A stretch of DNA of 34,112 bases, from the IMG/VR virus record IMGVR_UViG_3300042540_000531, positions 1 to 34,112 of that record. One strand, 5' to 3'. This stretch comes from a virus. Below the pieces are notes generated by a model. That model saw only the letters and a list, made by a program, of their open reading frames with translations. It ran no database searches and was not told the origin of the DNA. The position numbers and the translations under genes are program-made. Positions 1 to 34,112 of the stretch are shown in pieces; the stretch's first letter is position 1, and every line of letters begins with the position of its first letter.

Positions 1-2381
1 TTTGCAGCACCACCGGCCAGGTTTGTCGATGTTCCAACCGATACGCTTGATGCAGACGTCCACTGTGGCGCTGCACCACTTGACGTCATAATTGCATTGG
101 TTGCTCCAATACCAAGCTTGGTAAGCGCCGTACCACTGGTGTAGTACGTCATGTCACCAGCTGAGTAACTCGAAAGCCCAGTGCCGCCGTTACTTGTAAT
201 CAGCGTACCTGCGATCGTAATCGTACCGCTACTTGTGATGGGACCACCAGAAGTTGTCAGGCCCGTAGACCCACCAGATACAGCTACCGATGTAACAGTC
301 CCTGCGCTCGATGGCGTATCCCATGCAAATGCCGTACCCGTCCACTTAAGGAACGTGTTGGAAGATGCCGGTGCATCGACAAAATTAGTAACGCCAGACC
401 CTGACTGATACAGAATCTTATTCGCTGCTCCACCTGAGATAGCCGATGCCGTTGCAGCATTACCGCTAACCGAAATGCTCCATGTGCCCGATGCGTTTGC
501 ACCAGTTGTACTTGGCGCTCCCACCGTGTTGTAGCTAATAGTCCTTGCTACAGATCCGTCAAATGTTGTGCCAGACGCCGCACCAACACCGCCGTTGTTG
601 AACGTCACTGCATTTGATGTCGTGCCGCTTGTCGGCTGATCCCACGCAAAAGCCGAACCAGTCCACTTCAAATAAGTGCTTGCCGTGGTTGGCGCAGTTA
701 CAAAGGTCGTTGTGCTAGCACCTGACTGATAAAGCAGTTGGTTCGCCGCGCCGCTTGCCACGTTCGTAGCTGACGATGCGCTACCGGTGACCGAGATATT
801 CCATGTGCCACTGGCATTTGCACCCGTAACACTTGGGGCTCCGATCGTATTGTAGGAAATAGTCCTTGCCGTAGAGCCATTAAACGTCGTGCCTGACGCA
901 TCCCCGCCGCCACCGTTATTGAAGGTAGCAGACGCGGGCGTCGATGCCGTTACCGAAGCCCATGCAAAGGTTGAGCCATCCCACTTAAGGTACGTATCAG
1001 TCGTCGTTGGTGCGCTAATAAACGATGTAGCGCTCGAACCTGTTTGGTACGGAATACGATAAGCAGAGCCGCTTGCAAGATTCGTTGCCGTCGTGGCTGT
1101 CGTGGCCGATGACGCAGCACCAGATATGCTGATGCTCCACGTACCCGTAGCACCTGTTCCAGTGATAGGCACATAGTCGGTACCTGCTACAGCATTACTG
1201 AAACCACCACCACCATTACCCTTAAGAATGCTTGTACCACTTGTCGCTGGTGCGTAATCAGTGCCGCTTACCGCTGCCGATATAACGCCAGAGGTTGCCT
1301 TCAATACACCTGTAGTGGTAGCCGCCTTAATTGATGCGCCAGTTGTGCCGTTGAATAACACAATCTGGTTGTCTGTCGATGATCCTGGCCCAATAACATC
1401 GCCGGTCCCGGCTGTTGCGTACTCAAGCGCTGTGCCGCCAGAATTAACGCGCAGGACCTGTAATGCAGTCCCTATCGTGTTAAGCCCTGTACCGCCATTT
1501 GCGGTTGGCAGCGTTCCGGTTACACCTGTGGAAAGCGGTAGTCCCGTGGCATTCGTAAGTGTTGCCGCCGATGGTGTACCAAGATTAGGCGTGACCAATG
1601 TCGGGCTTGTCGCAAAGACCAATGAGCCCGTGCCCGTCTCATCAGAAATAACACCACGCAACTCTGCCGAGGTCGTTGATGCAAATGCTGAGAGCTTGTC
1701 TGACGTATAGGCAACCGTACCACCGGCGCCAAACGCCATAGTTGACCCGTCCGTACCAGATAGCGTAACCGTATTGCTAGCTGTTAACGTCTTTCCATCT
1801 GCAACCGTTAGCGTAGAGCCCGTGGCTGGCGATGTAATCGTTACTTTGTTGTACTTACCGCCAGTAATATCACCCGTTGTATCTGCGATGGTTACCGCAG
1901 AGTTCTGGATAATCTTGCCCGTCGTTCCGTCAAACCTAGCAACCGCGTTATCCGTTGCCGAAGAAGGTCCGTTAACACCTACTGGCGCATAGTCAGAACC
2001 GTTCCAGTAAACGATTGCTTCTGTGCCAGCAGGGATGGTTACGCCCGTTGTTGCCGAAGCCTTGAATACGATCGCTGCATCTGATCCGTTTCTTACGACG
2101 TACCAAGTTCTCCCGTTTGACCCGCCGGGAGCAACAATATTTCTACTTACACCAGGGGTCCCGGTTACAAGCAGTACGGCATACCTTGCCTGGTTACTCG
2201 CAGATCCATCACCGTTGGTAAGCGTGACATTGGCCGACGTAACGTCAATCGTTACTGACCCGCCAATTGCAACATCAACAGGGTCGGTAAGCGAGTTGTT
2301 GACAACCGTACCCCATGTCCCATCTTCGGAACCATTAACCGGTTTGGCAAGCTTTAATAAGGATGTGTAATTGACAGCCAT
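1..2381 (-). CDS. Tail-fibre-like structural protein (partial, C-terminus off the window)
   Basis: Open frame from ATG at 2381, with GAGGT 6 bases upstream, to the left edge without a stop (about 793 codons). The N-terminus reads MAVNYTSLLKLAKPVNGSED, then GTWGTVVNNSLTDPVDVAI. This opening is shared by many tail-fibre or receptor-binding proteins of environmental phages. The rest is rich in Gly, Ser, Thr and Ala. It contains three imperfect repeats of about 319 bases (106 residues) near 322, 641 and 961, each with an AFAWD-type motif, an SYNTVGAP-type turn and SGTWSISVSG. The region reading toward position 1 (YYTSGTALTKLGIGAT) is also typical of such fibres. Likely role: trimeric fibre binding the host surface. 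The chaperone or tip domain would lie outside the window. The plus-strand frames here are shadows. Confidence 0.85.
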   Translation of the reverse strand, partial: MAVNYTSLLKLAKPVNGSEDGTWGTVVNNSLTDPVDVAIGGSVTIDVTSANVTLTNGDGSASNQARYAVLLVTGTPGVSRNIVAPGGSNGRTWYVVRNGSDAAIVFKASATTGVTIPAGTEAIVYWNGSDYAPVGVNGPSSATDNAVARFDGTTGKIIQNSAVTIADTTGDITGGKYNKVTITSPATGSTLTVADGKTLTASNTVTLSGTDGSTMAFGAGGTVAYTSDKLSAFASTTSAELRGVISDETGTGSLVFATSPTLVTPNLGTPSAATLTNATGLPLSTGVTGTLPTANGGTGLNTIGTALQVLRVNSGGTALEYATAGTGDVIGPGSSTDNQIVLFNGTTGASIKAATTTGVLKATSGVISAAVSGTDYAPATSGTSILKGNGGGGFSNAVAGTDYVPITGTGATGTWSISISGAASSATTATTATNLASGSAYRIPYQTGSSATSFISAPTTTDTYLKWDGSTFAWASVTASTPASATFNNGGGGDASGTTFNGSTARTISYNTIGAPSVTGANASGTWNISVTGSASSATNVASGAANQLLYQSGASTTTFVTAPTTASTYLKWTGSAFAWDQPTSGTTSNAVTFNNGGVGAASGTTFDGSVARTISYNTVGAPSTTGANASGTWSISVSGNAATASAISGGAANKILYQSGSGVTNFVDAPASSNTFLKWTGTAFAWDTPSSAGTVTSVAVSGGSTGLTTSGGPITSSGTITIAGTLITSNGGTGLSSYSAGDMTYYTSGTALTKLGIGATNAIMTSSGAAPQWTSASSVSVGTSTNLAGGAA

Positions 2382-2388
2382 AGCTACC

Positions 2389-2484
2389 TCACGAAGACGT
2401 GGAAATCGGTGTCCACGTTGTAGTCACACCGGGGGCTATTGATGCCCATGTAGTTGTCACGCCGGGAGTAATGGGTGTCCACAT
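2389..2484 (-). CDS. 31-residue peptide with tandem PGVTTTW repeats
   Basis: A short frame between the 142-residue structural protein and the tail fibre: ATG at 2484, TGA at 2389-2391. It starts one base after the upstream stop codon and has a weak AAGGA 10 bases before the start. The product is almost wholly a repeated W-T-P-I-x-P-G-V-T-T-T-W unit (MWTPITPGVTTTW, then IAPGVTTTWTPI). The regular repeat and exact fit between neighbours favour a real gene. Very short W/PGVTT proteins occur beside tail genes in related environmental phages (from memory). Function unknown. Confidence 0.55.
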   Translation of the reverse strand: MWTPITPGVTTTWASIAPGVTTTWTPISTSS

Positions 2485-2485
2485 C

Positions 2486-2914
2486 TCAAGCAATCCTTAA
2501 CACGGCATTCGTTGCATCTGCTGCTGGAAACGTAATCACAAGATTTTGCGCTGTCTTCGTGATATTAACGCCAAAGTTTAATACAGCAACAGATCGATCG
2601 CCATTAGTTGAGTTATAAATTAACGCCCCATTCGTTGTTAGCGTGACGTTTGTAAATGTTGCTGTGTCAAAAGTCCAGTACGCAGTAGTTCCTTGAAAGG
2701 TTGGCGTAATGTTTGTGAGGGCAATTCCTCCGGCCGTGTAATTGGTTCCACTGCATTCACCCGATGCTGTGTAAACAGTCGTTGAGGCGCCAAGATCCGC
2801 ATTGGCGGTATATAAGGCCAACTTAAAGACATCGCCCGTCCCCGCTGTAAAGTTGTGCAGTCCCTGAGCTAGCTCAACCTTGAAACTTGTCGTCAGGGTT
2901 TGAATGATTGCCAT
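2486..2914 (-). CDS. Virion-associated hypothetical protein, beta-rich
   Basis: 142 residues, starting MAIIQTLTTSFKVELAQGLH. AAGGTGG lies upstream, and the start overlaps the stop of the preceding connector-type gene (TGATG). The protein is rich in Thr, Ala, Asn and aromatics in alternating patterns, which suggests beta strands. It has no signal peptide or membrane segment. Proteins with this opening (short N-terminal helix, then a D-V-F-K-L-A-L-Y strand) are common just before tail-fibre genes in environmental phage contigs. A small tail or decoration protein is the best guess. Position and composition support a virion role; no catalytic motif is visible. Confidence 0.75.
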   Translation of the reverse strand: MAIIQTLTTSFKVELAQGLHNFTAGTGDVFKLALYTANADLGASTTVYTASGECSGTNYTAGGIALTNITPTFQGTTAYWTFDTATFTNVTLTTNGALIYNSTNGDRSVAVLNFGVNITKTAQNLVITFPAADATNAVLRIA

Positions 2915-3588
2915 CAGACCACCTTATCTCGGACCTGCCCAGTCCTATACGAATCCTGGCGCTCAAGGCCATCACCAAGGCGCTTGGCAAGAATCAGTGC
3001 TTCCTTGTATCGGCTATTTACCAGATTAACCATGTCCGGCTCACCTTTCAAGAAGGTGTATGCCTCAATCAAACAACCGTACAAGAGCACCGTATCAAAG
3101 TTATCGCCAAGCCATGTGGTCGTAGCGCTAACATCCCCGGCGCCAATAGACGTTGGGTAGTAGAAATAGTGGAGCTCTACTGAATAAGTAAGATCTGGCG
3201 TAGGACCAAGTATAAATACCAGCTCTTTGGTATTCGTTGGATAGTCAGGCCCAAACAATGCGTAACAGTATGGTCGGCCGGTATTGCCCGCTCCGGTCGG
3301 AATCGGGAAAGACTCCCGAATAAAGTTCACATCTTTGTTAAGCAGGTAATGATAGGAACCGTCTGTATCAATCACTGCAAATGAATAGGGCGCAAGAAAA
3401 TCGTCCGGTGCCTGCAAGTATCGATTACTTGCCACACAGGCTGCCGTCACGTTTTTCCGTAGCGATGGAAACTGTACAGTGTTAAAGATCCGCTGCTCAG
3501 CTTGCTGCGCAAACGTCTGAAGCGTTGCCGTCTCAAACGTCGTTTCGCAAAAATCTTGAATCGCAGTCTTAAGCTCGCCCCAATTCAT
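2914..3588 (-). CDS. Head-tail connector / adaptor-like protein
   Basis: 224 residues from ATG at 3588, with AAGGAG 6 bases upstream. It opens with MNWGELKTAIQDFCETTFE, then FAQQAEQRIFNTVQFPSLRK, a helical start followed by a central strand-rich part. The C-terminal helices (LLYGCLIEAYTFLKGEPDMV, then YKEALILAKRLGDG) are typical of phage adaptor proteins that bind below the portal. It resembles the connector and tail-tubular protein class in shape and position; the exact family was not resolved. Its stop overlaps the next gene by one base, so the two are probably translated together. Confidence 0.7.
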   Translation of the reverse strand: MNWGELKTAIQDFCETTFETATLQTFAQQAEQRIFNTVQFPSLRKNVTAACVASNRYLQAPDDFLAPYSFAVIDTDGSYHYLLNKDVNFIRESFPIPTGAGNTGRPYCYALFGPDYPTNTKELVFILGPTPDLTYSVELHYFYYPTSIGAGDVSATTTWLGDNFDTVLLYGCLIEAYTFLKGEPDMVNLVNSRYKEALILAKRLGDGLERQDSYRTGQVRDKVV

Positions 3589-3597
3589 GATGGCTCC

Positions 3598-3858
3598 TTA
3601 AGCCATTGGCCCTCGACACATCGTACCTTTAGTGGCCGCACCGGCTCCACGCATTTTAATGCCAGAAGTCTTAACTTGGCTATTGGGATTCATAGCTACA
3701 CCATGAGTAGGCTGCCAGTCCTTAACCATGTTGTATGGCATTTCCTTGCCCGGGCTGGGCGATGCCACAACCTTGGCGCCAGTCATCGTATGCGGCTCTG
3801 CGTAAACAGATGCCGGACCGACTTCTTTGCCACCTTGCTTCATTGAATACTTAGCCAT
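3598..3858 (-). CDS. Small basic Gly/Lys-rich virion-type protein
   Basis: 86 residues, beginning MAKYSMKQGGKEVGPASVY. It is basic and of low complexity. It ends in AGAATKGTMCRGPMA, a variant of the A(T/S)KGKT(K/R)G tail seen in three other small proteins of this operon (9833, 10129 and 10762). It lies between the connector-type gene and another small basic protein. No known domain was recognised. The shared tail suggests a common partner or a nucleic-acid-binding role inside the particle; this is inference. Confidence 0.65.
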   Translation of the reverse strand: MAKYSMKQGGKEVGPASVYAEPHTMTGAKVVASPSPGKEMPYNMVKDWQPTHGVAMNPNSQVKTSGIKMRGAGAATKGTMCRGPMA

Positions 3859-3861
3859 GGA

Positions 3862-4032
3862 TTACCCCTGGTTGCGTGCGCGTGCGAGATTGCGACCCAT
3901 CTTCCTCATCATCTCTGATGTTGGTCCGCCCTTGCGCATTTTTGTCAAAGGCTTTCCTGGGTGCATGGCTTTCTCGTGCTTGTGTACCGCAGCAGCCGCG
4001 GTCTTTTTGTCCTGCTTGATGTCGTCTTTCAT
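3862..4032 (-). CDS. Small highly basic protein (56 residues)
   Basis: I place the start at ATG 4032 (MKDDIKQDKKTAAAAVHKHE) because AGGAG precedes it by 6 bases. A longer frame reaching 4143 would overlap the next gene and has no ribosome site. The protein is Lys/Arg-rich with a Met-rich middle (SEMMRKMGRNLARARNQG at the end) and an MHPGKP motif. It has no cysteines or membrane segment. It could bind DNA or RNA or be a minor capsid component. Function not recognised. Confidence 0.65.
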   Translation of the reverse strand: MKDDIKQDKKTAAAAVHKHEKAMHPGKPLTKMRKGGPTSEMMRKMGRNLARARNQG

Positions 4033-4040
4033 GTCGGCTC

Positions 4041-4466
4041 CTAAGATGCTGTGACACTGTTCAACAATGCTTGACCCACAAGGTGATTGGGAGTCATGCC
4101 GTAATCGTATGATCTTGCACCGCCAACCGGATTGAAGCCCCATTCAATAGTTCGGCTTCCTTCAAGAGGAACTCCCGTATATAGCGGGTTAGTTCCTACC
4201 GTGTTGTTCGTCTGCATCCCGTTGTAGCCTGACTGGTAATACGAATTGGAATCGGGACGTGGATTCCGTACGGCCTGCGGATCGTTCACGGGAAACATGC
4301 CTAGCTGCAACTGCGGCTGATCAGGTTCCCAGCAAGTCGGACATACCAGTATATTGACATTTTTTGTCTTAATTGTCAGCGGTTTTAGCTGTTTTAGCTT
4401 ATAGCGGAACCCGCAGCGATCACACTGCGATATTGCCCACTTACCACTGGCAAACTGATTGGGCAT
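4041..4466 (-). CDS. Zinc-ribbon virion protein
   Basis: 141 residues. The N-terminal third carries two CxxC pairs (CDRC at residues 15-18, CPTC at 42-45) separated by a basic strand (RYKLKQLKPLTIKTKNVNIL), a zinc ribbon. After WEPDQPQLQLGMFPVNDPQA the rest is Asn/Tyr/Gly-rich and probably extended. This layout is very common in uncultured tailed phages beside connector genes, and is usually left as hypothetical. The start follows the upstream stop directly (TAA then ATG). It is probably a structural or assembly protein; the ribbon may bind DNA or protein. Confidence 0.75.
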   Translation of the reverse strand: MPNQFASGKWAISQCDRCGFRYKLKQLKPLTIKTKNVNILVCPTCWEPDQPQLQLGMFPVNDPQAVRNPRPDSNSYYQSGYNGMQTNNTVGTNPLYTGVPLEGSRTIEWGFNPVGGARSYDYGMTPNHLVGQALLNSVTAS

Positions 4467-5444
4467 TTAGAACCCGCCCGTACCTAAGAATGACTGCCTT
4501 GGGACAAACCTGATCGGAGCCTTCTCCCGATCCTCGTCGGCCGCTAGCTGCCATGCCTCATCGTACTGCGCTTTCAGCATCCCCATGCGCTCCAAGCCAC
4601 CCTCCACTTTCATAGATAGCTTGTAAGCCAATCCGGCAATCAATGCCTCTTGGAATCTGAATGGAATGTCTTCCACATTCACACCATTCCCTGCGTCTTG
4701 CAGCCTTCTCATGCGCCAGTAAACAAGCGTGTAATAAGGTGTTGCAATGGATCCTTGGTCTGGCGCTGGCCATACCGTGACGTTAGGGAATTTGGTGTTG
4801 CTTACTGTGGCCCCAGATGTGTGAGATGCAGCCGTGGTGTTGTTCTGGCCGCGCACTACGTTATCTAGCGTTGCATAAGCTGAAGCACCCGTTGCCACAT
4901 TCTCGGCTTGGGTTGAAGTTCCGTAGTAATAAACCGTCTCCGCTCCAATGTTTGCATATCCTGCATATGGTATCCCTGCGAGGCTAGACATCGGTATTGA
5001 CGTAGCAGAGGATGAGATGTTTGCCGCAAGTGTCCCAGTAAAGACATACGTTTGACCGCCCTGTCTGTCAATGTAAATTTGAATCGGCCGCCCCGTGGCA
5101 AGCTTATTTGGTATGGTCGAATAAGTACTAACCGAGATTCGACTGATGTTTATATCGGTCTGGTTCTGGCTCTCACCCGTACGAATGATCGTCTCAACCA
5201 GATCAACTGTGTTGATTGGTAGCGGATAGGTTATCTGGTTAGCATAGAGCTGGATAGCCCCTTGCTCCATGGTCCACAAATTGATGCCGCGGTTCGCCCA
5301 CTCTGTTAACAAAAGGTTTAGTGATCGACGGGCCGTGCGTAAATCATAGCCTGATCGCAACTCCCGGCCGCACCGCTCATAGGCTTCTTCCACAAGCTCA
5401 TTCAAGTTGGGGTCGAAATTGGTCGTCCCGGTCGTGAATGCCAT
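4467..5444 (-). CDS. Tail-tubular / head-completion-like connector protein
   Basis: 325 residues from ATG 5444, with AGAGGT 6 bases upstream. N-terminal helices (LNELVEEAYERCGRELRSGY, then RRSLNLLLTEWANRGINLWT) lead to a strand pair (YPLPINTVDLVETIIR). The class resembles P22 gp4 and T7 gp11-like head-tail proteins. A central Ser/Thr-rich insertion (about residues 130-215) includes RGQNNTTAASHTSGATV, a motif reused in phage tail beta domains. The C-terminal helices (FRFQEALIAGLAYKLSMKV, then MLKAQYDEAWQLAADEDRE) complete the fold. It likely sits between portal and tail. The insertion makes it longer than the usual 200-230 residues. Confidence 0.75.
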   Translation of the reverse strand: MAFTTGTTNFDPNLNELVEEAYERCGRELRSGYDLRTARRSLNLLLTEWANRGINLWTMEQGAIQLYANQITYPLPINTVDLVETIIRTGESQNQTDINISRISVSTYSTIPNKLATGRPIQIYIDRQGGQTYVFTGTLAANISSSATSIPMSSLAGIPYAGYANIGAETVYYYGTSTQAENVATGASAYATLDNVVRGQNNTTAASHTSGATVSNTKFPNVTVWPAPDQGSIATPYYTLVYWRMRRLQDAGNGVNVEDIPFRFQEALIAGLAYKLSMKVEGGLERMGMLKAQYDEAWQLAADEDREKAPIRFVPRQSFLGTGGF

Positions 5445-5446
5445 GA

Positions 5447-5677
5447 TTACCTCTTAGCCGTCAAAGCAGACTTGCGAAAAGCTTCTGCTGTAGGAGCACC
5501 CTTGGCGCCAGGTTTTCTCATCTTCTCACCTGACCCGGCTGCAATACGCTTGCGCTTAGCGTTGATGTTTGCATAAAGCCCAACCTTGCCTCCCTCTGCG
5601 TACTGAATGAAATCAGTATCATCACGTCGGGATTTTAATTTGGGACCCGGCATTTTCGAGGGGTTGATACACCCCAT
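5447..5677 (-). CDS. Small conserved virion-type protein (MG.INPSKMP family)
   Basis: I choose ATG 5677 (MGCINPSKMPGPKLKSRRDD) over the ATG six codons earlier because this opening matches the usual start of the family. The product is 76 residues and basic, with a GGKVGLYANI motif and a C-terminal RIAAGSGEKMRKPGAKGAPT followed by AEAFRKSALTAKR. Such proteins are frequent next to large internal virion proteins in environmental podoviruses. The first 56 bases overlap the end of the upstream 1400-residue gene. Function unknown. Confidence 0.75.
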   Translation of the reverse strand: MGCINPSKMPGPKLKSRRDDTDFIQYAEGGKVGLYANINAKRKRIAAGSGEKMRKPGAKGAPTAEAFRKSALTAKR

Positions 5678-8600
5678 ACCCCGGCTCTTGAGCATAGATA
5701 TTCTCCATCAGAGAGGCAAGGCCCATGGGCAAATAAGGCTGCATGGGTCGCAGGTAATTAGGATACGGCATTCCATAGTATGTGGGAAGTTCTGGGGCCG
5801 GTACGTTTGGATATTCGTAATTAATCCCATTCGCAACTGTTGATGTATTGGCTGGCTGCGTTACGGGGATATCAGTCCCTGGCGCAACAATAATTGGCGG
5901 AACCGTAATTGGAGGATTGGTTGTGGTAGCTCCTCCGCCCGTGGTTGTTGTCGTCGAAGTTGTTGTTGACGGCGGCAAAACCGGAGGCAAGTCCAGAGGG
6001 TCTGCCGTTATAGGCTCTTGCGGCGCAGTAACCGTTACAGTTCCCGCATTTATTGAACCTCCTGGAATGGTGTCTGCACCACCACCGCCAGAAGGGGTGT
6101 CCAGCGTAATAACGTCGGTGTCTGATAAACCAGAGCCTACAGAGTCTTTTGTACTCGTAACAACAACAGGAGTCGAGCCCGTTCCGCCAGATACCGGTAC
6201 TGCTGGTTCTGCAACATCCACATTTGATGCTGTACCTTCAGAAGGTTTTACTCCTGTAACCGTTACTGAAGGATCGGCAACCGTAGTTACTGGCGGCGGT
6301 TGTGCAGTAATCACATCTTGTGTAAGAGCACCACCAACAGTTGGGGCGCCAGCCGCACCCGTGACCGTTACCGATGGCGAACCAACCGTTCCTGAGCTGC
6401 CGGTTAATGTGTCCTGTCCAGTTGCCGACAAGGTAGTGTCTTGACCTCCTGTTACTACAACCTGATTCGTTGCGCCGCCAGAAGTTGTTTCAATCGCCGT
6501 CTTCTGGATTTCATTAAGACCAGTCGTATTTAGCTGGGTTGATGTTGCACCAGGTGATACACCTGAAGCAATCTCATCAATAAGTTTGGCGTTGTTTTGT
6601 ACAAAGTTCAGAACCGCCAAGGGATTGGTTGCCATGGCCGTGATGTTCTGGCCACCTGTAAATGCAGTCTGTACGATAAATTTTGCCTGCGCCGCGGTTA
6701 GTGTCTTGCCGCTAGCCTCAACAAGCTTATCGACTACCAATGGCGTTATGGATGTTGTGAGCGTTTTTGTCAGGTCAATGTCACCATTAACCATCAACTG
6801 ATTGAGTGAACTACCAATAGCTCTTGCCGCAATAATTGCTTCTTTATCCGTAAGCAAAAAAGCCGTTTTGTCTGCATTCTCAAGATTCGATAGCATCTTG
6901 TAGGCTTCTTGAGTCGCCATGTTGCTAATGACCGGGGCTACACCACCAGCAATAAAGCCTTTGCTGAAATCACCTCCAGCTGCTTCAGATACCAATCCTT
7001 GATAGGTGCCACGCACAATCGCTGTTGCAGTTGCTGTGGCCACGGGCGCTGACATGCCTGTTGTCATTAACATGCCGGTTAAACCAGTTCCGGGTACGAT
7101 GGCTGTTGATGCCGCTGTTCCGCCTGCTACAGCGCCAACGTCTACAGCAGCTCCCGCCGCACCAATAAGCTCGGGCAATAAGTAAGGCGCAGCGATTGCT
7201 GATATAACTGCCAGAGGTAATGCGTATTCCTTGGCGCCATACTTCTCTTCCCAGTTGCTAGCTATACCGGCTCCGCCACCAGGCGTCTGACCAAGGAAGT
7301 ATCCTGTACTGCCAGACCCTTCTCCCTCAGAACCAAATCGCCACATGCCGCCATTCTGTGACTGTGGTACAGCTTGCAACTCTTTGCCCGTGGCTTTATC
7401 AAAGTACACCACGTAATTCGTTGCTTTCTCGCCCTCGGTTTCTCTGAAGTCGCTGCCAACAACGTCACCAGTTGCAGGCAAATTCCTTGTTTCAACACGC
7501 GTACCAATTTGGTTAAGGTCTTTGATGCCATAACCCTCTAGGTAATTGACCATCTTTTCTAGGTGATGGGTCCAGCCGCTGTTTTTATCCCATACGCCGT
7601 TCTTCGTTCCGCCGCTAGTAATCTCTGTGAGCTGGTTGGTTAACCGCTCTTTCGGAGTCATCTGGGCATCTGCTACATAAGCTTGAAGATTCTTGAGAAT
7701 GTCCGGCCGGGTTTCATCCGTTCCAAGGTAGCTAGCCAACTTGGATAGATCCATGTTGTTATCTTTGGCAAACTGAGCAAGCTCTGCGTAGCTTAACTGC
7801 TTATCTTCGCCAGCATACTTGTTCATTTCCGTGGTTACACGGTAAGCGTCAAGGTTTTTCGTTGGTATGCCAAACACGCGCTCCATATCCGCATCGGATA
7901 GCTTGTTTGCTGTCTGAAACTCAGTAATCTTGCCAAAGTCTTTCACATCAAATGGCATCGTTTCACGCCATGTGCGCTCTTGCGGTGAGTAAACAGATTC
8001 CGCTTTGAGCTGAGCAAGGGTTTCTTTGTTGTCACCAAGATAGGTTTTCACAAAGTCATCGATCGTCATTTGCTTCTGGCCAATCAAGCCAAGCAATTCG
8101 TTTGACGTTAACTTGCCACCGCTTTCTTTTAGCGCCGATATTTGTTGGTCTACTTTAGCCTTATCAAGATCTGAGGCTGTTAGCTTCGAGATGTCCCCAA
8201 ATATCCTTTCGAAGTCAGCATCCGATAGCTTCTCTGTGTTTTGGAAAGTAAGGGTCTGGTCAATCGTTGGAGGCGTTTTAAGTAACGTATACGCCTCCCG
8301 CCACGTTCTTTCTTGCGGCGTGAATGACGCCTCTTTATTGAGAGAGTCAATCGTTGCCTGCCCGCCACCAAGATAGGCTTTGGCAAAATCTTCTGGCGTC
8401 ATGTTCTTGCTAGCAGCAAGACCCAAGACTTCATTTAACGTTAGTGTGTTATCGGTCGCCTGAAGCGCGTCAAGTTTGCCTTTGGTATCAATTTGATCCC
8501 TAGACTTGGTGATCACATCTTGGGTGATATTTAAGTACCTACCAAGATCTGCATCTGAAATATTGTTGGCTTTGGCGTATTCAAACGCCTTGTCCATCGG

Positions 8601-9824
8601 GATGGTTGATTTACCGTCCGTAGTGACCGCAAGCTTATTAAGACCTACCGTTAAGTCAAAGTCCTTAAGCGCCGCGACTGTCTTGGTTTTATCTAACCCT
8701 AAAAGATCAGACATCCCCAGGCCCGGGTCTATACCTGATGTTCTAAGCGCGTTGGCTACTGACCCAAGGTTCTTTTCTGCAAGCGCTACCAAACCGGTGC
8801 TATCAGTGCTGAAGAACTTTGCAAGATTGTTTGGTTCAATTGATTGCTTAATGGCCAGCGCTATAGCACTACCAAGATCGACCTTGCCGTCTTTCGCAAT
8901 CGATGAGATCTGCTGCCTGTCTTTTTCGTATACAAGCGAGTCGGTTGTGACACCTGGCATGACCTTGGCCAGCGCATCAGATACCGACGCATACGGTAGC
9001 TTGTTTTCGTCAGCATATTTGACGACCTTTTCCATGCTTATCTGGTTGTTGGCGTCTACCAGACCGGATACATCCTTAACTATCTGTGCCGCTTCTTTTG
9101 ATCCTACTGATGCTTCCAATGCGGCATTGACTTGTGCTTCAGAGATGTTCAGCTCTTTTGCTATGGACTTTATCTCTTCAACCGTCATGCCATTTTGGAT
9201 GGCGCTTGTAACGGCATCATTCAAAAGCTTGGCTTGCTTTGCCTCTGCTTCTTTTTGAGCTTGTAAGTCAGCTTTGTATTTATCAATCCAAGGCTGTATG
9301 CCTTGCTGTGCGGTTAGGCTAGGATTCTGTAGGAATGTTTGATAAGCGGCGTTCTTTTGCTCGGTTGTTGCTTCCTGCCCCGTTTCCGCAGTCCAAATAC
9401 TGGCTGCGGCATCAGCTTTAGACTGTGCATCAGCCTCTTTTTGTCTTTGAGCGGCAGCCTCTCTTTCCCTTTGGGCGGCGGCTTCTCTTAACTGATTGTT
9501 GTAAACGTCTCTCTCATAAGATGACGTAAACATCCGGCCATCATCAGCCGGGTAGTATGTAGGAGGTGGTGGTTCCGGCTCTGGAGGGGGAGGTTCTGGG
9601 GGAGGTTCTGGTGGCTGCTCTTGAGGTTGTTCCTGGGGCGCAGACATCCCGGGCGCAACAATGCCAGCGTTCTGGAAATAACTTGTGATTTGCGATGCGG
9701 GCATACCGATCGCATCGGCCAACTGATTAACGTCCACACCAAACTGCTGCATAGCAGCAAGAATGGTGGATGGACTATTGAGGTTTGCTACAACAAAGTT
9801 GTAGACATCCTGGTTAAACGCCAC
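5622..9824 (-). CDS. Very large virion protein (candidate ejection / internal virion protein)
   Basis: 1400 residues with a GTG start at 9824 (AAGGTGATTC just upstream); no ATG is nearby. Order: a helical N-terminus (residues 1-60); a Pro/Glu linker with PPEPEPPPP (65-90); a Gln/Ala/Glu coiled coil (105-145); then about 600 residues of helical repeats with LSDAD, MTxxDF and YLG motifs. Two copies of a roughly 110-residue unit carry FTPQERTWREA and YSPQERTWRET. Later comes a hydrophobic Gly/Ala segment (YALPLAVISAIAAPYLLPEL and on to AGGTAASTAIV), which could cross a membrane. The last 350 residues are Thr/Val/Ser/Pro-rich. Size, helix content and hydrophobic stretch fit proteins ejected with DNA; a tape-measure-like or tail protein is the alternative. 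Confidence 0.7.
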   Translation of the reverse strand: MAFNQDVYNFVVANLNSPSTILAAMQQFGVDVNQLADAIGMPASQITSYFQNAGIVAPGMSAPQEQPQEQPPEPPPEPPPPEPEPPPPTYYPADDGRMFTSSYERDVYNNQLREAAAQREREAAAQRQKEADAQSKADAAASIWTAETGQEATTEQKNAAYQTFLQNPSLTAQQGIQPWIDKYKADLQAQKEAEAKQAKLLNDAVTSAIQNGMTVEEIKSIAKELNISEAQVNAALEASVGSKEAAQIVKDVSGLVDANNQISMEKVVKYADENKLPYASVSDALAKVMPGVTTDSLVYEKDRQQISSIAKDGKVDLGSAIALAIKQSIEPNNLAKFFSTDSTGLVALAEKNLGSVANALRTSGIDPGLGMSDLLGLDKTKTVAALKDFDLTVGLNKLAVTTDGKSTIPMDKAFEYAKANNISDADLGRYLNITQDVITKSRDQIDTKGKLDALQATDNTLTLNEVLGLAASKNMTPEDFAKAYLGGGQATIDSLNKEASFTPQERTWREAYTLLKTPPTIDQTLTFQNTEKLSDADFERIFGDISKLTASDLDKAKVDQQISALKESGGKLTSNELLGLIGQKQMTIDDFVKTYLGDNKETLAQLKAESVYSPQERTWRETMPFDVKDFGKITEFQTANKLSDADMERVFGIPTKNLDAYRVTTEMNKYAGEDKQLSYAELAQFAKDNNMDLSKLASYLGTDETRPDILKNLQAYVADAQMTPKERLTNQLTEITSGGTKNGVWDKNSGWTHHLEKMVNYLEGYGIKDLNQIGTRVETRNLPATGDVVGSDFRETEGEKATNYVVYFDKATGKELQAVPQSQNGGMWRFGSEGEGSGSTGYFLGQTPGGGAGIASNWEEKYGAKEYALPLAVISAIAAPYLLPELIGAAGAAVDVGAVAGGTAASTAIVPGTGLTGMLMTTGMSAPVATATATAIVRGTYQGLVSEAAGGDFSKGFIAGGVAPVISNMATQEAYKMLSNLENADKTAFLLTDKEAIIAARAIGSSLNQLMVNGDIDLTKTLTTSITPLVVDKLVEASGKTLTAAQAKFIVQTAFTGGQNITAMATNPLAVLNFVQNNAKLIDEIASGVSPGATSTQLNTTGLNEIQKTAIETTSGGATNQVVVTGGQDTTLSATGQDTLTGSSGTVGSPSVTVTGAAGAPTVGGALTQDVITAQPPPVTTVADPSVTVTGVKPSEGTASNVDVAEPAVPVSGGTGSTPVVVTSTKDSVGSGLSDTDVITLDTPSGGGGADTIPGGSINAGTVTVTAPQEPITADPLDLPPVLPPSTTTSTTTTTGGGATTTNPPITVPPIIVAPGTDIPVTQPANTSTVANGINYEYPNVPAPELPTYYGMPYPNYLRPMQPYLPMGLASLMENIYAQEPGYGVYQPLENAGSQIKIPT

Positions 9825-9832
9825 GAATCACC

Positions 9833-10129
9833 TTAGCAGGAGCGGCCGCCCATAGCCATCTTGACCATCTTGCCCTTGGTCTTGCCCTTGGTTGCTACAC
9901 CATCTTTGCTGGGCGCAGCAGTCTTTACCGATCCCATCTTGGTCGCATGTACCTTGCCGCCGGCCATGTATCCACCAGACGCCATCTTCTTTGCAGGTTT
10001 CTTTTCCATCGCTTTTTGCTCCGATATGCCAATCGCTATGGCTTGTTTAGGGTTAGTTACTTTCTGGCCCGAGGAAGACTTTAACTTGCCTTCCTTGAAC
10101 TCTTTCATTACACGTTTAATTTTGTCCAT
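9833..10129 (-). CDS. DUF6496-like small basic protein
   Basis: 98 residues, opening MDKIKRVMKEFKEGKLKSSS, with NPKQAIAIGISEQKA following. This matches my recollection of DUF6496 (MREFKxGKL then KQAVAIALSEA). The second half is Lys/Gly/Met-rich with GGYMAGGKVHATK and ATKGKTKGKMVKMAMGG at the end. The KGKTKGK tail is shared with the proteins at 10129 and 10762. The start overlaps the previous stop (TGATG), and AAGGA precedes it. It is likely a nucleic-acid-binding or capsid-internal protein; the role is not established. Confidence 0.75.
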   Translation of the reverse strand: MDKIKRVMKEFKEGKLKSSSGQKVTNPKQAIAIGISEQKAMEKKPAKKMASGGYMAGGKVHATKMGSVKTAAPSKDGVATKGKTKGKMVKMAMGGRSC

Positions 10130-10719
10130 CAGATAATCCTTCCGCGTGTTTTGCCTTTAGAAGCAATCCCGTCGGCTCGTTTAGATGCAGATCCAACTTT
10201 GCCGCCAGCCTTAAACCCTTCTTTCATGCGGCGACGTGCAATGTACATATCTGGTTCCATGCCAAATCTGTCTTTGCGTAAATAGCTTACATTGGTAGAC
10301 CGTCCAGCTCTAGCATCTGGTGCAAAAGATGACATGGACCGATCACTTGCTTTTGCAGGTTTGGCAGCCGGCTTGGCGGCAGACTTTGGTTTTGCCTTGG
10401 GCGGCGTCTTTATAGGCGCCCGGTTAAACCCTGCTGTGCTTGGTTCTACAAGGTCTGTGTCGCCTTTTAATTCTATCTTCGGCTCACGCACGGGAGCTGA
10501 TTGAGCAACTTTAGGCTCCCTAAGCATCGCTTGGTCTATGGCCGCAGCATCTCGTGCTTCACGCATGGCGATCCCCATAGCGCGGTCTTTGTCTGCACCG
10601 CCAGACATAATAGCCTCACCACTGCTATCCCTAACAATCTCGCCACTACTATCCCTTAGCGGCTCCCGATCAATATTAGGAATATCGCCGCCCTCTTGGA
10701 AACGCCTGCGCTTCTTCAT
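10129..10719 (-). CDS. Lys/Ala/Pro-rich virion-type protein with KGKTRGR tail
   Basis: 196 residues from ATG 10719. Its ribosome site AGGGGG is the end of the 42-base palindromic element at 10724-10765. N-terminal RRRFQEGGD; then a short duplication (LRDSSGEIVRDSSGEAI); a helix (MGIAMREARDAAAIDQAM); a Lys/Ala/Pro linker (PPKAKPKSAAKPAAKPAKAS); then FGMEPDMYIARRRMKEGF and AGGKVGSASKRADGIASK, ending GKTRGRII. No recognised domain. The linker and basic tail look like an internal or scaffold-associated virion protein. It runs directly into the next gene. Confidence 0.7.
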   Translation of the reverse strand: MKKRRRFQEGGDIPNIDREPLRDSSGEIVRDSSGEAIMSGGADKDRAMGIAMREARDAAAIDQAMLREPKVAQSAPVREPKIELKGDTDLVEPSTAGFNRAPIKTPPKAKPKSAAKPAAKPAKASDRSMSSFAPDARAGRSTNVSYLRKDRFGMEPDMYIARRRMKEGFKAGGKVGSASKRADGIASKGKTRGRII

Positions 10720-10723
10720 ACTA

Positions 10724-10765
10724 CCCCCTACTTTAGTAGTAAATTCCGCCAGCTGGCGGATTTAC
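10724..10765 (-). repeat. Palindromic 42-base element, intergenic copy
   Basis: Contains the perfect 16-base palindrome TCCGCCAGCTGGCGGA (10745-10760), flanked by GTAAA on one side and by AATTTACTACTAAAGTAGGGGG on the other (read on minus). The same arrangement recurs at 21028-21069 and 30236-30277. Here it fills the gap between two virion genes and its GTAGGGGG end acts as the ribosome site of the next gene. As RNA it can form a hairpin of about six to nine base pairs. Confidence 0.85.
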
Positions 10766-11007
10766 TTCATCACGACCATTTTGCCTTTAGTCTTGCCTTT
10801 CTTGGCGCATCCATCAGCAGCTTTGACATAACCGCCGGCCTTGAACATCCTGCCAAGGTTAGGACGCTGATCCATCTTTCTTAGCTTGGCATCCTCTACC
10901 TCTTGCTGCATCGCACCCTTCTCTTTCTGGGTGGGCACAAGATCGTAGTTAGGGTTGTAGTTCGTGTCGCCATGGCGCCCACGGCCTCTACGGGGATCAT
11001 TTTCCAT
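10762..11007 (-). CDS. Small basic virion-type protein with KGKTKGK tail
   Basis: 81 residues from ATG 11007 (MENDPRRGRGRHGDTNYNPN). This ATG has AGGA at a proper 7-base spacing, whereas the ATG two codons earlier is almost on top of that site. Motifs: a basic Gly-rich N-terminus, a Lys/Glu helix (KEKGAMQQEVEDAKLRKM), then LGRMFKAGGYVKAADG and the shared CAKKGKTKGKMVVMK tail. The MFKAGGYVK-type segment is common in small environmental phage proteins. Function unknown; a virion role is inferred from its position. Confidence 0.7.
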   Translation of the reverse strand: MENDPRRGRGRHGDTNYNPNYDLVPTQKEKGAMQQEVEDAKLRKMDQRPNLGRMFKAGGYVKAADGCAKKGKTKGKMVVMK

Positions 11008-11009
11008 TG

Positions 11010-11261
11010 TCATTTCCTTTCAGAGAGGGCATCAATTTTTGCTTCAAGCCTTGCAAAGCCTGTGTCAAAGCGTTCACAAATTTTTTCCATGTCTGCACGA
11101 ACTTCTGCGCGAGTGATGTGATCACGGGCAATTTCCTCCCGAGTTTTGTTCAATAGGATCTGGATGCGTTTCTGTTCATCTGAAGCTAGTTTCAACATAA
11201 ACATCACCAGCCCCACAAAGAATGATGTGATGAGATTCCAAACAAGAGCACCGGTTTCCAT
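11010..11261 (-). CDS. Small membrane-anchored coiled-coil protein
   Basis: 83 residues. The N-terminus METGALVWNLITSFFVGLVM, continuing FMLKL, is a single membrane segment (about residues 5-24). The rest is a charged helix (DEQKRIQILLNKTREEIARD, then RADMEKICERFDTGFARLEA) that should form a coiled coil in the cytoplasm or periplasm. This layout is frequent in phages, where such proteins are left unnamed; holin-like, spanin-like or tail-anchoring roles are all possible. No lysozyme gene is adjacent, so a lysis role is not supported by context. Confidence 0.7.
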   Translation of the reverse strand: METGALVWNLITSFFVGLVMFMLKLASDEQKRIQILLNKTREEIARDHITRAEVRADMEKICERFDTGFARLEAKIDALSERK

Positions 11262-11549
11262 TTAACATTTCCATCTACGTCTTGCTTGCCGTATCCGGCT
11301 ATTAGGATCTTTAGCTGCTTCAGGGAATTGCTTCATCTGGCCGGCTGATCGCGCACAGAAAGACTTCCTGCGGGCGGCATCTTTTGGGCCAGGGTTATCA
11401 CTGGTCACAGCCGTCTTGAGTTTGCTGCCGGGATTAGCCTTGCGATACGCTGCAACGCCTTTCTCCGTCATGCCAGCACCTTGCTTGGTAGGGCGGAAAT
11501 TGCCTGACTTCACTGAAGTGGCAATCCCCATGCCCTTGGCCTTAGCCAT
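11262..11549 (-). CDS. DUF6321-like small protein
   Basis: I place the start at ATG 11549 (MAKAKGMGIATSVKSGNFRP), which overlaps the preceding stop by eight bases; the longer frame to 11618 lies wholly inside that gene. The 95-residue product contains TEKGVAAYRKANPGSKLKTA and RRKSFCARSAGQMKQFPEAA, which match my memory of DUF6321 (AAGVxxYRRENPGSKLKTAV, then RKSFCARS). It is basic, with two cysteines. It probably depends on translational coupling because the ribosome site is weak. Function unknown. Confidence 0.75.
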   Translation of the reverse strand: MAKAKGMGIATSVKSGNFRPTKQGAGMTEKGVAAYRKANPGSKLKTAVTSDNPGPKDAARRKSFCARSAGQMKQFPEAAKDPNSRIRQARRRWKC

Positions 11550-11826
11550 AAAACACCGTGACTTTTGCAGACGTTGGTAGCGTGACATGGACATCCGTAT
11601 AAAACAGAATGCCCTCACCAGGAATCAAGTTTGCAAATGGGTTATTTGTATTGGCAGGAATATTAAATTGCAACCGGATAGTGCCACTAGCACCACCGTC
11701 ACGAAAAATAATATCGCCTGCTGTGCCCCCCGAGAGGCACTGATAGCCCTTGATACGTACTCGGCCTGATATTGCCGTCCCTGTAGCTTCTACATGGGAC
11801 GACTTAACATCGGTTTGCATCCCCAT
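11542..11826 (-). CDS. Small beta-rich structural protein
   Basis: 94 residues from ATG 11826, with AGGAG 6 bases upstream. MGMQTDVKSSHVEATGTAIS is followed by RVRIKGYQCLSGGTAGDIIF, RDGGASGTIRLQF and PGEGILFYTDVHVTLP. The alternating strand pattern suggests a small beta barrel or sandwich. Such proteins are common downstream of the capsid in environmental phages and may decorate the capsid or act as a head stabiliser. No enzyme motif. Confidence 0.7.
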   Translation of the reverse strand: MGMQTDVKSSHVEATGTAISGRVRIKGYQCLSGGTAGDIIFRDGGASGTIRLQFNIPANTNNPFANLIPGEGILFYTDVHVTLPTSAKVTVFYG

Positions 11827-11838
11827 GATGCGCTCCTA

Positions 11839-12378
11839 TTAGGAATCAGCAAAGGGTGTAGCAACCGTGCCAGAACCAAGTGCAATACCGTTGACCATGT
11901 ACTTGTTGGCCGCAATCGCAACGATCTGGACCCATGAGCCAGCAACACCACCGGTCGTACCACCGTTGAAGTTGATGAAGTCATTCGTTGCACCAGCCGT
12001 ATAAGCCACAAGCGCATTGGAAGAATCAGTATCAACACCAAGGATTGTGCCAACGAACTTATCAGTTCCGTTAGTGCCAATCTTGAGCGATGAAGTGGCA
12101 ATCGTAGTTGGAACCCAGATCGTATATACAACGCCTTCGTTGTTAGCCGTATTGGGATCATTGCCCGGGCCGGACGAAGATACGTTAGCTGAGGTATTGA
12201 TTGCAGGAAGTGTCAGAACCACGTTAGCTGCAAGCGTGCCGCCAACAGAAATAATCCGGCCTGCATGGGCCACGGGATTCAATGTGGTACTGGAAGTGAT
12301 CTCAACGATCGTGGACGGGCCTTGTTGATAGATACCGCCCAGCGAACGTACTGGACCGTCAAAGGTAGAAATAGCCAT
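11839..12378 (-). CDS. Beta-rich structural (decoration-like) protein
   Basis: 179 residues, starting MAISTFDGPVRSLGGIYQQG; GGAG lies 6 bases before the ATG. Rich in Gly, Thr, Asn, Val and Ala with many strand-like stretches (RIISVGGTLAANVVLTLPAI; GVVYTIWVPTTIATSSLKIG; GSWVQIVAIAANKYMVNGIA). No cysteines and no signal peptide. Phage proteins of this type, with the N-terminal F-x-G-P-V-R-S-x-x-G, usually sit near the capsid gene and are thought to decorate the head. The HNH gene and terminator separate it from the capsid gene. Confidence 0.7.
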   Translation of the reverse strand: MAISTFDGPVRSLGGIYQQGPSTIVEITSSTTLNPVAHAGRIISVGGTLAANVVLTLPAINTSANVSSSGPGNDPNTANNEGVVYTIWVPTTIATSSLKIGTNGTDKFVGTILGVDTDSSNALVAYTAGATNDFINFNGGTTGGVAGSWVQIVAIAANKYMVNGIALGSGTVATPFADS

Positions 12379-12404
12379 GTTAACTCCGCGTAGTAGCGCA
12401 TCCC

Positions 12405-12443
12405 CATACCGTCTCTACTAAGTCTGCTAGGCCAGTCGGTATG
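12405..12443 (-). other. Inverted repeat upstream of the decoration-like gene
   Basis: CATACCG (12405-12411) and CGGTATG (12437-12443) form a perfect 7-base stem around a 25-base loop, in the gap between the HNH gene and the next structural gene. No T-run follows on either strand. It may be a leader structure or protein site; the support is weak. Confidence 0.3.
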
Positions 12444-12469
12444 AGTTAAATCCTAGTAACTGGTTTGTA

Positions 12470-13072
12470 TCAGTTATTGGGTTGGGAGTCAATGAGCTTA
12501 TTGTATTTAAGCAGGTTATCTTTTTGCGTCAGGACCTGAAGATTCCATGGTACGTGCAGTCCACAGACCGTTTCACCGTGCAGCGAGATAATGTGGTCCA
12601 CAGCATGTCTTTCACCGGTCGCCCTACTCAATTCAATAGCCAGCCGATACTTGAGCCTAATTTCCATTTTTTGTACATCGGTTAGCCACTTTGGGGTTGC
12701 ATCCCTAAATCGACGACGCCTCATACTGGTCATCTCTTTGTACATATCTGGATTGTTAATCTTGTGGTTTTTCTTGTACCGGCGCTTATCTTCATCGGTC
12801 CTTGCTTGTGCCCGCGCAATTACATTTTCCTTGTTTGCTTCGTAGTACTTACGCTTGGCTTTTTGGCCGGCATCTGATTTGTTGTATTCACGGAAATACT
12901 CGGCTCTAGTTGTATTAGCTTTTTCCCATTCAACCTTCAGGCATTCAACGCATGAGCCCTTTGTTTTGCGTGGTGCTATGTGGCCATACTTACAGGGCTC
13001 GCCTGTGAAGTAGTACTTAGCTCCGGTGGCTTTGGCTTCTTGGCGGTTTTTAGGTAGGTTTGTGGTGTCCAT
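12470..13072 (-). CDS. HNH-type (homing-like) endonuclease
   Basis: 200 residues from ATG 13072, chosen because AAGGAG precedes it by 5 bases. The N-terminal YYFTGEPCKYGHIAPRKTKG and CVEC give a zinc-binding CxxxH...CxxC knuckle (C27, H31, C41, C44). A long Lys/Arg-rich helix (residues 45-125) follows. The C-terminal HNH core has HAVDHIISLHGE (D159, H160) and GLHVPWNLQVLT (N177), ending QKDNLLKYNKL. This combination is typical of free-standing phage HNH nucleases that move into intergenic gaps. It sits between the capsid gene terminator and the next virion gene, so it looks like a late insertion. Specificity cannot be read from sequence. Confidence 0.85.
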   Translation of the reverse strand: MDTTNLPKNRQEAKATGAKYYFTGEPCKYGHIAPRKTKGSCVECLKVEWEKANTTRAEYFREYNKSDAGQKAKRKYYEANKENVIARAQARTDEDKRRYKKNHKINNPDMYKEMTSMRRRRFRDATPKWLTDVQKMEIRLKYRLAIELSRATGERHAVDHIISLHGETVCGLHVPWNLQVLTQKDNLLKYNKLIDSQPNN

Positions 13073-13118
13073 CGTTTCTCCTTGGTTATGACACGGAGAA
13101 TGATAACACAGATCCCAC

Positions 13119-13147
13119 AAAAAGGAAAACCCCGCCGGAGCGGGGTT
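13119..13147 (-). terminator. Rho-independent terminator downstream of the capsid gene
   Basis: Perfect 8-base stem AACCCCGC (13128-13135) / GCGGGGTT (13140-13147) with a CGGA loop. On the minus strand it is followed by TTTTCCTTTTT. It would end or attenuate transcripts from the head operon just after the major capsid gene, leaving capsid mRNA the most abundant. Confidence 0.85.
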
Positions 13148-13197
13148 CCTGATACAAAGCTAGTAAAGTGATTTCTTGTTAGAAATCAAGCACTTAC

Positions 13198-14106
13198 TTA
13201 CGCACCCTGGCTTCCGAAGATGCCGAGGGGGTCGCTCACTCCGAATGAGTAGCGCTCTCTCGCTTTATATCTTACATTACCGGTATCAAAATCGCCATCC
13301 ATTCCAGTACTCATCGGTGTCCGCACGAAGTGCTTCAATCCGTTGGGGACATCGGTGGTGAGGAACCAGCCGTTGGTGTCGGTCAAGAAGTGGTTGATCG
13401 TGTAGCCCTCTGGGATCGAACCGTTGTTCTTGATGGCGTTGATGTCGTTGTTGTTAGTACCGACACGGAGTTCGGTTTCTAACAGACGGGTAGCCACGAA
13501 CTGGAGGTTCGGAGGAACGATGAGCTTGCGTGGGCGAGCTGCGATCAACAGATCACGTTCGTCGGTCCAAGCGGCGATTTGAATGACTGCGTTTTCCAAC
13601 GAAGTCTCGTTCAAGTCTGCCTGGGTCGCGGGCGTGTTGCTGTTTACACCACCTGATACCAGAGGATGCGATGTGGAGAACAGGGGTTGTCCATCACCGT
13701 ATGTAACGGTAGATGCCCATCCGTTGTTCAACACAGCTGCTGCTTTCACCTGCTTGGTGTATGCCATGGCGCGTGCAAGTGCCTTGGTATAACGTGAGCT
13801 GAGTGAATCGTACAGGTTATCTTCGATTGCCTCTTCGGTAATCGAAAAACCCATGGCGATTGTTTCGTGGGTGTAGCGAGCCGTCCAAGCTTCCTGCGCA
13901 TTGTCATAAGCAATTGCAGAGCCTTCGTTCTTGACCGGTGCGGCCGAGAATCCAGACAGCTTGGTTTCCTCTTCAAATGAGCGCTCGGAGGTCTCCGTTT
14001 CGTAGATCTCTTTGTGCTCTTCGCCGTAGCGAGCATACTCAAGACCGAACAGTGCGTTAAGCCCCGGGAGCAGCTCTTTCAGTAGTTGTGCGCGTGAAAT
14101 GGCCAT
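13198..14106 (-). CDS. Major capsid protein (Mu gpT-like)
   Basis: 302 residues from ATG 14106, with GGGAGC 4 bases upstream. MAISRAQLLKELLPGLNALF, the ERSFEEETKLSGFSAAPVKN loop, AYTKQVKAAAVLNNG and PLFSTSHPLVSGG are typical of the Mu gpT-like major head subunit, an HK97-fold shell protein. The second half has RPRKLIVPPNLQFVATRLLE and WFLTTDVPNGLKHFVRTP. No N-terminal scaffold or protease domain is present; a separate scaffold gene lies upstream. The strong terminator directly downstream fits a highly expressed gene. Confidence rests on recognition of family motifs. Confidence 0.9.
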   Translation of the reverse strand: MAISRAQLLKELLPGLNALFGLEYARYGEEHKEIYETETSERSFEEETKLSGFSAAPVKNEGSAIAYDNAQEAWTARYTHETIAMGFSITEEAIEDNLYDSLSSRYTKALARAMAYTKQVKAAAVLNNGWASTVTYGDGQPLFSTSHPLVSGGVNSNTPATQADLNETSLENAVIQIAAWTDERDLLIAARPRKLIVPPNLQFVATRLLETELRVGTNNNDINAIKNNGSIPEGYTINHFLTDTNGWFLTTDVPNGLKHFVRTPMSTGMDGDFDTGNVRYKARERYSFGVSDPLGIFGSQGA

Positions 14107-14118
14107 GTTAGCTCCCTA

Positions 14119-14781
14119 TCACAGTCCGACTGGGTTGTTGTAAGCATGGCCGCCGGTTACTACGCCAGAGTTCACATAAGGTGCATTGAACTTGACAATA
14201 ACTTCCGGGTAATAGACCGTGCTGCTATAAGTAAACGCTGTGTCAGGCACAACGTCCACGATTCGCAAGGGCAAACTGGAAGTCGTTGCCGCTCCAGTAA
14301 TCAATGCCGCATAACGCGAATCCTTGGTCGTGGTGTTCAGCGTGTTTGCAACCATCTCTACGTTCAGACCGATGTCGGTGTACTGAAAGCCAGATGTGGT
14401 TGAAACAACCGTGGTTCCACTAACACCGCAAACCTGGAACAACTGATCCGGGTCTTCACAAACGTAAGCAACGATGTACGTGTTGCTTGCTACGGAAGTA
14501 CCAGAAATCCATGCCTGCGAGAAAGTTGGTTGACCAGTAACCGATGACACAAACGTACAACCCATGAACACACCAGCAAAACCAGTGGTCGGGGCGGCGT
14601 TGGTTTCGGTACAAACAACAACACAACCGTTACTATCAAACTTCACAGGGTCACCAAAGCCGATGCTCGATGCGCTGGAGTTTACGATCCGGCGCTGGCG
14701 AGTGGCTCCGGCAAATACCTGACCGCCGATCAAATTGACCGGGCGCAGACCGTATGGGCCTGAAATCGTCGGGTAAGCCAT
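14119..14781 (-). CDS. Capsid-associated structural protein
   Basis: 220 residues, starting MAYPTISGPYGLRPVNLIGG; GGAG lies 7 bases before the ATG. Strand-rich, with GFGDPVKFDSNGCVVVCTET, then GFAGVFMGCTFVS and SRYAALITGAATTSSLPLRI. This SGPYGLxPxN start and F-x-G-x-F-x-G-C core recur in proteins encoded beside the capsid gene in many environmental phages. A head decoration or stabilising role is likely. It lies directly upstream of the capsid gene in the operon, probably co-translated at high level. Confidence 0.75.
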   Translation of the reverse strand: MAYPTISGPYGLRPVNLIGGQVFAGATRQRRIVNSSASSIGFGDPVKFDSNGCVVVCTETNAAPTTGFAGVFMGCTFVSSVTGQPTFSQAWISGTSVASNTYIVAYVCEDPDQLFQVCGVSGTTVVSTTSGFQYTDIGLNVEMVANTLNTTTKDSRYAALITGAATTSSLPLRIVDVVPDTAFTYSSTVYYPEVIVKFNAPYVNSGVVTGGHAYNNPVGL

Positions 14782-14801
14782 TGCTTTACTCCAATTAAAG
14801 G

Positions 14802-15242
14802 TTATCTCTTACCGAATTTGACCTCGGTGCGCCTGTCATTAAACAGTGGCATCCGTGGGTCATTTTCGCGCATGAAATTGCTATCCACACTCTTCATCCA
14901 ATCGTTGGCTTGCTTCAGGTAATGGGTATTACGCTGATCCACCATCTCAACGGGAGCGCGGCACAACATTAATCCACCAATCTCAATGTTTCCGGTTTGA
15001 GCGCCGGTTGCGAGCAGGGCTCGGGTTACTTCGGGATAGTCTTCCCACTTGCATGGTTCAAATCCATCCTGGTGACGGCTAGCTACATTTCTTGCGTCGG
15101 ACTGACCCAGTGTTGCGGTACGTACCCAACGATGTCTCCAACCATCTCGCGGGAGAGGATCGGGCAATGAGCTGGGCGGCTTCCATTGCTTCGGACGTTC
15201 CGTGGTTTCACGGGTCTGTGCTTCTCTGGATTCGCGGCTCAT
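14802..15242 (-). CDS. Conserved phage head-module hypothetical protein
   Basis: 146 residues. ATG 15242 overlaps the scaffold stop (ATGA), with AAGGAAAG upstream. A charged, Pro-rich N-terminus (RPKQWKPPSSLPDPLPRDGW) is followed by RHRWVRTATLGQSDARNVAS, EPCKWEDYPEV, GNIEIGGLMLCRAPVEMVDQ and an Arg/Asn-rich helix. The RxRWVR...DARNVxxRxxxGxxPC pattern is frequent next to scaffold genes in environmental podoviruses. Assembly factor or minor head protein is the best guess. Confidence 0.7.
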   Translation of the reverse strand: MSRESREAQTRETTERPKQWKPPSSLPDPLPRDGWRHRWVRTATLGQSDARNVASRHQDGFEPCKWEDYPEVTRALLATGAQTGNIEIGGLMLCRAPVEMVDQRNTHYLKQANDWMKSVDSNFMRENDPRMPLFNDRRTEVKFGKR

Positions 15243-16174
15243 AACTTTCCTTCCATGCGTAGTTTTGCCAATTCCATGGCGTATTTTTCAAGCGGAACTC
15301 CAAGCCTCTTAGCTGTATTAGCTTCTGAGGTTGTCAGCTTCAGTTTTTTAGGTGGCGAGCTGCGCGTTGCCGGGGCGACCACCGAAGCAGGAGGCTTTGC
15401 TTTTTCCCCTGGCGGCTCCCGATCGCCAAAGTACTCAGGGAATTTCTCCCTTACGCGAGAATTGATTTTCTCGTAATACTCATCTGTCAGAGCATAGTGT
15501 TCACCATGTTCCCGGGTAAGCTTTTTATGCAGGCCCATGGCAAAAAACGTCATCTCATCATCAACCCCGGGCTCGCCTGACTGTCCAAACCACTTATTAT
15601 TGGCCTTCCAGGTTTCTGCTTTACGGTCTTGATAAGTATTCTGCTGAACATTATAAGCAGGGTTTTGCTCCTGTGGCAACTTTTCCTCGGGAGCTGGCGC
15701 TTGGGGCTTGAAGTTTTTAACCTTGTCAGCCTTTAACATCGCCGCATTTAATGCTTTCTGTGCCGCCAATATCCGATCAGACTCTTGGCTTTCCAGTGCC
15801 TCTTTAAATAACCGCTCTGCTTCCGTTACTTCCTTTTCCGTGGCTACCTGCATCGTTTTAATTAACGTGCTTTCACCCGTAGTCAGCTTTTCTTTCAGCT
15901 TGGCATTCTCATCAGCAATCTGTTTTGCATACGCGATCGCTGCCTCACGCTCACGAAAAGCCTCTTCCTTGGCCCTGCGCTCATCGTGATAACCGTGCTT
16001 TAAATGCTGAATGCGTTTCTTTACATTATCTGAGTACTGCTTAATCTCATCATCAGGTATCTCAGATGGATCACCCTTTAATGGCGTTGCATTTCTATCC
16101 GCCTCGGGGCGATCGTCCACAATCTCGATCTCTGTCTCACCCTCGACTTCTACTTCAATTTTCTCTTCACTCAT
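15239..16174 (-). CDS. Scaffold protein-like
   Basis: 311 residues with GGAG 5 bases upstream. Acidic N-terminus (MSEEKIEVEVEGETEIEIVD), a long charged helix (KKRIQHLKHGYHDERRAKEE to IADENAKLKEKL, about residues 52-96), a second helix rich in Glu/Ala, a Pro/Gln linker, and a C-terminal helical tail (TAKRLGVPLEKYAMELAKLR). High charge, coiled coils and position between portal and capsid genes fit a capsid scaffolding protein. No protease motif is visible. Confidence 0.8.
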   Translation of the reverse strand: MSEEKIEVEVEGETEIEIVDDRPEADRNATPLKGDPSEIPDDEIKQYSDNVKKRIQHLKHGYHDERRAKEEAFREREAAIAYAKQIADENAKLKEKLTTGESTLIKTMQVATEKEVTEAERLFKEALESQESDRILAAQKALNAAMLKADKVKNFKPQAPAPEEKLPQEQNPAYNVQQNTYQDRKAETWKANNKWFGQSGEPGVDDEMTFFAMGLHKKLTREHGEHYALTDEYYEKINSRVREKFPEYFGDREPPGEKAKPPASVVAPATRSSPPKKLKLTTSEANTAKRLGVPLEKYAMELAKLRMEGKL

Positions 16175-16183
16175 AAATACTCC

Positions 16184-16549
16184 TTATGCGCGGCTATAAC
16201 CACGAGGATCTTGAACAACACCTTCGATCGTGTCGTCATTGATCAGTCGAAACTCACGACCATGGATCTTGAATCGCGTACCTGAATAAGCACGCACCAA
16301 TACAAAATCACCTTCCTTGCACCATGGGCCCGTTGGAAACTTAGCTGCATCTTTGTAGCAATCCGGTCCCATCTTTAATACGAATAAAACGACGGTGCTG
16401 AACTCTTCAATTTTTGCAAGCGAATCAGGCTTGAATAAACCATTGGCGAATTTATCCTCCACCTCTGGTAAGGCGCATAACATCCTATAACCCGTGGGCT
16501 CTGGGAGTTGCGTAGCTTCCTGCTGAGTGTCCTCAGTAATATCAGTCAT
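16184..16549 (-). CDS. GroES-like co-chaperonin
   Basis: 121 residues from ATG 16549 (AAGGAATACG before it). The N-terminal PTGYRMLCALPEVEDKFANG corresponds to the strand and mobile loop of Cpn10. KMGPDCYKDAAKFPTGPWCK, EGDFVLVRAYSGTRFKIHG and EFRLINDDTIEGVVQDPRG follow the GD-V-L-V ... G-x-x-x-x-x-x-G-x-E-Y pattern. It would partner host GroEL to fold capsid or other virion proteins, as T4 gp31 does. Lying among portal, scaffold and capsid genes supports that role. The start overlaps the upstream gene by eight bases. Confidence 0.8.
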   Translation of the reverse strand: MTDITEDTQQEATQLPEPTGYRMLCALPEVEDKFANGLFKPDSLAKIEEFSTVVLFVLKMGPDCYKDAAKFPTGPWCKEGDFVLVRAYSGTRFKIHGREFRLINDDTIEGVVQDPRGYSRA

Positions 16550-16730
16550 CGTATTCCTTCATTCGATTGGCAAGGTCTTCGTTAATACGCCTTGCGACCA
16601 AAAGACCTTGAATCTGGCCGCAGACGAATTTGTACTCCTCAAAGCTCTTCATGCTCCCTTGCGAGAGTTGTCCTTCCAAATACTTAATCTGTTTATCAAT
16701 CTCTAGCTCTATGGCTTCTGCGTAATTCAT
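16542..16730 (-). CDS. Small helical hypothetical protein
   Basis: 62 residues, starting MNYAEAIELEIDKQIKYLEG, with YKFVCGQIQGLLVARRINED later; predicted as two helices. The start overlaps the portal stop (ATGA) and the end overlaps the co-chaperonin gene. Such small proteins commonly follow the portal gene in environmental phages. Function unknown; translational coupling suggests a fixed ratio with portal. Confidence 0.7.
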   Translation of the reverse strand: MNYAEAIELEIDKQIKYLEGQLSQGSMKSFEEYKFVCGQIQGLLVARRINEDLANRMKEYDD

Positions 16731-19129
16731 TTACCCATCCTCGCCAAAGACTGGTCGCGCTGAATATCCGCCGCCTTATCAATCATCTTGGCCGCTATAT
16801 TCTGCTCAGCAATCTGATTCATACTCTGAATCCTTGCCTCTTCAAGCCTCACCTTGTCCTGCTGCGCCTGAGCTTTCAACATAATGTCAGCCTGGTCCTT
16901 CTGGGCCTCACGCTGCTCCCTCTGCTGCTTAAGCTGTAACTCAGCCTGCTGCATCTGGATTAATGGATCTTGTGCTTGTTGTTGAGCCTGTTGTTGCTGA
17001 GCCTCTGCCATATGTTGCTGTAACAACTGCTGAGCCCCGCGGGCGGCAAGTCTTGAAATCTCCACCTCAAAGTCTTCAGGCAATGGCTGATCTGGTGGCG
17101 GTAATGGCACACCAAGTTGCTGCTCGATCTGCTTGCGGTACAAGAAAGCCATATGCTCATTCACATGGGCCATGGCCGCGGCCATCATCACACCACCTTG
17201 CGGATTCTGCTGAACTTGCTGGCGCAACATCGGATCTTGTATAGCAGCCATGTGTACAGCCAAGTGAGCCTCATGGTCCTGATAGATAAACGCCTTAACC
17301 GGTTGCATGGTCAGTATGGCCATGTTCTCCGATACAGGATCACGCGGCTGCTCTGCCTTGGCGGCTGGTATCAGCTTATCGATGTTCTTGATACCCAAGA
17401 CCTCCAACATGCGCTTATGTAACTCCGGCATGTCATAGATCTGAGGTGCTTGTGCCGCTAACTGTAGGACCGCTTGATACTGAGTAACCCGCTGTGCCAG
17501 TGTCGTTGCATTAGGATCAGAGACTGGAATGACATCCACTAAGTCATAGTCAGCCTGTTTAACCATCCGGCCGCCGGGCGCATCCACGTCATAGTTGTAT
17601 TCAGTAGGTGCGTAGTCTCTGATAATCCCTGCAAGTAACTTAAACTCTTGCCGCATGGAGTAATGAAGCCTTGCCTGCACCGCAGACATAACCTTGAGCG
17701 TTCTCTCCAATACAGCTAGTGTCGTACCCACCGGCGTATTCGCGGACAAGTCCGAAATCTGCATATCAGCTGTTGCAGCAAAACGACGTCCTTCCTGAAC
17801 GATAGTCTGTAGCAACTGATAAAGAACCTGGCTCGGCTCTTTGTATGGCAGTGGCAGGATGTTGTCCCTAATAGAACCTGAAGGCACATCCACATCCCTG
17901 AACTCTCCCGGTGCGATCGGTGTGTCATCACCTTTGACTCGCAGACCGCGGGACTTTAATCCCCCAGGCAGGTTTGATAACGTGCCCGCATCCACCAACT
18001 GTCGGATTAATGAAGTACCTGACTTGGCAAAAGCACCTACCAAGTGGATCAATCCAAAACCATAAAACCCAAAGCCCGGTATATAGGGATAATGGACAAA
18101 GTGCATCCGCTTTAGCTTTAACGGATCCTCTTCATACCAGTTCCTACGGATGGCTAGGATCTTGTTTGTGCTTTCATCAATCGTCACCACATAAGGCAGT
18201 GCAATTTCCGTGGGGCCGTTCTTGTCCGTGTCTTCAAACCCGGGTAAATCCAGCTCAACGTGCATCTCAAGAATGCGATACCTGTCATCCATCGTGGCTG
18301 ACATACCTTCTTCTTCAGCCTTACGTTTCTCCACCTCACTTAATACCGTCGATGGCTCACCCAAATCCACGTCACGGTAAAACCCTGCGTGTTGTAGCTT
18401 CCTTACTTCATTCTGAGTTTTACGCATGATGTGCGTAATACGTGGCGCCGACCTTAAATCACTAGCGCCAAAGGGAACCACAATATCTTCCGCCGGGATG
18501 AACATGGAAACCGGCCGGCCCAATGAAGGATCGTAGTAAACCTTCTTAAATGCCGATCCAGCCAAAGCCAACGACCAAAGCATCTTCTCGTGCTCAGGTC
18601 TGTACTCAGGCATTTCCTCTGTTAGTCGGTAGTTCATGTCATCTTTGACACGCTCTGCCGCATCTTCCTTCTCTTTAGTCAGCGCTCCAACAATCTGAGT
18701 CTTAACCGGCCCCGAGGCAGGGAAAGTCTCCATGATGGATTCAGCTTGGAACCTAACTGCCGCCTCTGACAGTAGCGGATAAAACACACCACATGCCCCG
18801 GGCCATGGTTCTGTACGTTCCTCGTACTTCAAACCAAGTAGCTTCAGTCCATCTGCATAGGTATCTACCCATTCCTTGCGGGATGACTTATCGGTCTCAT
18901 AGTCTTGGATCAGATCACTGGCAATAGACGCCAGATCACGGTCATCCATGTAATCAGCAAGATTGGCATCAAAGTCTTCTGGACTCTCACGCTCAGCTTC
19001 AAAAACAATCTCTACGCCATCTGCTGATATAGCCATAGCATCTGGGTTTTCGATCTCAATTTCCACTTCCGTGGGTTCTTCCATGGCGGCATCAAGACCT
19101 AATGGCGCAGGATAAAGTGCAGGTTCCAT
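16727..19129 (-). CDS. Portal protein
   Basis: 800 residues from ATG 19129, TAGGAG upstream. An acidic N-terminus, then LASIASDLIQDYETDKSSRK, LKYEERTEPWPGACGVFYPL, KVYYDPSLGRPVSMFIPAED and GFYGFGLIHLVGAFAKSGTS: the wing and clip pattern of large P22-type portals. The last 150 residues are Gln-rich helices (HMAEAQQQQAQQQAQDPLIQ, then coiled coil), like a barrel. It forms the dodecameric ring for DNA entry, docks terminase and holds connector proteins. It follows large terminase by only 8 bases. Fold assignment is by pattern, not by search. Confidence 0.9.
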   Translation of the reverse strand: MEPALYPAPLGLDAAMEEPTEVEIEIENPDAMAISADGVEIVFEAERESPEDFDANLADYMDDRDLASIASDLIQDYETDKSSRKEWVDTYADGLKLLGLKYEERTEPWPGACGVFYPLLSEAAVRFQAESIMETFPASGPVKTQIVGALTKEKEDAAERVKDDMNYRLTEEMPEYRPEHEKMLWSLALAGSAFKKVYYDPSLGRPVSMFIPAEDIVVPFGASDLRSAPRITHIMRKTQNEVRKLQHAGFYRDVDLGEPSTVLSEVEKRKAEEEGMSATMDDRYRILEMHVELDLPGFEDTDKNGPTEIALPYVVTIDESTNKILAIRRNWYEEDPLKLKRMHFVHYPYIPGFGFYGFGLIHLVGAFAKSGTSLIRQLVDAGTLSNLPGGLKSRGLRVKGDDTPIAPGEFRDVDVPSGSIRDNILPLPYKEPSQVLYQLLQTIVQEGRRFAATADMQISDLSANTPVGTTLAVLERTLKVMSAVQARLHYSMRQEFKLLAGIIRDYAPTEYNYDVDAPGGRMVKQADYDLVDVIPVSDPNATTLAQRVTQYQAVLQLAAQAPQIYDMPELHKRMLEVLGIKNIDKLIPAAKAEQPRDPVSENMAILTMQPVKAFIYQDHEAHLAVHMAAIQDPMLRQQVQQNPQGGVMMAAAMAHVNEHMAFLYRKQIEQQLGVPLPPPDQPLPEDFEVEISRLAARGAQQLLQQHMAEAQQQQAQQQAQDPLIQMQQAELQLKQQREQREAQKDQADIMLKAQAQQDKVRLEEARIQSMNQIAEQNIAAKMIDKAADIQRDQSLARMGK

Positions 19130-19137
19130 CTCGGCTC

Positions 19138-20640
19138 CTAGTAATAAGCAACCTTGCGCCGGTACATCGGCTCTCGGTCTTCATCATCTGATTGCAGGCT
19201 CAAAAACCCGCCAGTCCTAAATCGTAATAACGCTTGAGTCATAGAGTCTACAAGGTCATCATGCTCCCCAGAAGGAAAAGCCGCCACCTCTTCAATCAAC
19301 TCATCAGCAAACTTACGCTCCGGCACCCATATCCGACCCGACGCAAACAAATCCGATACGGCATTTAGCCTCACGATCTTGTCGTTACCTTTGGTGGGGC
19401 TGTATTCACTGACCGGTATACCCATCCTCCTGAGTTCAAAGACCAATGGGCTTCCTGCTGCCTTAGCTTCAACCAGAAATACATCCGGTTCCCACTCGCG
19501 GTAGGTTTCATAAGCCTTCTGCTTAAGCTCTGGGAATTCATATCGGTCCTTAAACGCATCCAACAAGATGATATTCGTTTCTCCTTCCTCTGTCGTCCAC
19601 ACACCCCAGGTCGTACAAGCCGAATAATCCGCCCGGTTGTGCTTGAGAAACGCCGTATCCCAACTCTGAATCACAAAATCACACTGTGGCGGCCTATCTG
19701 CCTCCCACCTTTTCCACCATTCACGCTTAACAATTGCACCTTCTTCCGCCGTTGGCTGCTGCTGATACTGAGCATTCCATTTACCTACCGGCAACTCCTC
19801 TTTAAGCGCTAATAACTCTTCTAATTTCCAAAACTCAGGCCAAACAGGTTTGCCCGACGGCATAATCGCAGGTAATTCAATAACCTCCCACTCATCCCCG
19901 CCCCGCGTTTGACTCGCTTTAATAACCTGACCCGTTAAATCTCTCAACGACCAACGTGTAGCAACAATAATAATCGCCCCACCAGGTTGTAATCGCTGAC
20001 GTGGCCCAGACGTATACCATTCATATACTGAATCAAATATATCGGGTTTATGTGCCGCTAATTTAGCTTCTTGCTCAGAATGCGGATCATCAATAATTAA
20101 TAAATCCGCACCTTTACCCGTAACAGAACCACCAACACCAATCGAAAAATATTCACCACCCTTATTAGTCGCCCACCTACCAGCCGATTTATTATCAGCA
20201 CGCAACTTCACATCATCAAACACTTGATGATAAGTTTCAGAATCAATAAGGTTTCTTACATTACGCCCAAAACCCACAGCTAATTCAGCAGTATGCGAAG
20301 TCTGAATAACTTTCTTATCAGGATATTTACCCAAAAACCAAGCCGGCAATAAATAACTGGCAAACTGACTTTTTGTGTGTCTCGGTGCCATGTTAATAAT
20401 AAGACGTTTATTATGTCCATTAACAACATTTTCAAATGCCTTAGCCACTATTTCATGATGTTTACCCGGTATAAACCCCGGCCACATGCGCCTTACAAAC
20501 GTCATGAAATCATTTTGCGCCAGGGTCTTAGCATCCTCCCGCTCCAGTTCCTCTATCTCCTGAAGCAATATCCTCTTCTCATCCTCAGTAAGTAGATGAA
20601 GCTTCCCGGCGGCTGCCTTAGCCAACTGCCTAAGATCCAT
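19138..20640 (-). CDS. terL: Terminase large subunit
   Basis: 500 residues. An ATPase core comes first: Walker A-like APRHTKS (85-91), Walker B LLIIDDP (170-176) and the coupling motif IIVATRW (214-220). The C-terminal RNase H-like nuclease has FVIQSWDTAF (D318), LVEAKAAGSPLV (E381) and a late acidic pair in GEHDDLVDS (451-452). It is the motor that packages DNA through the portal and cuts concatemers. The start has GAGGAAG upstream and overlaps the winged-helix gene. The length is normal for the family. The C-terminus (DREPMYRRKVAYY) extends past the nuclease. Confidence 0.95.
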   Translation of the reverse strand: MDLRQLAKAAAGKLHLLTEDEKRILLQEIEELEREDAKTLAQNDFMTFVRRMWPGFIPGKHHEIVAKAFENVVNGHNKRLIINMAPRHTKSQFASYLLPAWFLGKYPDKKVIQTSHTAELAVGFGRNVRNLIDSETYHQVFDDVKLRADNKSAGRWATNKGGEYFSIGVGGSVTGKGADLLIIDDPHSEQEAKLAAHKPDIFDSVYEWYTSGPRQRLQPGGAIIIVATRWSLRDLTGQVIKASQTRGGDEWEVIELPAIMPSGKPVWPEFWKLEELLALKEELPVGKWNAQYQQQPTAEEGAIVKREWWKRWEADRPPQCDFVIQSWDTAFLKHNRADYSACTTWGVWTTEEGETNIILLDAFKDRYEFPELKQKAYETYREWEPDVFLVEAKAAGSPLVFELRRMGIPVSEYSPTKGNDKIVRLNAVSDLFASGRIWVPERKFADELIEEVAAFPSGEHDDLVDSMTQALLRFRTGGFLSLQSDDEDREPMYRRKVAYY

Positions 20641-20848
20641 CTTTCTTCCTCACAACCCTAACACTCCTACTCTTCCCAGGCGTCCGCTTCAAATACCCCT
20701 GCTTACACAGACTCTTCACAAGCCTATGCACATTACTCTTACTATCCTGTAAGAGCACAAACCTAATATCGTCATACGACGGACCAAAGTGATACAACTC
20801 CCACCAAGTCTTCACCGCCAACAATACCTTAGCCTCCGCCTTGGTCAT
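20630..20848 (-). CDS. LexA-like winged-helix DNA-binding protein
   Basis: 72 residues from ATG 20848 (GAGG 7 bases upstream). A GTG start one codon earlier is possible. MTKAEAKVLLAVKTWWELYH, then GPSYDDIRFVLLQDSKSNVH and RLVKSLCKQGYLKRTPGKSR, match the LexA N-terminal winged helix (helix, recognition helix with S-x-x-x-V-x-R-L-V-x-x-L, wing). It lies between the two terminase genes with overlaps on both sides. It may help terminase find the packaging site or regulate the late promoter; both are inference. Confidence 0.75.
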   Translation of the reverse strand: MTKAEAKVLLAVKTWWELYHFGPSYDDIRFVLLQDSKSNVHRLVKSLCKQGYLKRTPGKSRSVRVVRKKDGS

Positions 20849-21761
20849 CACTCAACCTCTTCTGCACCTCATCCCTAGCTTCCTCCCTAGGCTGCCACTC
20901 TATCTTCGGCACCTCCCCCATCGTCTCCGCATACCACCGCTTAGGATCCTCCCATATCGGCTTCTCCTTTTTTCTCCTACCCCCCTTATGGGAACCCACT
21001 TCCTTTTCAAGGGGGGCCTCTTCCTGAGTAAATCCGCCAGCTGGCGGAATTGTAGACTTTAGTAGGGGGTGGGGGTCTTCTGGATCGGCAAAGTTATCGG
21101 TGGGTACGTGTGGATTTGAATATTTATCAGAAGGTTCGTGTGGATTATTGGACCTTGCGCCGCCCCTGCCCGCCCCGCCACTTTGTGCCCCCTCCCCCTG
21201 GGTGGGGTCGCCCTCGTGCGCGTGCGCGTGTGTGCCTGCGTCCGTGCGTGCCTCCACGTCGATCACCCCGCCGAGCCGCGCCAGCTTTTCCCTGAGCTTG
21301 GCCGTGGTATCGCCGCCGCGCTCATGCGTGATAACCGAGCGGGTTTCGAAGGCTGCAACATCCGCAAGCTTGCCTAGTAGCTCGAGAGCCCTGAGCCGAT
21401 CGCCTGGACGTTGAGCCGTTCGCGCCTCATGCTGAAGGGAATCAACGACAAAGTTTCTTATGTCAAGGGGGTTTTGCGAATACCTCAACCTCTGCACCGC
21501 CTTTTCTTGCGCCAGCGCTTGCTGCACTTCCGGCCGCTTCGCCACCTTCCACGCCGCTGTGCTAACCGACCTCGAGGTTCCGCCGGGTTCGAACGCTTCG
21601 ATGAACGCTTCGCGCTTGCCTGCGCCCTCTGCCATACGTTGAACGAACTGCCGCTCTCGAGGTGATAGCTCTACGTGAGGCATGAGCACCTTATCTGCTG
21701 GCACTCCCCGCTGAATTGCCTTCAATGCTGCCGCTGGTAGCTCTACCCCTTCGCTTGCCAT
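20829..21761 (-). CDS. terS: Terminase small subunit-like
   Basis: 310 residues, ATG 21761 with GAGGT upstream. The N-terminal half carries LSPRERQFVQRMAEGAGKRE and FIEAFEPGG, then STAAWKVAKRPEVQQALAQE, the helix-turn-helix pattern of small terminases. The helical oligomerisation part runs through RALELLGKLADVAAFE. The C-terminal 130 residues are long for the family. They are low complexity with His/Gly-rich THAHAHEGDPTQ, and include IPPAGGF encoded by the palindromic element at 21028. It recognises the packaging start and hands DNA to the large subunit. It is the first gene of the late operon, behind the promoter at 21792. Confidence 0.8.
   Translation of the reverse strand: MASEGVELPAAALKAIQRGVPADKVLMPHVELSPRERQFVQRMAEGAGKREAFIEAFEPGGTSRSVSTAAWKVAKRPEVQQALAQEKAVQRLRYSQNPLDIRNFVVDSLQHEARTAQRPGDRLRALELLGKLADVAAFETRSVITHERGGDTTAKLREKLARLGGVIDVEARTDAGTHAHAHEGDPTQGEGAQSGGAGRGGARSNNPHEPSDKYSNPHVPTDNFADPEDPHPLLKSTIPPAGGFTQEEAPLEKEVGSHKGGRRKKEKPIWEDPKRWYAETMGEVPKIEWQPREEARDEVQKRLSDDQGGG
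21028..21069 (+). repeat. Palindromic 42-base element, copy inside small terminase
   Basis: GTAAA, palindrome TCCGCCAGCTGGCGGA (21033-21048), then AATTGTAGACTTTAGTAGGGGG. On the coding (minus) strand it reads PLLKSTIPPAGGFT in the terminase C-terminal extension. It is nearly identical to the copies at 10724 and 30236. Confidence 0.9.
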
Positions 21762-21778
21762 GCTTACCTCATGTGAAC

Positions 21779-21799
21779 GTTATGCGAACGCATGATAAC
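21779..21799. promoter_or_regulatory. Inverted repeat (operator candidate) over the -10 box
   Basis: GTTATGCG (21779-21786) and CGCATGATAAC (21789-21799) form an inverted repeat with one bulged base, centred on AA. It covers the -10 box of the minus promoter at 21792-21819, so a bound protein would block late transcription. A related TATGC/GCATA repeat lies at 33404-33419. Confidence 0.45.
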
Positions 21800-21819
21800 C
21801 GATCAGCGGCAGATTTCAA
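21792..21819 (-). promoter_or_regulatory. Sigma70-like promoter for the late operon
   Basis: On the minus strand TTGAAA (21819-21814) and TATCAT (21797-21792) are separated by 16 bases, good -35 and -10 matches. It lies about 30 bases upstream of the small terminase start. It is the only clear promoter found for the 21-kb minus operon. Confidence 0.55.
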
Positions 21820-21943
21820 GCGATGAGTGGCTGATCCTGGCTGACCAGTGGCCATTGTGTTTTGACCTATTGTCGTCGGATAATTAAGGCCTGCGCAGCA
21901 ATTCATGCGCTGGTTCTAAACTATATAACCTGGAGCACATGAC

Positions 21944-22297
21944 ATGAAGTTTACTTATGACAAGAACTTTACCGATGCAATGACCACCGCCACACAATGC
22001 GACCCTAAGTGGAGTAACCGTACAAAGGCCGCCTTCCATGCTTTCAACCCTAACGGCGTTATAGCCCTTCGCACTGCTTCAGATGATCGGATCCGGGCGC
22101 TTGTTGACTCGGGCTTTGCAAAGTCCGGGGCCCTGCTTGCTCATGGCTCGCTTAATGATTACCACGTGCGCAAGCTTTACGACTGCGCCATGAAATCCCG
22201 TGTTTCATCTTTCGACCTTAGTTATTACGTCGAACGAATCGAGCATGAGATCGCCACCGCCGATGCTTTTATTGATTCCATCGCCGCCCGTATCTAA
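21944..22297 (+). CDS. Hypothetical protein, first gene of the plus cluster
   Basis: 117 residues, MKFTYDKNFTDAMTTATQCD; GGAG lies 8 bases before the ATG. Mixed helix pattern with RTASDDRIRALVDSGFAKSG and a C-terminal acidic helix (YYVERIEHEIATADAFIDSI). No recognised domain, no membrane segment. It lies downstream of the divergent intergenic region 21762-21943; an AT-rich TATATAAC at 21922 could be its -10 but the -35 is poor. Probably an early protein. Confidence 0.75.
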   Translation: MKFTYDKNFTDAMTTATQCDPKWSNRTKAAFHAFNPNGVIALRTASDDRIRALVDSGFAKSGALLAHGSLNDYHVRKLYDCAMKSRVSSFDLSYYVERIEHEIATADAFIDSIAARI

Positions 22298-22319
22298 CCA
22301 ACCCTTGGAGCTTTCCACC

Positions 22320-22544
22320 ATGCGCCTACTAATCGCAATCACTAACCAAGACCGCCGCGCCGCTGTTTACTTCAACCGTGCGCTTGCCGAGTACACCGTG
22401 CGCTTTTATTCCAACGGCGAGCACCTAACCGATGCCGACTATTTCACCGACTGCAAATCAGACGCCTATAACACCATGAACCATTTCACCGCCGGCATTG
22501 ACCGCCACATGGCCGCCCTTGGTGGTTTTCCAACTTCCCGCTAG
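22320..22544 (+). CDS. Hypothetical protein
   Basis: 74 residues. Start placed at ATG 22320 (MRLLIAITNQDRRAAVYFNR) with TTGGAGC upstream; the longer frame from 22200 runs inside the previous gene. Short strand followed by helices; Tyr/Asp/His-rich middle (YSNGEHLTDADYFTDC). No domain recognised. Confidence 0.7.
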   Translation: MRLLIAITNQDRRAAVYFNRALAEYTVRFYSNGEHLTDADYFTDCKSDAYNTMNHFTAGIDRHMAALGGFPTSR

Positions 22545-22556
22545 GAGCTTTCAACC

Positions 22557-22820
22557 ATGACGCACAAATACACTTTTCACTACGACCCGGGCCACGGATG
22601 GCTTGAGGTTCCCTTTTCCATGCTTCGCGCCTTGAACATCGAAGACAAAATTACCCCCTATAGTTACATGAAAGGAAAAACCGCTTTCCTTGAAGAAGAC
22701 TGCGACTTATCGACTTTCCTTCAAGCCTATCGCCTGCGCTTTGGGCATGACCCGAACATGGCCGAATTACATACAGAAGATTCGCCTATCCGGGGTTTTC
22801 AATCCTATCGCCAACCCTGA
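22557..22820 (+). CDS. Hypothetical protein (DPGHGWLEVP motif)
   Basis: 87 residues with GGAG 9 bases upstream. MTHKYTFHYDPGHGWLEVPF is an opening I have seen in many short phage proteins of unknown function. It continues with LRALNIEDKITPYSYMKGKT, FLEEDCDLSTFLQAYRLRFG and a polar C-terminus. No cysteine pairs or membrane part. Confidence 0.75.
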   Translation: MTHKYTFHYDPGHGWLEVPFSMLRALNIEDKITPYSYMKGKTAFLEEDCDLSTFLQAYRLRFGHDPNMAELHTEDSPIRGFQSYRQP

Positions 22821-22888
22821 GAGCCTAGCCCATCGCCTCGCGTGCGGGGCTTTGGGGTGTGCTTTTGCACCATAACCAGAGAGAACCA

Positions 22889-23089
22889 ATGAAAAAACTG
22901 ATTAACCGGCTAGCCCTTAGGCTTGCACCCTTTACAGTGCGCGTGCTTAGCTCAGACCGCACTTATACCCACCGCGCCCACACTTACCGCGAAGCACTCG
23001 AATGGGCCCAGCAATACCCCGCCGACTGGGGTCGCGTTATTATCTCCGGCCGCTTTGGTCGCACCATGGCAGAACGGGGGCAAGCATGA
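22889..23089 (+). CDS. Small basic hypothetical protein
   Basis: 66 residues from ATG 22889 (AGAGAGAACCA upstream). MKKLINRLALRLAPFTVRVL has an amphipathic basic N-terminus, then YTHRAHTYREALEWAQQYPA and a Gly/Arg end (GRFGRTMAERGQA). No domain recognised. The stop overlaps the next start (ATGA). Confidence 0.65.
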   Translation: MKKLINRLALRLAPFTVRVLSSDRTYTHRAHTYREALEWAQQYPADWGRVIISGRFGRTMAERGQA

Positions 23090-23415
23090 ACGCACCAGCA
23101 TACAACGCAGCAATCCTTGATGTAATCGTCGACCGCATGGCAGAAATCAAGGCGCAGATCGCCGCCCTGACCGACGAGCAAAACAACCTCCGCGACACGC
23201 TAATCGACTCAGGCCTGAGCACTATCGACGGCACGCTACACCGCGCCGCCGTGAGCCATTGCGCCGGCCGCACTACCATTGACTGGCAATCGATCGCTTT
23301 ACATCTAAAGCCTTCGCATCAGCTTATGACCGCGCACACATCAACCGGCGAGCCTTACTACACCGTGAAGCTTTCAGCAAAGCCAGCCGAACGCCGGGAA
23401 AGGGTTAAAGCATGA
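23086..23415 (+). CDS. Coiled-coil hypothetical protein
   Basis: 109 residues from ATG 23086, overlapping the previous stop. The N-terminal helix DVIVDRMAEIKAQIAALTDE followed by QNNLRDTLIDSGLSTIDGTL looks like a coiled coil ending in a short hairpin. The C-terminal half has RTTIDWQSIALHLKPSHQL and TVKLSAKPAERRERV. This shape is common among phage proteins of unknown role, perhaps nucleic-acid-associated. Confidence 0.7.
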   Translation: MNAPAYNAAILDVIVDRMAEIKAQIAALTDEQNNLRDTLIDSGLSTIDGTLHRAAVSHCAGRTTIDWQSIALHLKPSHQLMTAHTSTGEPYYTVKLSAKPAERRERVKA

Positions 23416-23654
23416 GCCGCTTTATTTTGCATTTCATGGGCGATATCGACCGCGACGAACTAAACACCCGCAGCACGCGCTCGGGTGCATACGTCCGGGA
23501 ATACGCCACCCTAGAAACGATACCCGAACCGGACCGCCGCCAATTTGCTTGGATGTTAGAGCACGGCGAGCGCGTCACAAATTGCGGATCATACGTTTAC
23601 CAAATCAGGCCCGACCAAATCAACCGGGGCCAAATGGCCCTTGAAGGGATTTAG
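23412..23654 (+). CDS. Hypothetical protein
   Basis: 80 residues, MSRFILHFMGDIDRDELNTR, with SGAYVREYATLETIPEPDRR and a C-terminal NRGQMALEGI. The start overlaps the previous stop (ATGA). No domain recognised; position in the chain of coupled small genes supports reality. Confidence 0.65.
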   Translation: MSRFILHFMGDIDRDELNTRSTRSGAYVREYATLETIPEPDRRQFAWMLEHGERVTNCGSYVYQIRPDQINRGQMALEGI

Positions 23655-23656
23655 CC

Positions 23657-23929
23657 ATGCACTGGACCGACTCTTATGGGTTTATTGAACTCACCATAAC
23701 CAAAGCACAAGCACGCATCGGGCACCATCAAGGGCAATGCGATCGAGATATAGCAGACCTTCGCCGCGTGCCTTCAATCAAAAAGCAATTAGACCGGCTG
23801 GACCCAGACCGCGTGCGCGAGGTTTTGCGCGACTATGGCGCATGGGACCAAGCCGAATTGTCAGACCATGACGCAAACCTGGACCGCCTTTTGTGGATCG
23901 CTTGCGGCGATATCGTGGAGAGCCTTTGA
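23657..23929 (+). CDS. Hypothetical protein
   Basis: 90 residues with AAGGG 8 bases upstream. MHWTDSYGFIELTITKAQAR, then RRVPSIKKQLDRLDPDRVRE and a C-terminal acidic helix (DHDANLDRLLWIACGDIVES). Mostly helical. Related short proteins are widespread in phages without known role (from memory). Confidence 0.7.
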   Translation: MHWTDSYGFIELTITKAQARIGHHQGQCDRDIADLRRVPSIKKQLDRLDPDRVREVLRDYGAWDQAELSDHDANLDRLLWIACGDIVESL

Positions 23930-23931
23930 TC

Positions 23932-24165
23932 ATGCGCAAATTAACTGACGACCCGGATGCACCCCGCCATCAGTACACCGTTTGCATTGTGGGCGAGTTT
24001 ACCGACTGGGTGGAGACCCTTTGGGCCTGCAATGTGGCCGATGCCGTGGAGATCGCCAAAAGAACATGCGCCGATGATTGGCACATGTCCGGGACTAGCT
24101 CGCTTGATGTTCGCTTTGTCATGGCCGGCGACGTTCGGATTCTCGAATACAACGACATAAGGTAA
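23932..24165 (+). CDS. Hypothetical protein
   Basis: 77 residues. Start taken at ATG 23932 (MRKLTDDPDAPRHQYTVCIV) with GGAG upstream, two bases after the previous stop. Pattern strand, helix (VADAVEIAKRTCADDW), strand (DVRFVMAGDVRILEYNDIR), like a small alpha-beta fold. Function unknown. Confidence 0.7.
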   Translation: MRKLTDDPDAPRHQYTVCIVGEFTDWVETLWACNVADAVEIAKRTCADDWHMSGTSSLDVRFVMAGDVRILEYNDIR

Positions 24166-24168
24166 ACC

Positions 24169-24444
24169 ATGAAACTAATCACTGCCCGCTACCACGGCCG
24201 CTCTCAATCCGGAGCACCGATTAAACCCGGCGATCAGATCGCTTACGACCCACGCAATAAGCACGCCTGGCTTGCTCATGAAATCGAGCCCGACTTAGAC
24301 GAGGAAACCGCCGAGGCCGTGGGGCGATACATGGCGACCCGCCGGACAGTGTCCAACCATGTCCGGATAGCCGGCCGCGACTATTACCGCAACAAAGCCG
24401 GGCGCTGTGAAGATGCCCCCTGCTGCGGCTGTTGCAACTTTTGA
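24169..24444 (+). CDS. Cysteine-ended hypothetical protein
   Basis: 91 residues, AAGG before the ATG. MKLITARYHGRSQSGAPIKP, then GDQIAYDPRNKHAWLAHEIE suggests a small beta domain. It ends CEDAPCCGCCNF, a dense Cys cluster that may bind metal. Function unknown. Confidence 0.7.
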   Translation: MKLITARYHGRSQSGAPIKPGDQIAYDPRNKHAWLAHEIEPDLDEETAEAVGRYMATRRTVSNHVRIAGRDYYRNKAGRCEDAPCCGCCNF

Positions 24445-24456
24445 GGGGATAACACC

Positions 24457-24732
24457 ATGAACGAACGCTTTACACGGATTAAAAACGACATCAACGGCAA
24501 CCCGCGCCACATTGTGCATTTCACCGACTGCGAGCCGCCAGAATTAGCCGACCAGTACCGCGAGCAATACACCATCTTGCAGCGTTACCAAATGGCAGTG
24601 CATAGCGCGAAACCGTGGGGCGGGAAAGCTTACCGCGGCCGCGCCTATGGGGGCGGGATTGTTTTCACCGCTTACGACTTCGAGCTAGCAGGAATCATCG
24701 AAAAAATCAGAAACGCGAGGCGCAGCATATGA
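24457..24732 (+). CDS. Hypothetical protein
   Basis: 91 residues with GAGGGG upstream. MNERFTRIKNDINGNPRHIV, then FTDCEPPELADQYREQYTIL and a Gly/Tyr-rich stretch (GGKAYRGRAYGGGIVFTAYD), ending in a basic helix. The stop overlaps the next start (ATGA). No domain recognised. Confidence 0.7.
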   Translation: MNERFTRIKNDINGNPRHIVHFTDCEPPELADQYREQYTILQRYQMAVHSAKPWGGKAYRGRAYGGGIVFTAYDFELAGIIEKIRNARRSI

Positions 24733-25424
24733 GAGGGTTTATTTTTTACAAAGGGCGCAGCCCTATCGATCGGGCCCCTATCGTCGGGATTGCCACGCTC
24801 GAAAGCAAAAACGGCAAAACGGGAAACATGGTGCAAACGTGGATTTTGCGCGAAGATATGCACCCGCTAGCGGCACGCGCCACCGGCGCAGATCGCGCCT
24901 ATTGTGGCGATTGTCCAATGCACGCCGAATGCTATATCGAGTGGGGTAAAGCACCTTCGCAAGTGTGGAAAACCTACCACCGTGGCGGTTACCTAGACTT
25001 AAGGCGAAAACCCGCGCTTATGAAACGCTTGACCATGGGCCGCATGGTCAGACTAGGCGCAGCCGGCGACCCCGCCATGATACCGCTTCAGTACTGGCTT
25101 CGCTTGCTCGAAACGGCCGAAGGTTGGACAGGTTACACGCACCAGTGGCGCGAACCATGGGCCCAGCCGATGCGCGAGCTTTGCATGTCATCAGTGGAAA
25201 CGGCCGCCGATGCAGACATAGCCCGCGCCATGGGCTGGCGATACTTTCGCGTTAAGACCAAGGCGCAGCCGATCGCCAAGCATGAGATCGAGTGCCCTTC
25301 CGATAAGGGCCGCCAATGTATCGATTGCGGCGCATGCGATGGTGCGCTGAAACCATCCGCCGCTAGTGTCGTGGTCATTGTTCACGGCCCGAAGGCGAAG
25401 CAATTTGAAAGGGCGCACGCATGA
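24729..25424 (+). CDS. Gp88-like / DUF7227-like cysteine-rich phage protein
   Basis: 231 residues from ATG 24729 (GAGG 9 bases upstream). Motifs: NGKTGNMVQTWILREDMHPL, ATGADRAYCGDCPMHAECYI (Cys trio), VRLGAAGDPAMIP, TGYTHQWREPW, and a C-terminal CIDCGACDG. The KTGxMxQ...CxxCPxxxxCY...GDPA...TGYTHxW pattern is a widespread phage family resembling mycobacteriophage gp88. The fold looks like a partial TIM barrel with metal-binding cysteines, perhaps akin to radical SAM proteins; no enzyme activity is established. It is the best recognised gene in the plus cluster. Confidence 0.75.
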   Translation: MRGFIFYKGRSPIDRAPIVGIATLESKNGKTGNMVQTWILREDMHPLAARATGADRAYCGDCPMHAECYIEWGKAPSQVWKTYHRGGYLDLRRKPALMKRLTMGRMVRLGAAGDPAMIPLQYWLRLLETAEGWTGYTHQWREPWAQPMRELCMSSVETAADADIARAMGWRYFRVKTKAQPIAKHEIECPSDKGRQCIDCGACDGALKPSAASVVVIVHGPKAKQFERAHA

Positions 25425-25714
25425 AAGCACGCCCATTTTTTACCTTCGCCCCCATGGGGCAATTCGACCGGGAATTTTTCCGACTGGTCGACGAGTACCG
25501 CGCACGCAACCCGCGCGGACTTTCAGGAACCATAGCCGAGAAAGGCAGCTTTCAGGTTTTCACACCGCCGAAAACGACTCACCCGCTACTGTTCGCCGCG
25601 CAAATGGTTAGCCGCCGCGATTACCGCATAGCCGACCCATATGGGCCCGCTGGCATGGTGGAGTGCGAAGGAAACTTGCTGTTCTATGGGCTTGCGATAC
25701 ACTCGCCCGGATGA
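25421..25714 (+). CDS. Hypothetical protein
   Basis: 97 residues. The start overlaps the previous stop (ATGA) with AAAGGG upstream. MKARPFFTFAPMGQFDREFF, then YRARNPRGLSGTIAEKGSFQ and PYGPAGMVECEGNLLFYGLA. No domain recognised. Confidence 0.65.
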   Translation: MKARPFFTFAPMGQFDREFFRLVDEYRARNPRGLSGTIAEKGSFQVFTPPKTTHPLLFAAQMVSRRDYRIADPYGPAGMVECEGNLLFYGLAIHSPG

Positions 25715-25911
25715 ATCCTTATATTGAGATGAACGAAGGCATGGCCGAGATTCTCTCGGCTTTGCCCGATCAATTCGAACACCCGGGAACTGCCGCCGCC
25801 GCACTGGCCGCGGCTTTTGTCGTTCACTGCCGCGCCTGGGGTATACCCGACGAGACCGCACAAACGCTTATCACCGCCGCCCTAGCCGATTACACAATCA
25901 CGAAGCATTGA
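25711..25911 (+). CDS. Small acidic hypothetical protein, convergent overlap
   Basis: 66 residues from ATG 25711, overlapping the previous stop (ATGA). MNPYIEMNEGMAEILSALPD, then an Ala-rich helix (GTAAAALAAAFVVHCRAW). Its last 30 bases overlap, tail to tail, the end of the Toprim gene on the other strand. Function unknown. Confidence 0.65.
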   Translation: MNPYIEMNEGMAEILSALPDQFEHPGTAAAALAAAFVVHCRAWGIPDETAQTLITAALADYTITKH

Positions 25912-26664
25912 CCGCACCGCACCGAGACCCGCTCTCACATGCAGATCATTCGCATCATCGCCAAGTGTAGGACTTATGCACCACGGCAACCCGCTAGCCT
26001 TCGCAACCCGTTGACCCGTTCCGCTCGCATCATGATCGGCAACAATGCGCCCGCCCGTAATCCTTGCCACATGCCCCAGATTGCCCGCGCTGAAGCACAC
26101 CACCACCCGCACATCAGAAAACCGCAACGCCGCTTGCACGCTCAGCCCGGTCGCGTAGCCTTCGACTAGCCACGGCTCCCGACCCCGACCGAGCACGAAC
26201 ACCGCGCCTTTCGCCCGCGTGCCTGGTATGAAGCGCTTTTCACCACTGACTTGGATTCTCTGGGCGCCCACCACCCGCTGCGTATTTACATCCCTCATGG
26301 GTACGATCAGCTCTTCACCAACGACTAGCCCCTTCGCATCCGGGAATCCCTTGGCTTTCAGATAGGGATGCTGCGCCATGGTTGCCCTATTGATCAGCTC
26401 CTGCGCTTGCTTGGCCGCCCGTGCGTGCTTGATACGCTCTTCACTATCGTCAAAGTATTTGATGAACTGGCTGACCTTCTCACCATACCGGGCGAACGAT
26501 TCCATGGTTGCCCAGTTCTTCACCACTCCTGAGTTGCCATCAAAGATGTAAGCGCCATTCCTTTTGCGTGGCTTATCTACCGTTGGTACCCGGTGCCACC
26601 TGCCATCAGGTATGGCATGGTTGATGATCAAACCGTGGGCCTGTGCATGTGCAACAAAACTCAT
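25882..26664 (-). CDS. Toprim-domain (primase-like) protein
   Basis: 260 residues from ATG 26664, overlapping the preceding stop (ATGA). A basic N-terminal part (GRWHRVPTVDKPRKRNGAYI) and a helix lead to AQHPYLKAKGFPDAKGLVVG, LIVPMRDV and VVGAQRIQV, as in phage primase-type proteins. The Toprim core has WLVEGYATGLS (catalytic E168) and IVADHDASGTG (209-217, metal-binding DHD). It lacks the N-terminal zinc finger and any helicase domain, so it may be a partner of the SF2 helicase in the same operon. It is the last gene of the operon. Confidence 0.8.
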   Translation of the reverse strand: MSFVAHAQAHGLIINHAIPDGRWHRVPTVDKPRKRNGAYIFDGNSGVVKNWATMESFARYGEKVSQFIKYFDDSEERIKHARAAKQAQELINRATMAQHPYLKAKGFPDAKGLVVGEELIVPMRDVNTQRVVGAQRIQVSGEKRFIPGTRAKGAVFVLGRGREPWLVEGYATGLSVQAALRFSDVRVVVCFSAGNLGHVARITGGRIVADHDASGTGQRVAKASGLPWCISPTLGDDANDLHVRAGLGAVRSMLRDCVIG

Positions 26665-27023
26665 GCGTTTTTCTCCTCAAGGAACTTGTCTATGGCGTTA
26701 ATGAGCTCCGCCCTGTCAGTGTATTTCTCGTAGAAATCTTCTGCTTCATTTAGCGTCAGCCCTACCCATTCGCGCTTAGGTGGTGCATGAACCATCTGCT
26801 CACCGTCCCACACAGCACCGCAGACGCAGGTCAAGTCACGCTTGCTTGATGCTGCTACAGACTCACGCTCGTCTGCGGCTACAAGTGCAGCGAAGCGCTC
26901 TAAATCCTTGTGAGTAAAAGCATAAAGACCGTATGGGGTTTTTGTCATCATCAACAAAGTTTCCCACGGCTTGCGTGTGCCTTCTTGTATAGCAAGTTCA
27001 TCTAGTCCGATGTGATTAGTCAT
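26661..27023 (-). CDS. Phage modular small protein (FAALVAA family)
   Basis: 120 residues. Central ERFAALVAADERESVAAS matches the family in the neighbouring genes; then a CxCG pair (TCVCGAVW) and a C-terminal WVGLTLNEAEDFYEKYTDRA ending LEEKNA. The WVGLT...LxEKN end is shared with the gene at 27740. Overlaps its neighbours by 4 bases on each side. Function unknown. Confidence 0.7.
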   Translation of the reverse strand: MTNHIGLDELAIQEGTRKPWETLLMMTKTPYGLYAFTHKDLERFAALVAADERESVAASSKRDLTCVCGAVWDGEQMVHAPPKREWVGLTLNEAEDFYEKYTDRAELINAIDKFLEEKNA

Positions 27024-27247
27024 TGCTCACCCCTTGCTCTGATGGCTATTGCACATGATTGCGTCCAGGCCATTTCGTTGTGGTCAACCTTGCCTGTCTT
27101 GTATTCAGCGTCCACTTTCTCATCACACACCATCGCACACGCCTCTCTTTCTCTGGCTGCGACTAATTGGCAAAGAGCGTAAACGGCCTCACCCACTACT
27201 ACGATGCCGTTGTCTCGCATTAAGTCATCAATGTCGTCTCGTGTCAT
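27020..27247 (-). CDS. Phage modular small protein
   Basis: 75 residues, MTRDDIDDLMRDNGIVVVGE, then YALCQLVAAREREACAMVCD and the end AIAIRARGEQ. Belongs to the family described at 27244; ATGA overlap with neighbours on both sides. The MAREAG-type start is degenerate here. Function unknown. Confidence 0.7.
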   Translation of the reverse strand: MTRDDIDDLMRDNGIVVVGEAVYALCQLVAAREREACAMVCDEKVDAEYKTGKVDHNEMAWTQSCAIAIRARGEQ

Positions 27248-27531
27248 TGCTCACCCCTTGCTCTGATTGCTTCGGCGCACCGTTTAGCACCTTCAGCAAT
27301 ACGCAGTAGCCCTTGATTGCCTCGTGGTAGATAAAACGCTTCTTGGTGGTAAGCCTCATTCGCTTCTTCTAAACACAACTTCGCACACGCCTCACGCTCT
27401 GCTGCCGCAACAAGGGCGGCGAAGCGTTCAAGGAACTCTCTTTCGGCTTTCCACTCCCCATTCAAGCCGTCCGCAATACCTTCTGCCAGCCCAGCCTCCC
27501 GCGCCAGCTTGATGATGTCTTCTTGGGTCAT
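27244..27531 (-). CDS. Phage modular small protein (MAREAG family)
   Basis: 95 residues, the fullest form of the family: N-terminal MTQEDIIKLAREAGLAEGIA, core FLERFAALVAAAEREACAKL, end CAEAIRARGEQ. Small proteins built of these three motifs occur in many phages, often in several copies. The Cys/Glu-rich core looks helical. No function is known to me. Coupled by ATGA to both neighbours. Confidence 0.75.
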   Translation of the reverse strand: MTQEDIIKLAREAGLAEGIADGLNGEWKAEREFLERFAALVAAAEREACAKLCLEEANEAYHQEAFYLPRGNQGLLRIAEGAKRCAEAIRARGEQ

Positions 27532-27743
27532 ATCTCACCTTTGATGACGTTGATCGCATACTTGTAGTAGGTGTGCGATTCGTTTCGCTCTTGCAGTCGC
27601 TCAAGGATGTCGATGATCTGCTTCTCTTTCTCAGCCGCAACAAGGGCGGCGAAGCGTTCAAATAATTCGAGGTTTGCGCCCGTGTATGAGACTGGGTTAA
27701 AACCAGCCTCTCGCGCCATCTTGATAATGTCGTCTCGTGTCAT
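27528..27743 (-). CDS. Phage modular small protein (MAREAG family)
   Basis: 71 residues: MTRDDIIKMAREAGFNPVSY, then LFERFAALVAAEKEKQIIDI and a different helical end (RLQERNESHTYYKYAINVIK). Lacks the CAKVC and AIRARG parts, so it is a mosaic variant. ATGA overlaps on both sides. Confidence 0.7.
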   Translation of the reverse strand: MTRDDIIKMAREAGFNPVSYTGANLELFERFAALVAAEKEKQIIDILERLQERNESHTYYKYAINVIKGEI

Positions 27744-28093
27744 GTGTTCTTCTCCTTTAGTTTGGCTTCGACGGCTTCAAGACGCTGAATGTCTGTACCG
27801 TAAAATGCCTCAACCAATTTTTCTTTTTCCTCATCAGTCAGCCCAACCCATTGCTTTGGGGTTACTTTTTCGTGGTATGTCTGGTCATTCATTACTGCCA
27901 TAGCAAGTGCTTGGCACGTTTTGCAGGGAGTTGGGTCTTTGTAAAGCGCAGTCCATCGGTCAGGGTGACGGCCAATATCTGCGGGTATGTGCGTGATGAC
28001 ATTATTCTCAATAAAGTTGTGCATCCACGCCACCGGCTCATGTTCATCAAGATATGACCTTGGCTTCTGGTGCATGTTGTGATCCCCGCTCAT
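27740..28093 (-). CDS. EPVAWM...-type phage hypothetical protein
   Basis: 117 residues. Start placed at ATG 28093 (MSGDHNMHQKPRSYLDEHEP) because it overlaps the stop of the small HTH gene (ATGA) and has GGAAGG just upstream; the longer frame from 28174 lies inside that gene. Motifs EPVAWMHNFIENN, DRWTALYKDPTPCKTC and KQWVGLTDEEKEKLVEAF, ending LKEKNT. The EPVAW and WxxLY parts are common in small phage proteins. Function unknown. Confidence 0.7.
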   Translation of the reverse strand: MSGDHNMHQKPRSYLDEHEPVAWMHNFIENNVITHIPADIGRHPDRWTALYKDPTPCKTCQALAMAVMNDQTYHEKVTPKQWVGLTDEEKEKLVEAFYGTDIQRLEAVEAKLKEKNT

Positions 28094-28266
28094 ACCTTCC
28101 CCCCAAGTAGTAGCCTCAATGAATCCATAACCCAGTACTTCGGGCCTGTCGTTATCCCCGCGGCGATACGCCATATCGATGACTGCGTTACACCAATTGA
28201 CTTGGCAATCTGGTGATGCGTCATGCCCCTAGCTTCCAGCGCCCTCACTATTTCCTGTGGCGTCAT
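28090..28266 (-). CDS. Small XRE/Cro-like HTH protein
   Basis: 58 residues, ATG 28266 overlapping the helicase stop (ATGA), TGA at 28090-28092 overlapping the next start. MTPQEIVRALEARGMTHHQI followed by AKSIGVTQSSIWRIAAG is a classic helix-turn-helix, with the turn at GVTQSS. The C-terminal KYWVMDSLRLLLGGKV resembles the dimer helix of Cro-like proteins. Probably a transcriptional regulator of this operon or of the divergent promoter. Confidence 0.8.
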   Translation of the reverse strand: MTPQEIVRALEARGMTHHQIAKSIGVTQSSIWRIAAGITTGPKYWVMDSLRLLLGGKV

Positions 28267-29786
28267 ACCAACCTCCTTGCAAACTTACTCTTCGCATACT
28301 TGATGACCTGCTGCTTGACCTTGTTCTGCGTAACCATCCTGGGCTCCACAAAGACCGCCTCGTGGAACTTCCACTTAGGCCAATCCCCAGTCAGGTTCTT
28401 GTACTGAGCCTTGGCAAACCGCTCGGCCGCCGCAAGATCCCCGCGCTTCCTGTCCTTGCTGATCTGCACAATCTCCCACCAGACCAGCCGCCTGTCCGCC
28501 ATCCAATCAGATGACTTGGTGCCGCCAAACTCCACCATCTGACCCTGAACCGAAAGCACATTGCTCATGGCCCTGCGCTCTGATCCACACGATGGACACA
28601 CCCGGCCGCGGAACATGTACCCACAAGCCGTGCATTTGATCTCTGCCTTCTCCTTCTCAGTCGGCTCCTTGCGTACCTTGGCATCCAGCTTTCCGTCTTC
28701 TAGTTCCTGTACGCCATGGGCAAATACCTCTACCTGATCCTCCCAGAACCGAGTCAGATTGCCTGCGTGATCTAACCAAACCGCGAAGGCCTTGCCGGGA
28801 TTCGGGCGCATGACCCTGCCCATCTGCTGAATATGGCCTGATAATGATTTTCTATATGGCCTGGCACATACACCGATTTTAATATCTGTAACATCAAATC
28901 CTTTTGCTAATGCTTCACAGGATATTAATCCGATTATCTCGCTGTCTGGTTTTCTGAACTCATCGATTAATTCCCTGCGCCGTTCATTATTACCATCCTT
29001 ATAACTGATTTGCTGAAAGTTATAACCCCTCTGTGCAAACTCTCTGCATAATTCCTCACCGTGTGCAACGGTTGCGCTAAATACAATAGTTTTAACTGGG
29101 CCGCCAAAGTGTTTATTCGTTGCTTGCACCCACTCGGTAACAACATCGCCAACGATCTCAACTCCTTGTTTTTCCATATCTTTTTCTGCCCACTCGCCGT
29201 CAAACTTAACTTCGGCGCCGCGCATATCCATCTCGTTCTTCGCTACAAACATTTTAACTGGCACTAACCAACCGTCATTAATTAGTTTATCGGTCGTGGT
29301 GCTATTTACTACGTTAGTAAATATCTTTGATAATCCTTTTGTAAATGGTGTTGCAGTTAATCCAACAACAATTGCATCAGGATATTTTTCAATCGCATTA
29401 ATTACTGAACGGTGTAATACATGCGCTTCATCAACAACGATTAACTTTGGTTCATTATCTATCTTGCGACGCGCTAATGTCTGCGCGGATATAACCTGCA
29501 CATATTCGTATGGACGCCACCGCCAGTGATCCGCCTGTATGACGCCATGGGATACGCCATACCTATCCAGTGTTGCGCTGGTCTGGTCTACCAGTGACAC
29601 GCGATCGCATATAAACCAAGCCACGTTCTGCTTGGCCCTTGCCTCGTTCAGTAAGTAGCTGGCACTGACCGTCTTGCCCGCGCCAGTTGGCGCAACCAGG
29701 ATCTGGGATCGATGCCCCTTGCGGACGCCATCCCTCAGTTCATCCAGTGCTTTGATTTGGTAGTCACGCAGACTTTCGATCAGCAT
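28263..29786 (-). CDS. SF2 DEAH helicase
   Basis: 507 residues from ATG 29786 (MLIESLRDYQIKALDELRDG; GGAAG 4 bases upstream), preferred to an ATG 15 codons earlier. Motifs: Q-like LRDYQ; Walker A APTGAGKT (32-39); DEAH (119-122); TATPF (144-148); VFSAT (235-239); arginine finger QMGRVMRP (321-328). A zinc ribbon follows (C385, C388, C397, C400). This is the Type III restriction/DEAD-like helicase class used by many phages for replication or recombination. The start overlaps the ParB-like gene by 23 bases. With the Toprim protein it probably serves DNA replication. Confidence 0.9.
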   Translation of the reverse strand: MLIESLRDYQIKALDELRDGVRKGHRSQILVAPTGAGKTVSASYLLNEARAKQNVAWFICDRVSLVDQTSATLDRYGVSHGVIQADHWRWRPYEYVQVISAQTLARRKIDNEPKLIVVDEAHVLHRSVINAIEKYPDAIVVGLTATPFTKGLSKIFTNVVNSTTTDKLINDGWLVPVKMFVAKNEMDMRGAEVKFDGEWAEKDMEKQGVEIVGDVVTEWVQATNKHFGGPVKTIVFSATVAHGEELCREFAQRGYNFQQISYKDGNNERRRELIDEFRKPDSEIIGLISCEALAKGFDVTDIKIGVCARPYRKSLSGHIQQMGRVMRPNPGKAFAVWLDHAGNLTRFWEDQVEVFAHGVQELEDGKLDAKVRKEPTEKEKAEIKCTACGYMFRGRVCPSCGSERRAMSNVLSVQGQMVEFGGTKSSDWMADRRLVWWEIVQISKDRKRGDLAAAERFAKAQYKNLTGDWPKWKFHEAVFVEPRMVTQNKVKQQVIKYAKSKFARRLV

Positions 29787-30582
29787 GTTTCTTCCAATAC
29801 AGAACTTGTTTCTTGAGTTCGGCGCACTCACGCTGCCACTTGTCCCGTGCCTCGGTGAGGTTGTCGATCGTGGACTGCATTTGCTTCATGGTTTGGTAGT
29901 GCTCTGTATCCCTGAGCGCTGTAAGGATCGTTACTTCCTTGGCCAACTCTTGGTAGTTATCAAGGATCTCTTGATACTGCTCATTCAGCTCGTCGTAAGA
30001 CGCCTTCAGAGCGTCGTACTTCTCTTGTGCCACGGCTGACTTCAAGACGGGTTTAACGGGCGCTGGTGGCACGTTCTCTGGCTCATCCTTGTCTACCACC
30101 CTGATTGCCTCTGAGAGGCTCATAGCGCCTTTCTTGACCGCCTCAATGACCTCCTGGTCGCCTGACTGCGCAACCTTCTTGGCCCGCTCTACCGATCGCT
30201 TGCCTACTCCAGCACGCTTGGCCATCTCATCTGAGGTAATTCCGCCAGCTGGCGGAATTTGATACTTTCGTAGGGGGGTACCCACGCCTGCCCATGTACT
30301 GCAAGTGACCACGGCCATGGCTTTTTGTGCTGGTGATAGATGCCGGCGATGAAGATTCAGGTCGATGACATAGGCCACTGGGTCTTTGCCATCGTACTCA
30401 TGGAAGGATGGATTGATGTCCAGCTGTAAGCAGGCACGGAACCTATGCCATCCGTCCAGGATCTTGTTCTCATACGTGGTGATGGGTTCACGCTGCCCAT
30501 GGGTTTTGATGGATTCCAATAGGTCTTGGAAGTCCTCATCGGGCATGTCGGGGAATGCTGCTGATAACTGGTGTCTTTCCAT
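29764..30582 (-). CDS. ParB-like DNA-binding protein
   Basis: 272 residues from ATG 30582. The N-terminal ParB/sulfiredoxin-like fold carries LLESIKTHGQREPITTYENK and ILDGWHRFRAC (41-51, the nucleotide/catalytic region), then LNLHRRHLSPAQKAMAVV. A helix-turn-helix follows (SDEMAKRAGVGKRSVERAKK, 117-136). Inserted before the HTH is YQIPPAGGIT, encoded by the palindromic element at 30236. The C-terminus is a coiled coil (185-265). ParB-like phage proteins act in DNA partition, regulation or as nucleases. Its AAGAGAGAA ribosome site falls in the last, degenerate repeat of the array. Confidence 0.85.
   Translation of the reverse strand: MERHQLSAAFPDMPDEDFQDLLESIKTHGQREPITTYENKILDGWHRFRACLQLDINPSFHEYDGKDPVAYVIDLNLHRRHLSPAQKAMAVVTCSTWAGVGTPLRKYQIPPAGGITSDEMAKRAGVGKRSVERAKKVAQSGDQEVIEAVKKGAMSLSEAIRVVDKDEPENVPPAPVKPVLKSAVAQEKYDALKASYDELNEQYQEILDNYQELAKEVTILTALRDTEHYQTMKQMQSTIDNLTEARDKWQRECAELKKQVLYWKKHADRKSA
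30236..30277 (+). repeat. Palindromic 42-base element, copy inside the ParB-like gene
   Basis: GTAAT, palindrome TCCGCCAGCTGGCGGA (30241-30256), then ATTTGATACTTTCGTAGGGGG. On the coding strand it reads PLRKYQIPPAGGIT, just before the HTH. Compare 10724 and 21028. Confidence 0.9.
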
Positions 30583-31719
30583 ATTTCTCTCTTAAGTTAA
30601 TGACGCTCGGTAACTTTGGTGCTCACGATTTTTTTGACTCACTTCACGATAATGGTTCTCTCTCAAGTGCTGGTTCGTTCGTGTACTTTGGTTCTCTCAG
30701 CCTGGCTGACTCACTCTCATACCAAGGTTCTCTCGCAATCTCTGGTTCGTTCTGGACGATTGGTTCTCTCTCTTTTTCTGACTCGCTCGGCCGAATTGGT
30801 GCTCTTGGCCAACTTGGCTCACTCTCGATTTATGGTTCTCTTCCATTGCTTGGTTCGTTTACAACTTGTGGTTCTCTCCATTAACTTGACTCACTCTGGG
30901 CGGATGGTGCTCTGGGCTCGAGTGGTTCACTTGACCGATTTGGTTCTCTCTCCGCTCTAGGTTCGTTCGGCTGACCCGGTTCTTTCTGCGTCGATGACTC
31001 ACTTTCCGTTCATGGTTCTCTCTTGATCGGCGATTCGTTCGGCTGACTAGGTTCCATCTGCGTCGATGACTCACTTTCCGGAAATGGTTCTCTTGCTTGT
31101 TTAGGTTCGTTCTGTCGCGCTGGTTCTCTCTCTTAATGTGACTCGTTCCTGTTGGCAGGCTCTCTTACCCGACATGACTCACTCTATCAACGATAAAACT
31201 ATCAGTGGTCTTGGTTCGTTTCGCTCCTATGGTTCTCTCAGATGTGTTGACTCGTTCTGTCTGCATGGCTCTCTCAATCTAGCTGACTCGTTCGCATGAA
31301 TTGGTTCTATCGATTACCTTGACTCGCTTCCTCAGCATGGTGCTATTTATACCCCTGGCTCGTTCTATGTGTGTGGTTCTCTCACTCTGAGTGACTCGTT
31401 CTATTCATATGGCACTCTCATCAAAGCTGACTCGTTTGATCTCCTTGGTTCTCTCGATGCTCGGTGACTCGTTCTCGTGATATGGATCTCTCGGGCTTCT
31501 TGACTCGCTCTGACTGATTGGTTCTCTCTTCAAAAATGACTCGTTCTTTGTTGATGGTTCTCTCAATGCTCATGACTCGTTCACTAATAGTGGTTCTCTC
31601 GCGCAGATTGACTCGTTCCTTCTGTATGGTTCTCTCAGAGCAGATGACTCGTTCTATGGTTTTGGTTCTATCTTGTTCGATGACTCACTCTCATAACTTG
31701 GAGCTCTCACCTAGGGTGG
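30582..31719 (-). repeat. TIGR-like dual-spacer guide RNA array
   Basis: Regular array with an 18-base step from 30617 to 31716 (61 steps), plus a 16-base degenerate step at 30601 and a remnant at 30582. Two repeats alternate strictly (plus-strand form): A, consensus TGGTTCTCTC (14 exact copies), and B, consensus TGACTCGTTC (9 exact; variants TGACTCACTC, TGGTTCGTTC). Each is followed by a unique 8-base spacer, so one full unit is 36 bases with two spacers, about 31 units. Only two steps are 19 bases (31193, 31446) and one A repeat is ruined (31193). It ends at the stop codon of the Nop-like gene (31720) and at the start of the ParB-like gene. On the operon strand repeats read GAGAGAACCA and GAACGAGTCA. 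This matches the published TIGR layout. Confidence 0.9.
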
Positions 31720-32514
31720 TTAAACAGGTGACGGTATGAAATGAGCATGGCCCATGTGTGCAATCGGATAGGGCAGTGGCGGCTTTGTGCCAAAGTGCGT
31801 CTCATACCATGCGCCGTGCAGGTGTGATAAGAAAAGCTTCACTGCATACCTTCTTGCTCTTGCATCGATCTGGCCTGGTGGTAGTACGCCATTGGATAGA
31901 TGCTTGTAAGCTTCCGTGGTTTTACTTACCTTCTCCTTAAGTTGCTCGGCCAGTTCCTTGTTATCACCACGCTCATTGCGGGCGATCTCAAAGTTCTTGC
32001 GCTCCCTGTATATGTGACCGTAGTAGCAGTCATCACGGCCAGAGAATTTCATAAAGGATTGGCCAGCCTTCCAGCAAAGCGTCTTCAGTCCTGCATTCCA
32101 TGGGCGCTTCTGCCCCTTTTCCCATTTGCTTGTGGGATCTAATCCAGCATAGCGCCAGATATGTCCAACAGTAGGGGCCTTCTCAATATCAATGTGCGCT
32201 AACAGCCCCGCGGAAATGACCGGCCCGATGCCGACGATCTCACGCATCCATGCGCCCATGACGTGCGACTCAGTGTAGGAATCAAGCGCCTTCTTGATCT
32301 GCTCTTCCAAGCCCTTGGATTGGGATGCTAGCCAGCCGATCACCGCATTGGGCTCCATGGATTCATCCAGCGCCCGGACTTGGTTGGTGGAACGCTTACG
32401 GTCCTCCTGGGCGATGTAGTAGTAATCGACCAGGAATCTTGCCTCATCATCAGACAGCTTGGCGGCTGCGACTTTAAGGTCCTTGGTCAGCTTCATGATT
32501 GGTTCTAAGTTCAT
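31720..32514 (-). CDS. IS110/Nop-domain protein, Tas-like guide RNA partner
   Basis: 264 residues from ATG 32514, overlapping the winged-helix stop (ATGA). N-terminal 90 residues are helical (coiled-coil-like, LASQSKGLEEQIKKALDSYT). Then comes the IS110 Transposase_20/Nop-type core: VGIGPVISAGLLAHID (94-109, helix-hairpin-helix), IWRYAGLDP (119-127), NAGLKTLCWKAGQSFMK (140-156), a charged helix, and YAVKLFLSHLHGAWYETHFG (213-232). It lacks the N-terminal RuvC-like DEDD domain of true IS110 transposases, and shows no HNH or RuvC insert. Together with the adjoining 36-base array this fits a nuclease-less Tas protein that would bind dual-guide RNA. It could act by binding alone (silencing) or recruit a separate nuclease. 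Alternative: an IS110 relic, less likely given the array. Confidence 0.8.
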   Translation of the reverse strand: MNLEPIMKLTKDLKVAAAKLSDDEARFLVDYYYIAQEDRKRSTNQVRALDESMEPNAVIGWLASQSKGLEEQIKKALDSYTESHVMGAWMREIVGIGPVISAGLLAHIDIEKAPTVGHIWRYAGLDPTSKWEKGQKRPWNAGLKTLCWKAGQSFMKFSGRDDCYYGHIYRERKNFEIARNERGDNKELAEQLKEKVSKTTEAYKHLSNGVLPPGQIDARARRYAVKLFLSHLHGAWYETHFGTKPPLPYPIAHMGHAHFIPSPV

Positions 32515-32750
32515 AGTTTCCCCGCTAGGTTGAATGGGTCATGCCAACTAAATTCTTTGTATGTGTAAAGCAACTGATTAAATCGGACCGGGTGTTTGGT
32601 TGCTGTTACATAACCAAGCCCTGTCAGTAAACGCAAACGCTCTGCCGCCGTGGTTCTTGAGACGCCAAAGTGTTTTGCAGCATCCTCTGACGTGAAAGGT
32701 TCTTTACGATCCTTTATCCACGCCAGATAAGATTCATCGATGGGTTTCAC
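32511..32750 (-). CDS. Small winged-helix DNA-binding protein
   Basis: 79 residues with a GTG start at 32750, chosen because AGGGGG lies 4 bases upstream and ATG-started forms run through unrelated sequence. PIDESYLAWIKDRKEPFTSE, then DAAKHFGVSRTTAAERLRLL and TGLGYVTATKHP form a winged helix (recognition helix SRTTAAERLRLL, wing ATKHPVRF). Coupled by ATGA to the Nop-like gene and by a 17-base overlap to the gene before it. It may regulate the array operon. Confidence 0.8.
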   Translation of the reverse strand: MKPIDESYLAWIKDRKEPFTSEDAAKHFGVSRTTAAERLRLLTGLGYVTATKHPVRFNQLLYTYKEFSWHDPFNLAGKL

Positions 32751-32973
32751 TGTTCCCCCTTGCTCGGATTGCTTGTGCGGCCACCTTTGTAATGTCTGAC
32801 GCATATTCAGGATGTACAGCAAGCACATCACACACCTTCGCACACGCCTCACGCTCTGCTGCGGCAACAAGGGCGGCGAATGCTTCAAGCTGCCCTTCCC
32901 AACAAGTCCACCCAAGGCCATACTTTGCGATCCCCGCCTTCCGCGCCATCTTGACTATGTCTTCTTGGGCCAT
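32734..32973 (-). CDS. Phage modular small protein (MAREAG family)
   Basis: 79 residues from ATG 32973 with GAGGTG upstream; a longer frame to 33024 would enter the previous gene. MAQEDIVKMARKAGIAKYGL, LEAFAALVAAAEREACAKVC and AAQAIRARGNSE place it in the same family as 27244, though about 5 kb away across the array. Function unknown. Confidence 0.7.
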   Translation of the reverse strand: MAQEDIVKMARKAGIAKYGLGWTCWEGQLEAFAALVAAAEREACAKVCDVLAVHPEYASDITKVAAQAIRARGNSETHR

Positions 32974-32975
32974 GC

Positions 32976-33242
32976 TCACCTCATTCCTCGTATGGCGGTG
33001 GCGCTGTAGTCGGGACGAACCCAATCGCCTTTTGCTATGGCGATGCAGTCGTCCGAATCCAGCATGTAATCGCCTTCAGTGACGCAGTAATCGTCTTCCT
33101 CTTTGATCGCCTTGCAGATGCGATCACGCTCATGATCGGCAACAAGGGCAGCAAAACGTGTTACAGAACCTAATGGCTTTTCGTCAGATCCGTAAGCCAA
33201 TCCAGCCTCCCGCGCCATGCGGATGATGTCCTCGCGGTCCAT
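32976..33242 (-). CDS. Phage modular small protein (MAREAG family)
   Basis: 88 residues: MDREDIIRMAREAGLAYGSD, RFAALVADHERDRICKAIKE, and an Asp/Tyr-rich C-terminal (TEGDYMLDSDDCIAIAKGDW) that differs from its relatives. The start overlaps the stop of the 40-residue gene by one base (TGATG). Function unknown. Confidence 0.7.
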   Translation of the reverse strand: MDREDIIRMAREAGLAYGSDEKPLGSVTRFAALVADHERDRICKAIKEEDDYCVTEGDYMLDSDDCIAIAKGDWVRPDYSATAIRGMR

Positions 33243-33364
33243 CAGAACGGTGCCTCTTCAATAGGCTCCTCCGCCACGGGTTGCTTCTCAAGCACCTCTC
33301 CGTCTTCGCAGTAGTGGTATTTGAATGGCCATTTATCGCCAAGCTGTTTGATGATTTCGTCCAT
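33242..33364 (-). CDS. 40-residue acidic protein
   Basis: ATG 33364 with a strong AAGGAG 6 bases upstream, TGA 33242-33244 overlapping the next start by one base. The product reads MDEIIKQLGDKWPFKYHYCE, then DGEVLEKQPVAEEPIEEAPF. An amphipathic helix and a Pro/Glu tail. The ribosome site and tight coupling argue for a real gene despite the length. Function unknown. Confidence 0.65.
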   Translation of the reverse strand: MDEIIKQLGDKWPFKYHYCEDGEVLEKQPVAEEPIEEAPF

Positions 33365-33403
33365 GGTTATCTCCTTGTCGGTAGGAGTATTTAACCACAG
33401 TTT

Positions 33404-33419
33404 TATGCGTTTGTGCATA
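33404..33419. promoter_or_regulatory. TATGC/GCATA inverted repeat
   Basis: TATGC (33404-33408) and GCATA (33415-33419) flank GTTTGT in the 78-base gap between two minus genes. A TTAAAT-like -10 lies downstream on the minus strand, but no good -35 was found. It shares the TATGCG half-site with the inverted repeat at 21779. Confidence 0.35.
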
Positions 33420-33442
33420 CCGTTCGTCAGGTCGATGAGCGG

Positions 33443-33661
33443 TCACCAGAGGTAGATCTTGATGTCACTTAGTTCAAGCGCAGGCGTCTCGGTCCTGGCC
33501 ATCACGTTCTGGCACATGTTGCACACGCGTCTCGCGCCATGGCTATCATGCACCTTGCCAGTCTGTCTGATGCCACCAGTCGAGTACATCCGACACGCTG
33601 TATCGCTACCAGTCCATATGTGAGCTGCTGCACTACGTTTATTGAAAAAGTAGTATTTCAT
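33443..33661 (-). CDS. Small cysteine-containing protein
   Basis: 72 residues from ATG 33661, with GGAG 7 bases upstream; the upstream part of the open frame to 33808 crosses a terminator and stems and is not coding in my view. MKYYFFNKRSAAAHIWTGSD, then TACRMYSTGGIRQTGKVHDS and RRVCNMCQN. C24 with the CNMC pair might bind zinc. It opens the array operon. Function unknown. Confidence 0.7.
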   Translation of the reverse strand: MKYYFFNKRSAAAHIWTGSDTACRMYSTGGIRQTGKVHDSHGARRVCNMCQNVMARTETPALELSDIKIYLW

Positions 33662-33694
33662 GACCTGCTCCGAGAGAGTGAGTGAAGTGGAGAC

Positions 33695-33739
33695 AAAAAG
33701 TAGGCCTAGAGGACTGCTCGTGCAATCCTGCTTAGGCCT
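33695..33739 (-). terminator. Terminator at the end of the structured region
   Basis: On the minus strand, AGGCCTA (33739-33733) pairs with TAGGCCT (33708-33702) and AGGA with TCCT inside. Then follow A-C and TTTTT (33699-33695). It ends a transcript arriving from 33.8 kb and beyond, immediately before the first gene of the array operon, so it could be an attenuator or the end of a separate small RNA. Confidence 0.7.
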
Positions 33740-34112
33740 TACCTGCTCGTCGGTCGTTTCGTTCGCCTCGACAGGGGCTACGTTCAGTCGCTGACGTAAC
33801 CTATCCACCGGATTAAGCCATGCGACACATGGCTTTCCCTAACACACATCCGGTGGGCATCGTTACTCTCACAACCGTGTACCGTCTCAATGAAGGATCG
33901 GATTGGTCTCGCCATCCAAGGCAGCTAACCCTTACGACACGCCTCCCTGTGGGCCGCTCTGGGAGTCCTCTGTGCGGCGGATACTTGCAAGCCAGAACTG
34001 TTGTGGCTCTGCTCCTTGGGGACTCCACGTTCGCCGATGCCATGACGCAGTACGGTTACTTGCTACCTACCCTCGGTCTGAAGCCTTTCCCGATAGACTC
34101 TTGCAAGGTCGG
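33740..34112 (-). ncRNA. Candidate structured RNA (extends past the window)
   Basis: No convincing gene lies in this 373-base stretch. Several perfect stems occur: TACGT/ACGTA plus CAG/CTG (33779-33798); AAGCCATG/CATGGCTT with a 5-base loop (33815-33835), nested inside CCACCGGAT (33805-33813)/ATCCGGTGG (33848-33856); and GGAGTCC (33962-33968)/GGACTCC (34020-34026). They end in the minus-strand terminator at 33695. This suggests an ornate RNA or a long leader. Class unknown; large phage RNAs such as GOLLD or ROOL are possibilities to test. A 76-codon frame at 33813-34043 has no family likeness and crosses the stems. Confidence 0.4.

What the first reader, a model, noticed from the sequence alone, without database searches (positions are those of the whole stretch)
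30582..32514. Phage-borne TIGR-Tas-like system: 36-base dual-spacer array beside a nuclease-less IS110/Nop protein
Seen: a 1.1-kb array of two alternating 10-base repeats (A TGGTTCTCTC, B TGACTCGTTC), each followed by a unique 8-base spacer, giving 36-base units with two spacers. Directly adjoining is a 264-residue protein with the VGIGP...YAGLDP IS110/Nop-like core but no DEDD, RuvC or HNH domain. Known: TIGR-Tas systems, as I recall them, use 36-base dual-spacer guide RNAs with a Nop-domain Tas protein and occur in phages. Inference: this is such a system, of the type lacking a fused nuclease. It may silence or block competing elements, or work with a separate nuclease.
Basis: partly seen in the sequence, partly recalled or inferred. 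Interest (0 to 1): 0.96.

Follow-up and report, generated by a model that had tools for sequence, protein, structure and literature searches.

The report
Phage RNA-guided weapon and its targets
This virus of bacteria carries a known but mysterious kind of RNA-guided DNA-binding system (TIGR-TasA), and its guides, with those of its close relatives, match the genes of a different group of bacterial viruses, which points to virus-against-virus warfare as its natural job.

Summary
The phage carries tasA, a 31-unit, 1118-nt TIGR array and a ParB-like gene in one apparent minus-strand operon. The protein passes NCBIfam's TIGR-Tas model (221.7 bits, cut-off 100); its predicted fold matches TasH and TasR best (Z 17.8-19.1). 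TIGR-TasA with TasParB is published (Faure 2025): a new member of a known kind.
New here: (1) halves of neighbouring edge repeats covary across each unit (29/29 in the window; 356/359 distinct units in 25 arrays). (2) Whole units are inherited; some phages hold the same guide with A and B swapped. (3) Natural targets: guides of this TasA clade match contiguous 16-bp sites, A then reverse-complement B, in one unrelated uncultivated phage group, mostly in a ~1-kb early region. Five non-seed units match exactly at gap 0 against 0.17 for mispaired controls; wrong geometries, loop-register pairs, distant TasA arrays and TIGR phages' own DNA show no such peak. Two of the window's 31 units hit this group, one exactly. 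How binding harms the target is inferred.

The parts
31720..32514 (-). tasA: 264-aa nuclease-less Tas (Nop-domain) protein
   Evidence: NF052498 TIGR_Tas 221.7 bits, cut-off 100; phmmer to TasR 9mty 2e-12 and TasH 2e-10; AlphaFold2 model pLDDT 86, best PDB matches TasH/TasR; Pfam hits no HNH or RuvC
30604..31721 (-). TIGR dual-repeat array, 31 units of 36 nt (two units 1 nt longer), truncated half-edges at both ends
   Evidence: repeat parse
31717..31721 (-). 5' half-edge AACCA, overlapping the tasA stop codon
   Evidence: sequence; 21 of the 25 clade arrays listed show TGTTTAACC(A/G) at this place, the parse of the other four starts later
30604..30608 (-). 3' half-edge GAGCG closing the array
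30676..30711 (-). guide unit A=GCCAGGCT (30699-30706), B=AAGTACAC (30681-30688); site GCCAGGCTGTGTACTT
   Evidence: exact site in 18 contigs of the whole viral collection, 16 in one homologous cluster (15 by a stricter test; 14 resembling the target genomes)
31470..31505 (-). guide unit A=AGAAGCCC (31493-31500), B=TATCACGA (31475-31482); one mismatch from a variant of the same phage group's YHEGF site
   Evidence: the exact 16-mer itself hits only 3 unrelated contigs
29764..30582 (-). tasParB-like gene (ParB/Spo0J-like N-terminal domain; HTH and coiled coil by eye)
   Evidence: TIGR00180 E 8e-6 (below its curated cut-off), phrog_4715 ParB-like 2e-17; Spo0J 1vz0 E 0.005; follows the array in the window and 9 of 35 relatives
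32511..32921 (-). winged-helix/HTH-like gene overlapping the tasA start by 4 nt (operon partner or regulator)
   Evidence: ORF list; weak HTH hits, Pfam ones all below the cut-offs
28263..29831 (-). DEAD/ResIII helicase gene overlapping the 3' end of tasParB, probable operon continuation

Best explanation
It is a phage-borne TIGR-TasA system of the TasParB-associated type. The operon mRNA (HTH, tasA, array, tasParB, helicase) contains 31 guide units, probably cut within each edge repeat into 36-nt tigRNAs whose two ends pair with each other. A TasA dimer with one tigRNA binds a contiguous 16-bp DNA site: spacer A pairs with one strand and spacer B with the other. Shown by computation: the family assignment, the array anatomy, the end-pairing covariation, and that guides of this clade match one unrelated phage group at gap 0 in this geometry only. 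Inferred: that binding without cutting (perhaps strengthened in ParB-bearing phages by ParB loaded at the site) blocks transcription or replication at the target's early region, so the TIGR phage wins when both enter one cell.
For: Family. End pairing: 29/29 window units, 356/359 distinct units of 25 arrays; shuffles mean 0.824, maximum 0.858 in 10,000; within-repeat 0.81. Unit integrity: A-to-B linkage kept 715/902, B-to-A across the edge 312/1005. Swapped guides: 17 pairs at <=3 differences against 4.1 expected. Targets: a scan with one predicted site hit 15 contigs, 10 in one homologous gene and in the reading frame guessed from the guide variants before any scan result was seen. Non-seed clade units (334) against 983 kb of that phage group: 5 exact and 12 one-mismatch at gap 0, mispaired means 0.17 and 4.0 (maxima 2 and 7 in 40); other gaps at background. 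Only A+rc(B) at gap 0 peaks; three other geometries and loop-register pairs do not. In the hot region 8 of 334 units lie within one mismatch against 0.4 mispaired. Array variants resemble target variants, e.g. TAY CAC GAR GGY TYC (variants, reading by eye). Same metagenome: the seed guide of array L011 exactly matches target contig L130 (both 3300037508). The mispaired whole-collection control (19 hits) has none in the group and no cluster above 2.
Against: Only 2 of the window's 31 units hit the target group, one of them with a mismatch. Of three window sites scanned in the whole collection one is supported, and that one was chosen after it had hit the group; AGAAGCCC's exact site hit nothing related, and TCGAACAA hit 33 contigs with a cluster that no other unit supports, so chance clusters do occur. 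The non-seed hits include variants of one guide; distinct recurrent sites number four plus the seed site. Two-mismatch hits in the hot region are at background (14 against 12.2). Target loci were gathered around one gene; only six contigs (233 kb) were searched in full, and the hot window was drawn after the sites were known. Host, expression, RNA processing, DNA binding and any effect are untested. No sigma-70-like promoter was found in the target region and none by tasA or the array. ParB does not follow many arrays of the same clade, some of which hit the same targets, so its role is open.
Confidence: 0.87

Rival explanations
1. The same RNP serves self-regulation or partition of the TIGR phage's own genome (RNA-guided ParB loading or gene control at its own sites) rather than attack on other phages.
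For: tasA is operonic with a ParB-like gene; Faure et al. leave regulation open (PMC12045711, section 10 read).
Against: No window unit matches the window's own 34 kb with <=2 mismatches at gaps -2 to 6; no gap-0 excess in 380 kb of TIGR phage contigs or in 915 kb of loci around tas genes. ParB does not follow many arrays of the clade.
Confidence: 0.06
2. The matches to the other phage group are chance hits on conserved codons of an abundant phage group, and the real targets (host or other elements) are unknown.
For: Chance clusters occur: 14 of 33 hits of another window guide fell in one group that no other guide supports.
Against: Several independent guides converge on one group, only at gap 0 and only in the A+rc(B) geometry; mispaired, wrong-register and other-clade guides do not.
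Confidence: 0.05
3. It is a remnant of an IS110-family transposon with an unrelated tandem repeat.
For: Pfam and PHROGs call the protein a transposase.
Against: The TIGR-Tas model scores 221.7 bits against 24.7 for IS110 (cut-off 140); TasH/TasR lead the fold list, IS110-family recombinases follow; arrays of the same kind were parsed in 88 of 95 loci given to (some of them copies of one phage, some parses poor).
Confidence: 0.01

Closest known systems
TIGR-TasA with TasParB (Faure et al. [quoted passage not shown] fig. S14 not seen)
   Same: solo-Nop Tas, ParB-like gene in the operon, dual-repeat array with 10-nt repeats, here between the two genes as described for some
   Different: 31 units, more than the 5-15 called most common; edge repeats are a mosaic with cross-unit pairing, whereas the paper calls repeats conserved within a locus; natural targets are proposed here
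TIGR-TasR / TasH (PDB 9mty, 21kl, 9w04)
   Same: fold (Z 17.8-19.1), 36-nt units, tandem spacers read on opposite DNA strands, paired edge halves
   Different: no RuvC or HNH domain; repeats begin GA, not the UG of TasR; spacers 8 nt (16 nt in all, as in SpTIGR) instead of 9
IS110/IS621 bridge-RNA recombinases
   Same: RNA-binding core and fold (Z about 13)
   Different: no DEDD domain found, many short guides instead of one bridge RNA
Type IV and V-M CRISPR systems of plasmids and phages (named in Faure et al.; otherwise recalled)
   Same: interference with rival elements by binding without cutting (proposed here)
   Different: unrelated proteins and guide RNAs

Membership tests
TIGR-Tas | Tas protein with Nop domain | tested here: met
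   NF052498 221.7 bits, cut-off 100; fold matches TasH/TasR
TIGR-Tas | adjacent array of two alternating 8-12-nt repeats with short spacers | tested here: met
   10-nt repeats, 8-nt spacers, 31 units
TIGR-Tas | array begins and ends in truncated edge repeats | tested here: met
   AACCA at the start, GAGCG at the end
TIGR-Tas | array followed by a rho-independent terminator (typical) | tested here: not met
   no terminator-like site on the minus strand in 28200-33400; tasParB follows at once. The paper calls this typical, not defining, and places some arrays between the two genes
TIGR-Tas | box motifs shared by edge and loop repeats, edge halves paired across the tigRNA | tested here: met
   both repeats GA...CA; 29/29 units pair. 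The TasR motif UG is not present; the paper says the motifs can diverge
TIGR-Tas | processing into 36-nt tigRNAs bound by Tas | not testable with these tools
   no RNA data
TIGR-Tas | tandem spacers target opposite strands of one DNA site | tested here: met
   only A+rc(B) at gap 0 is enriched in target phages; statistical, for the clade's guides, not biochemical
TasA subtype | no fused nuclease | tested here: met
   264 aa, model shows helices only; no HNH/RuvC hit in Pfam
TasA-TasParB subtype | ParB-like gene operonic with tasA | tested here: met
   29764-30582, same strand, directly after the array; co-transcription inferred
IS110 transposase | N-terminal DEDD/RuvC domain and element ends | tested here: not met
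   no N-terminal catalytic domain in Pfam or in the model; IS110 model 24.7 bits, cut-off 140. Element ends were not searched for as such
Box C/D snoRNP Nop5/Prp31 | Nop fold close to Nop5 or Prp31 | tested here: inconclusive
   not in the listed rows, which does not exclude it

The most novel reading that the evidence does not exclude
These arrays are a phage's memory of, and weapon against, a particular rival phage group: nuclease-less TasA, guided to contiguous 16-bp sites that cluster at the head of the rival's replication region, silences it by binding, and in ParB-bearing phages the guide RNA replaces parS, loading ParB that spreads over the rival's early genes. Guides follow synonymous variants of the rival's codons, and several arrays reach the same site independently, some with the two half-guides swapped.
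Probability: 0.35. Interest if true: 0.97.

Novelty: new member of a known kind. Interest (0 to 1): 0.86.

Why it matters
The discoverers of TIGR-Tas wrote that genuine targets are difficult to identify and that the function of nuclease-lacking TasA is less apparent. In the papers searched here (open-licence library only) I saw no natural target reported. A concrete rival phage group with named 16-bp sites makes the question directly testable: does TasA bind them, and does that stop the rival? The natural sites also support, from sequence alone, the opposite-strand geometry with no gap, the symmetry of A and B, and the pairing of tigRNA ends in a TasA system.

Tried and rejected
Self-targeting: 31 window units against the window, gaps -2 to 6, <=2 mismatches: none. 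Sister phages: units against 343 kb and 915 kb around tas genes: no excess over mispaired controls at gap 0.

General 3-base periodicity of guide variants: not significant (p 0.08-0.3), so the coding-frame argument rests on named families, not on a general test.

Host genomes: TasA relatives in named bacteria (Halomonas NO4, Acidobacteriaceae KBS 96, Propionivibrio) were noted, but their genomes were not searched for sites.

Position bias of variants within spacers: suggestive, not pursued. Two of the three window sites scanned in the whole collection gave no supported target. Annotated phages: the targeted 154-aa gene found no relative there and no Pfam family at its cut-off or PHROGs family.

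Some distant arrays were poorly parsed, and the edge parity was chosen by best fit, so its 1132 of 1319 (shuffles 965, maximum 987 in 2000) is supporting evidence only; the clean figure is. Nop5/Prp31 did not appear in the listed fold matches.

Full report
WHAT IS THERE. The window is a 34,112-base virus record of IMG/VR with terminase, capsid and helicase genes. At 30604-31721 lies an array of 10-base repeats at 18-base spacing with 8-base spacers. It sits between a 264-aa gene and a ParB-like gene on the minus strand. The upstream HTH-like gene overlaps the 264-aa gene by 4 bases, and the helicase gene overlaps the ParB gene, so one operon is likely (inference).

FAMILY. The 264-aa protein passes NCBIfam NF052498 (TIGR-Tas) with 221.7 bits, cut-off 100, and misses the IS110 model (24.7, cut-off 140). 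phmmer finds TasR (2e-12) and TasH (2e-10). The AlphaFold2 model (pLDDT 86.1) matches TasH and TasR best (Z 17.8-19.1), then IS110-family recombinases (about 13). Pfam shows no nuclease. By the naming of Faure et al. (PMC12045711; abstract and sections 4-8, 10, 24 and 49 read, passages of others; supplements not seen) this is TasA. Their methods passage describes a ParB-like gene, tasParB, in operons with tasA, with arrays sometimes between the two, as here. The ParB match is by ParB-like PHROGs (phrog_4715, 2e-17) and a sub-cutoff TIGR00180 hit. NF052498 calls its members endonucleases; this one has no nuclease domain that I could find.

ARRAY GRAMMAR. Loop repeat GAGAGAACCA; edge repeat GA-x-y-GA-z-w-CA with variable middle bases. 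In each unit the 3' half of one edge pairs with the 5' half of the next: GU with AC, AC with GU, GC with GC. In the window 29 of 29 units between full edges form both pairs, against 22 of 30 edge repeats paired within themselves; over 25 arrays 356 of 359 distinct units, shuffles mean 0.824, maximum 0.858 in 10,000. All four junction types occur in the window. This agrees with the edge pairing that the paper reports for the TasR structure and shows which repeat is the edge. The first half-edge AACCA is built partly from the tasA stop codon, and the first full edge is of the GAGTG or AAGTG type in all 21 clade arrays whose listing starts at that stop codon (the parse of the other 4 of 25 starts later). 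Across all TasA arrays parsed the rule holds more loosely (1132 of 1319; shuffles 965, maximum 987), with edge parity chosen by best fit and some poor parses.

HOW ARRAYS CHANGE. Between loci, a shared spacer A keeps its B in 715 of 902 comparisons, a shared B keeps the next A in 312 of 1005: the 36-nt unit is what is inherited and exchanged. Some phages hold the same pair with A and B swapped: of 1128 units, 17 pairs at <=3 differences, 4.1 expected; at <=2, 6 against 0.6. These pairs are not independent; variants of one family supply several of them. Swapped guides read the same double-stranded site from the other side, which fits the symmetry reported for TasR.

FINDING TARGETS. The strongest swapped family, of which a window unit (AGAAGCCC/TATCACGA) is a member, reads on one strand as TAY CAC GAR GGY TYC, i.e. 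Tyr-His-Glu-Gly-Phe/Ser with differences mostly at third positions (by eye). I wrote this guess down in the same turn as the scans, before seeing any result. The window's own variant hit 3 unrelated contigs. A sister variant hit 15 contigs, 10 of them in one homologous gene in exactly that frame; later clusterings gave the same 10. All 1300 guides against 178 kb of the hit loci gave 29 exact hits at gap 0, mispaired mean 0.0; this count includes the seed guides.

TESTING WITHOUT THE SEED. From 114 relatives of the targeted gene the best 80 were kept. Against 983 kb of this group, the non-seed guides of the window's clade (334 of 8+8 bases; 354 units in all, six seed units and other lengths left out) gave at gap 0 five exact and twelve one-mismatch units; mispaired means 0.17 and 4.0, maxima 2 and 7 in 40. 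All other gaps from -4 to 8 had 0 exact. Other TasA arrays (946 units, 788 of them 8+8) gave 0 exact and 10 against 10.45; in the TIGR phages' own 380 kb the clade's guides gave 0 exact and 3 against 2.75. Of four geometries and the loop register only A+rc(B) at gap 0 peaks. Some of the five and twelve are variants of one guide; distinct recurrent sites are GCCAGGCT, TAAGAACC, TGGATYGC and ACATGCGA, plus the seed site, with weaker single cases. The hot region (80 loci) has 8 of 334 units within one mismatch against 0.4, at most 1 in 10 shuffles; at two mismatches it is at background (14 against 12.2). In six contigs searched whole (233 kb), 10 units with <=2 mismatches fall in a 1.6-kb stretch against 1.55 (maximum 5 in 20), while the total of 50 units is within the mispaired range (mean 37.9, maximum 53). 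That stretch was drawn after the sites were known.

THE WINDOW'S OWN GUIDES. GCCAGGCT/AAGTACAC (30676-30711) has its exact site in 18 contigs of the whole viral collection, 16 in one homologous cluster (15 by a stricter test, 14 resembling the reference target genomes); I scanned it because it had already hit the group. A control made of the same A with another target-hitting B hit 19 contigs, none in the group, largest cluster 2. AGAAGCCC/TATCACGA is one mismatch from AGAAGCCCTCGTGGTA, found in 4 target loci. A third window guide hit 33 contigs with a cluster of 14 that no other guide supports: clustering alone proves nothing. The other window units have no assigned target.

WHAT THE TARGETS ARE. 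An uncultivated phage group. In the 18 loci compared (10 of this group) the window shows no nucleotide similarity, and its ORFs of 80 aa or more only a helicase at about 24%. In L134 the sites, or their variants with up to 3 mismatches, lie at 3676-4667: the end of a sigma-factor-like gene, the gap after it, a 154-aa gene without known family (two sites) and the gene before a Sak4-like recombinase; helicase and primase genes follow. The sampling was centred on the 154-aa gene, which favours this region. Three of the 22 metagenomes named in the contig names of L002-L025 also hold a target contig (3300037508, 3300032116, 3300023179); no baseline was computed. In 3300037508 the seed guide and a target contig match exactly.

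MECHANISM. Shown: family, array rules, target matches in one geometry. From published TasR work: tandem pairing, strong DNA bend. Inferred: TasA binding at the head of the replication region blocks its transcription or replication. ParB may help where present; it follows the array in the window and in 9 of 35 relatives, while arrays not followed by it (L009-L016) hit the same group, so it seems not to be needed for aiming. Many of these records are fragments, so a ParB gene elsewhere is not excluded.

NOVELTY. The system is a new member of TIGR-TasA/TasParB. The target assignment, the swapped guides and the within-array edge mosaic are, in what I saw of the papers searched (review PMC12385481, passages only), not described; subscription papers, preprints and supplements were not searched.

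Noticed in passing
L021-L024 (tasA): TasA of these phages carries an insertion of about 48 residues after the YAGLDPTS core (alignment of L021 and L024), with an HTH-like look by eye.
   Followed up: no
L110-L118: TasA relatives in nine bacterial genome records, arrays parsed in six, e.g. Halomonas sp. NO4, Acidobacteriaceae KBS 96 (6.7-Mb scaffold) and Candidatus Propionivibrio aalborgensis: better-known settings for work on TasA.
   Followed up: partly
window 26661-28174 and 32734-33242 (minus): Several small ORFs begin with similar sequence (about MTRDDIIKMAREAG...FAALVAAAERE...AIRARGE, by eye), a family of repeated small paralogues around the TIGR operon.
   Followed up: no
L134 3798-4262: The 154-aa gene hit by two guide families matched no PHROGs family, no Pfam family at its cut-off and no annotated phage record; it may be an important early gene of the rival.
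   Followed up: partly
L092, L075: Other TasA phages carry even longer arrays (94 and 106 repeats parsed).
   Followed up: no

Follow-up and report, generated by a model that had tools for sequence, protein, structure and literature searches.

Here, we describe a large structured non-coding RNA, predicted by comparative sequence analysis, that is carried by uncultured phages. The window (the whole stretch of DNA analysed) is a linear IMG/VR virus record of 34,112 bases, IMGVR_UViG_3300042540_000531, whose genes include those for terminase, portal, head, helicase, and primase. Its closest cultured terminase kin (approximately 52 to 57% identity) are the freshwater-lake phage DSL-LC04, a seawater phage, and Pelagibacter phages. 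The region at the end of this contig is read as the 3′ three quarters of the RNA, running leftward (Table 1). We find the features of large structured phage non-coding RNAs: considerable length, a covarying fold, no conserved reading frame, and a putative promoter and terminator. The element is thus classed, from these features, as a large ornate phage RNA. It appears to represent a new family, as far as searches of Rfam 15 and the open literature show.

The preliminary description had offered two readings of this region; the first, that a large structured RNA has its 3′ part here, is borne out by homologous contigs. Four IMG/VR contigs (L037 to L040, with three distinct sequences) contain the whole element. 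In L037, L039, and L040 it extends approximately 150 nt past position 34112, for a total length of approximately 563 nt, and the complete element runs from about L037:3401 to the 3′ hairpin. The 5′ ~150 nt of the window RNA, together with its promoter, fall outside the contig end and are seen in the homologs. The 5′ edge is sharp: sequences upstream of the element are dissimilar between L037 and L039/L040, the element itself is 88% identical, and more than 100 nt of its core are identical. Furthermore, L037 is an independent contig colinear with window positions 33124 to 34112 (989 nt, 95% identity), ruling out host DNA or an assembly chimera at the contig end. Because L037 is continuous across the join between the RNA and its downstream sequence, this join is genuine in the window.

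Table 1. Coordinates of the predicted RNA, its parts, and neighboring features in the window.
Feature	Position	Strand	Remarks
3′ ~418 nt of a ~563-nt predicted structured non-coding RNA	33695..34112	-	Alignment A1 with L037/L039/L040
5′ half of core, closed by helix 1 (34100-34104 with 33987-33991)	33987..34104	-	
Helix 8 stem-loop, conserved ACAGAAG loop	33953..33978	-	
Conserved 3′ domain, modelled as R1/R2	33771..33950	-	R1 matches window, 199 bits, E 3e-43
Helix 15 (9-bp stem) around helix 16 (33816-33834)	33805..33856	-	
Helix 17, bulged stem	33776..33801	-	
3′ hairpin with U-run, putative intrinsic terminator	33695..33741	-	Fold kept despite unrelated sequence
72-aa protein with CxxC pair, downstream of RNA	33443..33661	-	Starts 34 nt past U-run
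TasA-like (Nop/IS110-type) protein	31720..32514	-	Pfam Transposase_20, PHROG 4285
TIGR dual-repeat array	30590..31715	-	36-nt period, repeats GAGAGAACCA / GAACGAGTCA
ParB-like gene (tasParB)	29764..30582	-	PHROG ParB matches

The first four homologs were found through the adjoining 72-aa gene and an exact 18-mer from the core. A degenerate pattern drawn from the best-conserved blocks returned 14 homologs, 13 of them new, and a second pattern, drawn from the opposite half of the core and not overlapping the R1 region, returned 18 more. All 18 second-pattern loci are matched by R1 (E 1e-9 to 1e-27), which recognizes the window and 34 other loci and has no match in 63 control loci (680 kb). With the window counted, the family comprises 36 uncultured-phage contigs, which we grouped by sequence into four classes: class 1 (the window, L037-L040, L065, L074, L076, L082, and L086), class 1b (L100, L104-L108, L112, and L113), class 2 (L070, L072, L075, L080, L081, L083, L084, L087, L088, L101, and L109), and class 3 (L099, L102, L103, L110, L111, and L114-L116). 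Classes 2 and 3 have a compact form of approximately 420 nt. L041 probably carries a very diverged member: upstream of a 50%-identical 72-aa CxxC gene, positions 3480 to 4200 contain the motifs GGGGTCTATCGGG, GTTCTGACC, and ACAGAAG, in that order. Neither R1 nor R2 matches in L041. There was no match when the window and three members were compared with a set of cultured phages by blastn, when R2 was run on the four nearest TerL relatives, or when plasmids were searched with one member. A scan of bacterial genomes gave ten chance matches, none recognized by R1 or R2; it used one exact pattern, and chromosomal relatives of divergent sequence may exist.

The evidence for the fold is comparative, because the window's 423-nt piece, folded as a single sequence, does not differ significantly from chance (z -1.35 for the minus strand, -0.89 for the plus strand). 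Full-length folds reach z -3.64 (L037) and -4.83 (L039), and class 2 is weak by folding energy alone (z -1.43). The stems that had drawn attention to the region are all present: perfect stems at 33805-33813/33848-33856 (9 bp), nested around 33815-33822/33828-33835 (8 bp), at 33984-33991/34100-34107 (8 bp), at 33702-33708/33733-33739 and 33962-33968/34020-34026 (7 bp each), and the bulged stem. Their density alone does not exceed chance, as the z score of the window piece indicates; most are nevertheless real, being kept by compensatory change. Homologs show such changes in the 33984/34100 stem, in both stems of the nested pair, and in the bulged stem at 33776-33801. The 33962/34020 stem is not conserved and looks like a chance pairing.

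Covariation was assessed in two alignments. A4 is a plain MAFFT alignment of nine class 1 sequences, from which its structure was derived. Standard pairs occupy 94.9% of its pair cells, compared with 84.6% in shuffled alignments and 36 to 44% when the structure is slid. Doubly changed pairs number 30 (shuffled, 17.5 ± 2.0), and the covariation score is 0.368 (shuffled, 0.179). RNAalifold on a joint MAFFT alignment of classes 1 and 2 gave a poor consensus with helices out of register, which was remedied by fitting classes 2 and 3 to R1. In the resulting A7 (35 3′ domains, 25 distinct rows), where fitting to the R1 structure makes pair counts lean toward that structure, standard pairs make up 93.0% (74.7% shuffled, about 40% slid), 227 cells have compensatory changes (75.3 ± 6.7 in shuffles), and the score of 0.487 (0.198 shuffled) is matched by 0 of 500 shuffles. 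Helices 1 and 8 are each 100% paired in A4, with both sides changed in three of five pairs. Doubly changed pairs account for 7/9 of helix 15 in A4 and 9/9 in A7 (97.8% paired in A7), and for 6/10 and 8/10, respectively, of helix 17. The covariation in A4 and A7 excludes chance stems as the explanation, and the effect size and slid controls make an alignment artefact very unlikely. We conclude that the element is almost certainly a conserved structured RNA. A further pairing, CCTGT/GCAGG (33771-33775 with 33744-33748), was read by eye and is plausible; it would compete with helix 9, and its counterpart is CCUGA/UCAGG in L082, L100, and L104.

The homologs display the opposite of codon-type conservation without compensatory changes: stems covary and frames are unconserved. 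The window's open frames inside 33695-34112 are not retained in L065, L076, or L082, and single-base indels are common among homologs. A coding region is thereby ruled out, in agreement with the earlier reading that no gene is present.

None of the known families named as candidates in the preliminary description (GOLLD, ROOL, group I intron, and HEARO) is supported. Rfam 15 cmscan of the window, L037, L039, L040, and 20 other members gave no family match except neighboring tRNAs, and the search of the window itself was empty. Group I and group II introns and HEARO are rejected on the lack of a model match in these same sequences. The GOLLD model (RF02032) matched none of 18 records (E≤10), its controls giving just sub-cut-off matches, and cmscan likewise gave no GOLLD match with E allowed up to 10; the ROOL model (RF03087) also matched none of the 18 at E≤10, where no positive control responded and cmscan is the main support. 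A TIGR stem-loop array is rejected as well: positions 33300 to 34112 contain no tandem units, and the fold is single and branched. Literature searches covering open-access papers turned up no account of this RNA.

There are nonetheless likenesses to known large RNAs. GOLLD is a large phage and prophage RNA with a conserved 3′ region and a less conserved 5′ region, often located beside tRNA genes (PMC12286853). The present RNA shares the phage location, the conserved 3′ and variable 5′ regions, and, in some members, nearby tRNAs (L088, L099, L100, and L104), but it has no match to the GOLLD model and is shorter (about 420 to 570 nt, against often over 800 nt). Like ROOL, it is phage-borne, complex in fold, and similar in length (the ROOL model has 574 positions); unlike ROOL as described in PMC12286853, it has a sharply variable 5′ domain, and the ROOL model does not match it.

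Most members have a putative σ70-like promoter adjoining the RNA 5′ end (best site in the 290 nt scanned upstream). This site lies 27 nt ahead of the core in seven class 2/3 members and approximately 154 to 187 nt ahead in most class 1/1b members, with scores of 9 to 11 out of 12 in many members versus shuffled means of about 8. Examples are TTGACA-17-TATAGT in L088, 27 nt upstream of the core, and TTGACA-18-TATACT in L082. The scan singled out no plausible promoter in L065, L070, L100, and L101, and the highest-scoring site is farther upstream in L074 and L106. The 5′ slot holds a long hairpin with a terminal U-run in classes 1 and 1b and a tiny hairpin in classes 2 and 3.

At the other end, the minus-strand rho-independent terminator recognized in the preliminary description stands: a hairpin at 33702-33739 is followed by TTTTT (33699-33695). 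A simple terminator scan of the window reported none, because the stem is bulged. L039, L074, L082, L086, L104, and L105 retain the hairpin fold although the sequence that forms it is unrelated. In the window and L039, where the sequence is fully replaced, it has energies of -24.1 and -25.7 kcal/mol (z -5.6 and -6.5). The U-run, strong in L037 as in the window, is shorter or weaker in several others; class 2/3 RNAs close with a strong terminator. On these consensus matches, the RNA is quite probably a free-standing gene that has a promoter and a terminator of its own.

Two features flank the 3′ hairpin. A direct repeat brackets it (window 33750-33743 and 33671-33662, minus strand; also L074, L082, L100, L104, and L105) and its two copies change together from phage to phage (GAGCAGG/GAGCAGG, GAGTCA/GAGTCA, GGCGCAGG/GGCGCAGG); the downstream copy is located at the start of the next gene. 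The CTCACTCAC tract 3′ of the hairpin (33664-33690, minus strand) has 10 nt complementary to the GAGAGTGAGT form of the TIGR repeats. This complementarity is probably fortuitous, given that comparable tracts are present in records with no tasA found.

We propose that the σ70 promoter would drive an RNA that begins with a long hairpin with a U-rich end, the variable 5′ domain, continues into a conserved ~350-nt core of stacked helices, and closes with the 3′ hairpin, whose U-run would terminate transcription. The RNA would be neither a message nor the leader of one particular gene. By analogy with GOLLD and ROOL, we somewhat favor action in trans, as a folded molecule that would bind partners or assemble during infection. 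A very large cis-acting leader (attenuator), in which the core senses a signal and permits read-through into a small downstream early gene, is an unlikely alternative with several points in its favor. The 5′ domain and 3′ hairpin are both terminator-like, the 5′ domains of classes 1 and 1b ending in a long stem and U-run; the conserved CTCACTCAC tract and a start site lie immediately 3′ of the hairpin, and a small gene begins a few tens of nucleotides beyond it in several members. In L037-L040, L074, and L041, the gene after the RNA is the 72-aa CxxC gene or a homolog of it; the 72-aa gene has no Pfam or PHROG match (searched as a longer frame). Across the family, however, downstream genes come from different families (the 72-aa CxxC protein, ParB-like proteins, and others), and some are far away; class 2/3 RNAs, moreover, carry strong terminators at their ends. 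The core also exceeds, in size and branching, any leader RNA known to us. The more specific suggestion of a leader for the array operon is not supported: the array is that of a TIGR-Tas system, other members adjoin other genes, a putative promoter and a 3′ hairpin accompany the RNA in many members, and tasA was not found in 35 RNA-bearing records (fragments, searched without a positive control). Among other neighbors, L039, L065, L074, L082, L105, and L108 have a PD-(D/E)XK exonuclease gene (PHROG 2139) close to the RNA, upstream of it and on the other strand. In L109, the RNA separates terminase/portal genes that run leftward from early genes that run rightward.

The locus itself is variable. 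We retrieved 35 TasA relatives, of which 7 are 92 to 98% identical to the window across 33244-33445. Their similarity ends at 33442-33445, so the structured element occupies a variable slot. The slot reads as coding sequence terminating in KDVKLRIF in L002, L003, L006, and L007 and is filled by a different, apparently non-coding sequence in L004, L008, and L036. A second, distinct non-coding element occupies this locus in L004 (6417-6835, z -3.99), L008, and L036, which are close relatives. Only the 5′ domain of the L004 element is common with the window RNA, and its 3′ part matches L008; we read this L004/L008 pattern as large RNAs shuffling domains. A ribozyme or mobile RNA (a self-splicing intron or HEARO-like element) inserted at a variable phage locus would fit the sharp 5′ edge and the differing content of this slot. 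This origin is nevertheless highly improbable given the lack of an intron or HEARO model match, the intergenic position, and the promoter-like sites of the RNA, and we noticed no maturase or homing nuclease within it.

The leftward early operon of the window carries a TIGR-Tas locus with a ParB-like gene (29764-32514, minus strand; tasA-array-tasParB type), which has an array of approximately 30 units, about 2 kb downstream of the RNA, and 35 IMG/VR relatives (lowest identity 48%). The same arrangement of a tasA-tasParB operon and dual-repeat array has been reported (PMC12045711), and the TasA-like gene is related to the locus of Salicola phage CGphi29, a TIGR-Tas example in that work. A repeat of ~45 nt that contains a palindrome (AATTCCGCCAGCTGGCGGAATT with TAGTAGGGGG) occurs three times in the window (10724-10769, 21027-21070, and 30232-30277), with one copy falling within the ParB-like gene. 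That the RNA belongs to the TIGR system, as a stem-loop array or a processing partner of the TIGR array, is suggested by its position upstream of tasA and by the 10-nt complementarity, but is the least probable reading of all: unlike the TIGR-Tas guide arrays of PMC12045711, one of which the same phage carries, the RNA forms a single large fold that is not repetitive and has neither dual repeats nor tandem stem-loops, tasA was not found in the 35 RNA-bearing records (searched with no positive control), and R1, run on 28 records of relatives of the array genes and 72-aa gene, matched RNA-bearing L037 alone.

To our knowledge, only a few RNAs of bacteria or phages exceed 400 nt and have a complex fold that is conserved. 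We tentatively suggest, as a possibility short of an even chance, that the RNA described here adds another lineage to the giant ornate RNAs of phages, alongside GOLLD and ROOL. Its 5′ domain would be swappable and common to an unrelated core at the same variable locus (L004), phages would mix RNA modules, and the RNAs may form RNA-only particles or remodel the host. With approximately 25 distinct sequences, a covariance model, a compact ~420-nt form, and clear module boundaries, the family provides a comparative system for giant phage RNAs. It allows one to ask what roles such RNAs, GOLLD and ROOL among them, play, whether they share RNA-only assembly, and why 5′ domains are exchanged between unrelated cores.
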